Below are positions 1-43,852 of a stretch of DNA of 43,852 nt, in pieces (the stretch's first letter is position 1; every line of letters begins with the position of its first letter). Both the position numbers and the translations under genes were made by a program. This DNA comes from a virus. The notes under the pieces are model-generated. The model ran no database searches, was not told the origin of the DNA, and saw only the letters and a list, made by a program, of their open reading frames with translations. The stretch covers positions 1 to 43,852 of IMG/VR virus record IMGVR_UViG_3300024308_000201; one strand, written 5' to 3'.

Positions 1-1
1 C

Positions 2-77
2 GTCCCCATCGTCTAGAGGCCTAGGACATCACCCTTTCACGGTGGCGACCGGGGTTCGAATCCCCGTGGGGACGCCA
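2..77 (+). tRNA. tRNA-Glu (TTC)
   Basis: Complete 76-nt cloverleaf with encoded CCA. The acceptor stem GTCCCCA pairs with TGGGGAC. The anticodon loop CTTTCAC puts TTC at 36-38, and the T-arm carries GGTTCGAATCC. It is identical to the second tRNA-Glu at 247-322, including the preceding C. It is the first of three tRNAs in one presumed transcript whose promoter lies left of the window. Confidence 0.98.
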
Positions 78-123
78 GTTTCAAAACGGACTCTGCTCCC
101 GGCAGATCATCCGGAGTTTTATT

Positions 124-199
124 GGGGCCATAGCTCAGCTGGGAGAGCGCCTGCATGGCATGCAGGAGGTCAGCGGTTCGATCCCGCTTGGCTCCACCA
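124..199 (+). tRNA. tRNA-Ala (GGC)
   Basis: Complete tRNA with encoded CCA. The acceptor stem GGGGCCA pairs with TGGCTCC with one G-T pair. The anticodon stem CCTGC/GCAGG encloses loop ATGGCAT, giving anticodon GGC at 157-159. It sits between two identical tRNA-Glu genes, with about 47 nt of spacer on each side. Confidence 0.98.
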
Positions 200-246
200 C
201 TTCGACATTAGGCCGTCGAAGGATCTACAACTTGAAGTTTTCGTGC

Positions 247-322
247 GTCCCCATCGTCTAGAGGCCTAGGACATCACCCTTTCACGGTGGCGACCGGGGT
301 TCGAATCCCCGTGGGGACGCCA
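247..322 (+). tRNA. tRNA-Glu (TTC), second copy
   Basis: Exact copy of the tRNA-Glu at 2-77, with anticodon TTC and encoded CCA. It is followed within about 10 nt by a strong intrinsic terminator, so it is the last tRNA of the Glu-Ala-Glu unit. Confidence 0.98.
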
Positions 323-330
323 ATTCTTTA

Positions 331-356
331 AAACCCCGGCTTCGGCCGGGGTTTTT
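331..356 (+). terminator. Intrinsic terminator of the tRNA operon
   Basis: Stem CCCCGGC (334-340) pairs with GCCGGGG (345-351) around a TTCG tetraloop and is followed by a T-run (352-356). Flanking A/T bases extend the stem. Closes the tRNA Glu-Ala-Glu transcript. Confidence 0.93.
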
Positions 357-383
357 CTTTGCCTGTGATTCCTGGGAAGGCCC

Positions 384-467
384 TATCCACGCATGGCGCG
401 GATCTACTGCAGGGCCGGGATGGAACCGGCGGCCGGTTGGCCCAGTAGATCCACGCCATGCGTGGAT
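384..467. repeat. Inverted pair of SMAG/REP-like palindromic repeats
   Basis: Two near-identical elements face each other. The right one (445-467) begins GTAG and contains the palindrome ATCCACGCCATGCGTGGAT. The left one (384-407) is its reverse complement with one change (CGCGCC for CACGCC). About 37 bp lie between them. The GTAG head and extragenic position match the SMAG repeats known from Stenotrophomonas maltophilia. As a pair they could form a large hairpin and act as a terminator or mRNA stabiliser for the converging acetyltransferase gene. The family assignment is from memory. Confidence 0.75.
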
Positions 468-487
468 GGCTTCAACTCGGCCACACC

Positions 488-904
488 TCAGAACCGGCGA
501 TACATCCCGATCGATGCAGGTGCGGTGGGTGCGAAACCAAACTGCGCGTACAACCGGTGCGCTTCACCATCCGCCAGAAGGCTGACGTATGCCGACGGCG
601 GCAGGTTCGCCTGCATCCAGCCCTCCAGGCGACGCATCACTTCCTTGCCCAGGCCCTGCCCCTGCAGGCGCGGCAACACAGCGATATCGCAGACCTGCAG
701 GTGGCAGCCCCCATCGCCGACGATGCGCCCCATCGCCACCAGCTCGTTACCCTGGTAGGCACACACGCCATACAGGGTATTGGGCAGCGCGCGTGCCGCC
801 GCCTCCTGGCTCTTGGCACTGAGGCCCGCCAGCACACGCAACTGGCAATAGTCTTCGACCGTGGGCACGGCGTCGCGGAACTGGCAGGCGACGGAATCAT
901 TCAT
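488..904 (-). CDS. GNAT-family N-acetyltransferase
   Basis: A 138-aa protein of typical single GNAT-domain length. Motif A, which binds the acetyl-CoA pyrophosphate, is visible at residues 77-90 (VLPRLQGQGLGKEV). It follows the beta-strand CDIAV. The C-terminal AHRLYAQFGF is the usual GNAT motif B helix-strand. It should transfer an acetyl group from acetyl-CoA to a small molecule or protein amine; the substrate cannot be read. The start ATG at 904 has GGGAG 8 nt upstream. The gene stops just after the SMAG-like pair and is divergent from the SRAP gene at 982. Host gene. Confidence 0.9.
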   Translation of the reverse strand: MNDSVACQFRDAVPTVEDYCQLRVLAGLSAKSQEAAARALPNTLYGVCAYQGNELVAMGRIVGDGGCHLQVCDIAVLPRLQGQGLGKEVMRRLEGWMQANLPPSAYVSLLADGEAHRLYAQFGFAPTAPASIGMYRRF

Positions 905-981
905 GCGCTATCTCCCTGTAGGTCGGGCTATCCTGCCTCATCCATGTCGCAGCTGCTGCGACCCACGCCCGCAGAGTTCCC

Positions 982-1938
982 ATGTGCTATTCCGCCCTCA
1001 TCCGCGCCGACTACGCCAAGCTGGTGCGCGAGTTCGGCGCCATCCTGTCGTTGGAAGAATTCGCGGAGCTGTACGCGCACGATCCTGGCAAGAAGCGCCC
1101 CAGAACTCCCAAGGCGATGGATGACGGCTTCGCCGGCGCGCGCACCGAGCAGGGCCGCGACATCGTCGCGAAAATCCAGCAGTGGCATGCGCAGGAACGC
1201 CAGGATCTGGAAGCGGAGCTGGCCCGCCAGCGCGAGCGACGCGATATTGCCAATGCCACGCTGGCGACCCGCCCCACCCAGAAGGCACGCAACGACCTGC
1301 GCGTGGCCGGCAACCGCATCGATCGTGCGCAGGCTCGGCTGGAAGACCTGCACCGGGTGCAGCTGCTGCCGCGCGACAACCGCATTTTCCCCGGTACCTA
1401 CGCACCGGTGATGGTCAGCGAGGGCGGCAAACGCGTGATCAAGCCGATGCGCTACCAGTGCCGGCTGCCGGACAAGCCTGCGCGCAACGACGTGCTATAT
1501 CCGGGCACCTACAACGCGCGGCGCGACAGCCTGGAAGGCTATTGGCGCGGTGCGTTCGGGCTGCGCCAAGGTGTGGTGGTGGTGCAGGCGTTCTATGAGC
1601 ACGTGCCACGCCATGCCATCGCCGGCCGTACGCTGGGTGCCGATGAGAAGGATCAGGACGTGGTGCTGGAGTTCCGGCCCGATCCCCCGCGCGACCTGCT
1701 GCTGGCCTGTCTGTGGGCGGAATGGGAAGGACCGGAAGGTCGCCTCCTGTCATTTGCCACGATCACCGACACGCCTCCGCACGACGTCGCCGCTGCGGGC
1801 CATGACCGCGGCGTCATTCCCATCCGCAAGGAACACCTCGATGCCTGGCTCAATCCCGATCCGGATGACCTGGCGCGGCAGTACCGCATCCTCGACGACC
1901 GCGAGGAGATCCGCTACGTATACGAAGAAGCGGGCTGA
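982..1938 (+). CDS. SRAP-domain (HMCES/YedK-like) protein with helical insertion
   Basis: A 318-aa SOS-response-associated peptidase family protein. SRAP proteins use Cys2 to form a thiazolidine crosslink with abasic sites in single-stranded DNA. The protein must start MCYSA, since the mature N-terminus is Cys2, which fixes ATG 982. Other family residues are Asn178 (TYNAR), Glu206 (FYEHV) and a His near 267-274 (PPHDV...GHDR). Residues about 55-125 are a charged helical, coiled-coil-like stretch absent from YedK-type proteins of about 220 aa, which explains the extra length. It is followed by a bidirectional terminator. It lies outside the prophage by position. The prophage encodes a second, short SRAP protein 2.7 kb away. 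Confidence 0.85.
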   Translation: MCYSALIRADYAKLVREFGAILSLEEFAELYAHDPGKKRPRTPKAMDDGFAGARTEQGRDIVAKIQQWHAQERQDLEAELARQRERRDIANATLATRPTQKARNDLRVAGNRIDRAQARLEDLHRVQLLPRDNRIFPGTYAPVMVSEGGKRVIKPMRYQCRLPDKPARNDVLYPGTYNARRDSLEGYWRGAFGLRQGVVVVQAFYEHVPRHAIAGRTLGADEKDQDVVLEFRPDPPRDLLLACLWAEWEGPEGRLLSFATITDTPPHDVAAAGHDRGVIPIRKEHLDAWLNPDPDDLARQYRILDDREEIRYVYEEAG

Positions 1939-1953
1939 ACAACGCGCACAGAT

Positions 1954-1977
1954 GAAAAACCCCGCCTGGGCGGGGTT
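1954..1977. terminator. Bidirectional terminator between converging genes
   Basis: The inverted repeat AACCCCGCC (1958-1966) / GGCGGGGTT (1969-1977) lies between the stop of the SRAP gene (1938) and the stop of the leftward small gene (1984). The A-run at 1955-1959 becomes a T-run on the minus strand, so it should work best for the leftward gene. Confidence 0.8.
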
Positions 1978-1983
1978 CATGGA

Positions 1984-2181
1984 TCAGGGATTGCCGCCGC
2001 ACATCGCCTCTTCGCAGAAGGCCTGTTCCTGCAGGCATTGTTCGACCTCTCCACCCCGCGCGATGCAGCTCTTGTAGAGCTGGAAACAGGGCTGGCCACA
2101 CCACGCGGCAGAGGCCGTACCACCGAAGACCGCCATCGAAAGGACACCCGCAGCAACCATGCGCTTGATCCACTTCTTCAT
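1984..2181 (-). CDS. Small exported cysteine-rich protein
   Basis: A 65-aa precursor. The N-terminus is MKKWIKRMVAAG, followed by a hydrophobic stretch and a signal-peptidase I site near ASA-AW at residues 23-26. The mature part of about 40 residues has six cysteines (28, 32, 39, 49, 56, 61), suggesting three disulphides in the periplasm or outside. I chose ATG 2181 over the upstream ATG 2250 because AAGGAGAG lies just before it and the signal peptide begins there. Family not recognised. Small exported CxxxC peptides of this kind are common in Xanthomonadaceae; function unknown. Confidence 0.75.
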   Translation of the reverse strand: MKKWIKRMVAAGVLSMAVFGGTASAAWCGQPCFQLYKSCIARGGEVEQCLQEQAFCEEAMCGGNP

Positions 2182-2250
2182 GCCACTCTCCTTGTAGGCC
2201 TGAGCATTCAGGCCCGGGCAGGATACGCCCACCGCTTCAGCACGCGCCAA

Positions 2251-2631
2251 TCAGGCGCTGGCGCTGGCGCGGCCCACTGCGCGTACCAGCGCCTGGCTCA
2301 GATCTGCCGAGAGATAGGGCTTGACCAGCAGCACGCCGGCCAGCATCGGCTCGGGCAGCTGCTCGGCCTGCATCCCGGTGGCCAGCACGAACGGCACTCC
2401 GCGCGCCGACAGTGCCGCAGCCACCGGCTCGCTGGTCTCATTGCGGGCCAGGCGGTAATCGAGCAGGGCCACGTCCGGGGTCGACGCCTGCAGCAGGCGC
2501 AGCGCTTCAGCCACGCTCGCAGCCAGCCCCACCACCGTCGCACCGGCATGCACCAGCTGCATCTGCAGCAGTGCGGCACTCATCTCGTCGTTCTCGACCA
2601 CCAGCACCCTCAGGTCCTGCAACACTGTCAT
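2251..2631 (-). CDS. Stand-alone response-regulator receiver domain
   Basis: A 126-aa single REC domain with no output domain. The acidic pocket is E13/D15 (VVENDE), the phospho-acceptor is Asp58 (ALLDYRL), the switch residue is Thr85 (LATG), and Lys104-Pro105 (LLVKP) completes the active site. Such CheY-like proteins accept phosphate from a histidine kinase and act by protein contacts. No kinase is adjacent, so the partner is unknown. The start ATG 2631 has AGGAG 9 nt upstream. The GC-rich gap to tRNA-Leu (2632-2763) shows no other gene. Confidence 0.9.
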   Translation of the reverse strand: MTVLQDLRVLVVENDEMSAALLQMQLVHAGATVVGLAASVAEALRLLQASTPDVALLDYRLARNETSEPVAAALSARGVPFVLATGMQAEQLPEPMLAGVLLVKPYLSADLSQALVRAVGRASASA

Positions 2632-2763
2632 CGGCTACCGCTCCTGGAGGCATTCAAGCCGCCGCAGTATAGCCATGACAGGGCCGAAGCCGACAGGACG
2701 CGCCCCGATCGGCCTCCCCACTATGAAAGCCGTGCCGACCTCGGTTACACTCGCACGCTGCCT

Positions 2764-2849
2764 GCCGGTGTGGCGGAATGGTATACGCAGCTGACTCAAA
2801 ATCAGCCGGGGGTGACCCCATGAAGGTTCGAGTCCTTTCACCGGCACCA
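2764..2849 (+). tRNA. tRNA-Leu (CAA), prophage integration site
   Basis: An 86-nt class II tRNA. The acceptor stem GCCGGTG pairs with CACCGGC. The anticodon stem GCTGA/TCAGC encloses CTCAAAA, giving anticodon CAA at 2797-2799. It has a long variable arm and encoded CCA (2847-2849). Prophage genes start about 90 bp downstream, and tRNA-Leu 3' ends are classic tyrosine-integrase targets. The tRNA is intact, as expected when the phage restores its 3' part. Confidence 0.97.
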
Positions 2850-2850
2850 A
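2824..2850 (+). other. Presumed attL within the tRNA-Leu 3' end
   Basis: Inferred left attachment site, covering the T-arm, acceptor 3' strand and CCA of tRNA-Leu. Phage genes begin immediately beyond it and host-type genes precede it. The duplicate attR and the integrase are not in the window, so the core sequence cannot be delimited. Confidence 0.45.
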
Positions 2851-2873
2851 AGGCCCTTGCGGCATAAGGGTTT
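2851..2873 (+). terminator. Possible weak terminator after tRNA-Leu
   Basis: CCCTT (2854-2858) pairs with AAGGG (2866-2870) around a 7-nt loop and is followed by TTT. It would end tRNA-Leu transcription before the prophage. A stronger T-run at 2918-2924 lies downstream without a clean hairpin. Confidence 0.4.
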
Positions 2874-2939
2874 CCAAGAAAATGGCGTAATGGAGTCGTG
2901 AATCTTCCGGCTCCGCCTTTTTTTCTTCATCCTCTCTCG

Positions 2940-3440
2940 CTACACACCACGGCGCATCTGCTGCAGCCCTGCCCTCATCCACGCCTTGCGGGCGTCCTTC
3001 GGGCGGGGCTTGGTCTCTTTCGGCGGTCGGCGCGGCTCCAGCGCTTCCTTGATCCGCTCGATCTCCTTCGCCCCAGCCTCCGCCAAGCGCCGAGCCTGTT
3101 GCTGCTGCTCAAGGGTCGGTGGCAGGCCTGGCAGCGGCGGCGGTGGCTGGATCGGGGTGCTGTCTGTCAGCCGGGCGACGGCTTCACGAAGGGGCAGATC
3201 GGGATACAGCCTGGCCGCGCACCAGCGCTCGGCGTAGCGCTTCGCCTGCCGGACGTTGGCGGCGCGCGCTTCCTTGGTGTGCCACATCTTCTGGCCTTCC
3301 ATCCACAGCCGGACACCAGGACCGCCATCGAGCGTGACGTTCGCCGTTTCCCGGCCGTTGTACCAGAGCGCCCAGCGCTCGCCGGTCTGGACCCAGCCAG
3401 AGGGAATCGGGGCGGTGCGGAAGCCGTGAGAGGACTGCAT
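2940..3440 (-). CDS. Phage accessory protein of unknown function
   Basis: A 166-aa protein counted from ATG 3440; an in-frame GTG at 3491 would add 17 residues, and neither has a clear Shine-Dalgarno. The N-terminal half has a Trp-rich segment (SGWVQTGERWALW, then ...RLWMEGQKMW). The middle is proline-rich (about residues 95-110). The C-terminal half is a highly charged helix rich in Glu, Arg and Lys. No family recognised. It is the outermost leftward gene beside the attachment site, separated from the tail operon by the rightward SRAP gene. That is a common place for accessory cargo. Confidence 0.6.
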   Translation of the reverse strand: MQSSHGFRTAPIPSGWVQTGERWALWYNGRETANVTLDGGPGVRLWMEGQKMWHTKEARAANVRQAKRYAERWCAARLYPDLPLREAVARLTDSTPIQPPPPLPGLPPTLEQQQQARRLAEAGAKEIERIKEALEPRRPPKETKPRPKDARKAWMRAGLQQMRRGV

Positions 3441-3684
3441 GGCCGGAAGGATACGGCCGGCCGTCGCAGATCCTGCGAACGCGGGGACCACGTGGCTGAA
3501 TCGTTCGGAATCGGTGCCGGCGCGGCGCTGCTCACGCGCCTCCGGGTTGAGCTGCCTGCGGCCCCGGCTCCGGCGAAGTCAGGATGCCCGCCCTGCCCCG
3601 CCGACACCATCGGGCAACCTCGCCCTGTCGGGTCGGAGTGTCCCTACACGCCCCGGGCACGGCCGGCCGGGCTACCCTCCGGCC

Positions 3685-4350
3685 ATGTGCGGCCGATTCG
3701 TCCAGCTCCCCGTGATCGACTTCGGCCAGCCGGGGCTGGCTGACCTTGCCCCCGGCCTGGCCGAGATCCAGCCCAGCTACAACCTGGCGCCGACGCAGCG
3801 CGCTTCAGTGATCCTGGACCGCGGTGAAGGCCAGCAGGTCACCCGGCTGGCCTGGGGTCTGCTCCCATTCTGGGCGAAGGCCAAGGGCCTGCAGGGATCG
3901 ACCATCAACGCCCGCATCGAGACGGTGGCCACCAAGCCCGCCTTCCGGTCAGCGTTCAAGAAGCGCCGCTGTGTCATCCCGATGGCCGGCTACTACGAGT
4001 GGTCGGTAAACCCCGAGGACGAGAAGAAGGACCCGTGGTTCATCCACGGCACCGGGCCGCTGCTGGCCGCTGGCCTGTGGGAGGATGCCAGCCCGCTGCT
4101 GCCCGACGGCAACCTGGGCACCTTCACCATCATCACCGGCGACAGCAGCGGCGTCTCGGCCGACATCCACGACCGCATGCCGGTGTGGCTGCAGGCCGGC
4201 CAGATCGACGAATGGATCGCTGCCAGCCCTGACGATGCGATGGCGATGCTGCTGGCCAGCGAGCCGCCGGCGATGGAGGCCTACCGCGTCAGCCGTGCCG
4301 TGAACACACCGCGGAACAACCGCGAGGACCTGCTACTGCAGGTCGCGTAG
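3685..4350 (+). CDS. Prophage SRAP-domain protein (YedK/HMCES-like)
   Basis: A 221-aa compact SRAP protein. All catalytic positions are recognisable: Cys2 (MCGRF), Asn75 (TINAR), Glu105 (YYEW) and His162 (DIHDRMPV). The first three fall at the same numbers as in E. coli YedK. The family covalently shields abasic sites in single-stranded DNA. Starting at ATG 3685 is required to expose Cys2; there is no Shine-Dalgarno, so translation may be leaderless or weak. It runs opposite to the flanking phage genes and its stop is 7 bp from the end of the tail-tip operon. It probably has its own promoter in 3492-3684, consistent with lysogenic cargo. Possible roles are repair of phage DNA or protection against host systems that create abasic sites. 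Confidence 0.92.
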   Translation: MCGRFVQLPVIDFGQPGLADLAPGLAEIQPSYNLAPTQRASVILDRGEGQQVTRLAWGLLPFWAKAKGLQGSTINARIETVATKPAFRSAFKKRRCVIPMAGYYEWSVNPEDEKKDPWFIHGTGPLLAAGLWEDASPLLPDGNLGTFTIITGDSSGVSADIHDRMPVWLQAGQIDEWIAASPDDAMAMLLASEPPAMEAYRVSRAVNTPRNNREDLLLQVA

Positions 4351-4357
4351 TCCCGCA

Positions 4358-5095
4358 TCATCCGAACCCCAGCGGCACCTCGGTCAGGTCCACGATGAAG
4401 ATCGTGGCGTTCTGCGGCCCCATCGTCACGCCGCCCACCGGGAACGTGTTGGTGATCAGGGTCTGCTGAACCGTCTGCAGCCGGGAAATGAAGATCCGGT
4501 TATCGCTCGTCATGTGGAAGTAGTCGGCCGTCATCGTGCAGCGATCCTGCGATTGCGCGAAGTAGTAGAAGCGCGGCGACGGGATGGCGATGCCAATCTT
4601 TACGCCCGGGAAGAACTGGCCGACCTCGATCGGAGGACCTGAAACCGCCGGCAGTGCCACCACCTGGAGGACCCGCAGCCCCTTCCGCCGCGAGTCATAG
4701 AACACCGTACCGTCTTCGCCGCGCATGCGCAGCCCGACCGGCCCGCTCGCCGCTCGTTCGGCCGCGCTGAACGTGTAGTACTCCAACGTTTTGTTGGGAG
4801 CCGCGCTGGAGGCGTACACGTCGCACGTCACGCCGCTCTGAACCAGAGAAAACCCAGTGTTCGTCGACACGGAGTCGTTGATGTAGCGGCAGACATGGAG
4901 GTTCGTTGTCCCGTTCGTCGAAGCCAGGGCCCCGCGCGGCGACCATGAGGCAAATGGCGGCGAGCCGCCGGTCCCGCCACCTGAGAAGCTCCCTGTATCC
5001 AACGTTCCCGACTTCGCCAGTTGCAGGTTGCGATAGCCGAGACCGATCTGGATCTGCCCGGTTCCCTGGTTTCGCACGCGTAGTCCGACGGCCAT
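4358..5095 (-). CDS. Tail-tip-associated protein, paralogue 2
   Basis: A 245-aa protein that opens MAVGLRVRNQ, matching the opening of the gene just upstream (MADVGLRVRSE). The first about 130 residues of both look like the same beta-rich fold, so they are probable tandem paralogues. This one is longer, with a Gly/Ser-rich loop near residue 35. Last gene of the leftward virion operon; its ATG overlaps the previous stop (TGATG). Genes just after gpJ in lambdoid phages often encode host-range or tip-decorating proteins, so a tip-bound accessory role is likely but unproven. Confidence 0.65.
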   Translation of the reverse strand: MAVGLRVRNQGTGQIQIGLGYRNLQLAKSGTLDTGSFSGGGTGGSPPFASWSPRGALASTNGTTNLHVCRYINDSVSTNTGFSLVQSGVTCDVYASSAAPNKTLEYYTFSAAERAASGPVGLRMRGEDGTVFYDSRRKGLRVLQVVALPAVSGPPIEVGQFFPGVKIGIAIPSPRFYYFAQSQDRCTMTADYFHMTSDNRIFISRLQTVQQTLITNTFPVGGVTMGPQNATIFIVDLTEVPLGFG

Positions 5096-5484
5096 CAGCT
5101 GTAGATCCCGTAATGAAGGGTGATGCCGCCCACCGTGTCGGTGGTGGGCCGGCTCGGGAACATCTCCATCCTGACGTGGAAGTTCACCACGTCAGGATCC
5201 CAGCTCCAGTTGATGCTGTTGCCCGAGATGGTCACCGAAGGAACGAGCATTCCATACGCTGATCTCTGCCCCTCGCAGGTGAAGTAGTAGAAGGGCTCAC
5301 CGCCTGAAAAGTCATTGACGATGAGCCCCCCGTTTGCCCCGGGCGGCGCGATCCACTTGTTGTTGGAATTGACCGGGTTGTAGAGCGGGAACGTGTACGA
5401 CCCAATGATCTTGGTCAGCCGCGTGGTGACCGTGGTCTCCACGTACCCGCTCTCGCTCCTTACCCGCAGACCAACGTCGGCCAT
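5095..5484 (-). CDS. Tail-tip-associated protein, paralogue 1
   Basis: A 129-aa protein opening MADVGLRVRSESG. Start ATG 5484 overlaps the gpJ stop (TAATG), which decides it over a longer upstream frame. The sequence is beta-strand-rich, with aromatic motifs GGEPFYYFTCEG and SINWSWDPDVVNFHV. It shares its opening with the following gene and resembles the small proteins encoded after gpJ in enterobacterial lambdoid phages; I cannot name the family with certainty. Confidence 0.65.
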   Translation of the reverse strand: MADVGLRVRSESGYVETTVTTRLTKIIGSYTFPLYNPVNSNNKWIAPPGANGGLIVNDFSGGEPFYYFTCEGQRSAYGMLVPSVTISGNSINWSWDPDVVNFHVRMEMFPSRPTTDTVGGITLHYGIYS

Positions 5485-8400
5485 TACTGCAGCACTCCAA
5501 GCTCTACGGCGAGATTGCCGTTCGGGTAGCGGATGTAGATGCCCTGGTTGGTGATGTTCAGCCGATACCCGCCGGCGACAGTACCGTTGAACTCGAAGCC
5601 CCCGCCCGCCGCCTTGTTGATCCGCCAGCCGGTTTGCCCTGACACGTAATCGTCGGACTGGATGGTGCCGCTGATCTTCGCGTTGGTGATCGCTGCATCT
5701 TCGATGTTGGCGCTCTTGATCCACGCGGTGCCGATCAGGGCCTGGCTGATGAATGTCTGTCCGCCCTGGATCACGAACGGTGACGTGACATTCCCATTCA
5801 CCAGATTGATCACCGCGAATCGACCCACGTCGAAGAGAACCTGGCTCTGGTAACTACCGTCCGGCTGCTGTTCGACACCCAGCCCCATGCCGGCGGCGTA
5901 GATCCTTCCGTCAGCGGTGACCTGGGCTCGCAGCGTGTAGGTCGCACTGATCCGCCCGTCCACGTCAACAATGGCTTGGGACGTGGCCTGCACGGACGCC
6001 CGAGTTTCGCCAACGCTCGCCTCAACTGTTTCCTGCCGGCGCGCCAGGGCGTAGTCGCCCTCAGCAATGACCGTCTGGATGGTGAGCGTTCCAGCGAACA
6101 CCGTGGCGTCACCTGCACCCCAATCACTGTCACCGGCAGCCTGCACATCGAGCTGCGCGAACAGGCCGTCGGTCTTCTGGCCAATGGCCTGCAGGCCGGT
6201 CTCCGGATCGTTGACCTGCAGCTCCAGGGTGTTCACCCTGCCGGCCACCGCACCAGCCTGCGCGACCGCATCGCCCACGTCCTTCCACTTCGTGCCCGGC
6301 GGCTCCTCATTGCCCGGCGCGTTGTCGTTCCACAACCAGATCTTGCCGTTGTGGATCACGGTTTGGCCTGGCTCGTAGGTCGCGCCCGCCTCCCAGATCA
6401 GCGGCACGATCTGGTCGATGCTGTCGATCTTGGCCAGTAGGTCTTGGCCCAACGCACTCTCGCTAATCCTTCCGGAGAAGTAGGCGTCGTAGTCCGACTG
6501 GTTGGTGCTGGCCTCGCCCATCACACCAGTGCCCGTCGGATACCAAGGCCCGATGTTGCCGCTCTTGTCCACCAGCCGCCCCCAGAAGTAGAAGCGCGCA
6601 CCGGCGGCCAGGCCGTCGAGCTGGTAGCGGTTCTGTGGATAGGCGAAGTCCGCGAACTTCGTGGCGTTCTCGCGGTTCGGTCCCGTGCTGCGCCAGATCT
6701 CGGTCCGCTCGGTGTCGGTGGCGCCAGGCGGGAAGCCCCAAGCCAGCTGGATGCCGAACACCACCGGCGTGGCCGTCAGCGAGGTCAGCGCCGGCGGCGG
6801 CTCGGTCTTGCCCTTGATGTCCGTGAGCATGCTCAGCGTCGGCTGCGAAACCGCGTTGAGCGCATTGACCGCGCGCACCCTGGCCAGGTACTTGCCGGCA
6901 TAGATGCCCCGCACCTCGCAGCTGGTGGTCCCTACCCTGCCCGCACGTACCCAGTTCAGGTCGTCCCGGCGCCACTCCACGTCGTAGGCAATGGCCTTGT
7001 CGGCCGCATCCCACTCGATGGTCAGCACCGGCGTGGCAATGCCCTGGTCGATCACCACATGGGAGGACATGCGGACGTTGGCCGGTGGCGGCTGCACGCT
7101 CGGCGGAATGACGCTGATCGGCGGCGGCTCCAGACGCGTGCCGTCATCGATGGCAGCGAACTTGTCCGGCCGGTGCTGCAGCGCAGTGATGCGGTAGGTC
7201 AGGCCCTCTTCCTCGGCGATACCCAGCACACGAAACTGCTGCAGCACCAGGTCGGTCGACTCGGTCGCCCAGATCGACTGCGCCACCGGCACCGCGCTCC
7301 ACGGTGCGGAGACGGTCACCACGCGTGTGGTCGGGTTGACCGCATTGATGGTGCGCGCTTCGGTCTTGCCGCTGGGCAGCGTGGCGCGCAGGAGGTCGCC
7401 TACAGCCATGCTCGGCGGCACCACGTCCAACGTCAGGCTGTTGGCAGTGGCGGCACTGATGCGGCCAGAGTTGCGGCGGCCAGCGCGATTCGCGTCAGCC
7501 ACCTGAATCACGTCGCCCGGCATGCAGTTCAGCGCGTCCAGGCCCAGCGCGAAGGTGACCGTCTCCGTCTCCAGGTTCTCGCTGTAGAGGATGTGGTTGC
7601 CCGCCCGCTGCGCCTGCGACTTCGAATGGCAGCCCAGCGCGGTGACCTCAATCTGGTTCACGCCATAGCGGGCGATCCCGTCGAGCAGCTGCACCGGCTC
7701 AACTTTCTGCCTGCCGAAGTCATCCGGGTCGGTCCAGGACACCAAGGCCACGGTGTGACGGACCTTGCGAGCACTTCCCTCGTAGGTGAACCGGCCATCG
7801 ACCACATTGGCCTGGCTGTAGGTGTAGACCGGGTCCTTCGGCTTGTCCGCCGAGGCCATCACCTGGCCAGCGGCATAGAAGCTGATGCCCCGGAACATGC
7901 TGGCCATGTCCTGCAGGACCTTGTACGCATCGGCTCTGGTCTGCAGATACAGGCTGCAGGTGAAGCGCGGCTCCTGCCCACCCATACCATCGCTGACCAG
8001 CTGATCGCAGTACTGGGCGATCTCGTACAGCCGCCACTTGTCCACCCAATCCAGCGGGATCCGATTGCCGAGGCCGAAACGGTCGTTGGTGACAATGTCG
8101 AAGAACACCCAGGCCGGGTTGTTGGTCCATGCCGACTTGAAGGTGCCGTCCCAGATACCGCTGTAGGAACGCGTGCGCGGGTCGTAGTTGCTCGGCACGC
8201 GAATGATGCGCCCCCAAATCTGGAACGCACGCGAGGGGACGTTCTGGAAGGCGCTAGCGTCTACCTGCACCGCTGCCAGGGCACAGTTGGGATACCGCAG
8301 CTTGGCGTCGATGATCTCGGTCAGCGACTGGACCATGACGATGTCGGCGACGGTCGAGCTGTTCGCGTTTGGCGTCAGGCGGCGCACACGCACCTGCCAT

Positions 8401-9005
8401 TGGGTGCCGGCTGGCAGATCAATGCGGTGGCTGCGCTGGTACTCGCTGGTGGTCTTGCCGCGGAACGCGTTGGTGAGCACGGTGCTGAAGGCGCCGCCAT
8501 TCACCGACAGATCGATCGCATACTCGATCGCGTAGCCTTCGGTATCACCGTTTTCCGTGTTCTGCCGCTGCAGCGCAGGAACGCTGAATCGAATACGCAC
8601 GGCAGACAGGTCAGCGCCAGAGACCGTGCGGACCACAGGCGCGTTGCTGCGCAGCTCTACCCCGACCGTGACCTCGTTCTCGACCGATGGGAATCCGGCG
8701 ATGTACTCCTGGTCCTGCGTGCCTGCACGGGTTTCCACGCGCACGCCGGCAAAGTTCAGGGTGCCGTCGCTGTTCTGGATCGGAACCTGGTTGAGGTAGA
8801 CAGACTGATTGCCCGCCACCAAGCCACGGATCTCGCCCTCGCTGATCAAGTCCAGGATCTTCGCGTAGGAGATCGAGTGCAGGCTGTCGGGGGTCTCGAC
8901 CGGCGTGCGGGCGTTCCCGCCACCCTTGCCGCCAGCACCGGCAAGGGCCGCCGACGAGCAGGCACGCGACAGCTGCGTGGGCTGATACTTGATGGCTACG
9001 TTCAC
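5484..9005 (-). CDS. Tail tip attachment protein J (host specificity)
   Basis: A 1173-aa gpJ homologue, close to lambda J (about 1130 aa). J forms the central tail tip and binds the outer-membrane receptor. Residues 1-630 are the conserved hub region, containing SLHSISYAKILDLISEGEI near the N-terminus. Residues about 640-730 and 733-825 are two fibronectin type III domains. Residues about 868-905 hold a Trp-rich carbohydrate-binding-like motif (YEPGQTVIHNGKIWLW). The rest is a helical linker and a C-terminal DUF1983-like stem ending in a compact beta domain. GTG 9005 overlaps the gpI stop as GTGA. The C-terminal tip would set host range. Confidence 0.95.
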   Translation of the reverse strand: MNVAIKYQPTQLSRACSSAALAGAGGKGGGNARTPVETPDSLHSISYAKILDLISEGEIRGLVAGNQSVYLNQVPIQNSDGTLNFAGVRVETRAGTQDQEYIAGFPSVENEVTVGVELRSNAPVVRTVSGADLSAVRIRFSVPALQRQNTENGDTEGYAIEYAIDLSVNGGAFSTVLTNAFRGKTTSEYQRSHRIDLPAGTQWQVRVRRLTPNANSSTVADIVMVQSLTEIIDAKLRYPNCALAAVQVDASAFQNVPSRAFQIWGRIIRVPSNYDPRTRSYSGIWDGTFKSAWTNNPAWVFFDIVTNDRFGLGNRIPLDWVDKWRLYEIAQYCDQLVSDGMGGQEPRFTCSLYLQTRADAYKVLQDMASMFRGISFYAAGQVMASADKPKDPVYTYSQANVVDGRFTYEGSARKVRHTVALVSWTDPDDFGRQKVEPVQLLDGIARYGVNQIEVTALGCHSKSQAQRAGNHILYSENLETETVTFALGLDALNCMPGDVIQVADANRAGRRNSGRISAATANSLTLDVVPPSMAVGDLLRATLPSGKTEARTINAVNPTTRVVTVSAPWSAVPVAQSIWATESTDLVLQQFRVLGIAEEEGLTYRITALQHRPDKFAAIDDGTRLEPPPISVIPPSVQPPPANVRMSSHVVIDQGIATPVLTIEWDAADKAIAYDVEWRRDDLNWVRAGRVGTTSCEVRGIYAGKYLARVRAVNALNAVSQPTLSMLTDIKGKTEPPPALTSLTATPVVFGIQLAWGFPPGATDTERTEIWRSTGPNRENATKFADFAYPQNRYQLDGLAAGARFYFWGRLVDKSGNIGPWYPTGTGVMGEASTNQSDYDAYFSGRISESALGQDLLAKIDSIDQIVPLIWEAGATYEPGQTVIHNGKIWLWNDNAPGNEEPPGTKWKDVGDAVAQAGAVAGRVNTLELQVNDPETGLQAIGQKTDGLFAQLDVQAAGDSDWGAGDATVFAGTLTIQTVIAEGDYALARRQETVEASVGETRASVQATSQAIVDVDGRISATYTLRAQVTADGRIYAAGMGLGVEQQPDGSYQSQVLFDVGRFAVINLVNGNVTSPFVIQGGQTFISQALIGTAWIKSANIEDAAITNAKISGTIQSDDYVSGQTGWRINKAAGGGFEFNGTVAGGYRLNITNQGIYIRYPNGNLAVELGVLQ

Positions 9006-9586
9006 TGCTGATCCTCTGCGTAGATGCCGCCGCTGATCACTGCTGAGCCCACGAACATTCCCTTGGTGTCGTGGCCGCCGTAGGCGACAGACACAGGGTT
9101 GCCCTGCGCCTGCGTGTTGACTGCGCCGTTCATGCTGTAGCTCGGGGTGTTCTCGGCACTGTCTTTGGCGCCAAGCCCTTTCGGCTGTGGTGCGAGCATC
9201 TGGGAAACGCCGCCCAGCACCATGACGCCGCCCTGGAAGACGAGCTGGTAGTTCTGGGTCCAGACGCCGACCACGATGAGCACGATGCCGAGAATCGTCT
9301 GCAGGATGCCGCCGCGCTTCGACCCCACCAGCACCGGAGCGATCCGAATGTCGTCAGCGCCGGGCGGATCGTGCAGCTGCTCCTTGGACAGGTTCTGCCG
9401 CCCGACGAACACGGCGAACTCCATGCCCTTGGCCTTGGCGCCCATGAGGTACTGCTGGAAGCCAGGCAGCAGCACGCACAGCGCGCGCACGGCCTCAGCG
9501 GGGTTACTGACGGCGAGGCGGAACTTGCGGCCGAAGCGAGCACCCAGCAGGCCGTATAGGCGAATGGTGCGCAGGCGGTCAGCCAT
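9002..9586 (-). CDS. Tail assembly protein I (gpI-like)
   Basis: A 194-aa homologue of lambda gpI, required to assemble the tail tip with J, L and K. The N-terminal half is a ubiquitin-like beta domain (IRLYGLLGARFGRKFRLAV at the start). A hydrophobic glycine-rich segment sits around residues 94-107 (ILQTILGIVLIVVGVW). The C-terminus contains the typical NPVSVAYGG stretch. The start overlaps the gpK gene by 8 nt and the stop overlaps the gpJ GTG. Confidence 0.93.
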   Translation of the reverse strand: MADRLRTIRLYGLLGARFGRKFRLAVSNPAEAVRALCVLLPGFQQYLMGAKAKGMEFAVFVGRQNLSKEQLHDPPGADDIRIAPVLVGSKRGGILQTILGIVLIVVGVWTQNYQLVFQGGVMVLGGVSQMLAPQPKGLGAKDSAENTPSYSMNGAVNTQAQGNPVSVAYGGHDTKGMFVGSAVISGGIYAEDQQ

Positions 9587-10319
9587 GACGGGCCCCCTTG
9601 TGCCGGACGATGTAGCGCGTGCGCTCGGCCCACATGCCGCCGTAGACCACCTTCTCCGACAGGCGGCCGTGCATGTGGTGCAGCATCTGGCCGTCGCCGA
9701 GGTAGACCCCGGCGTGGTTCGGCACAGGCGAGCGGATCTGCATCAGCACCATGTCGCCGCGCTGCGGCTCGCCATCGATCAGCTCGAAGCCTTCGGCACT
9801 CAGCCGGTCCAGGCTGTAGAGGTCCTGGCCCTTCTCCCACCAGTCGTCCGCGCGCTCGTACTGGCTGAGCTGGATGCCCAGCTCGCGGGCGTAGAGGTCG
9901 CGCACCAGGGTGTAGCAGTCCAGCACCCCATGGGCGAACTGGCGGCCAACCAGCGGCGCCTCGTAGCCACAGGGCTCGATGGTCTGCAGGTCGCCACACT
10001 CCGGCTCTGCACCGGTGCACTGCCCAACGCTCACGATGTGCCACGGCAGGCCGCTGGCCTCGCACATGACCCGGTCAGCGTCGGACGCATCCGCAGAGGC
10101 GTTCGGGTGGCTGTGCACGACGGCCAGCACCTCGCCCTGGTCCTCAGCGTCGGCGTAGTCCTCCGCCGGCAAGCGGAAGTGCTCGCTGGGCGTGGTTGCC
10201 ACGTTGCGGCAGGAAATGTAGGCCTCGCCATCAGCGCCGGCCACGATCAGGCCGCAGCACTCGCGCGGATACTCGGCCACGGCGTGCGCCTGGATGGCCT
10301 GCAGGGTGCTCTGTTGCAT
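9579..10319 (-). CDS. Tail tip protein K: JAMM/MPN plus NlpC/P60 domains
   Basis: A 246-aa lambda gpK homologue with both hydrolase domains. The N-terminal JAMM metallopeptidase has Glu20, the HSH pair (His69/His71) and the SDAD ligands (Ser79/Asp82). The C-terminal NlpC/P60 cysteine peptidase has Cys135 (LDCYTLVRD), His202 (NHAGVYLG) and a further His at 214-215. It works in tail-tip assembly and probably local cell-wall cleavage during DNA entry. ATG 10319 is preferred over the in-frame ATG 10331 because GGGAGAG lies 4-9 nt upstream. An intrinsic-terminator-like hairpin stands between it and gpL. Confidence 0.93.
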   Translation of the reverse strand: MQQSTLQAIQAHAVAEYPRECCGLIVAGADGEAYISCRNVATTPSEHFRLPAEDYADAEDQGEVLAVVHSHPNASADASDADRVMCEASGLPWHIVSVGQCTGAEPECGDLQTIEPCGYEAPLVGRQFAHGVLDCYTLVRDLYARELGIQLSQYERADDWWEKGQDLYSLDRLSAEGFELIDGEPQRGDMVLMQIRSPVPNHAGVYLGDGQMLHHMHGRLSEKVVYGGMWAERTRYIVRHKGARHG

Positions 10320-10332
10320 GGTCTCTCCCATG

Positions 10333-10355
10333 AAAAAGCCCGCACATGGCGGGCT
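10333..10355 (-). terminator. Terminator-like hairpin inside the tail operon
   Basis: On the minus strand AGCCCGC pairs perfectly with GCGGGCT around a CATGT loop and is followed by five Ts (A-run 10333-10337 on plus). It lies between the stop of the gpL homologue (10382) and the start of gpK (10319). Read-through, presumably by the Q-modified polymerase, is needed to express gpK, I and J. Confidence 0.7.
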
Positions 10356-10381
10356 GGATGGTTGCTCGATGGTGGCGCGAA

Positions 10382-11653
10382 TCAGGTGCGTAGCAGGCCG
10401 GATGCAGGGAACCCGCCATAGGGCAGCGGCTTGTCGGCGCCAAAGCGCAGCTTGCAGCTCCCCACCCTGCCCCCGCACTGGTCCCTTGCCGGGTCGGTGG
10501 TCGGCACATCGTTGGCGTCGGCCACGGCCGGCCCGGTGTAGCCACAGAACGGGCCGCGGTAGCCGCCCCTGATCAGCCACCCGCACACGCCCGAGATGAT
10601 CTGACGACCGGGCAGCTGCTCGCCGTTGAGGTCGATCGCCGTGGTCAGCTCGAACTCGACCACCTCCTTCGTCTCGGAGACCTTGCGCTCGATGAACCAG
10701 ATCTCGTCCAGGAAGTGCTCGTTCGGGTCGGCAGTGGGGTTGAATCCACCAACCACTGGCTGCGCGCCGGTTGGGATGAAGAAACCCTGCGGCTTGTCGG
10801 CCAGTTCGATCTGCGTCCCGTAGGCGACCACGTCCCCGCCGACTGTATTCGTGTCCGGGCCAATGCTGGACGTGGTGCTGCTGCTCGCGGCATTCAACAC
10901 CACCTTGAACACTAGCTTCAGGACGCCACCACCTACGTCAGTCTGCTCCAACAGCGTGGTAGGACCGGCGGTGGAAGTGTTGACGGTGAACCTACTCGTT
11001 GTGGTGCCGGCGAGAATTGAATAGGTCGTGCCGGCAGCGGTGTTGTGGTTGATGCCGATGCGCGCCCTGCCTGCGCTCGCGAGCTTCAGGTAGGAGGTGA
11101 CGATCAGTGTGTCTCCCGCCGCATATCCCCCGGTGCCCGTTGCATTGGTCGTCGTGACCCTGTGCCAGCTGACGCCATTGCTTGCGTAGCGCACCGGATA
11201 GAAGGTCACACCCTCGACTACTTCGGGAGGCAGATTGGTTCCGGCGCCATTCCCCTCATAGTTCCAGCGCGCACCACCGTTCACGCCACCGGGGTTGTTG
11301 CTCCACCGCACCCGGTTCTGCCCGGGGAAGTTCTTTGCGTCTAGATACTTCACCAGCGTCTGCCGGCGGATCACCTTGGCCCCGACCATGTCGCCGTACA
11401 GCATGCACATCGCCGCGATCCGGCCGTCGAGATTGCCGACCTTCAGCCTCGGGTTCGGCGGCTGGTCGCTGGTACGCTCGAAGCCGGTCGCCTCAATCGG
11501 CCAGGCGCCGTACTCCTGCCCCTGCCACCAGATCACGCCCGACTGCAGGTGCGCGTGGAAGAACAGCTGGTCGGCGCCGAAGCTGCTCGCGTCCAGCTCG
11601 TAGACCGTGACGCGGCCGCCCGGCTCGAGCTGCTGGGCATCGGCGGTGATCAT
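10382..11653 (-). CDS. Minor tail protein L with inserted beta-rich module
   Basis: A 423-aa lambda gpL homologue, nearly twice the usual size of about 230 aa. Residues 1-109 and 304-423 read as a normal gpL: YLDAKNF is followed, after the gap, by NPTADPNEHF and DEIWFIERKVSE. The C-terminal domain keeps the four cysteines (357, 370, 393, 400) that bind the 4Fe-4S cluster in lambda gpL. Residues about 110-303 are foreign: a Ser/Thr/Gly-rich beta-sandwich-like stretch that ends in GTQIELADKPQGFFIPTG. That ending is typical of phage carbohydrate-binding spike/fibre domains. The start overlaps the previous gene as ATGA. The protein joins the tail tube to the J hub; the insert probably projects from the tip. 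Confidence 0.88.
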   Translation of the reverse strand: MITADAQQLEPGGRVTVYELDASSFGADQLFFHAHLQSGVIWWQGQEYGAWPIEATGFERTSDQPPNPRLKVGNLDGRIAAMCMLYGDMVGAKVIRRQTLVKYLDAKNFPGQNRVRWSNNPGGVNGGARWNYEGNGAGTNLPPEVVEGVTFYPVRYASNGVSWHRVTTTNATGTGGYAAGDTLIVTSYLKLASAGRARIGINHNTAAGTTYSILAGTTTSRFTVNTSTAGPTTLLEQTDVGGGVLKLVFKVVLNAASSSTTSSIGPDTNTVGGDVVAYGTQIELADKPQGFFIPTGAQPVVGGFNPTADPNEHFLDEIWFIERKVSETKEVVEFELTTAIDLNGEQLPGRQIISGVCGWLIRGGYRGPFCGYTGPAVADANDVPTTDPARDQCGGRVGSCKLRFGADKPLPYGGFPASGLLRT

Positions 11654-12111
11654 TCCAGCACCGCCGATTCACCGGTGCCCAGCGGCAGCGACACCTCGCC
11701 GGGCCAGTTGAAGGTCCCCGGCTGTGGCAGCAGTGCCTGAACCTGCTCCCAGGTCTCGATGCCGGCAGGCGCGGCCAGCACCAGTGACTCCAGCTCCTGA
11801 TTCACAGCATCGCGCCACGCGACCATCGCACGGGCTTCGTCACGGTAGCGCGCCACGCTGCTGTTGAAGTAGCTGCAGCACGTCTCGATGGTGTCGTAGC
11901 GCCGCTCCTTCACCCATGCCGTCATCCAGTCCCAAGCAGCGGCGCGGATCGCCTGGTAGTGCTGCGGGCTGTGCAGTGCGTAGGGTGGCTCCTGTGGCAG
12001 CGCTGCGTTCTCCTGAAGCCATTCGGCTGGCCAATCACGATGGTCGCGTGGGATCAGGGCGCCCGTCTCCACACAGCGAATGACGTCTGGATCGTTGGTC
12101 AGTTGGTACAT
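11650..12111 (-). CDS. Tail fibre accessory protein (possible chaperone)
   Basis: A 153-aa protein counted from ATG 12111, two nt after the fibre-gene stop; the longer frame to 12135 would overlap the fibre gene. The opening MYQLTNDPDVIRCVETGALIP is the short leader typical of small genes that follow tail fibres. It then has a Trp-rich helical middle (WDWMTAWVKERR) and two adjacent cysteines (ETCCSYF). The position directly after a fibre gene suggests fibre assembly or attachment, but no conserved chaperone family is recognised. Confidence 0.7.
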   Translation of the reverse strand: MYQLTNDPDVIRCVETGALIPRDHRDWPAEWLQENAALPQEPPYALHSPQHYQAIRAAAWDWMTAWVKERRYDTIETCCSYFNSSVARYRDEARAMVAWRDAVNQELESLVLAAPAGIETWEQVQALLPQPGTFNWPGEVSLPLGTGESAVLE

Positions 12112-12112
12112 G

Positions 12113-13015
12113 TCACAGCTCCGCGTCGAGGCCAACCTTGAAGATGAACGACCTGCCCGCTACCTGGGCCGAGGCAAAGTTGACCTGGTAGATGCCCGCG
12201 CTGTCGTAGTCGATGGACTGATAGGCAACGTTGCCACCCGCACTCAGCAGGCCAGTGGTGGAGCTGGCGTCGTTCGGATTGAAGGTGGTCATGGCCGGCT
12301 TGGCCCGCATGGCCACCGGGAAATACAGGCAGACATTGGCCCGTGCTTCCGCACCACTGGGAACCACTCCGTACACCACCCCGAGGTAGTTGGCCGCAGC
12401 GAACGCGCCCGAACGCCAGTAGTAGCGCTGGCACAGGAGCGACTCCAACGCCTGAGCACGAGGCACGAATGGAGTAGCCGTGCTGCCACGCTCCAGCTTC
12501 GGACGGAGGTAGGTCACGTTGGCTGCCGTCAGCTGGACAGTCATGTTTCCGCTACCGGTTGGCGTCAGCGTTACCCCTCGTCGACCTGTGCCGGAGGTAA
12601 TCGTGCCGGTGGCCCCGCCCACGCTCACGGAAATGTTGCCACTGGGGTTCTCCACACTGATCGTCAGCGGCTGCCCCCAGACGAGCTGCGGTGCCTCTAC
12701 GATCTGCTGCAGCGGTCCGCTGGTGTGGGTGAAAATACCCGTGGTTGCGTTGATGGTGACGTTGCATCCACCAGTGCCGGCCTTCCAGCGGTCGTACCCA
12801 TAGGCACCCGCTGCCAACGCCCCACCGGCAAACGATCGCTGGTTGATCGGCAGGCCACAGTTGATGAGCATGTTCTTGCCACCGACCCCGGCTAAGCCGG
12901 CCACTAGCGCGTAAAGCTCTGCGTCGTTTGCATTGACCTTATCGAATGCAACCTTTGCGGGGTCGCCCTTGTAGGTCCCGTGGTCGGTCGTGGTGTCGAT
13001 TACTTGGCGTGCCAT
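12113..13015 (-). CDS. Tail fibre / receptor-binding protein with carbohydrate-binding-like domain
   Basis: A 300-aa protein. The N-terminus (MARQVIDTTTDHGTYKGDPA) is a virion-attachment type segment. Then come NMLINCGLPINQRSF and YGYDRWKAGTG, typical of phage fibre domains built on a carbohydrate-binding jelly roll. Residues about 150-210 have the matching end of that module (YLRPKLERGSTATPFVPR, then ...LLCQRYYW). The C-terminal about 90 residues form another beta domain. It lies between gpM and gpL, where lambda has no gene, so a receptor-binding unit has been added within the tail-tip operon. It probably recognises a surface polysaccharide; the ligand is unknown. Confidence 0.82.
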   Translation of the reverse strand: MARQVIDTTTDHGTYKGDPAKVAFDKVNANDAELYALVAGLAGVGGKNMLINCGLPINQRSFAGGALAAGAYGYDRWKAGTGGCNVTINATTGIFTHTSGPLQQIVEAPQLVWGQPLTISVENPSGNISVSVGGATGTITSGTGRRGVTLTPTGSGNMTVQLTAANVTYLRPKLERGSTATPFVPRAQALESLLCQRYYWRSGAFAAANYLGVVYGVVPSGAEARANVCLYFPVAMRAKPAMTTFNPNDASSTTGLLSAGGNVAYQSIDYDSAGIYQVNFASAQVAGRSFIFKVGLDAEL

Positions 13016-13024
13016 GTTGATCCC

Positions 13025-13360
13025 TTACGGCTGGAACGTTTGTTCGAAGGTGGCATTGAGCATGAACACGTCATTGCCATATGGAGTCAGGGTGTAGGAC
13101 TTGCAGAGGTACAGGCCCTGCACCCCGAGCGGCGGCGTCCACAAGAACGAAACCGCTCCTTTCCTTGCGCGTAGGAAGGCCAGTGCAGGCCCCACCTTTG
13201 ACGAGCGGCCTACGATGGAGATCGGCCACTGCTGAGTCTCGTTGTTCAAGCCATCGGACGCGGTCTGCTTGTACCCGTCGCCGAACTGCGCCTCCCGGAC
13301 AAGAAAGTCGCCGGTGCCGGTGATCTCGGTGCGCACGCACCAGGTGAAAACCTCAGCCAT
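13025..13360 (-). CDS. Minor tail protein M
   Basis: A 111-aa lambda gpM homologue (phage minor tail family), normal length. Recognisable segments are FGDGYKQTASDGLN, the core SFLWTPP and a C-terminal aromatic NATFEQTF. gpM caps the tape-measure complex at the tail tip distal end. Its start overlaps the tape-measure stop by 8 nt. Confidence 0.92.
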   Translation of the reverse strand: MAEVFTWCVRTEITGTGDFLVREAQFGDGYKQTASDGLNNETQQWPISIVGRSSKVGPALAFLRARKGAVSFLWTPPLGVQGLYLCKSYTLTPYGNDVFMLNATFEQTFQP

Positions 13361-15512
13361 TGCGCGTACTCATCTGATGGAAGAGACCACCGGGGCGCGA
13401 CTGCTGTACCGCCCACTGGTTGATCATCTGGTTGAAAGCCTGCTGGATCTGGCGGCCTTGCTCACTTCCCGATCCCTGCTGCGTGTTGCTCGTGCCATCG
13501 CTGGTCACATTGAGCGTCGTGTTGAACTGGTTCATCGGGGCACTACCACCAGACATCGATGACGCGGGCATACCTGCGGTGATCGGACGAACCGAACCAG
13601 CGTCGCCTGGGATCAGGTAGGTCTTCCCACCCTGGTCGAACAGCTCGGGCCTGCCGCCTTCGCCTACCCGGTACATGCTGCCCGCAGCCACGGGACCGCC
13701 GCCGGCGCGGCCGCCTGCCATGCTGCCGATCGCGCTCCCAAGCTCGTTGATCCAGCTCGACCCGGCGCCGCTGTAGCCCGAGGCCCATTTTCCTATCGCC
13801 TTCAACGCTTCCGACGCAGCCAGCTCGGCGGCGATGCGTTGCATGGCCTTGGCGAACCCCTTCACCATGCCGCCAAGCCCATCCTCGAACGGATCGAACA
13901 GGAAGTCAGCAAACGCCGTCTGCATGTTGCGGGCGGCCTGGTCGGCGACAGTCTTCATGGTCGAGGTTTTGTCCATCGTGGCGTCGGCCATCTTCTGCAG
14001 GCCGTCGCCGTACAGCGCCGCGTAGTCGTCCTGGGCATCCTTCACCGCAGCCAGGTTGCGGAGCATCTCCGCCTGAGCATCGCTGAGGGCGCCGTAAGCA
14101 CCGGCCTGAATGTCGAAATTGACCTTGGCCGCCTCACTGAGATCCCCATGCAGGGCAATCTCGCGCTCGAGTTTGGCGATCTGATCGTCAGCACGCTCGC
14201 TGCCTGCTCCATACAGCGCCTCGTAGTCTTCCTGGATCTGCTCAAGTAGCGACTTCTCTTTCGTCAAAGCGCCCGTGCGGCGGCCGGACGCGCCAGCAAC
14301 GCCTGACCCGGTGGGTGGGCCGCTCCCAGGAATCCGGGCTGTGCTATCGACCGAACCCGTCACTCCCTTGAAATTCTCGCCCGCGGCCTCCGACCTGTAC
14401 CTCTTCGTCAGCTCCCGCTGGATGTCGAGCCGCTTGGCTTCCAGATCATTGATGCGCTTCAGCCGGGCTTCCTCCTGACCGTCGGTCAGAGGAAGGCCGA
14501 ACAAGCCCGAGGTGTTCTTCTTGGCGTAGTTGATCTGGTCAGTCAGCCGCGCCATCTGGGTGTTCAAGGCGTCTTCTCCGGCGTCGCCTACCGCTCCGCC
14601 GGCATCCAGGTTCCGCAGTTGGATGACCTTGTCGATGAAGTTCACCAGCAGCACGGTGCCGTTGGCCATCTCAGCGGCAAGGTCACCCACCCACTTCGTG
14701 ATGGTTACGAACGCGCCCTTTGTTTGGTCGGAGCCAAGGAACGTCGTCAGCTCCTTGAACTCCGGCAGAAGCTCGGCAGCAACCTCGTTCTTCAGGCCCT
14801 GGAACGCCAGCTGGATGAGGTTAGACTGCTCCTTCACTTCCTTCATCGCCGTCAAGGTATCGGCGTCAAGCACCGCCCCCAACCGTTCCGCTTCATCGCC
14901 CCACTTTCGGAAGCCCTCACCATTCCGGGCCAGCAGCGGGGCCAGCATCGATGAGTCGCTGGCAATGGCCTCCATGTAGAAGACCATCTCGGATTGGCTC
15001 GCCCCGGCCTGCTCCAAGGCACTGTAATAGCGCTGCAGCACCTCGGGGCCACTCAGATGCTGCAGCTCCTTCGCAGTCAGCCCAATACGCGGCGCGATCT
15101 GCTCGAAGAAGTCCTTCATCGCGCCGCCGCCGGTCTGCAGGAAATCACCCAGCTTGTCCTGGGTGTCTTTGAAGATGTCGGCCAGCTTGTCCTGTTGGAT
15201 GCCAACGGTGGCCGCGCCTGCGGCCATGCGCTGGAATACCTGCTCATTCGTTCCCGACAAGCGGGAGAACTTCTCCAGTTCCGCGGATGCATCGACCAGC
15301 TGCCGGGTCCAGCCCAGAACTGCCGTACCGGCCGTGGCCAACCCACCAGCAATGGTTCCGCCGATTAGCCCAAAGGCACGCCCGATATCAGCAGCGGTCT
15401 CCCCAGCGTCCTTGCCAAGCTTCTTCATCTGCTTGGACGCGCGGTTGGTGTCGGTCTCGAACGACCCGGTGCGCATCAGTAGGTCGACAACGATTGAGCC
15501 GGCAGTGGCCAT
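13353..15512 (-). CDS. Tail tape measure protein
   Basis: A 719-aa tape measure protein (lambda H-like). The N-terminus opens with the common TMP segment GSIVVDLLMRTGSFETDTNRA. It continues with a coiled coil, a hydrophobic glycine/alanine segment around residues 45-65 (GLIGGTIAGGLATAGTAVLGW) and long helical stretches. The C-terminus is Gly/Ser-rich with the motif GGRAGGGPVAAGSMYRVGEGG and then PELFDQGG, as in other lambda-like TMPs. Length is set by tail length: at roughly 0.15 nm per residue it implies a tail near 100 nm. Confidence 0.94.
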   Translation of the reverse strand: MATAGSIVVDLLMRTGSFETDTNRASKQMKKLGKDAGETAADIGRAFGLIGGTIAGGLATAGTAVLGWTRQLVDASAELEKFSRLSGTNEQVFQRMAAGAATVGIQQDKLADIFKDTQDKLGDFLQTGGGAMKDFFEQIAPRIGLTAKELQHLSGPEVLQRYYSALEQAGASQSEMVFYMEAIASDSSMLAPLLARNGEGFRKWGDEAERLGAVLDADTLTAMKEVKEQSNLIQLAFQGLKNEVAAELLPEFKELTTFLGSDQTKGAFVTITKWVGDLAAEMANGTVLLVNFIDKVIQLRNLDAGGAVGDAGEDALNTQMARLTDQINYAKKNTSGLFGLPLTDGQEEARLKRINDLEAKRLDIQRELTKRYRSEAAGENFKGVTGSVDSTARIPGSGPPTGSGVAGASGRRTGALTKEKSLLEQIQEDYEALYGAGSERADDQIAKLEREIALHGDLSEAAKVNFDIQAGAYGALSDAQAEMLRNLAAVKDAQDDYAALYGDGLQKMADATMDKTSTMKTVADQAARNMQTAFADFLFDPFEDGLGGMVKGFAKAMQRIAAELAASEALKAIGKWASGYSGAGSSWINELGSAIGSMAGGRAGGGPVAAGSMYRVGEGGRPELFDQGGKTYLIPGDAGSVRPITAGMPASSMSGGSAPMNQFNTTLNVTSDGTSNTQQGSGSEQGRQIQQAFNQMINQWAVQQSRPGGLFHQMSTRNG

Positions 15513-15529
15513 AGTGGGGTCCAGTCAGG

Positions 15530-16158
15530 TTAGAAGCCGAGGGCCTTGGATACATCGCGATCGGCGTCGCTCAGGACCGGGTCGTCCGGGCTCGGGGCGA
15601 GGAATCCGATGATGCTTTCGTACTTGCCGCCGAACGCGGTTCCTATAACTGCAGCCGGCCGGTGGAACCGGTGCAGATCGTCGAATGGGTACAGTTCGTA
15701 GAACGCGCGCCAGCCGTCCAGCTCAGCTGCTGGCATCGCATCGATCTCGCCGAGTGTCTTGCCCAGGGTCAAAGCGAGCTGGTATCGGAACCACTCGCTG
15801 CTTCCTCGCCGGGCAAGCTTTCCTTTCCCTGGTAACTGTGCACCTCGCTGATGGCCTTGGTCAGCGCAATCTGCACCGCGAATTTCAGACGCTTGGCCTG
15901 CGACAGCGAAAGAGCCGGTTTCCCCTCGGGATCGCAAATGGCCTTCGCGATGAGGCGAGCCATTGATTCAGCCTGCTTTTCTGGGTCCTCGCTGGTCTGC
16001 CCGGCGAAGAACCCGCGCAGGACGCCAGCCTCCTGCTCGCGGATGTAAAACACGTGTTCTTTGCCGTCGGCCAGCTTCACCAGCCGCTCGTGCACATCAT
16101 CAGAGATGAAGAGAGAGGGATCCAGCAGCGGCACTGCAGCATTGGTGGTCTCGGTCAT
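15530..16158 (-). CDS. Tail assembly chaperone GT (made by -1 frameshift)
   Basis: Predicted 209-aa fusion. Ribosomes read the first 112 codons of gene G, slip back one base on GGGAAAG at 15829-15823, and continue through 97 codons of the T frame to 15530. The T frame has no start of its own and encodes a conserved-looking segment (SSEWFRYQLALTLGK). In lambda, G and GT in a fixed ratio coat the tape measure and recruit tail-tube subunits. Position between major tail protein and tape measure, heptamer and reading phase all match lambda. Confidence 0.88.
15769..16158 (-). CDS. Tail assembly chaperone G
   Basis: The 129-aa unshifted product, mostly helical, starting MTETTNAAVPLLDPSLF. Most ribosomes should make this form. 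Its last 17 residues overlap the T frame and look unstructured (Gly/Glu/Ser-rich). It acts with GT as a chaperone for the tape measure and is not in the finished virion. ATG 16158; the 62-bp gap to the major tail protein gene is the largest in this part of the operon. Confidence 0.88.
   Translation of the reverse strand: MTETTNAAVPLLDPSLFISDDVHERLVKLADGKEHVFYIREQEAGVLRGFFAGQTSEDPEKQAESMARLIAKAICDPEGKPALSLSQAKRLKFAVQIALTKAISEVHSYQGKESLPGEEAASGSDTSSL
15823..15829 (-). other. -1 ribosomal frameshift site GGGAAAG
   Basis: On the minus strand the heptamer reads G GGA AAG in the G frame, the same slippery heptamer and phase as lambda G-GT. The slip leads straight into the open T frame. Confidence 0.88.
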
Positions 16159-16221
16159 GGGGCTCTTCCGTAGGAATGGTGCGCCGCGGCGCCGCGAGGG
16201 GCGCCGGGCGTTTGGATGGGA

Positions 16222-16719
16222 TCAGGCCAGCGGCTTGCCGTAGCGGGTGACGCCGCCGCTGCGCTGCACGGTGACCGTGCCCCGCACGATCTCGTTGGTG
16301 GCAATGTCGATGTTCACGTCGGCGATATAGCCACTGAACAGGAAGCCGGAACGGGCAGTAGCCAGGGGCGGCACCAGCTCATCCTCGGTGACGAGCGTGG
16401 GCGCCGCCGTGCCGTCACTCAGGCCGATGTACCAGCTCACGTTCTCGCCGGTATCCTTCAGCTTGAACAGCGCGTCATGCGATGCGTCGCTGGGGATGTA
16501 GTTGAACGGAATGGACACCTGGCCCGGGTTGCCCAACCCGCGTTGGTACTCCTTGTCCACCGTTGCATCCAGACAGGTGGATTCGATCTGATCGGCAGCT
16601 CCGCCCAGACCGGACGCACCGGTCGGGCAGGCGAACTTCACGATCGCCGGGCCGCCGGCCGCGTTCGGGTTGACGAAGAACAGATGGGTGCCCTGGGTCT
16701 TGACGACGCCCTCGGTCAT
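16222..16719 (-). CDS. Major tail (tube) protein
   Basis: A 165-aa protein matching the tail tube position and size. It starts MTEGVVKTQGTHLFF with AGAGG about 9 nt upstream, which decides ATG 16719 over the upstream ATG 16755. The sequence is beta-rich, with Cys residues near 31 and 49 and a segment VSIPFNYIPSDASH typical of gpV-like tube subunits. Hexamer rings stack around the tape measure to form the tail tube. Confidence 0.85.
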   Translation of the reverse strand: MTEGVVKTQGTHLFFVNPNAAGGPAIVKFACPTGASGLGGAADQIESTCLDATVDKEYQRGLGNPGQVSIPFNYIPSDASHDALFKLKDTGENVSWYIGLSDGTAAPTLVTEDELVPPLATARSGFLFSGYIADVNIDIATNEIVRGTVTVQRSGGVTRYGKPLA

Positions 16720-16771
16720 GGCAGTTTCCTCTGAAGGGCCGCGCGAGGGCGGCATTACGGATGACCAGCGT

Positions 16772-17125
16772 TCAGCGCTGATCGATGAAATCGGCCTCGA
16801 GGCCGACGCGGTACAGCTTGGTATCGGGGTCGCGGTTGTTGATCACGACGCGGTTGACGATCAGCGCGCCATCCAGCGCTGCCCGCACAGCCTCCGCCAG
16901 CTGCTCGACGCCTCCGTCGGCCTTGTGGTAGCAGTCGATCTGCACGGTGGTGAAATCGCCCCTTGGTGCTGTGCTCAGGTCGTCGAACGCTGAGCCGGTC
17001 ACGATCTGCCAGACGATGTAGGGGCGAGGCTCGTTCTGTGCCACTTCGCCGTGACGGCCGATTCGGTCATCAACAATCGCGGAAACTGCTGGAGTTCGGA
17101 TCGTCCTTGCCACCTTGGGGAACAT
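16772..17125 (-). CDS. Tail terminator/completion protein (DUF3168-like)
   Basis: A 117-aa protein. The opening FPKVARTIRTPAVSAIVDDR and the core RPYIVWQIV...D resemble the gpU/DUF3168 family that caps the tail tube and joins it to the head. ATG 17125 overlaps the previous stop (TGATG), which excludes the longer frame to 17248. Length agrees with the family. Confidence 0.8.
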   Translation of the reverse strand: MFPKVARTIRTPAVSAIVDDRIGRHGEVAQNEPRPYIVWQIVTGSAFDDLSTAPRGDFTTVQIDCYHKADGGVEQLAEAVRAALDGALIVNRVVINNRDPDTKLYRVGLEADFIDQR

Positions 17126-17616
17126 CAGCGGCGTCCTCCATTCTGCGCGGCGAGGCGCTTGGTTATCTGATCCAGGCGCTTCAGCAGGTCTTCGCTGACC
17201 ACGTCGATGATCTGGCTCCCCCGGCGCTGCACGGCCGGACGCAACCACGGATAGGCGGGTTGGGTACTGGACCCGTACTCCATGAGCTGGGCAGCCTTCC
17301 GGGTGGTCGTCTTCGAGCCATGCGCGTTCACGAATGCCTTGCGCTTCACACGCACCAGCTGCCGCTCGCCCTTGGTTCCTACCGGCGCCTTACCACGGCT
17401 GGCGATAATGCTGTTGACGGTGGTGTCCGTGCTGTCGGCGCCACCAATAGCTGCGGAACGGCGGAAGTTGTCCTTTGCCTGGTCGCGGAGCAACCTAGCG
17501 CCCTTGGCCAATGCGAGCTTGACAGGACCACCACGCTTGCTGACGACCTCAGCCGGCAACGCCTGCAGCGTCGCAAGGACACCATCAATCCCGTGGATCT
17601 GAACTTCGACCTTCAC
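17125..17616 (-). CDS. HK97-gp10-like tail completion/neck protein
   Basis: A 163-aa protein of the HK97 gp10 type. It has VQIHGIDGVLATLQALP at the start, a basic helical region with KGARLLRDQAKDNF, and YPWLRPAVQ near the C-terminus, the usual gp10 signature. It acts at the head-tail joint. GTG 17616 overlaps the glycosyltransferase stop as GTGA and has GAGGTG upstream, so the ATG at 17646 is rejected. Confidence 0.85.
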   Translation of the reverse strand: MKVEVQIHGIDGVLATLQALPAEVVSKRGGPVKLALAKGARLLRDQAKDNFRRSAAIGGADSTDTTVNSIIASRGKAPVGTKGERQLVRVKRKAFVNAHGSKTTTRKAAQLMEYGSSTQPAYPWLRPAVQRRGSQIIDVVSEDLLKRLDQITKRLAAQNGGRR

Positions 17617-18293
17617 AAGTACACCTCGGCATCGCCGCCGATCCAATGCCGCAGCAAGGCGCTGCTGGCGTCAGCCTCACCCTTGAAATCCGGGTCATGC
17701 CCCATTCCGATGCCACCGCGACCTGGCAGACCCTTGATCCCAACGACACGGTGGCCGCCGAACAGCCGGCGACCGCGCGGACGGCGCCACAGCTCCAGAT
17801 CGATGAACTTCGGCCGTGATCGGCAGGCGTCGGCGAAGTCGCGGAGCGCCGAGCCACGCATCGCGGTACTGCACAGGCTTGCGTGACCGGTGTTGGCCAG
17901 CTGCCGACCGCGCCGCTGCTCCACGTTGTAGTAGCGAGCGAGGTGCTCGCCCACCAGCTCGGCATGCTCCAGCTCGGCCGCGACCGTGGTCAGCCAGTCG
18001 CGCGCATACCAGTCGTCATCCTCAATGATCACCAGCCGATCTTCCGGACCAACTGCAGCAAGCCCCTTCAGCAGGTTGCGAGCCTGCGTGTTCTGCCCGG
18101 GCGCCCAATGTGGCGATGGGCGCACCAGCACCAGCTGCCAGCCCTCGCGCCGGAAGGTCACCGGCTGCGGCTCCGGGCCGTCGTCCACGATGATCCAGCG
18201 GACGGGGCCGGCGTAGTCCTGTCGGCCCATCCAACGTTCACACAGCGCCCAGGCAGCCGGCCGGGCACCGGTGGCCGTGAGCAGCGTCAGCAT
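17613..18293 (-). CDS. GT-A fold glycosyltransferase-like protein in the connector cluster
   Basis: A 226-aa protein resembling family 2 glycosyltransferases. The nucleotide-sugar strand ends in WIIVDDGPEP (Asp37-Asp38). LVIIEDDDWYARDW gives the DXD-type metal site at Asp92-94. The C-terminal half has KFIDLELWRRPRG and a His-containing tail. It has no membrane segment, so it should be cytoplasmic. It is the third of three non-structural genes between head closure and gp10. It could decorate a capsid or tail protein; donor and acceptor are unknown. Confidence 0.8.
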   Translation of the reverse strand: MLTLLTATGARPAAWALCERWMGRQDYAGPVRWIIVDDGPEPQPVTFRREGWQLVLVRPSPHWAPGQNTQARNLLKGLAAVGPEDRLVIIEDDDWYARDWLTTVAAELEHAELVGEHLARYYNVEQRRGRQLANTGHASLCSTAMRGSALRDFADACRSRPKFIDLELWRRPRGRRLFGGHRVVGIKGLPGRGGIGMGHDPDFKGEADASSALLRHWIGGDAEVYL

Positions 18294-18844
18294 CGCGCCA
18301 CCGCGAAGGTGTGCATCGGCAGCCGCCGGCGGGCCACGCCGCGTTCACCGTGATCGTTCAGTTCAATCGGCACCTCGCCGGCGTACTCGGTCGCGATAGC
18401 GTTGAACCCAGCATCAGCCAGCAGCAGCCGTAGGCCGCTCTGGCTGTACCGGTAGTAGTCGTCGGGGTAGCCGTGCTCCGGGAAGGCGAACAGTGTGGTG
18501 ATCACCAGCAGGCCACCCGGCTGCAGCACCCGGCGCAGCTCCGGCAGCGCCAGCCACGGCCGCGCCACGTGCTCCAGCACCTCGGAGCACACGATACCGC
18601 TGAAGCGCCTGGACCATTCCGGCGGCAGGTCGTGGATGTCGGCCACCTGGTCGACGCCCTCGCCCGCCTGCATGTCGATGCCGGTCCACTGCCCATTGGC
18701 CAGGTCACGGTTGGTGCACCACCAAGCTCCCGGGTCATGGATGCGGCTGCCAACCTCCAGAACATCGTCGCCGAGGGCAGCAGCATGGCGCTCGATGTAG
18801 GCGCGGATGCGCCCGCGCACCGAGTTAAGCGGCAGTCTGTTCAT
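18287..18844 (-). CDS. SAM-dependent methyltransferase (class I)
   Basis: A 185-aa Rossmann methyltransferase. Motif I is DVLEVGSR at 27-34, the acidic loop GIDMQ is at 55-59, and SEVLEHV at 87-93 is the Methyltransf_11 motif. VLQPGGLLVITTLF at 107-119 is the post-core strand. It resembles enzymes that methylate sugars or small metabolites rather than DNA, since it has no DPPY-type motif. It overlaps its neighbours by 20 and 7 nt, so it is translated together with the glycosyltransferase, and the two probably act on one product. Confidence 0.85.
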   Translation of the reverse strand: MNRLPLNSVRGRIRAYIERHAAALGDDVLEVGSRIHDPGAWWCTNRDLANGQWTGIDMQAGEGVDQVADIHDLPPEWSRRFSGIVCSEVLEHVARPWLALPELRRVLQPGGLLVITTLFAFPEHGYPDDYYRYSQSGLRLLLADAGFNAIATEYAGEVPIELNDHGERGVARRRLPMHTFAVARC

Positions 18845-19328
18845 CGAAATCGAAGCACCTGAGCGCTGAGCCGGCCGTGCAGTTCACGACGCGGACGTGG
18901 GGGTTCTGGCTCGCCCACAGGGCGAACTGTTGCTTGTGGATCTCGCGGCGGTGCGGCGCCGTGTTGGTCAGGCCGTTGGAATACGGCCCGAAGAAGTGGC
19001 TGCCGTGCATATCAAAGCCGTGCAGCCGAACCAGCGTCGCGCCCAGGTGGGCGGCAACCGCCAGCGCCAGCACGCCGCTGTTCCAGTTGGTCAGTGCTCC
19101 GGGCAGCTGGATCACTCCGCCAATCCTGTGGCTGCTGTAGCGCGCTCCAGCGAACTGCCGCGCCTCCGGGTACTTGTCCCACCACTGCCGATCGCTGGCC
19201 GCCAGGAACTCCGCCCACGGCGCCAGCTCGAAGGCGTTGCCGACCACGCCCACGCGGCGGCCGCGCAGCCGCTCGGCCAGGCTTGCCGATGCGCTCGGGC
19301 CTGGTCCAAGAAGGTCGATCTCGATCAT
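18825..19328 (-). CDS. DUF115/MptE-like protein
   Basis: A 167-aa protein starting at ATG 19328, which overlaps the head-closure stop as ATGA; the long frame to 19742 is a shadow. Features are RRVGVVGNAFELAPWAEFL, SDRQWWDKYPE, and GATLVRLHGFDMHGSHFFG at residues 97-114. This pattern recalls the DUF115/sialyltransferase-like Rossmann proteins that occur in bacterial glycosylation loci and many phages. First gene of the three-gene cassette; exact activity unknown. Confidence 0.7.
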   Translation of the reverse strand: MIEIDLLGPGPSASASLAERLRGRRVGVVGNAFELAPWAEFLAASDRQWWDKYPEARQFAGARYSSHRIGGVIQLPGALTNWNSGVLALAVAAHLGATLVRLHGFDMHGSHFFGPYSNGLTNTAPHRREIHKQQFALWASQNPHVRVVNCTAGSALRCFDFDEQTAA

Positions 19329-19666
19329 TGGCCGTCGTTGACCCCGGCCGAGACGGGAACGGTGATGTACTCCAGCCCCGAGGCCTTGTCCGGCAGCAGC
19401 CCGGCAATGTTGAAGATCTCGCCGCGGTGGACCAGCCGCATCGTCGGCACCAGGCCTTCGCGGTAGCGCATGGTGATCCGCGCAGTGACAGCGGCCTGCG
19501 TCTGTCCGGACTGGATGAACTCGCGGGCCGACAGAGGCTCTACCGACGCCCATACGGTGGCCACGTCGACCCACGCGGTCTGAGACACGCCATCGCTGTC
19601 CCTCGTGGTCACCTGCTGCTGGATCAGCACCCGGTGCCGCAGGGTTCCGCTGGCAACGTTGCTCAT
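19325..19666 (-). CDS. Head closure protein (head-tail joining)
   Basis: A 113-aa protein of the SPP1 gp16 / phage head-tail join family. The start GTLRHRVLIQQQ and the core VATVWASVEPLSAREFIQSGQ are the usual signature, followed by a beta-barrel (ITMRYREGL, then RGEIFNIAG). It plugs the connector after DNA packaging. Normal length. It starts at the previous stop and ends in an ATGA overlap. Confidence 0.93.
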   Translation of the reverse strand: MSNVASGTLRHRVLIQQQVTTRDSDGVSQTAWVDVATVWASVEPLSAREFIQSGQTQAAVTARITMRYREGLVPTMRLVHRGEIFNIAGLLPDKASGLEYITVPVSAGVNDGQ

Positions 19667-20061
19667 CAGGCCACCGTCGTGCGGCGCAGCGGCGCCAGCT
19701 GTGCGGTGGCGGCCTTCGACAGCACATAGCCGTGGCCAGCATCGGCCGGCACCACGTTGTCGCCCTCGCCCTCGCGGAAGCGGTACTGGGAGGCCAGCTC
19801 CAGCAGCGTCGCGGCGATCACCGATGGGTGCAGGATCGGCTCGCCACTGCTGTCCTCGGCCGGCACAGGCCGGCCTGCGCTGTCACGGACCAGTTCCCCA
19901 TCAGAGTCGCGCTGCAGCACGTACAGGCGCCACTCCTGCTTCAGCCACGCTGCCACAGACTCGGACACGGCCGGAATCCAGATCGCCAGCCAGCGGTCAT
20001 CAGCGTCGCTGTCGATGCGCATCTGCTCGCGGGCGTCCGCCGGGGTGACGAACTCACGCAT
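19666..20061 (-). CDS. Head-tail connector (adaptor) protein, gp6-like
   Basis: A 131-aa protein of the HK97 gp6 connector family. The opening MREFVTPADAREQMRID, then DDRWLAIWIPAVSESVAAWL, is the conserved helical pair that docks on the portal. ATG 20061 overlaps the upstream stop by 8 nt; the ATG at 20139 gives only low-complexity shadow sequence. It forms the adaptor ring below the portal. Confidence 0.88.
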   Translation of the reverse strand: MREFVTPADAREQMRIDSDADDRWLAIWIPAVSESVAAWLKQEWRLYVLQRDSDGELVRDSAGRPVPAEDSSGEPILHPSVIAATLLELASQYRFREGEGDNVVPADAGHGYVLSKAATAQLAPLRRTTVA

Positions 20062-20920
20062 GGCTGCCACCCAGCTGCACGGGCTCGGACGGAACGCGCA
20101 CGCTCTTGCCGTCCTTACCGTCGCGACCCTTGCGTGCACCCAGCGCCCAGTCCTGGTCGTTCTCCAGGCAGGGCTTCGACGCGTTGCTCCGCTTGGCGAT
20201 CCAAAGGGCGCCGTCGTGGGTGATGGATTCGCCCGCCTTCACGCCCAGCCCTTCGCGCCAGAAGCCGCGGTGCACCATGTAGGGCAGCACGAACTCCTTT
20301 CGGCGGTCGCCGGCCCCCAGCGTGATGACGAAGCCACGCTCGGCGTCATAGTCACCCGAGGCTGTGTCGAAGCTGAGGCCGTCCCGGCCATCCTCACCGA
20401 CGACCTTACCCAGCCTGATCGCCTCGCCCTTCGTGGTGGTGATCACCAGCTCGCCGGCGCGATCGATCATGGCGCCGGCCAGGCCGACACCGTCGGCGCC
20501 GGCCTGCGGCGGGTTCTCGGTCAGGTGCTTGGCTACCGCCGCAGCCAGCTGCTGCTCGGTGACTGGATCCGCGTCACGGCCATCCTTCGGCACTGGCATC
20601 GCGTCGACAGCGGCCTTCACCGTTGCCTCGATCATTGCGGGGTCTGCGTCCCGGCCATGCTGCACCGGGTTGGCTTCGAAGTGCTTGGAAACAGCGTCGG
20701 CGGTGGCCACGTCGACCAGCGTGAGCAGGCGCGGCGACTCCAGCAGCTTGGCCACGACCAGGTCTGCCAGCGCATCCACGTCCACCGGCTCGGCGTCCTG
20801 GCCGGGGTCGCCCTTCTCCGGGGCGCGCTCGCGCAGCTCTTCCAGCTCCCGCTTCACCGGTGCGATCGCCTCACGGATCAGGCCGCCGATCTCCTTGCCG
20901 AAGTCGATGGGGTCAGTCAT
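20054..20920 (-). CDS. Collagen-like virion protein with CBM5/12-like module
   Basis: A 288-aa protein with short collagen-type Gly-X-Y patches (GDPGQDA at 37, GRDADP at 89 and 114, GADG at 141, GEDGRDG at 175, GRDGKDG at 265). Residues about 218-262 contain RGFWREG, ESITHDGALWIAKR and DWALG with Trp221, Trp240 and Trp258. This is the aromatic pattern of small chitin/cellulose-binding-like modules found in phage virion proteins. The N-terminal 35 residues are a charged helix. It lies between portal and connector genes, so it may be an external head or neck decoration. Not a recognised essential gene. Confidence 0.72.
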   Translation of the reverse strand: MTDPIDFGKEIGGLIREAIAPVKRELEELRERAPEKGDPGQDAEPVDVDALADLVVAKLLESPRLLTLVDVATADAVSKHFEANPVQHGRDADPAMIEATVKAAVDAMPVPKDGRDADPVTEQQLAAAVAKHLTENPPQAGADGVGLAGAMIDRAGELVITTTKGEAIRLGKVVGEDGRDGLSFDTASGDYDAERGFVITLGAGDRRKEFVLPYMVHRGFWREGLGVKAGESITHDGALWIAKRSNASKPCLENDQDWALGARKGRDGKDGKSVRVPSEPVQLGGSHA

Positions 20921-22352
20921 TGCGGAATACCTCGGCTCGCGCGGCGTGAAGGGCCTTCATGATGAAATTCTCCTGCTGCAGCGCGCGCAGCTCGTCGCTG
21001 TCGTCAGGCGGCGTGTCGATCCCGCCGGCGGACGGTGCCACCGGTGCGGCCTCAGGCTCGGCGGTGATCCTGTTCTGCCGGACCTGGTCGAGCGGAAAGT
21101 CCTGCTGCTGCATGTAGACGGTGTCGCCACCCTCCAGCGGCGCCAGGTTGAAGGCCAGCCGCGCTTCGTTCGGTGTCTTGACGTTCCCGCTGACCAGCTT
21201 CGTCTCCACCTCGGCCTGCTTACCGACGTCCATGCGGAGGAGCGGCCCTAGATCCAACTCGATACCCATCGGGCGGGTAGTGCCCAGACCCTCATCCAAA
21301 AGCTCTTCGATGCCCTCGATGTGCGCCTGCAGCGCATCCGAGTAGTACAGCTGGTTGATGTCGTCGACCTTCATGCCCGCAGGGATAGAGCCAATGCCGA
21401 TCTTGAAGGGGGGAATGCCGAACGGCTGGCACACCTGCTCGTCGGAGTACCGCATCTGCTCGACCAGCTGCGAATCGGCTGCCTTGAACGCGAACGGCGT
21501 GAACTTCATGTCCGCGCCAACCACGGCCACCTTGCCCGCGTTCGAACCCTGGAAGCTGGTGTTCCAGTAATCCTTCACAGCCTGCGCGTCCTCGTCGGAC
21601 ATGCCGGCCGGTGCGGTCAGGATGCCGCCTGGATTGGCGCCGTTGGAGAAGAAGGTGGTCGAGTCCTTCAGGATCTTCAGGTTCTTCACCGCTGGCCAGT
21701 GCGCCGCACACAGCGGCGGCACACCGATCAGCTGGTGGTGGAAGCAGTTCATCCGGTCGTGGATGATCTCGCTGGCCGGCACGATCAGCTGGCTGCCCGG
21801 GTAAGCCTCCGGAAGCAGGTTCGTACCGGTGCTGTAATTGAGCTGGTAGAAGACCTCTCCGCTGTCGGACACCATCGGCTGCACGCTGCAGGGATCGAGC
21901 ACCCAGAGCCGGGTGACTACCTGGCGATTGTCGCGGCCCTTCAGGATGTACGTGTTGCCCTGGATCAGCTTGGACAGCATCCACGCTGCGCGGAACTGCT
22001 GCGCTGTCTGGTAGCTGTTGGGCTTGCGCAGGACAGGCCAATAGGCGGTGTTGCTCTTCTCGATCCGCCAGATCCCGTTCTCGTCCTCCGTCTTCAGCAC
22101 GAACGGCAGCTTGCCGATGTCCGAGGCGATGCGGTTGAGACAGGCATACAGCGTCGGATAGGTCAGGACAGTGGTCGCGCGTTCTTCCATGTTGCGCTGC
22201 CACGCACCCGTGAATGGTTCTTGCACGGTCAGGGTATGCCAGCTGTCCCGCCCCGGCGCGGCAACTACCGGCGACATCGATTTGAGGTAGTCGACGCCAT
22301 GCCGGCGCACGCCAGCGGCGATCGCCAACTCCCGGGGCGAGAAACCGGTCAT
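20913..22352 (-). CDS. Portal protein (HK97 family)
   Basis: A 479-aa portal of the HK97 type. Family segments include YPTLYACLNRIASDIGKLPF, YWPVLRKPNSYQTAQQF, EIIHDRMN and EQMRYSDEQVCQPFGIPPF. A disordered acidic, proline-rich C-terminus begins near residue 430. It forms the 12-subunit ring for DNA entry and exit. The 8-nt overlap with the next gene and 4-nt overlap with the previous one show tight coupling. Confidence 0.96.
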   Translation of the reverse strand: MTGFSPRELAIAAGVRRHGVDYLKSMSPVVAAPGRDSWHTLTVQEPFTGAWQRNMEERATTVLTYPTLYACLNRIASDIGKLPFVLKTEDENGIWRIEKSNTAYWPVLRKPNSYQTAQQFRAAWMLSKLIQGNTYILKGRDNRQVVTRLWVLDPCSVQPMVSDSGEVFYQLNYSTGTNLLPEAYPGSQLIVPASEIIHDRMNCFHHQLIGVPPLCAAHWPAVKNLKILKDSTTFFSNGANPGGILTAPAGMSDEDAQAVKDYWNTSFQGSNAGKVAVVGADMKFTPFAFKAADSQLVEQMRYSDEQVCQPFGIPPFKIGIGSIPAGMKVDDINQLYYSDALQAHIEGIEELLDEGLGTTRPMGIELDLGPLLRMDVGKQAEVETKLVSGNVKTPNEARLAFNLAPLEGGDTVYMQQQDFPLDQVRQNRITAEPEAAPVAPSAGGIDTPPDDSDELRALQQENFIMKALHAARAEVFRND

Positions 22353-22576
22353 ACGGATGCGTCCTTGTTCGGCTGCCCAGCCTTGGCTGCCGCCTTCTTG
22401 GCCTTTTTCTTCGCCTTTCCAGGCGCAGGCGCCTTGGAGCCCGGATGCGGCGCGACGGGCGACTGCGCCACCATGTCACGCCGCAGATAGCCGCCGCGCT
22501 GCTCCAGCGCCGCAGCAACACGGTGGTGCACGCTGATCACGCGGCCGCCGCGTCCGACGATATCGACCTTGCTCAT
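22349..22576 (-). CDS. Small basic phage protein between capsid and portal genes
   Basis: A 75-aa protein. The N-terminus (MSKVDIVGRGGRVISVHH) forms a short beta element, and the C-terminal half is a Lys/Ala/Pro-rich tail (PGKAKKKAKKAAAKAG). No family recognised. Small genes at this place often encode head-associated proteins. ATGA overlap with the portal gene supports that it is expressed. Confidence 0.6.
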   Translation of the reverse strand: MSKVDIVGRGGRVISVHHRVAAALEQRGGYLRRDMVAQSPVAPHPGSKAPAPGKAKKKAKKAAAKAGQPNKDASV

Positions 22577-22633
22577 GGGAACCTCGCAATTCGGGGGGAG
22601 ATGACGGGGCCCGAAGGCCCCGCCACGTGTCGG

Positions 22634-24049
22634 TTACGAGCTGGACGGAACCGAACCGCTGCCCCAGTTCACGCGGGCCCAGGCGACGGCCTGTGCGCGG
22701 CGACGCTGCCAGTTGATGAAGCGCTCGACCAGGAACGCCACGCTGTTGGTCTGCCACAGCGAGACAACCTGCTGCGCGGTCGGCGTGGTGCTGTTCATGG
22801 TCGGGGCGTCATCCATCACCAGCGATGCCTGATCCGACATCGAAACCTGCAGGCCACCTTCGTCGCCCAGGAAGATCTCGTCGCCCTTGATCAGCGCGAT
22901 CACGGCACCGTCTTCATCGTCCGGCACGTACGCCGACACGAACGCAGGCAGGCCCAAGAAGGTGCCACCGGTGAAGTTGATGCCCGGGAACTCGGAAGCG
23001 CCCAGCGGGTTGACCATCAGCGACAGCGCGATTGCGGTACGCTCCGACATCGCCCAGAACGAGCCCGCCAGCGACAGGTTCGAACCTGCGATGGCATTCA
23101 TGAGCGCCGCAGCGCCAGCGCGGATCGAGTCCGGATCACTGCCAGCCGGCACCGTGGTGGCCGGTACGCCATTCAGGATCGAGGCGGGTGCCTCGTCGGC
23201 GACTGCTGCTGCATCCGGATCGATGAACTGCGTGTCGATGGTCTGATTGACCGCCCGGCCCAGCTCGTCGCGCAGCAGCGCATCGGCCGCCGGCGTGGCG
23301 CGCATCATGGTTTCCTTGGTCGCGGCAGCGATCGCGGCCACCTTCAGCGGGGTCAGCTTCGCACGGGTGTAGGACCACTTGGTCAGCGGCTTTGCAGCGC
23401 CTTCCTTGACCCACTTGGCCGTTCCGGCCGAACCCTGCACCAGCACCGGGGTGTCGAACGGAAGGTTGCGCAGGCGCTCGGAGACCTGACCCAACAGCGA
23501 GCGCGGGCGCAGCCACTCGACGAAGTCGGCGAAGGCCACGCCGCCATCGGTGATCAGGTTCCCGGCCCAGGTCGCGTTGCCGGTGCTGGCAGCCTGTACG
23601 GCGGCCTTCTCCTGGATGATGCCGTGCAGGCGCTCATCGTTCGGATAGATCGCGCGGGCCACGTCCAGCGGGTTCTGGTGGTGGACATGCGAAACGGCCA
23701 GGCAGCGGGCCATGCGGGCGAAGCCGATGCCGGCGTCGGTCTTGTCGACCGTCTTCAGCTGCGCCGGCTCCAGGGCACGGCCCTCGGCGCCGACGGTAGG
23801 CGAGCCCTGCGCCTTGACGATGGTCGCAACGGTGGTGGCCGACTTGGCCTGGATCGCCTGCAGGTGCTCGTAGCGCTCGATGTCGCCATCCAGCGAGGTG
23901 ATCTGGCTTTTCAGCGAGTCGAACTCCTCCTGTTCGCCGGTGTTCAGTGAGCGCTGCTCGTCAGCCGGCTTCTTCATGACGGCGGAGAGCTGCTTTTCCA
24001 GCTCAGCACGGGTAGCGCGGAGCTTTTCCAGCTGTTCTGCGATGTTCAT
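22634..24049 (-). CDS. Major capsid protein (HK97 fold) with N-terminal scaffold domain
   Basis: A 471-aa HK97-type capsid precursor. Residues 1-75 form a coiled coil (NIAEQLEKLRATRAELEKQL) like the HK97 delta domain, which serves as scaffold and is cut off by the prohead protease. The fold's markers follow: LRNLPFDTPVL, WVKEGAAKP, an E-loop-like region, and the A-domain with GEFPGINF-type sequence (SEFPGINFTGG) and LVERFINWQRRRA near the C-terminus. Preceded by 111 nt containing three hairpins rather than the usual overlap, suggesting separate control of its high expression. Confidence 0.95.
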   Translation of the reverse strand: MNIAEQLEKLRATRAELEKQLSAVMKKPADEQRSLNTGEQEEFDSLKSQITSLDGDIERYEHLQAIQAKSATTVATIVKAQGSPTVGAEGRALEPAQLKTVDKTDAGIGFARMARCLAVSHVHHQNPLDVARAIYPNDERLHGIIQEKAAVQAASTGNATWAGNLITDGGVAFADFVEWLRPRSLLGQVSERLRNLPFDTPVLVQGSAGTAKWVKEGAAKPLTKWSYTRAKLTPLKVAAIAAATKETMMRATPAADALLRDELGRAVNQTIDTQFIDPDAAAVADEAPASILNGVPATTVPAGSDPDSIRAGAAALMNAIAGSNLSLAGSFWAMSERTAIALSLMVNPLGASEFPGINFTGGTFLGLPAFVSAYVPDDEDGAVIALIKGDEIFLGDEGGLQVSMSDQASLVMDDAPTMNSTTPTAQQVVSLWQTNSVAFLVERFINWQRRRAQAVAWARVNWGSGSVPSSS

Positions 24050-24082
24050 TTTCGGGATCTCTTTTGTGGGCGCAGCCGTTCG

Positions 24083-24154
24083 GCCCGGGTTCCACGCCGG
24101 GCGGTGCCTGCAGATGATGGGAAGCGGGTTCCACCCCGCAGGGCCGTCAGGCCC
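24083..24154 (-). promoter_or_regulatory. Three consecutive stem-loops before the capsid gene
   Basis: Between the protease stop (24161) and capsid start (24049) there are three hairpins: GCCCGG/CCGGGC at 24083-24102, GCGGG/CCCGC at 24124-24139 and GGGCC/GGCCC at 24141-24154. The first two share a TTCCAC loop. None has a T-run. They may stabilise or process the capsid mRNA. Confidence 0.5.
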
Positions 24155-24160
24155 GGTGCT

Positions 24161-24733
24161 TCAGTGCAGCAACTTCACCGCGCCGTCGGCCGGTCGTTCG
24201 ACCTTTGCCGCCTGGCGCTGGATGAGGGGAACGCCGTAGTTCGCAGAGCGGCGGCCGCCGGCCGTGTCCATGGCCTTGATCGTCTGGATGGTCGCCGCGG
24301 CGTTAGCCGGGATGGTGACCAGGGAAAGCTCGTAGATCTCGGTCTCGGTGAACCGGATACCGCCGCCATCCATGTAGCTGTACTCCAGCGCGCGGAAGCC
24401 GATCGACACACCGCGCACCAGCTTCTCCTTCACCGACTGCCAGGCCAAATCACACAGATCCTTCAGCGCGCCGGGTGTAGCGATCTTCGCCACGCTCGCC
24501 GTGAACGGGATGCCCTTCGCCATCGGCTTGCCGAACTTCACGATGCCCACCGGGCTGTCGTGGCGGTGCTGCCACAGCAGCGGCAGCTCGGCCGCAAACT
24601 TGGCGCCCAGCGGTTCAACCACGTCGCCGTAGCGGTCTGGCTCCGGCGTGGTAGCCCAGCCGGTGATGATCTGCTGGTCGTCGTCGTAGGACTTGACCTC
24701 CAACACGCTGTAGGCGCGATTCTCGGCGTTCAT
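24161..24733 (-). CDS. Prohead protease (HK97 family, S78)
   Basis: A 190-aa HK97-type prohead maturation protease. The catalytic His lies in LLWQHRHDSPVG (His56/His58), the Ser is Ser110 in RGVSIGF, and an acidic residue is in ETEIYELSLVTIP near 132. The conserved start is the immunoglobulin-like strand IITGWATTPEPDRYGD. It cleaves the capsid delta domain and itself during head maturation. ATG 24733 overlaps the terminase stop (ATGA). Confidence 0.95.
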   Translation of the reverse strand: MNAENRAYSVLEVKSYDDDQQIITGWATTPEPDRYGDVVEPLGAKFAAELPLLWQHRHDSPVGIVKFGKPMAKGIPFTASVAKIATPGALKDLCDLAWQSVKEKLVRGVSIGFRALEYSYMDGGGIRFTETEIYELSLVTIPANAAATIQTIKAMDTAGGRRSANYGVPLIQRQAAKVERPADGAVKLLH

Positions 24734-26484
24734 TCGGTTCTACCCAGGGTCATGAGGACGAGTTTCTTGTTGCTCTTCTCTTCCGCCACCGGAATGCTGA
24801 TGCCAATGGCCATCAGCAGCGCGGTGATGTCGTCGATCTTGTCGGCGGACCGGCGCTTGTCCGGCGCCATGTTCAGGTTCACGTCTTTGCGAGCGACCAG
24901 GTTTGCCGCGCACCAAGCCAGCACAGGGTCACCGTCGTGCACCAGCCGCTTGCCGATGTAGGCGCGCTCCAGCTCCACCATTGCTGGGTGGTAGGACTTC
25001 GTACCCTGGATGAACTCAACCAGCGGAACCTCTTCCGCTACCAGACGGCTGACCATCTCGGTCGCGTTCCAGCGGTCGAAGGCAAGCGACTGCAGGTTGA
25101 AACGCTCGTGCACGTCCATAACCGCCTGCTCAATCACCGCGTAGTCAGTGACCTCGCCCTCGGTCTGCTCCAGTAGCCCGGCCGCGACCCAGCCCGCATA
25201 CGGGACAGTGCCGCGCTCGGTGCGCTGCGCCACTGCCGACTCAGGCACCCAGCGGCGGCCCCAAGTGATGATCTTGTCGTCCAAGCGCCAGACCAACCGC
25301 AGCGATGCAAGGTCGCGCGTGCTGGCCAAGTCAAGCCCACCCCAGCAAGGAACGTCCTTCAGTGCGTCCAGATCGACCACGCCTTGGCATGCGTTCCACT
25401 TCGGCAGCAGGATGAAGCCGTTTGCCGCTGCAGCAGGCCGGTTCAGCCGCTTGATCTGGAACTCAGCGAGCTTCGAAGGCATCGCCTTCGCCTCGATCGA
25501 TTCCTTCCTGATCGCCGCCAGCAGGTGGGGATTTACGTCCATCAACGGGTTGGCCTTGTGCCAGGCCTTCTCGTCGAAGTCCCCGTCGTCCTTGTCAACT
25601 GCGAAGAAGATCGCCAAGAAGTGGTCGGCGGCATCGCCGAACACCCCTTCCAGCAGCTGCGTGGCGAACTGCCGAATCTCTGACCATGGACCAGGATTCG
25701 CGTACCCCTCTGTGGTCGTGAACAACCACAGAGGATTCCGGCGCGCACCGGCCGCCGACTGCAGCACGTTCAGCAGATCGGGGGTCTTGTGCGCATGGAT
25801 CTCATCGAGACCGACGTGGGACGGGTTAAGGCCGTCCTGCGTCGATGCCTTCGCATTGATCGGTTTGAACGTCGCGCCGGTCTCGACCCGGCTGATCGCA
25901 TTGGCCCAGCACTCCAGCCCGTAGGCCTCCCGCAGATCGGCCTTCTTCTCGGCCATTCGCTTGGCCACGTTGAAGATGATCCGCGCCTGACTGCCAGTGG
26001 TAGCTGCCGAAATGACCTGAGCGCCCTCTTCCTCCTCACAGCACTCGCAGTACAGCAGGATGGCTGCCGACAGCGTCGATTTCGCGTTCTTGCGCGCGAC
26101 TGCGAACAGTGCGGACGTGAAGCGGCGGGTTCCATCGGGCTTGCGGAACCCGAACAGCTGAACCACGAACCAGACGTGCGACGGGTGAAGCCGGATCTCC
26201 GGCGTGTCCCACTTGCCTTCCACGTGCGGGAGTAGTTCGATCCAGCTGCAGGCGTGATTGGCGTGATCGCGCGAGAAGGAGAACGGCGTCCCCTTCTTCT
26301 TTGCGCGCTTCAGATCGTCCAGGAACCGTTTCGCCGCCAGCTTGATCAGCCGACCGAACCTCCCTCCCCTATCTGCCGCCGCCGCCTTCGCATACGCGAT
26401 CGCGACATCGACGTAGTCATTTTCCGGCGGCGCGGGGCTTTCCGAGCGCGGCGAACGCGTTGCCCGGCTTTTCCGTGTCGCCAT
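24730..26484 (-). CDS. terL: Terminase large subunit
   Basis: A 584-aa packaging motor of the Terminase_1 type. The ATPase Walker A-like loop is ARKNAKS at 130-136, following LFAVA, and Walker B is VGLDEIHAH with Asp228-Glu229. The coupling motif TTEG follows at about 255. The nuclease domain begins near WGGLDLASTRDL and ends with the conserved D of KIDDITALLMA. It cuts and pumps phage DNA into the prohead. It overlaps terS by 68 nt, unusually long for this phage; no better downstream start was seen. Confidence 0.96.
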   Translation of the reverse strand: MATRKSRATRSPRSESPAPPENDYVDVAIAYAKAAAADRGGRFGRLIKLAAKRFLDDLKRAKKKGTPFSFSRDHANHACSWIELLPHVEGKWDTPEIRLHPSHVWFVVQLFGFRKPDGTRRFTSALFAVARKNAKSTLSAAILLYCECCEEEEGAQVISAATTGSQARIIFNVAKRMAEKKADLREAYGLECWANAISRVETGATFKPINAKASTQDGLNPSHVGLDEIHAHKTPDLLNVLQSAAGARRNPLWLFTTTEGYANPGPWSEIRQFATQLLEGVFGDAADHFLAIFFAVDKDDGDFDEKAWHKANPLMDVNPHLLAAIRKESIEAKAMPSKLAEFQIKRLNRPAAAANGFILLPKWNACQGVVDLDALKDVPCWGGLDLASTRDLASLRLVWRLDDKIITWGRRWVPESAVAQRTERGTVPYAGWVAAGLLEQTEGEVTDYAVIEQAVMDVHERFNLQSLAFDRWNATEMVSRLVAEEVPLVEFIQGTKSYHPAMVELERAYIGKRLVHDGDPVLAWCAANLVARKDVNLNMAPDKRRSADKIDDITALLMAIGISIPVAEEKSNKKLVLMTLGRTE

Positions 26485-26842
26485 TCGGTTTCACCTTTCC
26501 CTGCGCCACTGGCGTCAGGCCGAAGTCGTTCATCAGTCCACGAAGCTGGGCAACCATCGATGCAACCGGCGCCTCGCCGGCGGCGTACAGCTGGACGGTC
26601 TTTCCATGAAGAGCGCAGAGCTGGCCGAGCGCCGACAGGCCAGCCTCGGTCAGGAGCTTGTTTGCGTGGAGGATTGGGGCTAAGCGCTCCCATTCCTTAC
26701 GTGCGTGTGCGTTGGGCATCCAGTCCGGGGCCGGTGGCACATCGGACACCAGGGGTAGCTCGGCGGCGGCAGGCGCTTCGCGGTCAGGCCGGTCGGTGCC
26801 GGCCACCACCTTCAGCGCTGTCGGCTTGCGGGGGCGGGACAT
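26417..26842 (-). CDS. terS: Terminase small subunit (P27 family)
   Basis: A 141-aa protein of the P27 small-terminase family. It starts MSRPRKPTALKVVAGT, then PPAPDWMPNAHARKEWERLAPIL, the typical helical DNA-binding core, with a disordered Gly/Lys-rich tail. It recognises the packaging start (cos) just upstream of its own gene and recruits TerL. GAGG precedes the ATG. Confidence 0.92.
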   Translation of the reverse strand: MSRPRKPTALKVVAGTDRPDREAPAAAELPLVSDVPPAPDWMPNAHARKEWERLAPILHANKLLTEAGLSALGQLCALHGKTVQLYAAGEAPVASMVAQLRGLMNDFGLTPVAQGKVKPNGDTEKPGNAFAALGKPRAAGK

Positions 26843-26859
26843 AGACGGGCCTCAAAAAC

Positions 26860-26974
26860 TGAATTTTCTGAATTGACGGTGCAAAAAAACGACTGAGCGG
26901 CCGGTGTCCGAGGGGAACGCTTCGAACTTTTTCCCCTCCCCCCGGGGTGTTTGATGGGAATGAATCGCATTCAT
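26860..26974. other. Presumptive cos/packaging site region
   Basis: The only sizeable gap in the packaging operon (26843-26970), between HNH and terS, where HNH/P27-type phages carry cos. It holds a C/G run (CCCCCCGGGG at 26938-26947), a repeated CTGAATT near 26868-26883, and a palindrome ATGAAT-CGC-ATTCAT at 26960-26974. The cut position is not determinable from sequence. Confidence 0.45.
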
Positions 26975-27312
26975 CGATTCGAGAGGTACGGATGAGAACG
27001 ATTCGCGCCTCGCGCTGCCTCTGCCTTGGTCTTGGTGCCGTGGCACTCGCAGCAGATTGCCTGCAGGTTGTCCAAAGCATCCGTGCCGCCTTCCGCCTGC
27101 GGCACAACGTGGTCAACCTCTTCTGCCTGGCGGATGCGACCAGCAGCGCGGCACGGCTGGCAGAGGTACAGGTCACGCGCCATCACTGCGTCGCGCTTGC
27201 GGCGCCAGGGTCGGCCGCCGCGCCCTTTGCCGTAGTTCTCAGGGGCAGACTGGGCAACGTGCACCGGCGCCAACTGAGGCATAGGACGGTGGCGGTTCGG
27301 GAACCCTGGCAT
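26971..27312 (-). CDS. HNH endonuclease (packaging-associated)
   Basis: A 113-aa HNH nuclease. CQPCRAAG gives two metal-binding cysteines, VDHVVP holds the HNH histidine, and DNLQAICCECHGTKTKAE supplies the Asn, second Cys pair and final His. The N-terminal 30 residues are basic and proline-rich. HNH proteins beside terS assist terminase cleavage at cos in HK97-like phages. The start overlaps the previous stop (TGATG). Confidence 0.92.
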   Translation of the reverse strand: MPGFPNRHRPMPQLAPVHVAQSAPENYGKGRGGRPWRRKRDAVMARDLYLCQPCRAAGRIRQAEEVDHVVPQAEGGTDALDNLQAICCECHGTKTKAEAARGANRSHPYLSNR

Positions 27313-27512
27313 CAGCCGAGGCTCTGCGATTGGTCGCGCTCGCCGGGCACCAGCTCACCGTCCAGGCTGCGGGCTGGCTCGTCCTGCTCTTCCTCGCCCT
27401 CAGCTGCCAGTGCCTCGATCAGGGCGGCGAGCTGCTGGGCTATCCCGGCCGTGGCCAAGCGCTGCTCTTCCTGCTGCAGCTCGATGCGGCGAAGACGGTC
27501 GGCCAGGCTCAC
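27312..27512 (-). CDS. Small coiled-coil phage protein
   Basis: A 66-aa protein from GTG 27512, which overlaps the Rz1 stop as GTGA. The N-terminus is a helix with heptad character (LADRLRRIELQQEEQRL), and the C-terminus is acidic. No family recognised. Located between lysis and packaging genes. Confidence 0.6.
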   Translation of the reverse strand: MSLADRLRRIELQQEEQRLATAGIAQQLAALIEALAAEGEEEQDEPARSLDGELVPGERDQSQSLG

Positions 27513-27808
27513 GGCTTAACCTGCTGGTCGCCGGCCGGGGCCAGCTTCTGGATGGCGCCCATGCGGCTATCGCAGTCCTCCAGCGTCAGGAGGTTGGCGT
27601 TGTAGGCATCGACGACCGCCTCCACGGTGCGCGAGGTGGCGCGCTTGGCCGGGCAGCGGGCGGTCAGAGCCGCCGGCACAGGCACTGTGCGCTCCACCGG
27701 CACATACACCACCTTGGGCAGGTCAGGCTTCTCGGACTTACTGCAGCTGCCGAACCCGCACAGCGGCAGGGCCGCAGCCAGGATCACAGCAACGGGATGG
27801 CGTCGCAT
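27509..27808 (-). CDS. Rz1-like outer-membrane spanin lipoprotein
   Basis: A 99-aa protein from ATG 27808. It has a positively charged N-terminus (MRRHP), a hydrophobic signal and cysteines at 17 and 21, with FGSC as the likely lipobox. A proline-rich stretch (PVERTVPVP) follows. The ATG lies inside the 3' end of the Rz gene in another frame (25-nt overlap), the classic Rz/Rz1 arrangement. It pairs with Rz across the periplasm to disrupt the outer membrane at lysis. Confidence 0.82.
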   Translation of the reverse strand: MRRHPVAVILAAALPLCGFGSCSKSEKPDLPKVVYVPVERTVPVPAALTARCPAKRATSRTVEAVVDAYNANLLTLEDCDSRMGAIQKLAPAGDQQVKP

Positions 27809-28218
27809 AGGTTCTGCTCCAACTGCTGCCGGCATCCCGGCTGGGTCTTGGCCGCCTGCAGGGCCTGCTCGGCTTGGGTGGCGCGGCGCTGGCTCTGGAC
27901 TGCTGCCGCTTCGGCCTGGCGGGCTGCCTCCTTGGCTGCCTGCTGCTGGCGGGCGGATTCGTCGATGGCCAGCTGGGTCTGGCGGTTCACCTCTTGCAGG
28001 AGCTGGCCACAGGCGTTGGCCGCACGCAGGTTCTCGTCGGAACTGGCCTGAGCCTTGTCGCGCTGCTTCTCAGCGGCAGCGATCAGGGCCTGGTCCTTCT
28101 TGGCCCGGTAGTCCGATCCCAGGCGTGCGCCCATCAGCAGGAGCGCGCCCACCGCAGCAACCCAGAGGCCGATACGGAACAGGCCCACGTAGGGCCGGAG
28201 CGGATCAGGGATCAGCAC
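27784..28218 (-). CDS. Rz-like inner-membrane spanin
   Basis: A 144-aa protein with one N-terminal membrane segment (about residues 11-30, VGLFRIGLWVAAVGALLLMG). A long Gln/Ala-rich coiled coil follows (residues 35-125), and two cysteines lie near the C-terminus. This is the i-spanin layout. It overlaps the Gp49-family gene by 14 nt and contains the start of Rz1. Confidence 0.83.
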   Translation of the reverse strand: MLIPDPLRPYVGLFRIGLWVAAVGALLLMGARLGSDYRAKKDQALIAAAEKQRDKAQASSDENLRAANACGQLLQEVNRQTQLAIDESARQQQAAKEAARQAEAAAVQSQRRATQAEQALQAAKTQPGCRQQLEQNLCDAIPLL

Positions 28219-28588
28219 GGCCGTTGCTCAGCTGATCGCGCAGGCGGAAGCCCAGCAGCGGCCAGATCTTGGCCACAGCATTCTGCCGCGCGATCTTGCG
28301 GCCCAACTCGGCGTCGAAGTTCTCCGGGCTGGCGCAGGCGGACTCGCCGGTGACGGTGAAGCCGTTGCGCAGGGTCAGCACACAAAACGTCAGCAGGCTC
28401 AGCGACTGCGGCGGCGGGAGAATTTCACCGGGCTGTCCGTTCGGGTCATGACAGGGCGCTGCGTTGTAGCCGTCAGCAGCGGTGAAGAAGAACCCGCCAG
28501 TGATTTCGGCTTCCACATCAGCTGGCGTAACGCGCGGAGCGGTCAGGCCCTTGGCCTGGATTTCCTGCTCGATGGACTTGTCGTTCAC
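28205..28588 (-). CDS. Gp49-family phage protein (Phage_gp49_66-like)
   Basis: A 127-aa protein. The sequence NDKSIEQEIQAKGLTAPRVTP near the start, the core LSLLTFCVLTLRNGFTVTGES, and NFDAELGRKIARQNAV with KIWPLLGF at the end match the Gp49-like family found in many phages. Function is unknown. GTG 28588 overlaps the holin stop as GTGA and has GGAGGG upstream, so the ATG at 28690 is rejected. It sits inside the lysis cassette. Confidence 0.85.
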   Translation of the reverse strand: MNDKSIEQEIQAKGLTAPRVTPADVEAEITGGFFFTAADGYNAAPCHDPNGQPGEILPPPQSLSLLTFCVLTLRNGFTVTGESACASPENFDAELGRKIARQNAVAKIWPLLGFRLRDQLSNGRADP

Positions 28589-28824
28589 AGGCCCTCCTTC
28601 GGGCGCTTGGGTTTCTGCTTGAAGCTGGTGGCCACAGGAACCAGGAAGGCGCCGCCGACGGCCAGGCCGCCCAGCACGATCAGGCCCCACTCGGGGAACA
28701 GGTTCTGCGCGCGCTCCGGCATCAGCGCGTAGGCGCCGAGCGCAGCGGCTGCGGCGGCGGCGAGAGTGGCCAGCCAGGTACTCGCGCGGCCGGCCACGCC
28801 CTGCCAGTTGAAACGGTCCTTCAC
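28585..28824 (-). CDS. Holin-like small membrane protein
   Basis: A 79-aa protein from GTG 28824 (GTGA overlap with the gene before). Two hydrophobic segments (residues 16-34, Ala-rich, and 46-66, WGLIVLGGLAVGGAFLVPVA) are joined by a short polar loop. The tail is basic (KQKPKRPKEG). This is the size and topology of a class II holin. Probably forms the inner-membrane lesion that releases the GH19 endolysin. The alternative is the antiholin, with its neighbour as the holin. Confidence 0.7.
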   Translation of the reverse strand: MKDRFNWQGVAGRASTWLATLAAAAAAALGAYALMPERAQNLFPEWGLIVLGGLAVGGAFLVPVATSFKQKPKRPKEGL

Positions 28825-29138
28825 TTCAACCCCCTGAGCTGCTTCAGCTCGCGGATGTCTGCCTTGTTCTGCTCTACCTGCACTGCCTGCTTGGCCAGTT
28901 CGAGCTTCAGCGCCGGGACGTCCGCCAGCTGGGTGTTCATGATTTGCAGCTGCTGCTGCAGGCCGGTGATCTGCTGGTTCGTTACCTGCTGCTGGGTCAG
29001 AACCGATTGCATGGAACCAACCAGCCAGTAACCGATGCTCACAATGGCGCCGGCGATGACCAGGGCAATCCAACGCTCCACTGGGCCAAGGGAGATCTTG
29101 GTGCGGCCATCCTGGCTCGGCTGGGCTTCCATCGTCAT
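28821..29138 (-). CDS. Single-pass membrane coiled-coil protein of the lysis cassette
   Basis: A 105-aa protein with one membrane helix (residues about 23-43, WIALVIAGAIVSIGYWLVGSM) followed by a Gln/Leu-rich coiled coil to the end. It lies between endolysin and the two-segment holin candidate and overlaps both by 4 nt. It may be an antiholin, a holin regulator or part of a spanin-like unit; family not recognised. Confidence 0.65.
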   Translation of the reverse strand: MTMEAQPSQDGRTKISLGPVERWIALVIAGAIVSIGYWLVGSMQSVLTQQQVTNQQITGLQQQLQIMNTQLADVPALKLELAKQAVQVEQNKADIRELKQLRGLK

Positions 29139-29800
29139 GCCCCAAGCACCTTCAGCGCGCGGAAGTACCGCGAACGCCGGTCCGCCGCTCCAATCTGGTC
29201 ACCGTTCACCCGGGCCGTGATCTCGTCGAATCGGCCCGCGTCCGCCAGCTTGTTGAGGTTTCGAGAATCCCAGAACGTCGCTGCCGCCAAAGCGCCCCAC
29301 TTCGGCTGCTCCAGCTCCTCAGGCTTGGCCTCGAAGTCAGGCACGCCCTTGATGCCCTTCGCCCGCAAAGCATCGCGGATGGCCGCATAGTTGGCCCGGC
29401 CGGTGTTCTGGATAGGACCACGGCCGCGATAGCGGTAGCCATCGCCACTCGCCTCAGGGCCATTGCCCATCCGGTTGGCGTAAGCGTTGTTTCCGATCGC
29501 AACCGGCTTCCGTTCCAGCGCGCGCGCCAGGTCGTTCGGCTTCCTCGGCTTGGCCTTGGGGTCGACGGCGTAGCGACTGGGCCAGGTGTCGGCCATGCCC
29601 TGCGCACCGTAGTTCAGGTTCTCGACGGTCCGGGTCAGGCTCGCCGACTCGTGACCGACCTGCGCCAGGAACGCCGCCACCCGCTTCGGGGTGCTGATGC
29701 CGAACGACGTGCAGGCCTCGGTCAGGGGCTGGGCCCATTGGGCAGCGACGGCGGCACTGCAGCCGACCGCCTGCTGGATTGTCGAGGCGGTCAGGATCAT
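29135..29800 (-). CDS. Endolysin, glycoside hydrolase family 19
   Basis: A 221-aa GH19 muramidase/chitinase-like endolysin. The catalytic Glu is in AAFLAQVGHESA (Glu51). The second acidic position follows NLNYGAQGMADTWPSRY. The substrate-binding segment GDGYRYRGRGPIQNTGRANY is the family hallmark. It has no signal peptide, so release depends on the holin. It cuts the glycan strands of peptidoglycan. It is the first gene of the late transcript, followed by membrane proteins, unlike lambda where the holin comes first. Confidence 0.95.
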   Translation of the reverse strand: MILTASTIQQAVGCSAAVAAQWAQPLTEACTSFGISTPKRVAAFLAQVGHESASLTRTVENLNYGAQGMADTWPSRYAVDPKAKPRKPNDLARALERKPVAIGNNAYANRMGNGPEASGDGYRYRGRGPIQNTGRANYAAIRDALRAKGIKGVPDFEAKPEELEQPKWGALAAATFWDSRNLNKLADAGRFDEITARVNGDQIGAADRRSRYFRALKVLGA

Positions 29801-29813
29801 GGCGGGTCCGGAA

Positions 29814-29840
29814 ACAGAAAGCCCGGCTCAGTGGCCGGGC
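29814..29840 (-). terminator. Late-leader terminator, proximal to lysis genes
   Basis: On the minus strand GCCCGG (29840-29835) pairs with CCGGGC (29826-29821) and is followed by TTTCTGTTT. It lies 13 nt before the endolysin start. Without antitermination it would block the lysis and morphogenesis genes. Confidence 0.7.
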
Positions 29841-29872
29841 AGGGTCGCGTGCGATGGTAGAAATTTACTGGT

Positions 29873-29898
29873 AAAAGTGCGGAGGTGTCACCTCCGCA
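29873..29898 (-). terminator. Late-leader terminator, distal (perfect palindrome)
   Basis: A 21-nt perfect palindrome (29878-29898, 10-bp arms TGCGGAGGTG/CACCTCCGCA). On the minus strand it is followed by CTTTT, which makes it an intrinsic terminator for leftward transcription. On the plus strand there is no T-run and it sits 18 nt before a small rightward gene, so it may also serve as an operator there. Confidence 0.65.
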
Positions 29899-29915
29899 GA
29901 CCCAAGGGACTTGGA

Positions 29916-30119
29916 ATGCTCAATATCGCCGACCAGTTTCACATCCGCCCAGACCACATCTCTGCCGTGGGCGTACCTTACAACCAGCCAAGCCGCCGTG
30001 CCCAAGCGTTCGACATTTACCTGTTGGGCGGTCAGACGCTGACTGTGATGCTTGCAGACGGCACTGCTCTTCAACGTGCTCGAGACGAAGTGGTCCGGGC
30101 AGTCGACAACCTTCCCTGA
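29916..30119 (+). CDS. Small rightward protein antisense to the late leader
   Basis: A 67-aa protein starting MLNIADQFHIRPDHISAVG with a beta-hairpin (FDIYLLGGQTLTVMLADG) and an acidic C-terminal helix. The composition looks like a real folded protein. AAGGGAC lies about 8 nt before the ATG. It is opposite in direction to Q (stop 30121) and the endolysin and occupies the strand facing the presumed late promoter and leader. No family recognised. Likely expressed in the lysogen if real. Confidence 0.6.
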   Translation: MLNIADQFHIRPDHISAVGVPYNQPSRRAQAFDIYLLGGQTLTVMLADGTALQRARDEVVRAVDNLP

Positions 30120-30120
30120 T

Positions 30121-30816
30121 CTACGCGGCTTTGCTCAATGCCGCTCGCATGTGCCAAGCCGCCTCCTGCTCGGCTTCGACCATCTTGCTCAGCAACCACT
30201 CGTACACCGGCTTCCACGTCCGGCGATAGGCGGCCTCGTCTCGGCCGATGGCCGCCGCGCGCCGGCGGTCGCTGACCGGGCCCAGCCCCGATCCACCGCA
30301 TACCCTGCACGGCACCAGCAGCTCCCCAACCATCGCCTGTCCCCTGCCCTCGCAGGCCGCGCAGTGCGGCCGCTTGGCGATCTCGCCGATCACTGCCGCC
30401 GCGAGGGTCGGTAGCGACTCCAGCGTGCTGATGGGCCAGCATTGCGCCTTGATCCGACCTAGCCGCTGCTGGGCCGCATCGCGGTTGGCCCGCTGCTCTG
30501 CCGTCGCTGCACCACCCCAGCCCATGCAGACCTCGGCCAGGCCGAGATCCGTCCGGGCCTCAGCCAGCCGGCGCTGCTGGCGTTGCAGTTCCGGGGTCAC
30601 CAGCGCAATCACCGCATCCCGTAGTTTGTGCCGGCGCAGCGCCGCGCCATCCGGCCACCAGCACGCCTCCAGCAGCTCCCGGCCAAGCCCAGCCGGCACC
30701 ATGCCCAGCGCCGCGGCGATGTCCTGGTTCGTCAGGTCCGGCTTCCCGCCTCCCCGGCCGATGTCGAACTTCACCGTGCTCGGCCCCAGTCGCGCCATCG
30801 TCTCTCGTGGATTCAT
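30121..30816 (-). CDS. Q-type late antitermination protein
   Basis: A 231-aa protein. A zinc-finger-like CxxC(14)CxxC motif (Cys152, 155, 170, 173) lies within CAACEGRGQ...[10 protein letters not shown]. It is followed by [31 protein letters not shown], the pattern of lambdoid antitermination Q proteins of the phage 82/21 zinc type. It would load on RNA polymerase at the late promoter and let it pass the two leader terminators at 29814-29898 and probably the hairpin at 10333. Last gene of the leftward early operon, directly before the late leader, as in lambda. ATGA overlap with the resolvase. Confidence 0.85.
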
Positions 30817-31226
30817 GCCCGTCCCCCTGTCTTTGATTGGCCGGCCGCCGCCGGCCCGCCCGTAATCCGCACCACCACCTGGCCGCCCTTGCGGCGCTCG
30901 TCGTGCACAAATGGATGGATGACGAATCGCCTGTCGTCTATGCCCAGAACCTGGGCGATACCGTCGCGATACGGCTTGAACCTGCGAATCATGTTGTCAT
31001 CGTCTGGAAGCGCCTTCCCCGGCGCCTGGTAAAAGTCGAGCCAGAGATGCAGACGGCCCAGCGGTAGCTTCGTGCCCTTCCACCCCGCCTCGTATGCACG
31101 AACAGCGGCCAGCTGCCGTCCCAACGCCGTGGCCTCGGCCTTCCTCCGCCAGTGCACTCGGGCGTTCGGCGACAGATCCTTGCTCGGCCAAGGCAGCACC
31201 AGCTCCAGCGCGCGATCAGCCTGCAT
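30813..31226 (-). CDS. rusA: RusA-like Holliday junction resolvase
   Basis: A 137-aa RusA-family endonuclease. The acidic metal site is [17 protein letters not shown] (Asp75-77, Lys84, Asp88), followed by GIDDRRF. The N-terminal [18 protein letters not shown] is the usual beta-strand and substrate loop. It resolves branched DNA before packaging. ATG 31226 overlaps the preceding small gene by 11 nt; the longer frame from 31289 has no family sequence. Same place as the nin-region resolvases of lambdoid phages. Confidence 0.92.
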
Positions 31227-31449
31227 GCGCGGCCTCGTTCTGCTCGATCGCATCGCGGAAGGCCGCGCGCCAACGGAATGCCGTCGCACGGCTTACACCG
31301 AAGTCAGCGCGCAGCTGTGCAACCGACGGGATGCGGTCCCCGTACATGCGGACCATCCGCACTGCAGCAGTGAGCGTCAGGTTCTGCCGGCCCCATGCCG
31401 GCCAGCCCGGCTCGCGGTTGTGATGGTGATCGGCGGGTTGCTGGCTCAT
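31216..31449 (-). CDS. Small helix-turn-helix protein
   Basis: A 77-aa protein. The C-terminal half holds a helix-turn-helix ([21 protein letters not shown] at about 42-62) of the kind that also occurs in replication-initiator or transposase-like factors. The N-terminus is His/Pro-rich and short. Possibly a transcription or recombination accessory. ATGA overlap with the gene before. Confidence 0.72.
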
Positions 31450-31763
31450 GGGGCCTCCGGGCTAGCGGGCAGCATGGCTGCCTTGATCTTCGGCAGCACC
31501 TCGTCCAAGTACGCCTCCGACCAGTTGTGCCCGCGCGGGTTGATTTCGCTCGAGACCGGATAGGCGCAGCCAGCTACCATGCGCAGCAGCTCCGCCGGCA
31601 CCAGCACACAGCCTTCGGGCGGCGTGAGGGCGGCTACTACGGCGCGCATAGAAGGGTTGAGGTCATATGCGCCCGCTCGGGCACCAGCTGCAGTGCTGGG
31701 CAGATCGAGCTTCTCGTACTCCACAGCCAGCAGCTCCCGCGCCCGCTTCTCGATGGCGTTCAT
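31446..31763 (-). CDS. Phage early protein of unknown function
   Basis: A 105-aa protein with a helical start (MNAIEKRARELLAVEYEKLDLP), a middle with VVAALTPPEGCVLVPAELL, and a Trp/acidic C-terminal helix. The phrase PPEGCVLVPAELL is common in phage accessory proteins that carry repeated mosaic blocks. No function assigned. Confidence 0.65.
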   Translation of the reverse strand: MNAIEKRARELLAVEYEKLDLPSTAAGARAGAYDLNPSMRAVVAALTPPEGCVLVPAELLRMVAGCAYPVSSEINPRGHNWSEAYLDEVLPKIKAAMLPASPEAP

Positions 31764-31972
31764 CAGTGCCTCCCTTTAATTTCAGGAACCGGTTCAAACT
31801 GCTCGTAGGTGCCCTTGAATCGGCCCAGGTGGTCGCTGATTACCTCCATCCCGATCCCGCCCATGCACGGAACGTCAAGAACAGACACGCGTGCGATCTC
31901 GCCCGCAAACAAGAACACTTCTGGGTCTTCCTTCACCATGACCAACTGGCCAACCCGGAAAGCGGCGTCCAT
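31763..31972 (-). CDS. Small phage protein with SH3-like barrel character
   Basis: A 69-aa protein, beta-rich, with AFRVGQLVMVKEDPEVFLFAG at the start and a conserved-looking YEQFEPVPEIKG end. The pattern suggests a small SH3/KOW-like barrel. No family recognised. It overlaps both neighbours by one base. Confidence 0.62.
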   Translation of the reverse strand: MDAAFRVGQLVMVKEDPEVFLFAGEIARVSVLDVPCMGGIGMEVISDHLGRFKGTYEQFEPVPEIKGRH

Positions 31973-32217
31973 CAGGCCACCCCTTTCTGCGCGCGCTTAG
32001 CTGCGCGCATCTCTGATTCGTCCCGCTTCAGCGCGTGGGCCTCCCGCACCAGGCAGTCGATCAACTTTCGGCGAACCGGCCCCTGCTCCTCGCGCGCGAT
32101 GCTGTCCAGCGTCTTCAGCATTCCGGACACGCGATAACGATTCAGGTCGCCCGGCAGCGCGCCCCGGACCGAGATAACGACCGTAACAACACCAGTGTTT
32201 TTATCGAACGTGATCAT
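31972..32217 (-). CDS. Small phage early protein of unknown function
   Basis: An 81-aa protein from ATG 32217 (4-nt overlap with the gene before; the frame to 32319 is a shadow). A short beta-hairpin (MITFDKNTGVVTVVISVRG) is followed by a long basic helix containing one Cys. No family recognised. Confidence 0.62.
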   Translation of the reverse strand: MITFDKNTGVVTVVISVRGALPGDLNRYRVSGMLKTLDSIAREEQGPVRRKLIDCLVREAHALKRDESEMRAAKRAQKGVA

Positions 32218-32546
32218 CGCCCCACCTCCGGACCCGCCGGCTCGGCCGCATAGTGCGTGATCGCCGGATTGTCCCCGCGCCAGCTCCCGAACACCGGCCG
32301 CCTGCTCACCGAGTCCCACAGCATCATCCGCCTGCCGTCCTGGGGAGCGCCGGAGATTGGCTTCCAGTCCGGGCGGAGCCGCAACCGGACGAACTCGTCT
32401 ACCGCGTCCGCTGCACCGTCCAAGAGTTGATGGACACGCCCGTCGAAGGACTTGGCCAGCTCGACTGGGCGCATCTGAGATTCTGCCCGCAGCTGCCAGA
32501 CCAACGAACGCATCACCGATTCTCCGCTCGCGCGTGCACCGCTCAT
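32214..32546 (-). CDS. DUF551-like phage protein
   Basis: A 110-aa protein from ATG 32546 (ATGA overlap). The C-terminal half reads DWKPISGAPQDGRRMMLWD, then VFGSWRGDN, which is the DUF551-type signature WxPI..AP.DG common in lambdoid early regions. The N-terminal half is helical. Function unknown. Confidence 0.72.
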   Translation of the reverse strand: MSGARASGESVMRSLVWQLRAESQMRPVELAKSFDGRVHQLLDGAADAVDEFVRLRLRPDWKPISGAPQDGRRMMLWDSVSRRPVFGSWRGDNPAITHYAAEPAGPEVGR

Positions 32547-33043
32547 GCTGCTTGCTCCCAGCTGGCCGTCAGGCGCTGCACCTGCCCGCCCCGCGCCTGG
32601 AACTGCTCCACCGTCTCGGACGGGCGCTGGTCGTCCTTCTCCTTGCCCCACGGCTTGGCCGGTGCCAGGTCCGCCAGCAGCCCCACGCGCGACCGGTTGA
32701 TGGTCATCTTGTCCACCCGTGACGCCTTCGGCTGGGCGCCATTCTTCGCACGGTAGGCGCGGCCACGCTCGATGCGGCGCTCGCGAAGTTCTTCAGCCGT
32801 TGCCTTCTGGAACCGCATGCCCTGTCCGCTGTATCGATACGCTGCCGTCGCCCGGCGGCCCGTCTTCGTCAGATAGCCGCAATTCACCAGGTACTTCAGC
32901 TGGTCGCGCACGGTGTTGCGCTCGGCGCTGAGGTGCGCGCCGGACAGCCCCAGCACCTCAAACAGCTGCGCGTGGCCAATCGCTTCAGATTTACGCGCCT
33001 CGAATACGCCGCGCACCCTATCTGCCATGCCGGTGTTAGCCAT
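32543..33043 (-). CDS. Winged-helix phage regulator-like protein
   Basis: A 166-aa protein. Residues about 5-70 form a winged helix (VRGVFEARKSEAIGHAQLFEVL, then NTVRDQLKYLVNCGYLTKTG). The rest is basic and ends with a Gln-rich helix. ATG 33043 is preferred over 33052 because GAGGA has usable spacing only for it. Probably DNA-binding; target unknown. Confidence 0.72.
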   Translation of the reverse strand: MANTGMADRVRGVFEARKSEAIGHAQLFEVLGLSGAHLSAERNTVRDQLKYLVNCGYLTKTGRRATAAYRYSGQGMRFQKATAEELRERRIERGRAYRAKNGAQPKASRVDKMTINRSRVGLLADLAPAKPWGKEKDDQRPSETVEQFQARGGQVQRLTASWEQAA

Positions 33044-33410
33044 TGGTGCCATTCCTCAGTTCGTTGACGTACGTCTGGTTTGAAATCAGCTCGTCATCCG
33101 AGCCGTATGTCTCGTGGAAGGTCCGCGAGCCATCCATCAGGCTCGGGCCGTAGATCTGGCGCATCGTTGCGAAGGTGTTCCCCTCCAGCGGATGCCGCAT
33201 GTGGTGCCACTTGCAGAGGCCATAGCCCTCCGCGTGGCCCCGCCGCACGTTCCCGCTCTTGGCGTGGTTGTAGTCGCAGCCATAGACCACCAGCTCCGGC
33301 TCCAGCAGCTCCTGCATCTGCAGCGCCAGGCAGGCCATGCACGGGCCGGTCTTGGCCAGCTCGATCCGCGCAGCTTCTTCCCTTGTCGGTGGCGGTGCCT
33401 TCGACCACAT
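33036..33410 (-). CDS. Ref-like (RecA-dependent) HNH nuclease
   Basis: A 124-aa protein from ATG 33410. CMAC near residue 24 gives one cysteine pair. CDYNHAKSGNVRRGHAEGYGLCKWHHM supplies the remaining zinc and HNH-type histidines, and YGSDDELI lies downstream. This matches the P1 Ref / phage RecA-dependent nuclease family. Such enzymes cut D-loops bound by RecA and raise recombination. It overlaps its upstream neighbour by one base and the following gene by 8 nt. Confidence 0.75.
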   Translation of the reverse strand: MWSKAPPPTREEAARIELAKTGPCMACLALQMQELLEPELVVYGCDYNHAKSGNVRRGHAEGYGLCKWHHMRHPLEGNTFATMRQIYGPSLMDGSRTFHETYGSDDELISNQTYVNELRNGTNG

Positions 33411-33700
33411 CAGCGCGCCTCCTCCACCGCTGCTCGGTACTGGCAAACCCGGCGGTAGTAGCCGATGCCGGCATGTGGCCCCTCCCACTCTTCCGGCATG
33501 TCGAAGGTCATCTGCATCTTCTTGGCGCACGGGTTGTACGACCGGGGTGCATCCCCCGTGTTGGTCCAGAACCTGAAGTGCTTGCAGTCCTCGCAGCTCG
33601 GCACGCCATCAAGGTCCTTGGCTTTCTGAGTGCGCCGGCGAACAAGCTCCTCAAGGAGCTCGTCGGTCGTGAACTGCTGAAGCAGCGCTCTCCCCTTCAT
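33410..33700 (-). CDS. Cys4 zinc-binding small phage protein
   Basis: A 96-aa protein from ATG 33700. Cysteines in SCEDCKHFRFW, NPCAKK and RRVCQYR could bind one zinc. The N-terminus is a helix (QFTTDELLEELVRRR). The PEEWEG...GYYRRVC end recurs in phage early proteins of unknown role. Confidence 0.65.
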   Translation of the reverse strand: MKGRALLQQFTTDELLEELVRRRTQKAKDLDGVPSCEDCKHFRFWTNTGDAPRSYNPCAKKMQMTFDMPEEWEGPHAGIGYYRRVCQYRAAVEEAR

Positions 33701-33918
33701 CAGCGCGCGCCCGGATCGGCCAGCCACCAGCCGTGCTGCCAGGCCTCCGCCTTTTCGCTCAGCGGCCCCGCCCTGCGGTTGGCACCGTCTTCCGTCTCGC
33801 ATTCGATCCAGACCAGGTGCGGGTTGTCGCTCAGGCGAAGCCCATTGAGCCGCGCCGAGTACCCAGCGTTGATCTCCTTGGCGAACTTGCTGCGTGTGCT
33901 GTACTTGGTGAAGTCCAT
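33700..33918 (-). CDS. Small phage early protein of unknown function
   Basis: A 72-aa protein from ATG 33918, which overlaps the previous stop by one base. It starts MDFTKYSTRSKFAKEINAGY and is tryptophan-rich at the end (AWQHGWWLAD). No family recognised. Confidence 0.6.
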   Translation of the reverse strand: MDFTKYSTRSKFAKEINAGYSARLNGLRLSDNPHLVWIECETEDGANRRAGPLSEKAEAWQHGWWLADPGAR

Positions 33919-34118
33919 CAGCGTCTGTTCCTCGTGGTGCTGCGGCGTGCCGCGCTCAGTTCCTGGTCGCGCTTGTCCCATCCGGTCTGCCAGCGGCGTC
34001 GTCGCGTCAAACCGTCCTGCCCCATCTCGTACCGCGGTGCCGATTCCCGACTGCGGCAGGCATCTCGCGCCCAGCGACCGGCCTGCTCCGCCTGGGCCAG
34101 CTCGGCCTCAGTCACCAT
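33918..34118 (-). CDS. Ribosome modulation factor-like small protein
   Basis: A 66-aa protein. AEQAGRWARDACRSRESAPRY and WQTGWDKRDQE recall the Rmf-like pattern (GxxA...P..., then W..GW..A) that occurs in many phages. Strongly basic middle. Whether it binds ribosomes is unknown. ATG 34118 lies inside the end of the 44-aa gene before it. Confidence 0.6.
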   Translation of the reverse strand: MVTEAELAQAEQAGRWARDACRSRESAPRYEMGQDGLTRRRRWQTGWDKRDQELSAARRSTTRNRR

Positions 34119-34242
34119 CGGTATCGATCCAGTTCCGGATGAACCAACGGACGTTGCAGGGCAGCCAGCCCACAGCCAGGGAGATCTCCGCCACGCTGCA
34201 ACGCTCGGCATACAGCAGTCGCACCGTGTCGTGCTTGCTCAC
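34108..34242 (-). CDS. 44-aa helix-turn-helix-like microprotein
   Basis: A GTG-started 44-residue gene. Its GTG (34242) overlaps the stop of the P-like gene as GTGA, and its own stop overlaps the next gene by 11 nt, so it fits the operon exactly. The sequence (SKHDTVRLLYAERCSVAEISLAVG, written without the first residue and in part) reads as a small HTH: a helix, CSVAEIS, then LAVGW. Otherwise the 120 nt between P and the Rmf-like gene would be empty. Not recognised as a named family. Confidence 0.62.
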   Translation of the reverse strand: MSKHDTVRLLYAERCSVAEISLAVGWLPCNVRWFIRNWIDTDGD

Positions 34243-34955
34243 GCGCCCTCCCCGAACCCGAGGTCTGCTGCAGCGCGCGCCATGGCCGCACGTGCGGCCT
34301 CGCGATCGCGCACAGGGTGCACGCCGTGCTTCTCCTGCTCGATCGCCAGAACCGGCGGCGGTAGCGGCTTCCCGTCGACCACGTGCTGGACAGCGCGCGT
34401 GTAGGCTTCCTCCAGCATCCGGCGCTGCTGCGATCCGTGGTCAGCGCTGGCGTAGACGTGCAGGTCCAGCAGCGAGCGCACCAGCACCGTGAAGCCGCTC
34501 TGCGGCCGGCCTGGCGCCATCTCCCGCTCCACCGCCGCCATAACCGGAATGTCCAGGCACATCTGCAGAAACCGACCCGGAGTCGGTGGCCACTCGCGGC
34601 CTTCAGTGAGGCAGGCGGCAAGCCCACGGGCGTGCTGAGACCTGAGCCTCCCCCTCAGAATCTGAGCCCATGTGGTTCCGGCAGGCGCAAGGGTTCGATC
34701 ATGCTTGAGGGGTGAGGCGCCGTTCTGGCGCTCCCAACTACCCGGGAACATGGAGCCCATCTGCTTCCAGAACTCGAACAGGTAGTCAGCTGCTTCAACG
34801 CTGAGGGGCTCCCCCGACGACGGCAAACTCGGCATCGAAGACGACTCCGGCCTCATCGCCAGGGCAGCCACCATCGCCACCGCTTCGGCGTTCGGCGCGG
34901 AACTGCTGCTGGAGCTGCTCGATTCGGTCGGCAGAACCGTGTTGAGGCGTTGCAT
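34239..34955 (-). CDS. Replication protein P-like (helicase loader)
   Basis: A 238-aa protein in the lambda P position. Residues about 55-130 contain ADYLFEFWKQMGSMFPGSW, then HARGLAACLTEGREWPPTPGRFLQMC, the family pattern of phage P proteins that bring host DnaB to the origin. The N-terminus is Ser-rich. ATG 34955 has AAGGGAG upstream, although this gives a 161-nt overlap with the O-like gene in another frame. Downstream ATGs at 34874 and 34856 lack a ribosome site. Confidence 0.8.
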   Translation of the reverse strand: MQRLNTVLPTESSSSSSSSAPNAEAVAMVAALAMRPESSSMPSLPSSGEPLSVEAADYLFEFWKQMGSMFPGSWERQNGASPLKHDRTLAPAGTTWAQILRGRLRSQHARGLAACLTEGREWPPTPGRFLQMCLDIPVMAAVEREMAPGRPQSGFTVLVRSLLDLHVYASADHGSQQRRMLEEAYTRAVQHVVDGKPLPPPVLAIEQEKHGVHPVRDREAARAAMARAAADLGFGEGA

Positions 34956-35688
34956 GGGACGCTCCCTTGGTGCGGTTGGTGTTAGACAGGTCGCGCTCAA
35001 GCCATGCGGCTTCGAAGCCCTGCCAGTTGCGGGTGCAGCACTTCGCCAGGCACTGGTCGACCGTGAAGCCAATTGCCGCGGCCAGATGCAGCTCGCGACC
35101 GAAGCTCTCCAGCACGGTCGGAGTGACCGGGGCGCGGCGCTGGCGGCGGAGGTGCAGCCAGTCACCAAGGACCTGCGGAGACGGCGGGTTGGGCCAGGTC
35201 GAGAAATCCAGATCCACTGCCTGAGCAGCCGGCGCGCTTGCGCGCTGCTTTTTGCTCTTAGGTTCTCTTCCTGGTTTAGTTCCTGGTTCCTGTGCACGTG
35301 GTTCACCACCCCCGTGCACGTCGTTCACCACCTGGTGAACCTGATTCACTACGGGGTGGTGAACGTCGTTCACTACCAAATAGGGGTCATCCTCTGGCGC
35401 CTTGGGTGCCGCCTGAATGCCAAAGTGGAAGTTGAGGCGGTACTGGTTTGGCAGCCGGAGGTTGTCCTTGGCGCGCGGCAGAACGGTGATATAGCCGGCC
35501 TGGGCCAGCTTTCCAATTTGGTCGATGACAGAGCGGCGGGTCAGTCCACAGTCCTCTGCCAGCGTGTCGTGGCTGGGCCGACACTGGCCGGTGTCCTTGT
35601 TGTGGCGCTCAGCCAGCATCAGCAGCACCAGCTTCTGAGTGCTGGTGACGCGCTGGCGGGCGGCCCATGCGAATGCTTCGAAGCTCAT
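34795..35688 (-). CDS. Replication protein O-like (origin-binding, winged helix)
   Basis: A 297-aa protein. The N-terminal HTH_36-type winged helix runs from SFEAFAWAARQRVTSTQKLVLLML through SHDTLAEDCGLTRRSVIDQIGKL. A Pro/His/Val-rich low-complexity region holds several VVN/HHP/NDVH repeats (about residues 103-130). The C-terminal half has PPSPQVLGDWLHLRRQRRAPVTPT and a Trp-containing region. In lambda, O binds iterons inside its own gene; the repeated stretch at 35295-35385 is a candidate. ATG 35688 follows the previous stop by one base. Confidence 0.82.
   Translation of the reverse strand: MSFEAFAWAARQRVTSTQKLVLLMLAERHNKDTGQCRPSHDTLAEDCGLTRRSVIDQIGKLAQAGYITVLPRAKDNLRLPNQYRLNFHFGIQAAPKAPEDDPYLVVNDVHHPVVNQVHQVVNDVHGGGEPRAQEPGTKPGREPKSKKQRASAPAAQAVDLDFSTWPNPPSPQVLGDWLHLRRQRRAPVTPTVLESFGRELHLAAAIGFTVDQCLAKCCTRNWQGFEAAWLERDLSNTNRTKGASHATPQHGSADRIEQLQQQFRAERRSGGDGGCPGDEAGVVFDAEFAVVGGAPQR
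35295..35385. repeat. Short repeats inside the O-like gene (possible replication origin)
   Basis: Within the O-like gene there are several diverged copies of a GTTCACCAC/GTGGTGAAC-type unit (near 35298, 35325, 35339 and 35355-35375), in both orientations. They are read through as NDVHH/VVNQVHQ repeats. Placement in the middle of O matches the lambda ori iterons. No AT-rich segment beyond the local composition is obvious. Confidence 0.5.
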
Positions 35689-35689
35689 C

Positions 35690-36004
35690 TCAGACCGCCA
35701 GCGTGTAGTTCTGCCCTGGGGCAACAGCCCACCAGGTACAAGCACTGCGGCGGCTGACCTCGCACTCTCGCTTCTGGCCACGCCAAACCAGACCCGCCTC
35801 TTCCAGTTCTGGAAGACGGCGCGCCAGCATGTAGCGACACAGACCAGTGAGCTTCGCCAGCTCGTAGCTGGTCAGGCCACTGCCTTGCTTCAGGGCCAAC
35901 AGGGCAACTTGCTGCTGATCTCCCTGCAGGCCGCTCTCGACAACGTGACGAGCGGCTTCATGGCTCGTGCTGGAATCGGTTGATCGAGCGGGATGCGTGC
36001 TCAT
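35690..36004 (-). CDS. Winged-helix phage protein
   Basis: A 104-aa protein. A winged helix spans about residues 25-80 (QQVALLALKQGSGLTSYELAKLTG, then MLARRLPELEEAGLV). The N-terminus has STSHEAARHVVESG, common in phage early proteins. Likely a DNA-binding regulator of the replication operon. ATGA overlap with the gene upstream. Confidence 0.72.
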   Translation of the reverse strand: MSTHPARSTDSSTSHEAARHVVESGLQGDQQQVALLALKQGSGLTSYELAKLTGLCRYMLARRLPELEEAGLVWRGQKRECEVSRRSACTWWAVAPGQNYTLAV

Positions 36005-36588
36005 ACCGTCGGCTCCAGTCCCATTGCACGGACCACCGCCTTGCGGAACGTCAGCACGCTGATGACCAGGTCAGTCGCCTCGTTGATGATCTTCTGGCCG
36101 TGCGGACGGTCTTGCTCGTCTATCACGCCGTCCGCAACCGCTGGGCTCACTGCAGAGCAGAGGTCGCCGAAGTCCTTCATCAACTGACCAACTCCGACCG
36201 TGTCGGCCGCTGTGTCGATCGCATCTATCCGAATCGGCAAGATGCCGCGGCGGCGAGCAAGCTCCCGTTCGCAGTTGCTGCGGTACGGCTCGGGCAGGCT
36301 CATCACCCAGGCGTCTTCGAGATCGGTCGGCAGAGTCTTGACCACGCCATCGAGGTAGCGGCCCAGGATCTGGCCGTTGTGCTTCTTGTCGGCGTCGCCA
36401 TCCCCCTCACCACCCAACGTGATGCGGAACGGGACTTCGCGGTCGTCCTGCGCGTACATCGACAGGTACTGGTCGGCCACCACCATGGCGAAGCTCCGGC
36501 GGTTGGTGCCGGTATCGCGCAGCATCTGCTCGGTGAATCCGTAGATCACCGTCTGGCGCTTGGGCAGGAAATGGGGCTTGGGCTTCAT
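36001..36588 (-). CDS. Early protein of unknown function in the CII position
   Basis: A 195-aa protein from ATG 36588 (the frame to 36633 is unsupported). The N-terminus (MKPKPHFLPKRQTVIYGFTEQML) is basic. The middle contains TLPTDLEDAWVMSLPEPYR and NCERELARRRGILP, and the C-terminus is a helix with ISVLTFRKAVV. It lies between Cro and the winged-helix/O/P genes, where lambda has cII, but no CII sequence pattern is seen. Function unknown. Confidence 0.65.
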   Translation of the reverse strand: MKPKPHFLPKRQTVIYGFTEQMLRDTGTNRRSFAMVVADQYLSMYAQDDREVPFRITLGGEGDGDADKKHNGQILGRYLDGVVKTLPTDLEDAWVMSLPEPYRSNCERELARRRGILPIRIDAIDTAADTVGVGQLMKDFGDLCSAVSPAVADGVIDEQDRPHGQKIINEATDLVISVLTFRKAVVRAMGLEPTV

Positions 36589-36710
36589 GACGGGTGCTCT
36601 GTTGCGCGGCAACATGGCCGCTATGGAGATCAACTTTTGGGGTGCGGCTGGCGCCGCCCTCCTTGCGCTACGCTGGATGTGCCAACAACCAAGCCCACAA
36701 GGAGGGCGAC

Positions 36711-36968
36711 ATGGAAATCAGGGAAGACCCGACATTCACGAGCTTGTTTGCACAGGTGCAGGTGCTCGAGATGGTCGTCATGGCAATGGTCAAAGCTCAC
36801 CCGCAGCCGTCGGAACTTCTCGAGCAGCTGGAACAGCAGCTCGAAGTTCTTCGCTCGCTGAGCAGCGCGCGTGCGACGGATTTACTTGGTCGCTTGGCTC
36901 ACTCCAAGCTCGATCAGAGGGTTCAGGGGTGGCTGGATTACGCTCGACAAGAGCTGCCGACGGAGTAA
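36711..36968 (+). CDS. Small rightward protein antisense to the early operon
   Basis: An 85-aa helical protein. AAGGAGG lies 6 nt before ATG 36711, the best ribosome site in the region. The sequence has a hydrophobic core and a coiled coil (SELLEQLEQQLEVLRSL). It points against the leftward early operon, and its last 179 nt overlap the 3' part of the leftward gene 36790-37164. Its own promoter is not clear. It may be expressed during lysogeny, and its transcript would be antisense to the early message. Confidence 0.62.
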   Translation: MEIREDPTFTSLFAQVQVLEMVVMAMVKAHPQPSELLEQLEQQLEVLRSLSSARATDLLGRLAHSKLDQRVQGWLDYARQELPTE

Positions 36969-37164
36969 GAAAGGCGTCGAGGTTGGACTCGATCATTGCT
37001 TTCGCTTGGGCGTCCGCTCGATTGCGTCTTTGGTGCCAGAGCCGGGTTGCTTCGCGCATCCCAGCCTTGATCCGCTTCTCCTGCAGCAGCTCGTTATTCG
37101 AAGGCTTGGCCAGCCAATCACGCAGCCAAAGCCGCGGATTCCACTTGTCGGACAGCGCGCGCAT
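36790..37164 (-). CDS. Small early protein after Cro
   Basis: A 124-aa reading frame starting two nt after the Cro stop. The N-terminal half (ALSDKWNPRLWLRDWLAKPS, then RIKAGMREATRLWHQRRNRAD) is Trp-rich and helical and looks genuine. The C-terminal half, overlapping the rightward gene, is Ala/Glu/Pro-rich and less convincing. The true product may act as a regulator or be partly shadow; function unknown. Confidence 0.5.
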   Translation of the reverse strand: MRALSDKWNPRLWLRDWLAKPSNNELLQEKRIKAGMREATRLWHQRRNRADAQAKAMIESNLDAFLTPSAALVERNPATPEPSDRAWSEPSDQVNPSHARCSASEELRAAVPAAREVPTAAGEL

Positions 37165-37165
37165 C

Positions 37166-37657
37166 TCAGGCCACCTCCAGAGGGGCGTAACGGTTCTCGT
37201 CGGGGTCATGCGGCGCGGGCTGCGCCTGCGGTTGTTCCTGGACACCCAGCAGGCGCTGGATCTGTGGCAGTGCCGGCAAGGCGCCCTCTTCCGCCCAGCC
37301 CTCAACCTGCTCGATCGGAAGCTTCAGCACCTTCGCCAGCTGCTTGTCCGTCGACAGGCCCAGCCGCGCGCGCAGCGCGCGCTTGCTCATGCGGCTGTCG
37401 ACCAGCTGGTTGATCACAGCGCGCGGCACATCCTGCATAGGCTTCGGACCGAAAACAGCTGGGAGCAGCTCGAAGCGACTCACCGCGCCACCGGTTGCCA
37501 GGTCGATCTGAATAGCCCGCTCGGCCTTGATGGCAGTTGTTCCGTTCTCCCATTGGGAGACAAGGCCCTGAGTGGCAGGCGTACCCGTTTCTGTCAGCAA
37601 GGCGGCGAACGCCGACTGCGACAGGCCCTTCGATTTTCGGTAGGCGGGGATGTCCAT
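37166..37657 (-). CDS. cro: Cro-like XRE/YdaS-family repressor
   Basis: A 163-aa protein with an N-terminal helix-turn-helix (IPAYRKSKGLSQSAFAALL, then TQGLVSQWENG). ERAIQIDLATGGAVSRFEL follows, typical of YdaS/Cro-like phage regulators. Residues 90-135 may form a second helical DNA-contact or dimer domain (KRALRARLGLSTDKQLAKVL). It is divergent from CI and reads left, so it acts as Cro, switching on lytic growth. The predicted start of transcription coincides with its ATG (no Shine-Dalgarno), so its mRNA is probably leaderless. Confidence 0.82.
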   Translation of the reverse strand: MDIPAYRKSKGLSQSAFAALLTETGTPATQGLVSQWENGTTAIKAERAIQIDLATGGAVSRFELLPAVFGPKPMQDVPRAVINQLVDSRMSKRALRARLGLSTDKQLAKVLKLPIEQVEGWAEEGALPALPQIQRLLGVQEQPQAQPAPHDPDENRYAPLEVA

Positions 37658-37663
37658 GCCGCG

Positions 37664-37692
37664 AGTATGAGCGGCACTGATACCAAGGTCAA
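37664..37692 (-). promoter_or_regulatory. PR-like promoter for cro and the leftward early operon
   Basis: On the minus strand, -35 TTGACC (37692-37687), a 17-nt spacer and -10 CATACT (37669-37664). The -10 is six nt before the cro ATG. Operator O1 (37667-37681) covers the spacer and -10; O2 (37691-37705) abuts the -35. CI binding should therefore shut it off. Confidence 0.78.
37667..37681. promoter_or_regulatory. Operator O1
   Basis: ATGAGCGGCACTGAT, a copy of the 15-bp near-palindrome ATNAGNGNCNCTNAT. Its dyad extends to GTAT...ATAC over 19 bp. Lies in the spacer and -10 of PR, 10 nt before cro. Confidence 0.72.
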
Positions 37693-37705
37693 TAGTGCCG
37701 CTATT
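37691..37705. promoter_or_regulatory. Operator O2
   Basis: AATAGTGCCGCTATT, the most symmetric copy in this cluster, with one more C/G pair outside. Centre 24 bp from O1. It overlaps the edge of the PR -35, and so is placed to influence both promoters. Confidence 0.75.
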
Positions 37706-37725
37706 GGTAAATTATGAACGTATTA

Positions 37726-37740
37726 ATTAGCGTCCCTGAT
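37726..37740. promoter_or_regulatory. Operator O3
   Basis: ATTAGCGTCCCTGAT ends at the base before ATG 37741. Centre 35 bp from O2. It would overlap the start point of a cI promoter whose -10 could be TATTAA at 37721, like lambda OR3 over PRM. Confidence 0.7.
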
Positions 37741-38463
37741 ATGGAACCTTCTCGCAAAGCGAAGCCGACCCCAGCCGACATCGCGGCCGCTGCGCGGCTG
37801 AAAGCGGCATGGGCCGACAAGGCTCGTTCACTCGGAATAACTCAAGAGAAGCTGGCTCACGAACTTGGAATCACACAAGGCGCCGTCAGCCAGTACCTCA
37901 ATGGCAAGATCCCGATGAACTACCGGACGCTCAAGGTGTTCGCGGCAGCCTTAGGAATTGAGGACACGGATATTCGGAAGGATTTGCCCGAGCAGCAGTA
38001 CACCTCCCCTACTCCGTCGGACGACGCCTGGGACGATATCGTCGGATACTCCCAGGCAGCCGGCCTTGGAGCCGGTGCGGAGGCGGCAGAGTACGCCGAG
38101 ACCCATAGTCTCAAGTTCAAGAAGACGAGCCTGCGCCGGCGCGGCATCTATGGACGCGACCTTGCCGTGTACTACGGCAAGGGCGACAGCATGGAGCCGA
38201 CCATAAAGGACGGCGATGCAATCCTGTTCGATACATCGGATACGCGTGTGGTCGATGGCGTTCTTTACGTCATCCAGGTCGACGGGATGGCTAACCCAGA
38301 GTATTTTGTGAAGCGCGCCATGGTTCTAGACACAGGCGTGTACTTCCAGAGCGATAACCCGCATGGCGACCATCAGTGGCGCAAGCCCAAGCCCATGGTT
38401 TCCACTCGCCACCCGATCACGGTGATCGGCCGCGTTCACTGGATTGGAGGATGGGCAGACTGA
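37741..38463 (+). CDS. cI: CI-type repressor, HTH plus S24 LexA-like protease
   Basis: A 240-aa lysogeny repressor. The N-terminal XRE helix-turn-helix is ARSLGITQEKLAHELGITQGAV at residues 28-49. A linker with a likely cleavage Ala-Gly lies near 107-112 (AAGLGAGAE). The C-terminal S24 peptidase has Ser150 (YGKGDSMEPT) and Lys191 (YFVKR). It should self-cleave with RecA during SOS, so the prophage is probably UV-inducible. An in-frame ATG at 37714 would put O3 inside the gene, so 37741 is preferred; neither has a Shine-Dalgarno. Its stop overlaps the next gene (TGATG). Confidence 0.92.
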   Translation: MEPSRKAKPTPADIAAAARLKAAWADKARSLGITQEKLAHELGITQGAVSQYLNGKIPMNYRTLKVFAAALGIEDTDIRKDLPEQQYTSPTPSDDAWDDIVGYSQAAGLGAGAEAAEYAETHSLKFKKTSLRRRGIYGRDLAVYYGKGDSMEPTIKDGDAILFDTSDTRVVDGVLYVIQVDGMANPEYFVKRAMVLDTGVYFQSDNPHGDHQWRKPKPMVSTRHPITVIGRVHWIGGWAD

Positions 38464-38888
38464 TGGGAACGGATACCGCAAGCCTCGGTAAGTTGCTGAT
38501 TGCCTTCACTGCCGGTGTAGTCGTGACTGTTGTGGCAGCTGGCGCTCTCTGGAACAGACCGCCCAGCGCTCAGGCATCTACGAATCCCCAGCCAGCCATC
38601 ACTGCCCAAGCGTCGGATAAGCCGGAGGAGTCATTCAGCAATACGGAGCTCTGCAAGGTTGTTTCGGAGTACGCACGCACAGTGATGGATGGACGGCAGG
38701 CGGGCGTACCCATGTCTGGAGTTATGGACCTAGCCAAGGATGTTGACCCGGCTATTGCTCCCGTCATGCACCAAATGATCATGGATGCTTATGACCGTCC
38801 GCGCATGTCGGTCGAGAAGAATCAGCAGACGGCCACCCGTGATTTCGAGAACGACGCATACCTGGCATGCATGAAAGGCTCTCGCTGA
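38463..38888 (+). CDS. Exported membrane-anchored protein co-transcribed with cI
   Basis: A 141-aa protein. One N-terminal hydrophobic helix (residues 9-29, LGKLLIAFTAGVVVTVVAAGA) acts as anchor or signal, followed by a Ser/Pro/Gln linker. A periplasmic domain of about 90 residues has two cysteines (ELCKVVSEY and YLACMKG) that could pair. Its ATG overlaps the cI stop and a terminator follows, so it is made in the lysogen, in the place of lambda rexA. Possible superinfection exclusion or lysogenic conversion; family not named. Confidence 0.75.
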   Translation: MGTDTASLGKLLIAFTAGVVVTVVAAGALWNRPPSAQASTNPQPAITAQASDKPEESFSNTELCKVVSEYARTVMDGRQAGVPMSGVMDLAKDVDPAIAPVMHQMIMDAYDRPRMSVEKNQQTATRDFENDAYLACMKGSR

Positions 38889-38914
38889 TCGGCCGCAGAG
38901 ACGTTGGCACTACA

Positions 38915-38938
38915 GACCCCGCTATGGCGGGGATTTTT
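38915..38938 (+). terminator. Terminator of the cI operon
   Basis: CCCCGC (38917-38922) pairs with GCGGGG (38927-38932) around TATG and is followed by ATTTTT. It lies 27 nt after the exported-protein stop and before the PL region. Confidence 0.88.
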
Positions 38939-39002
38939 GGTGGGAGCTTCACCAGATGCGTCGCGATCCCTGACCAGGTTCAGAAAAATCATGAGGCGCA
39001 AT

Positions 39003-39017
39003 ATAAGCGCCCCTATT
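39003..39017. promoter_or_regulatory. Operator O4
   Basis: ATAAGCGCCCCTATT, same 15-bp operator family as at the cI/cro switch. Ends at the first T's of the PL -35. Confidence 0.75.
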
Positions 39018-39044
39018 GACACATAGAATTAGCGCCCCTAATCT
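39016..39044 (+). promoter_or_regulatory. PL-like promoter of the rightward early operon
   Basis: Consensus -35 TTGACA (39016-39021), 17-nt spacer, -10 TAATCT (39039-39044). O5 lies within spacer and -10, and O4 at the -35. Expected start near 39051, about 44 nt before the first gene. Confidence 0.85.
39028..39042. promoter_or_regulatory. Operator O5
   Basis: ATTAGCGCCCCTAAT, the copy with perfect ATTAG...CTAAT arms. Centre 25 bp from O4, covering the PL spacer and -10. Confidence 0.78.
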
Positions 39045-39094
39045 TTCTCCGTCAACCCAGTAGCGGCCCAGTCGGGCCCGGGCATGGAGAGAAG

Positions 39095-39331
39095 ATGGCA
39101 GCCATCACCAGCACCAGCCGCGGCGCAGCCCGCGTCGAATCCCGGCCCCACGCCGGCACCGTTGTCGTCCAGGTCGGAGGCTCCGCCCTACTCAGCCTGA
39201 CCTCGGCCGAGGCCCGCGAGCTGGCCAAACACCTGGCCGTCTGCGCCGACGCTATCGACGAAGGCGCGACCGAGGTCGCCACCATCGCCCGCTCCAAGCC
39301 GCTGGCTCTCCAGCAGGCAGCAGCCGCATGA
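39095..39331 (+). CDS. First gene of the PL operon, unknown function
   Basis: A 78-aa protein. A short beta-hairpin (GTVVVQVGGSALLSLTSAEARELAKHL, in part) and a helix with one Cys make up the core, and the tail is Ala-rich. GGAGAG precedes the ATG closely. In lambda this place holds N, but no Arg-rich boxB-binding motif is seen. The 5' leader (39051-39094) shows no obvious boxB either. No family recognised. Confidence 0.65.
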   Translation: MAAITSTSRGAARVESRPHAGTVVVQVGGSALLSLTSAEARELAKHLAVCADAIDEGATEVATIARSKPLALQQAAAA

Positions 39332-39681
39332 GCCGCGTCCCAACTCAGTTCAGGGCGCCAAGCGAGCTGATGGATGCTCTGCGTGCCGCAGCCAGATCAA
39401 ACCAGCGCTCGGTGAATGCCGAGATGATCGCGCGCCTGGTCAGCACCTTTGAAGGACTTGCCATGCCAGCAACCGACGCCGGCGACGGCAAAGCTCACTT
39501 CAAGATCCGTTTGGAAGATTCGCTGCTGGGTGCGCTGAAGCAGTTGGCAAGAGAGAACAACCGCAGCGTCACCGCGCAGATCGAGTTCATCCTCGCCGCC
39601 TTCGTTGCGGATCAGGCCCTCGTAGCAGATCAGGCAACGGCGACCGGCAGCAGCTCCCCCACCCCGGAGGCAAGCCGATGA
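39328..39681 (+). CDS. Tandem Arc-type ribbon-helix-helix repressor
   Basis: A 117-aa protein with two Arc-like domains in one chain. Domain 1 is at about residues 3-44 (VPTQFRAPSELMDALRAAA, then RSVNAEMIARLVSTFEG). Domain 2 is at about 56-96 (HFKIRLEDSLLGALKQLA, then RSVTAQIEFILAAFV). Each has the strand that enters the DNA major groove and the RS(V)xAE/Q turn. Arc and Mnt normally have one domain and dimerise, so this chain is a covalent pseudo-dimer. It probably regulates an early phage promoter. ATGA overlap on both sides. Confidence 0.85.
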   Translation: MSRVPTQFRAPSELMDALRAAARSNQRSVNAEMIARLVSTFEGLAMPATDAGDGKAHFKIRLEDSLLGALKQLARENNRSVTAQIEFILAAFVADQALVADQATATGSSSPTPEASR

Positions 39682-39965
39682 GCGCTGAAGTTCGCAAACC
39701 AGGCCGGCCCAGGAGTGACAAGCCCAAGTCTCTTCAATTCAGCATTCGATTGACCGCTGAGAACCTGGAAAAGGTTGAGGAGATCGCTGCTGTTCTCGGA
39801 ACGAGCATAAACCACGCGGTGACTGTCTGCATCGAGTCGATGGAGATCCCGGCTGAAGTCGTCCACGCGGCCAAGGTTCTCGCCGCTGCACGTATCTCCC
39901 TTACCTCCAAGAGCAAGGCGATTGCCGGCTCCAGCTGCCCCTCTCCCCACAGCGAGGAAAACTGA
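39678..39965 (+). CDS. Ribbon-helix-helix protein with basic N-terminal arm
   Basis: A 95-aa protein. EVRKPGRPRSDKPKS is an AT-hook-like basic arm. SLQFSIRLTAENLEKVEEIAAVLG with SINHAVTVCIESM is a third RHH domain next to the tandem one. The C-terminus is Ser-rich. Probably DNA-binding; target unknown. Confidence 0.75.
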   Translation: MSAEVRKPGRPRSDKPKSLQFSIRLTAENLEKVEEIAAVLGTSINHAVTVCIESMEIPAEVVHAAKVLAAARISLTSKSKAIAGSSCPSPHSEEN

Positions 39966-39967
39966 CC

Positions 39968-40180
39968 ATGGCCGTCATCGCCCACCACTCCAACGCTCAG
40001 CGCGCCGCTGCAGCTGCAGGCATCGTCGCCCGCGCCGGGCGCCGCTGGGGACTCCTCCCCTACCAGGTCGTCGCTGCCTCCAGCATCGCCGCCAATGCCG
40101 TCCTGCGGCAAGGCAAGAGTGCTGCAGGTGCCGTCGCCGCAGCTCGCCGTGCAGCGCGCGCGCAGGCAGGTGCTGCATGA
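39968..40180 (+). CDS. Small Ala/Arg-rich helical protein
   Basis: A 70-aa basic, alanine-rich helical protein with the middle RRWGLLPYQVVAASSIAANAVLRQG. No family recognised. It starts two nt after the previous stop and ends in an ATGA overlap. Confidence 0.6.
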   Translation: MAVIAHHSNAQRAAAAAGIVARAGRRWGLLPYQVVAASSIAANAVLRQGKSAAGAVAAARRAARAQAGAA

Positions 40181-40356
40181 GCGCCCCTGTCGATGTGCTG
40201 TGGCCTGTGCGCGTGCACGCAGCAGGCCGTGGCCAATGGGCATTCGTCGCTGGACCGCGCAGCGGGACGGGATACGCCTCGAAGAAGGCCGCGCAGGAAG
40301 CTGGTGAGCTTGCCCGCTCCAAGGCCCTCGCCCGCGTCAAAGGAGGTGCAGCATGA
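40177..40356 (+). CDS. Small phage protein of unknown function
   Basis: A 59-aa protein from ATG 40177 (ATGA overlap with the gene before, and again at its end). It has VDVLWPVRVHAAGRGQWAFVAG, a beta-hairpin, then a helix with TGYASKKAAQEAGELA. The longer frame from 39922 is a shadow. No family recognised. Confidence 0.6.
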   Translation: MSAPVDVLWPVRVHAAGRGQWAFVAGPRSGTGYASKKAAQEAGELARSKALARVKGGAA

Positions 40357-40688
40357 GCCGTCAGTATCGCGACGACCACCCGGCACTGGACACTCATCTC
40401 TCGGTGCTGGAAGGCGCGGCAATGGACGCGTTTGACGCCGGCTGGGACGCATACCCGCCAGGTGCGCGCTGCATCGTTCGCTCGCAACGCTATGGCCACC
40501 CACCGGTCGAACGCGAGGCGTTGATCGTCTCCACCACTGTCGATCTGCACATGACCTGCAATGGCAAGCCCTGGGCTTCCATCAGCGTGCGCACGAAGAA
40601 CCTCAAAACCGGCAAGTACCGCGTTTTCTACCCATCGGTCGAAGTCGCCGGCAAGCCCAGCATCCGCGTCGAAGGCGGTGCAGCATGA
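40353..40688 (+). CDS. Phage early protein of unknown function
   Basis: A 111-aa protein. A helical start (LEGAAMDAFDAGWDAYPPGARC) precedes a beta-rich part (IVRSQRYGHPPVEREALIV, and KNLKTGKYRVFYPSVEV) that may be an SH3-like or OB-like barrel. No family recognised. ATGA overlaps at both ends. Confidence 0.62.
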   Translation: MSRQYRDDHPALDTHLSVLEGAAMDAFDAGWDAYPPGARCIVRSQRYGHPPVEREALIVSTTVDLHMTCNGKPWASISVRTKNLKTGKYRVFYPSVEVAGKPSIRVEGGAA

Positions 40689-40912
40689 GCGAGATCCAGA
40701 TCGGTGACCGCGTCCGAATCACGAATACGGATTACGACACCGACGAAGACCCCAATCTGGCCAATGGCCAGCTAGCTACGGTCATTGACCTCGCGGCAGG
40801 CCGCGCTGTTCTCGTCCGCACCGATGAAGGGCCGAGACATGTGGACCCGGATGGCGACGGTTGGTGCTTTTTTGAGAACCAGTTGCAGGTGCTGGAAGGA
40901 AAGCCCGAATGA
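40685..40912 (+). CDS. Small acidic SH3-like phage protein
   Basis: A 75-aa acidic protein. IQIGDRVRITNTDYDTDEDP, then NGQLATVIDLAAGRAVLVR and DGWCFFENQLQVL form a KOW/SH3-like set of strands. No family recognised. Overlaps the next gene by ATGA. Confidence 0.62.
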   Translation: MSEIQIGDRVRITNTDYDTDEDPNLANGQLATVIDLAAGRAVLVRTDEGPRHVDPDGDGWCFFENQLQVLEGKPE

Positions 40913-41022
40913 CCGACCACGACTTCTTCGCCGCCATGGCCGTCGGCATCCCGCCTATCACCCCGCCCGTCTGCCCGGCGCCCGCGCCGGCAGAGCCCAC
41001 CATCGAACAGGAGACCGAGTAA
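40909..41022 (+). CDS. 37-aa phage microprotein
   Basis: A 37-residue protein starting MTDHDFFAAMAVGIPP with a Pro/Glu-rich end. Both ends overlap neighbours (ATGA at the start, TAATG at the stop), which supports that it is translated. Function unknown. Confidence 0.58.
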   Translation: MTDHDFFAAMAVGIPPITPPVCPAPAPAEPTIEQETE

Positions 41023-41264
41023 TGCGCCACCTGGCCCTGCCCTTCTTCTGCGCCGTCGTCGTCGGCCTGCTCCTCGCACTGCTCCCTTGGGCACTGCGCA
41101 ACCAGGTCGACGCCATCGCCCTCGCCTGCGCCATCGGCGCCGTGTTCTTCGCATGGCGCGGCTGGGAAGACCTCCAGACCACCTGGCCAGCCTTCAAGGC
41201 CGAAATGCAGCGTCGCACCGCAGAGCGGCAGCGCGCGCCCCTGGCCGCTGACGACACCCACTGA
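41022..41264 (+). CDS. Small two-helix membrane protein
   Basis: An 80-aa protein. Two hydrophobic helices (residues 4-24, LALPFFCAVVVGLLLALLPWA, in part, and 29-46, VDAIALACAIGAVFFAW) are followed by a charged tail. Inner membrane. It could act in superinfection exclusion or be a kil-like early membrane protein; no family recognised. Start overlaps the previous stop. Confidence 0.68.
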   Translation: MRHLALPFFCAVVVGLLLALLPWALRNQVDAIALACAIGAVFFAWRGWEDLQTTWPAFKAEMQRRTAERQRAPLAADDTH

Positions 41265-41274
41265 GCAACCGCCC

Positions 41275-41290
41275 GCCCGGGCAACCGGGC
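41275..41290 (+). other. GNRA-capped hairpin between early genes
   Basis: GCCCGG pairs with CCGGGC around a GCAA tetraloop in the 77-bp gap after the membrane-protein gene. There is no T-run, so it is more likely an mRNA stabiliser or processing site than a terminator. Confidence 0.5.
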
Positions 41291-41341
41291 TCCGCGCCGG
41301 CCGGACTTCCACAAGCCGGTAACCCATTCCAGGAGTCCAGC

Positions 41342-41551
41342 GTGCGTAACCAGCTCGACATCTTCGATCACGACCCAGCCCGCATGGCCGCGGTAAACCG
41401 CGCCGCAGCCGAGCAAGCCCTGACCGATGTGCAGTTCACCGCCGCCGTGCGCCAGGAGCGCCACGACTACTACGTGAGCGAAGCCGAACGCTGGGAACAC
41501 CTCGCCGCGCACAGCGCGCGCTCCACCAACAGCAAGGACATGCAGGCATGA
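41342..41551 (+). CDS. Small phage early protein of unknown function
   Basis: A 69-aa helical protein from GTG 41342 with CAGGAG about 8 nt upstream. RNQLDIFDHDPARMAAVNRAA at the start recurs in small phage proteins; the rest is a helix rich in Ala, His and Glu. ATGA overlap with the next gene. Function unknown. Confidence 0.62.
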   Translation: MRNQLDIFDHDPARMAAVNRAAAEQALTDVQFTAAVRQERHDYYVSEAERWEHLAAHSARSTNSKDMQA

Positions 41552-42537
41552 GCAACGACAACAAGACCCTGGCGGACGCGCAGCCCGGTGGGAGGGTGAG
41601 GCTGGGGGATCAGGCCGAGCGGGCGCGGTTTGAGGCGTGGGCAGAATCGGAAGGTTGGTATGCCGTTGCATATCGCCCAGATAGAGACGCTCCCTATGCA
41701 CTAAACGCGGTCGAATTCGCATGGCAGGCATGGCAAGCCGCCCTCTCCGCCCAGCCCTCCCCGGGTGGTCAGGATGCACTTGTCGCTCTGGTGTCGAAGT
41801 GGCGTACCGAGGCGAGCGCATATGACGACCAGCAGGCAAAGGAGACTGGTTACGAGGTCGATTGGACTTACGACGCCAAGGCGCGTGCCTTGGATCGGGC
41901 AGCGGACGAACTGGAAGTAGCACTCGCCGCCCGCCAGCCGGTAGAGGCAAGCGAAGGCGGGTTCCGTGCAGCTGCCTCGCGTCAGACCGCCAGCGCCGAA
42001 AGCAACGCCACGGCTGAGGCGCTGATTGCTGCTGTCCGCCAGCCGTCCAAGCAACCGGATAGCGTTGCTCTGGGCGAAGCAACGGAATTCTGCATCGAGA
42101 ATGGCGCCCGCCAGCCGATGCATGGATCTGGAACCCTAGTTGATAGCGGTGCGCTGCAGATGGCGCTGAATGTCCTCCGCCGCGCTGGAAAGGACGAGGT
42201 TGCAGACGCCCTGGAATCGACAGCTGCCCGCCAGCCGGTGGGGCAGGAGCCGGTGGCTGACGAATGCTCGTGCGATGAAGGCGGCATCCGCTATGACGCA
42301 AAGGGCTGCACCTGCACTGCGTGCGGCAAGCGCCCGGCGTGGTACATGGGCGGCCGTCGCATCCGCGTCACTGAGCGCCGCAAGCCGTGGAAGCACCTGG
42401 GTACGCCGGTCCCTTTCGAGGCGGAATGCACTTGGCAGATGGGCGATTCCATCGACTACCGACTGGACGGCGAATCTACGTCGCGCCGCCTGAACAACTT
42501 CCACCAGCATTGGGAAAAGGTCGAGGTGATCCGATGA
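41548..42537 (+). CDS. Ea22/DUF551-like mosaic early protein with RQP repeats
   Basis: A 329-aa modular protein. Residues 22-65 hold a phage block (RARFEAWAESEGWY, then ALNAVEFAWQAWQAAL). Residues 74-130 form a helical block. A linker with four RQP-centred repeats (130, 165, 189, 229) joins short unrelated helical units. Residues 238-329 form a Cys-rich end (Cys240, 242, 254, 256, 259) with a DUF551-like Trp region. The layout resembles Ea22-type early proteins that vary by recombination. Function unknown. Confidence 0.68.
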   Translation: MSNDNKTLADAQPGGRVRLGDQAERARFEAWAESEGWYAVAYRPDRDAPYALNAVEFAWQAWQAALSAQPSPGGQDALVALVSKWRTEASAYDDQQAKETGYEVDWTYDAKARALDRAADELEVALAARQPVEASEGGFRAAASRQTASAESNATAEALIAAVRQPSKQPDSVALGEATEFCIENGARQPMHGSGTLVDSGALQMALNVLRRAGKDEVADALESTAARQPVGQEPVADECSCDEGGIRYDAKGCTCTACGKRPAWYMGGRRIRVTERRKPWKHLGTPVPFEAECTWQMGDSIDYRLDGESTSRRLNNFHQHWEKVEVIR

Positions 42538-42896
42538 CGTGCAATCACGAATGGGGTGGCGTTGTTATCCCTGGCCCGGTCAACCGCATCGTCATTGACC
42601 AGTGCGAGAGCTGCGGGGAATTGCGACTGCCTGACGCCGCCCCGCCCGCGCAGGCCGTGGACCTGGGGCCGTCAATCCCTTCGGAGCTGGCCCCTGTCGC
42701 TGCAGCACTAAAGAGGTTCGATGAGTGCGCGGAGGACTGCGGCAGCGAGGGCTGCGACATTGGCCGAGCCTGGTTCGATGCCCTGACCACCATGGGCCTG
42801 CTGAAACGCACACAGCGTTCGCCAGCCGTATGGACGATGACGGCGGAAGGCGAGCGCCTACTGGCCATCCTCGACAGCCAGGCGGTGGGCAAATGA
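42534..42896 (+). CDS. Phage early protein with N-terminal zinc-binding motif
   Basis: A 120-aa protein from ATG 42534 (ATGA overlap). TCNHEWGG and QCESCGELR could bind one zinc. A linker follows and then a winged-helix-like C-terminus with GRAWFDALTTMGLLKRTQRS. No family recognised. Confidence 0.62.
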   Translation: MTCNHEWGGVVIPGPVNRIVIDQCESCGELRLPDAAPPAQAVDLGPSIPSELAPVAAALKRFDECAEDCGSEGCDIGRAWFDALTTMGLLKRTQRSPAVWTMTAEGERLLAILDSQAVGK

Positions 42897-43093
42897 GCCG
42901 CCAGCGCTGGAAGCGTCACGCGGGTCGCGGCATCCCGGACGACGCTCACGGCCCTGTCGATGTCGAGTTCCGGGACGGAGACATTGCGAGCTACCCCGAT
43001 GGCGAATCGCTGGGCGGCTGGAGTCACGAGGGCGTTGAGTACGACGTTCTCATGTACCGCCCTCGCCCTGATCGGAGCGCGGCCCATGGCTGA
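42893..43093 (+). CDS. Small phage early protein of unknown function
   Basis: A 66-aa protein starting at an ATGA overlap, with a basic start (SRQRWKRHAGRG) and an acidic beta-type region (VDVEFRDGDIASYPDGESL). No family recognised. Confidence 0.58.
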   Translation: MSRQRWKRHAGRGIPDDAHGPVDVEFRDGDIASYPDGESLGGWSHEGVEYDVLMYRPRPDRSAAHG

Positions 43094-43292
43094 CCAGCTG
43101 CTCACCGCTGCACAGGCCAAGCACACAGCGCGCGTCTTCCTCAGCGAGGCGCGTGCGCGACGGAATGGCCTCGGCTACTGGTTCTCGTTCAACGCGGCAC
43201 AGCGCGCGCGCATGCGCGCCACTACCCCGGCCCCGCTTCCGGCCCCGCCGCGCGCACCGGCACTGCCGGCCCAACTGGACCTGTTCGCATGA
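43086..43292 (+). CDS. Small phage early protein of unknown function
   Basis: A 68-aa protein that overlaps the gene before by 8 nt. The N-terminus is a helix (LLTAAQAKHTARVFLSEARAR). The C-terminus is Pro/Ala-rich and ends in LDLFA, a possible beta-clamp-binding peptide (QLDLF). That last point is a guess. Confidence 0.58.
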   Translation: MADQLLTAAQAKHTARVFLSEARARRNGLGYWFSFNAAQRARMRATTPAPLPAPPRAPALPAQLDLFA

Positions 43293-43852
43293 CCGCACCA
43301 CTGCCCATTTCCCCGGCCACCGTTGTGGAGGCCACCAAGGCATCGTCGCCTGTCGCTGCGGTCGTTGCTGCCATGCGGCGTGTCGATCCCGCCGGCGGCG
43401 CCGTTGCCGCCAACCAGGTCCGCGCGTGGGCCGACACCCTGATGACCGCGCTCTACACCGCGCAGCCTGTCCGCTGGGAGTATCGCAACAAGAAGGACGT
43501 GAGCCCGGGTTGCTGGGTCCAAGCCGACGCTGGGCACGTCTACGCCGCCCACCAGCGTGGGCTCGTTGTCCGCGCCCTATTCGAAACCCCGCGCGTGATC
43601 CAACCGGAGAAGCTGCATGAATTCCGGGGGCGCGTGTGCGTCCGCTGCGGCGACAGCGAGGATTGGGCCGGGCCGGATTGTGAGCCGCTGATCCAGAAAG
43701 TCGACCCGCGCACCCGGCTCCCGGTAGAGGCGAGCTGGCTCCTTGAGCCGCTGAAGTGGATCCGCGACGCCGGGCCCATGCCGATCAGCACGCACGAACG
43801 CCGCCGCAGGGCCACCGAAGCCACCTTCCTGATCGAAAAGCTCGAAGCCCAC
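43289..43852 (+). CDS. Phage early protein, runs off the right edge (partial)
   Basis: At least 188 codons, open to the last base of the window. It starts at ATG 43289, which overlaps the previous stop (ATGA). Features are a helical N-terminus (AAMRRVDPAGGAVAANQVRAW), a middle VRWEYRNKKDVSPGCWVQADAG, a possible Cys pair (RVCVRCGD) and a charged C-terminus. No family recognised. Shows that the PL operon continues to the right. Confidence 0.68.
   Translation, partial: MTAPLPISPATVVEATKASSPVAAVVAAMRRVDPAGGAVAANQVRAWADTLMTALYTAQPVRWEYRNKKDVSPGCWVQADAGHVYAAHQRGLVVRALFETPRVIQPEKLHEFRGRVCVRCGDSEDWAGPDCEPLIQKVDPRTRLPVEASWLLEPLKWIRDAGPMPISTHERRRRATEATFLIEKLEAH

Follow-up and report, generated by a model that had tools for sequence, protein, structure and literature searches.

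A head-neck cassette of a CstII-like enzyme, a methyltransferase and a glycosyltransferase as a candidate virion-glycosylation module in a putatively temperate phage

Described systems that resemble the cassette

Glycosylation of virion proteins by phage-encoded enzymes has been reported for mycobacteriophages: PMC12363180, citing Freeman 2023, reports glycosylated proteins in Che8, Corndog and Myrna, and that article and PMC12619734 place the modification on capsid and tail tube proteins. In Corndog, an O-methyltransferase, two glycosyltransferases and a GlcNAc-transferase are encoded between the portal and protease genes, and the authors proposed that they modify the capsid (PMC4351075). The DNA that we describe here (the window: the whole of IMG/VR record IMGVR_UViG_3300024308_000201, 43,852 bases) is like these phages in that glycosyltransferase functions and a methyltransferase are phage-encoded, and like Corndog in that they lie among the structural genes. 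It differs in that the three characterised phages infect Mycobacterium, and in that the enzymes are not homologous, a comparison made for Che8 only: Che8 gp108–110 gave noise-level scores against the family profiles of the three window enzymes (MPT, MT and GT; Table 1), which rules them out as homologues of the cassette. The mycobacteriophage modification is reported as measured; for the window phage it is predicted from the genes.

Homologues of MPT occur in several classic phages. Pseudomonas phages D3 (orf7, orf12, orf13) and PAJU2 (ORF010–012) both encode one in the head-neck block, together with GT-like and methyltransferase genes, and PAJU2 uses precisely the slot between Hc1 and gp10 that is occupied in the window. 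In contrast to the window, their glycosyltransferase is GT9-like and their methyltransferase belongs to another family (PHROG 6804 and 6564; Methyltransf_23); in D3, moreover, MPT stands apart from this pair, 3' of the MCP gene. The evidence for the GT9-like identity is weak but consistent (Pfam GT9 at E 0.069 for the homologue from Klebsiella phage Eowyn; TibC and WaaF in the PDB at E 0.04–0.06). Since these parts are not homologous to those of the window, the recipe of a CstII-like enzyme, a second glycosyltransferase and a methyltransferase recurs with other parts.

P1 PmgO and P7 HdmB are also MPT homologues (37% over 89%), and P1 PmgP has weak matches to PHROG 4603 and to the MptE-like family; unlike the window, the PmgO/PmgP and HdmB/HdmC pairs come without a methyltransferase or a GT2-like partner. 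The annotation of pmgO and hdmB goes as far as putative head morphogenesis, and that of D3 orf7 as far as conserved hypothetical. CRISPRi and deletion surveys of P1 found pmgO and pmgP to be non-essential for plating (PMC10695390), as would be expected of an accessory modification.

Position and integrity of the cassette

The late genes of the window run along the minus strand in the order TerL, protease, MCP, portal, collagen-like gene, Ad1 and Hc1, followed by the cassette, gp10, and the genes for tail completion, major tail protein, chaperone and tape measure. The CI-like S24 repressor suggests a temperate phage, and Stenotrophomonas sp. 278 carries a prophage with the same layout that lacks MT, which points to Stenotrophomonas or a near relative of it as the probable host genus. 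In the Stenotrophomonas genome, the MPT family has one copy, in prophage only.

Table 1. Positions in the window of the cassette genes, their neighbours and other features discussed in the text
Feature	Position	Strand	Size, class or best match
MPT	18825–19328	-	167 aa; first cassette gene; GT42/CstII-like (MptE-like superfamily)
MT	18287–18844	-	185 aa; class I SAM-dependent methyltransferase
GT	17613–18293	-	226 aa; GT-A fold, GT2-like glycosyltransferase
Hc1 (head closure/head completion), upstream neighbour	19325–19666	-	PF05521, E 1.1e-28; PHROG 25, 6e-34
HK97-gp10/Neck1-type gene, downstream neighbour	17125–17616	-	PHROG 5, E 7.9e-11
Collagen-like gene 3' of the portal gene	20054–20920	-	PHROG 1289, E 1e-26; head-type marker, outside the cassette
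MCP	22634–24049	-	
CI-like repressor	37714–38463		S24

Our analysis supports the first-pass annotation in its main point, that a foreign cassette of three glycan-type enzymes lies inside the late structural operon: the minus strand from 19328 to 17613 does hold three open frames between Hc1 and gp10. The perfect ATGA/GTGA coupling that had been claimed for them applies to the outer junctions, where Hc1 and MPT overlap in an ATGA and the GTG start of gp10 overlaps the GT stop in a GTGA; it does not apply to the inner junctions, at which MPT and MT overlap by 20 bp and MT and GT by 7 bp. These inner lengths are kept in 58/62 and 77/84 locus comparisons, respectively, counts that include repeat loci from the same contigs. 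Furthermore, differences summed across close relatives fall at codon positions 1/2/3 as 138/116/441 in MPT, 78/85/524 in MT and 185/135/828 in GT; from the excess at third positions, all three frames are under purifying selection. Between positions 16000 and 20500 we detected no promoter-like site and no minus-strand terminator-like site, which fits the predicted co-expression of the cassette with the structural genes. None of the three proteins contains a transmembrane-like segment (the highest 19-residue Kyte-Doolittle means are 1.61 for MPT, 1.21 for MT and 0.82 for GT), in agreement with their initial description as cytoplasmic.

That the cassette has been spliced into this position, as was first proposed, proved right. 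In relatives with an empty site, the TAG stop of Hc1 is followed after 2–5 nt by the ATG of gp10, with Hc1 82–92% identical and gp10 up to 99% identical to those of the window; in two loci (L180 and L237), DNA similarity to the window breaks off where Hc1 ends and restarts at gp10. Among the stretches compared, no short repeat of 6–12 bp is common to both cassette ends. The content of the cassette also varies: MT is cleanly absent from some relatives (L040 and L148 among them), and others (L023, L025) have MPT without MT or GT. Judged by this gene content, the methyl step is optional. A separate case is contig 3300012080_000021 (L118/L010), in which the cassette stops after MT, and GT, gp10, TC17 and MTP are all absent so that a chaperone gene adjoins; this gap is either a deletion or an assembly error.

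Predicted activities of the three enzymes

MPT has no Pfam family at E≤0.1. It does match PHROG 4603, labelled "alpha-2,3-sialyltransferase" (E 1.3e-26), and a Foldseek search with its AF2 model (pLDDT 93.8) ranked CstII (1ro8) first (probability 1.00, E 2.5e-3, TM 0.54 within a range of 0.42–0.62), with thiamin pyrophosphokinases as the next fold neighbours, so a pyrophosphokinase-type reaction is also conceivable for MPT. CstII, a Campylobacter GT42 alpha-2,3/2,8-sialyltransferase, was also the best PDB match of the MPT family profile, at an E of only 0.03, so that membership of GT42 is not significant by sequence in either Pfam or the PDB. The model thus predicts a CstII-type fold for MPT, with modest E-values. 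The two proteins have GPS and SGxxxxAxAxxLG motifs in common; MPT is shorter (167 residues against about 259–291 in the PDB chains), and identity is about 13%. In the weak profile alignment, GPS, N31 and S84-G85 of MPT align with CstII, and this putative nucleotide-site motif (GPS, N31, SG) is conserved throughout the MPT family, which also has an invariant His (H111).

These results bear on the name MptE-like that was first given to the protein. The window MPT has no match to the MptE-like family PF01973, and its relatives score below the gathering threshold of 34.6 bits (P1 PmgO 23.4, P1 PmgP 20.9, PAJU2 17). The sub-threshold matches in P1 and PAJU2 make the name understandable; we regard it as fair but coarse, bearing in mind that Pfam has no match, that PHROG 4603 does match and that CstII leads the fold search.

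MT passes the Pfam cut-offs for PF08241 (Methyltransf_11; 36 bits, cut-off 21.2) and PF13489 (Methyltransf_23; 33.2 bits, cut-off 27), which assigns it by sequence to the class I SAM methyltransferases. Its profile matched UbiG and EvdMO1 in the PDB, and it is likely to be an O-methyltransferase. No DNA-methyltransferase family matched MT, and the statement that it has no DNA-modifying motif therefore stands.

For GT, a Foldseek search with the AF2 model (pLDDT 94.8) placed SpsA (1qg8) first at E 6.7e-8, among 232 matches at E≤0.001, and so predicts a GT-A fold; its acidic metal-binding motif, EDDD (E91–D94), is invariant among 40 sequences. SpsA is a GT2-family protein of Bacillus subtilis to which GT is about 10% identical, and GT itself scores 19.0 bits against the GT2 family PF00535, under the cut-off of 23.3. 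Unlike SpsA, the phage GT family has a conserved C-terminal motif of its own, GIKGLPGRxGIG. In three loci (L099, L100 and L103), the GT domain is tandemly duplicated within a single protein.

Could the cassette act on phage DNA or on a small metabolite, producing a glycosylated base, nucleotide or cofactor? The resemblance of the modelled MPT to thiamin pyrophosphokinase would suit such a role, and DNA-hypermodifying phage glycosyltransferases do exist (reference 46 in PMC12619734). We nevertheless consider it very improbable: the subset of window ORFs that was scanned holds no base-modifying partner, the cassette sits among structural rather than replication genes, and in related cassettes the partner genes encode polysaccharide enzymes.

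Recurrence, head type and candidate acceptors

Against 50,697 phage records, tblastn with the window MPT and GT returned no match and with MT only three records; a distant GT used as query also found no match in them. D3, PAJU2, P1 and others were reached only with more distant MPT relatives as queries, which match D3 orf7, PAJU2 ORF010, P1 PmgO, P7 HdmB, Klebsiella phage Eowyn, Caulobacter phages and Tetraselmis virus S20. Scans for relatives returned 26 MPT, 97 GT and 50 MT. Dozens of viral contigs show the order MPT-MT-GT, in most cases within the head-neck block, with some counts resting on overlapping loci or related contigs. This order is kept even where the MCP, protease, Hc1 and tail genes (MTP) have no detectable kinship to those of the window, and in such phages GT is still about 50–70% and MT about 60–80% identical. 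The search for co-conservation in other phages that the first-pass annotation had suggested thus gave a strong result.

Partner enzymes vary more widely in other loci. The middle genes are GT2 and GT1 in one (L068), and WbsX (3e-101) and PhyH in another (L091); in a third (L212), a single protein joins MPT and a GT9-like domain. Some distant GT relatives lie on contigs without recognised head genes. We also noted an MPT relative in phage XacN1, for whose virion proteome at least two glycoproteins are reported, without a link to that relative (PMC5852040). Several further loci are of interest in their own right. Tetraselmis viridis virus S20 (NC_020840.1, 6271–11854), whose recorded host is an alga, has tailed-phage head genes and, between MCP and Hc1, two MPTs together with GTs and an MT; in a spring podovirus (MW202524.1, 901–9732), a series of genes for glycosyltransferases and methyltransferases follows the capsid gene; and on the Edaphovirga cremea chromosome (locus L150, 7424–8663) adjacent MPT and GT relatives lie near a phage integrase gene.

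The cassette also follows head type. Among close relatives of the window Hc1, the full cassette is present in 16/19 with a window-type head and in 0/15 with another head module. MPT lies after Hc1 in 22/23 window-type heads, and before Hc1 in 18/19 D3-type heads (PHROG 10 capsid), mostly right after MCP. MPT distances correlate with those of the portal (rho 0.71–0.76, Mantel p 0.001), whereas their correlation with MT or GT distances is about 0.1; MT and GT divergence does not follow head type, and their distances co-vary with each other and with the downstream MTP and TC17, a pattern to be expected under linkage or with an acceptor in the tail. These head-type tests are uncorrected for phylogeny, the contigs were roughly de-duplicated, and the association is confounded by linkage and shared ancestry; the numbers accordingly favour a head acceptor, short of proof.

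One reading of the portal correlation makes MPT a component of the particle, or a factor in its assembly, whose enzymatic activity is lost or secondary, with MT and GT as independent morons at the same site. It would accommodate the loci that have MPT without MT or GT, the head-morphogenesis annotation of P7 hdmB and P1 pmgO, and the label "structural protein", not one that an enzyme has to bear, given to PAJU2 ORF010 and to the homologue in Eowyn. Yet we found no literature source for the PAJU2 label and no traceable data behind it, P1 pmgO is dispensable in the surveys cited above, the putative nucleotide-site motif is kept family-wide, and the fusion of MPT to a GT9-like domain and the conserved order and overlaps of MPT, MT and GT also speak against it. 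We judge this reading improbable.

The main rival to virion glycosylation is modification of the host surface: a cytoplasmic host glycan (LPS core, a capsule precursor or pilin glycan) would be altered late in infection, which would spare progeny from being caught on debris or shut out rivals. In Gram-negative bacteria, lipooligosaccharide is a substrate of CstII and other GT42 enzymes; the GT9-like partners in D3 and PAJU2 weakly resemble the heptosyltransferases WaaF and TibC, WbsX belongs to a polysaccharide-locus family, and the near-identity of GT and MT across unrelated capsids could reflect a conserved acceptor outside the virion. On the other hand, the membrane protein, flippase and GtrB-like partner of gtr-type seroconversion are absent, the cassette sits in the late head-neck block away from the integrase and repressor, and, among phages with near-identical tails, both its presence and the divergence of MPT go with the type of head. 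D3, furthermore, seroconverts through other genes, namely an inhibitor, an O-acetylase and a polymerase (PMC12373910). We therefore regard host-surface modification as unlikely, though second among the explanations.

The proposal that the substrate is a virion protein rather than the cell surface is the better supported, by the head-neck recurrence in unrelated phages, by the concordance of MPT position and divergence with head type, and by the mycobacteriophage precedent; with the dispensability of P1 pmgO and pmgP added, these observations make virion glycosylation the most likely explanation. As to which virion protein is modified, tail tube and capsid are indistinguishable here, and the sequence evidence leans to the head. 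The window MCP has a Ser-rich C-terminus, GSGSVPSSS, that varies among relatives, and this end is Gly-rich in most of those that share the head type but lack the cassette. By analogy with mycobacteriophages, we considered the Ser-rich end as the acceptor; in several phages with the cassette, however, the capsid protein finishes in WGGA, WGN or WGQ, without Ser or Thr, so this idea is a hint at most. The collagen-like gene, which is present in window-type heads, encodes a protein with a Trp-rich C-terminal part and a homologue in PAJU2 ORF007. It may form a fibre of the neck or head, and is another possible acceptor.

Proposed pathway and significance

We thus consider it probable that the cassette is a late-expressed system that glycosylates a virion protein, probably one of the head, with optional methylation. 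Given the overlaps on both sides and the lack of an internal promoter-like site, the cassette would share its transcription and translation with the head-neck genes. MPT may then recognise a head protein, and would probably transfer to it a sugar from a host donor activated with CMP or another nucleotide. GT, in keeping with its predicted GT-A fold, would add a further sugar from a nucleotide-sugar, and MT, a methyltransferase by family, would cap or tailor the glycan by O-methylation, a step that some relatives appear to omit. The outcome would be decorated particles, perhaps shielded from proteins or antibodies, altered in adsorption or made more stable; the protection or changed binding that was first suggested would be among these putative benefits.

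More tentatively, MPT-centred cassettes may form a virion-glycosylation system that is widespread among phages of Gram-negative bacteria, D3 orf7 and P1 pmgO/P7 hdmB included. The CstII-like enzyme would then be fitted to the type of head, and the enzymes that build and methylate the glycan would be exchanged as interchangeable parts, giving diversity of particle glycans. The clean presence or absence of the cassette between near-identical tail modules provides natural matched pairs. If virion glycosylation is confirmed, a trait reported for mycobacteriophages would extend to phages of Stenotrophomonas and Pseudomonas, and possibly to P1 through PmgO and PmgP, by way of independently recruited enzymes; it would also give P1 pmgO, P7 hdmB, D3 orf7 and the large PHROG family 4603 a testable function.
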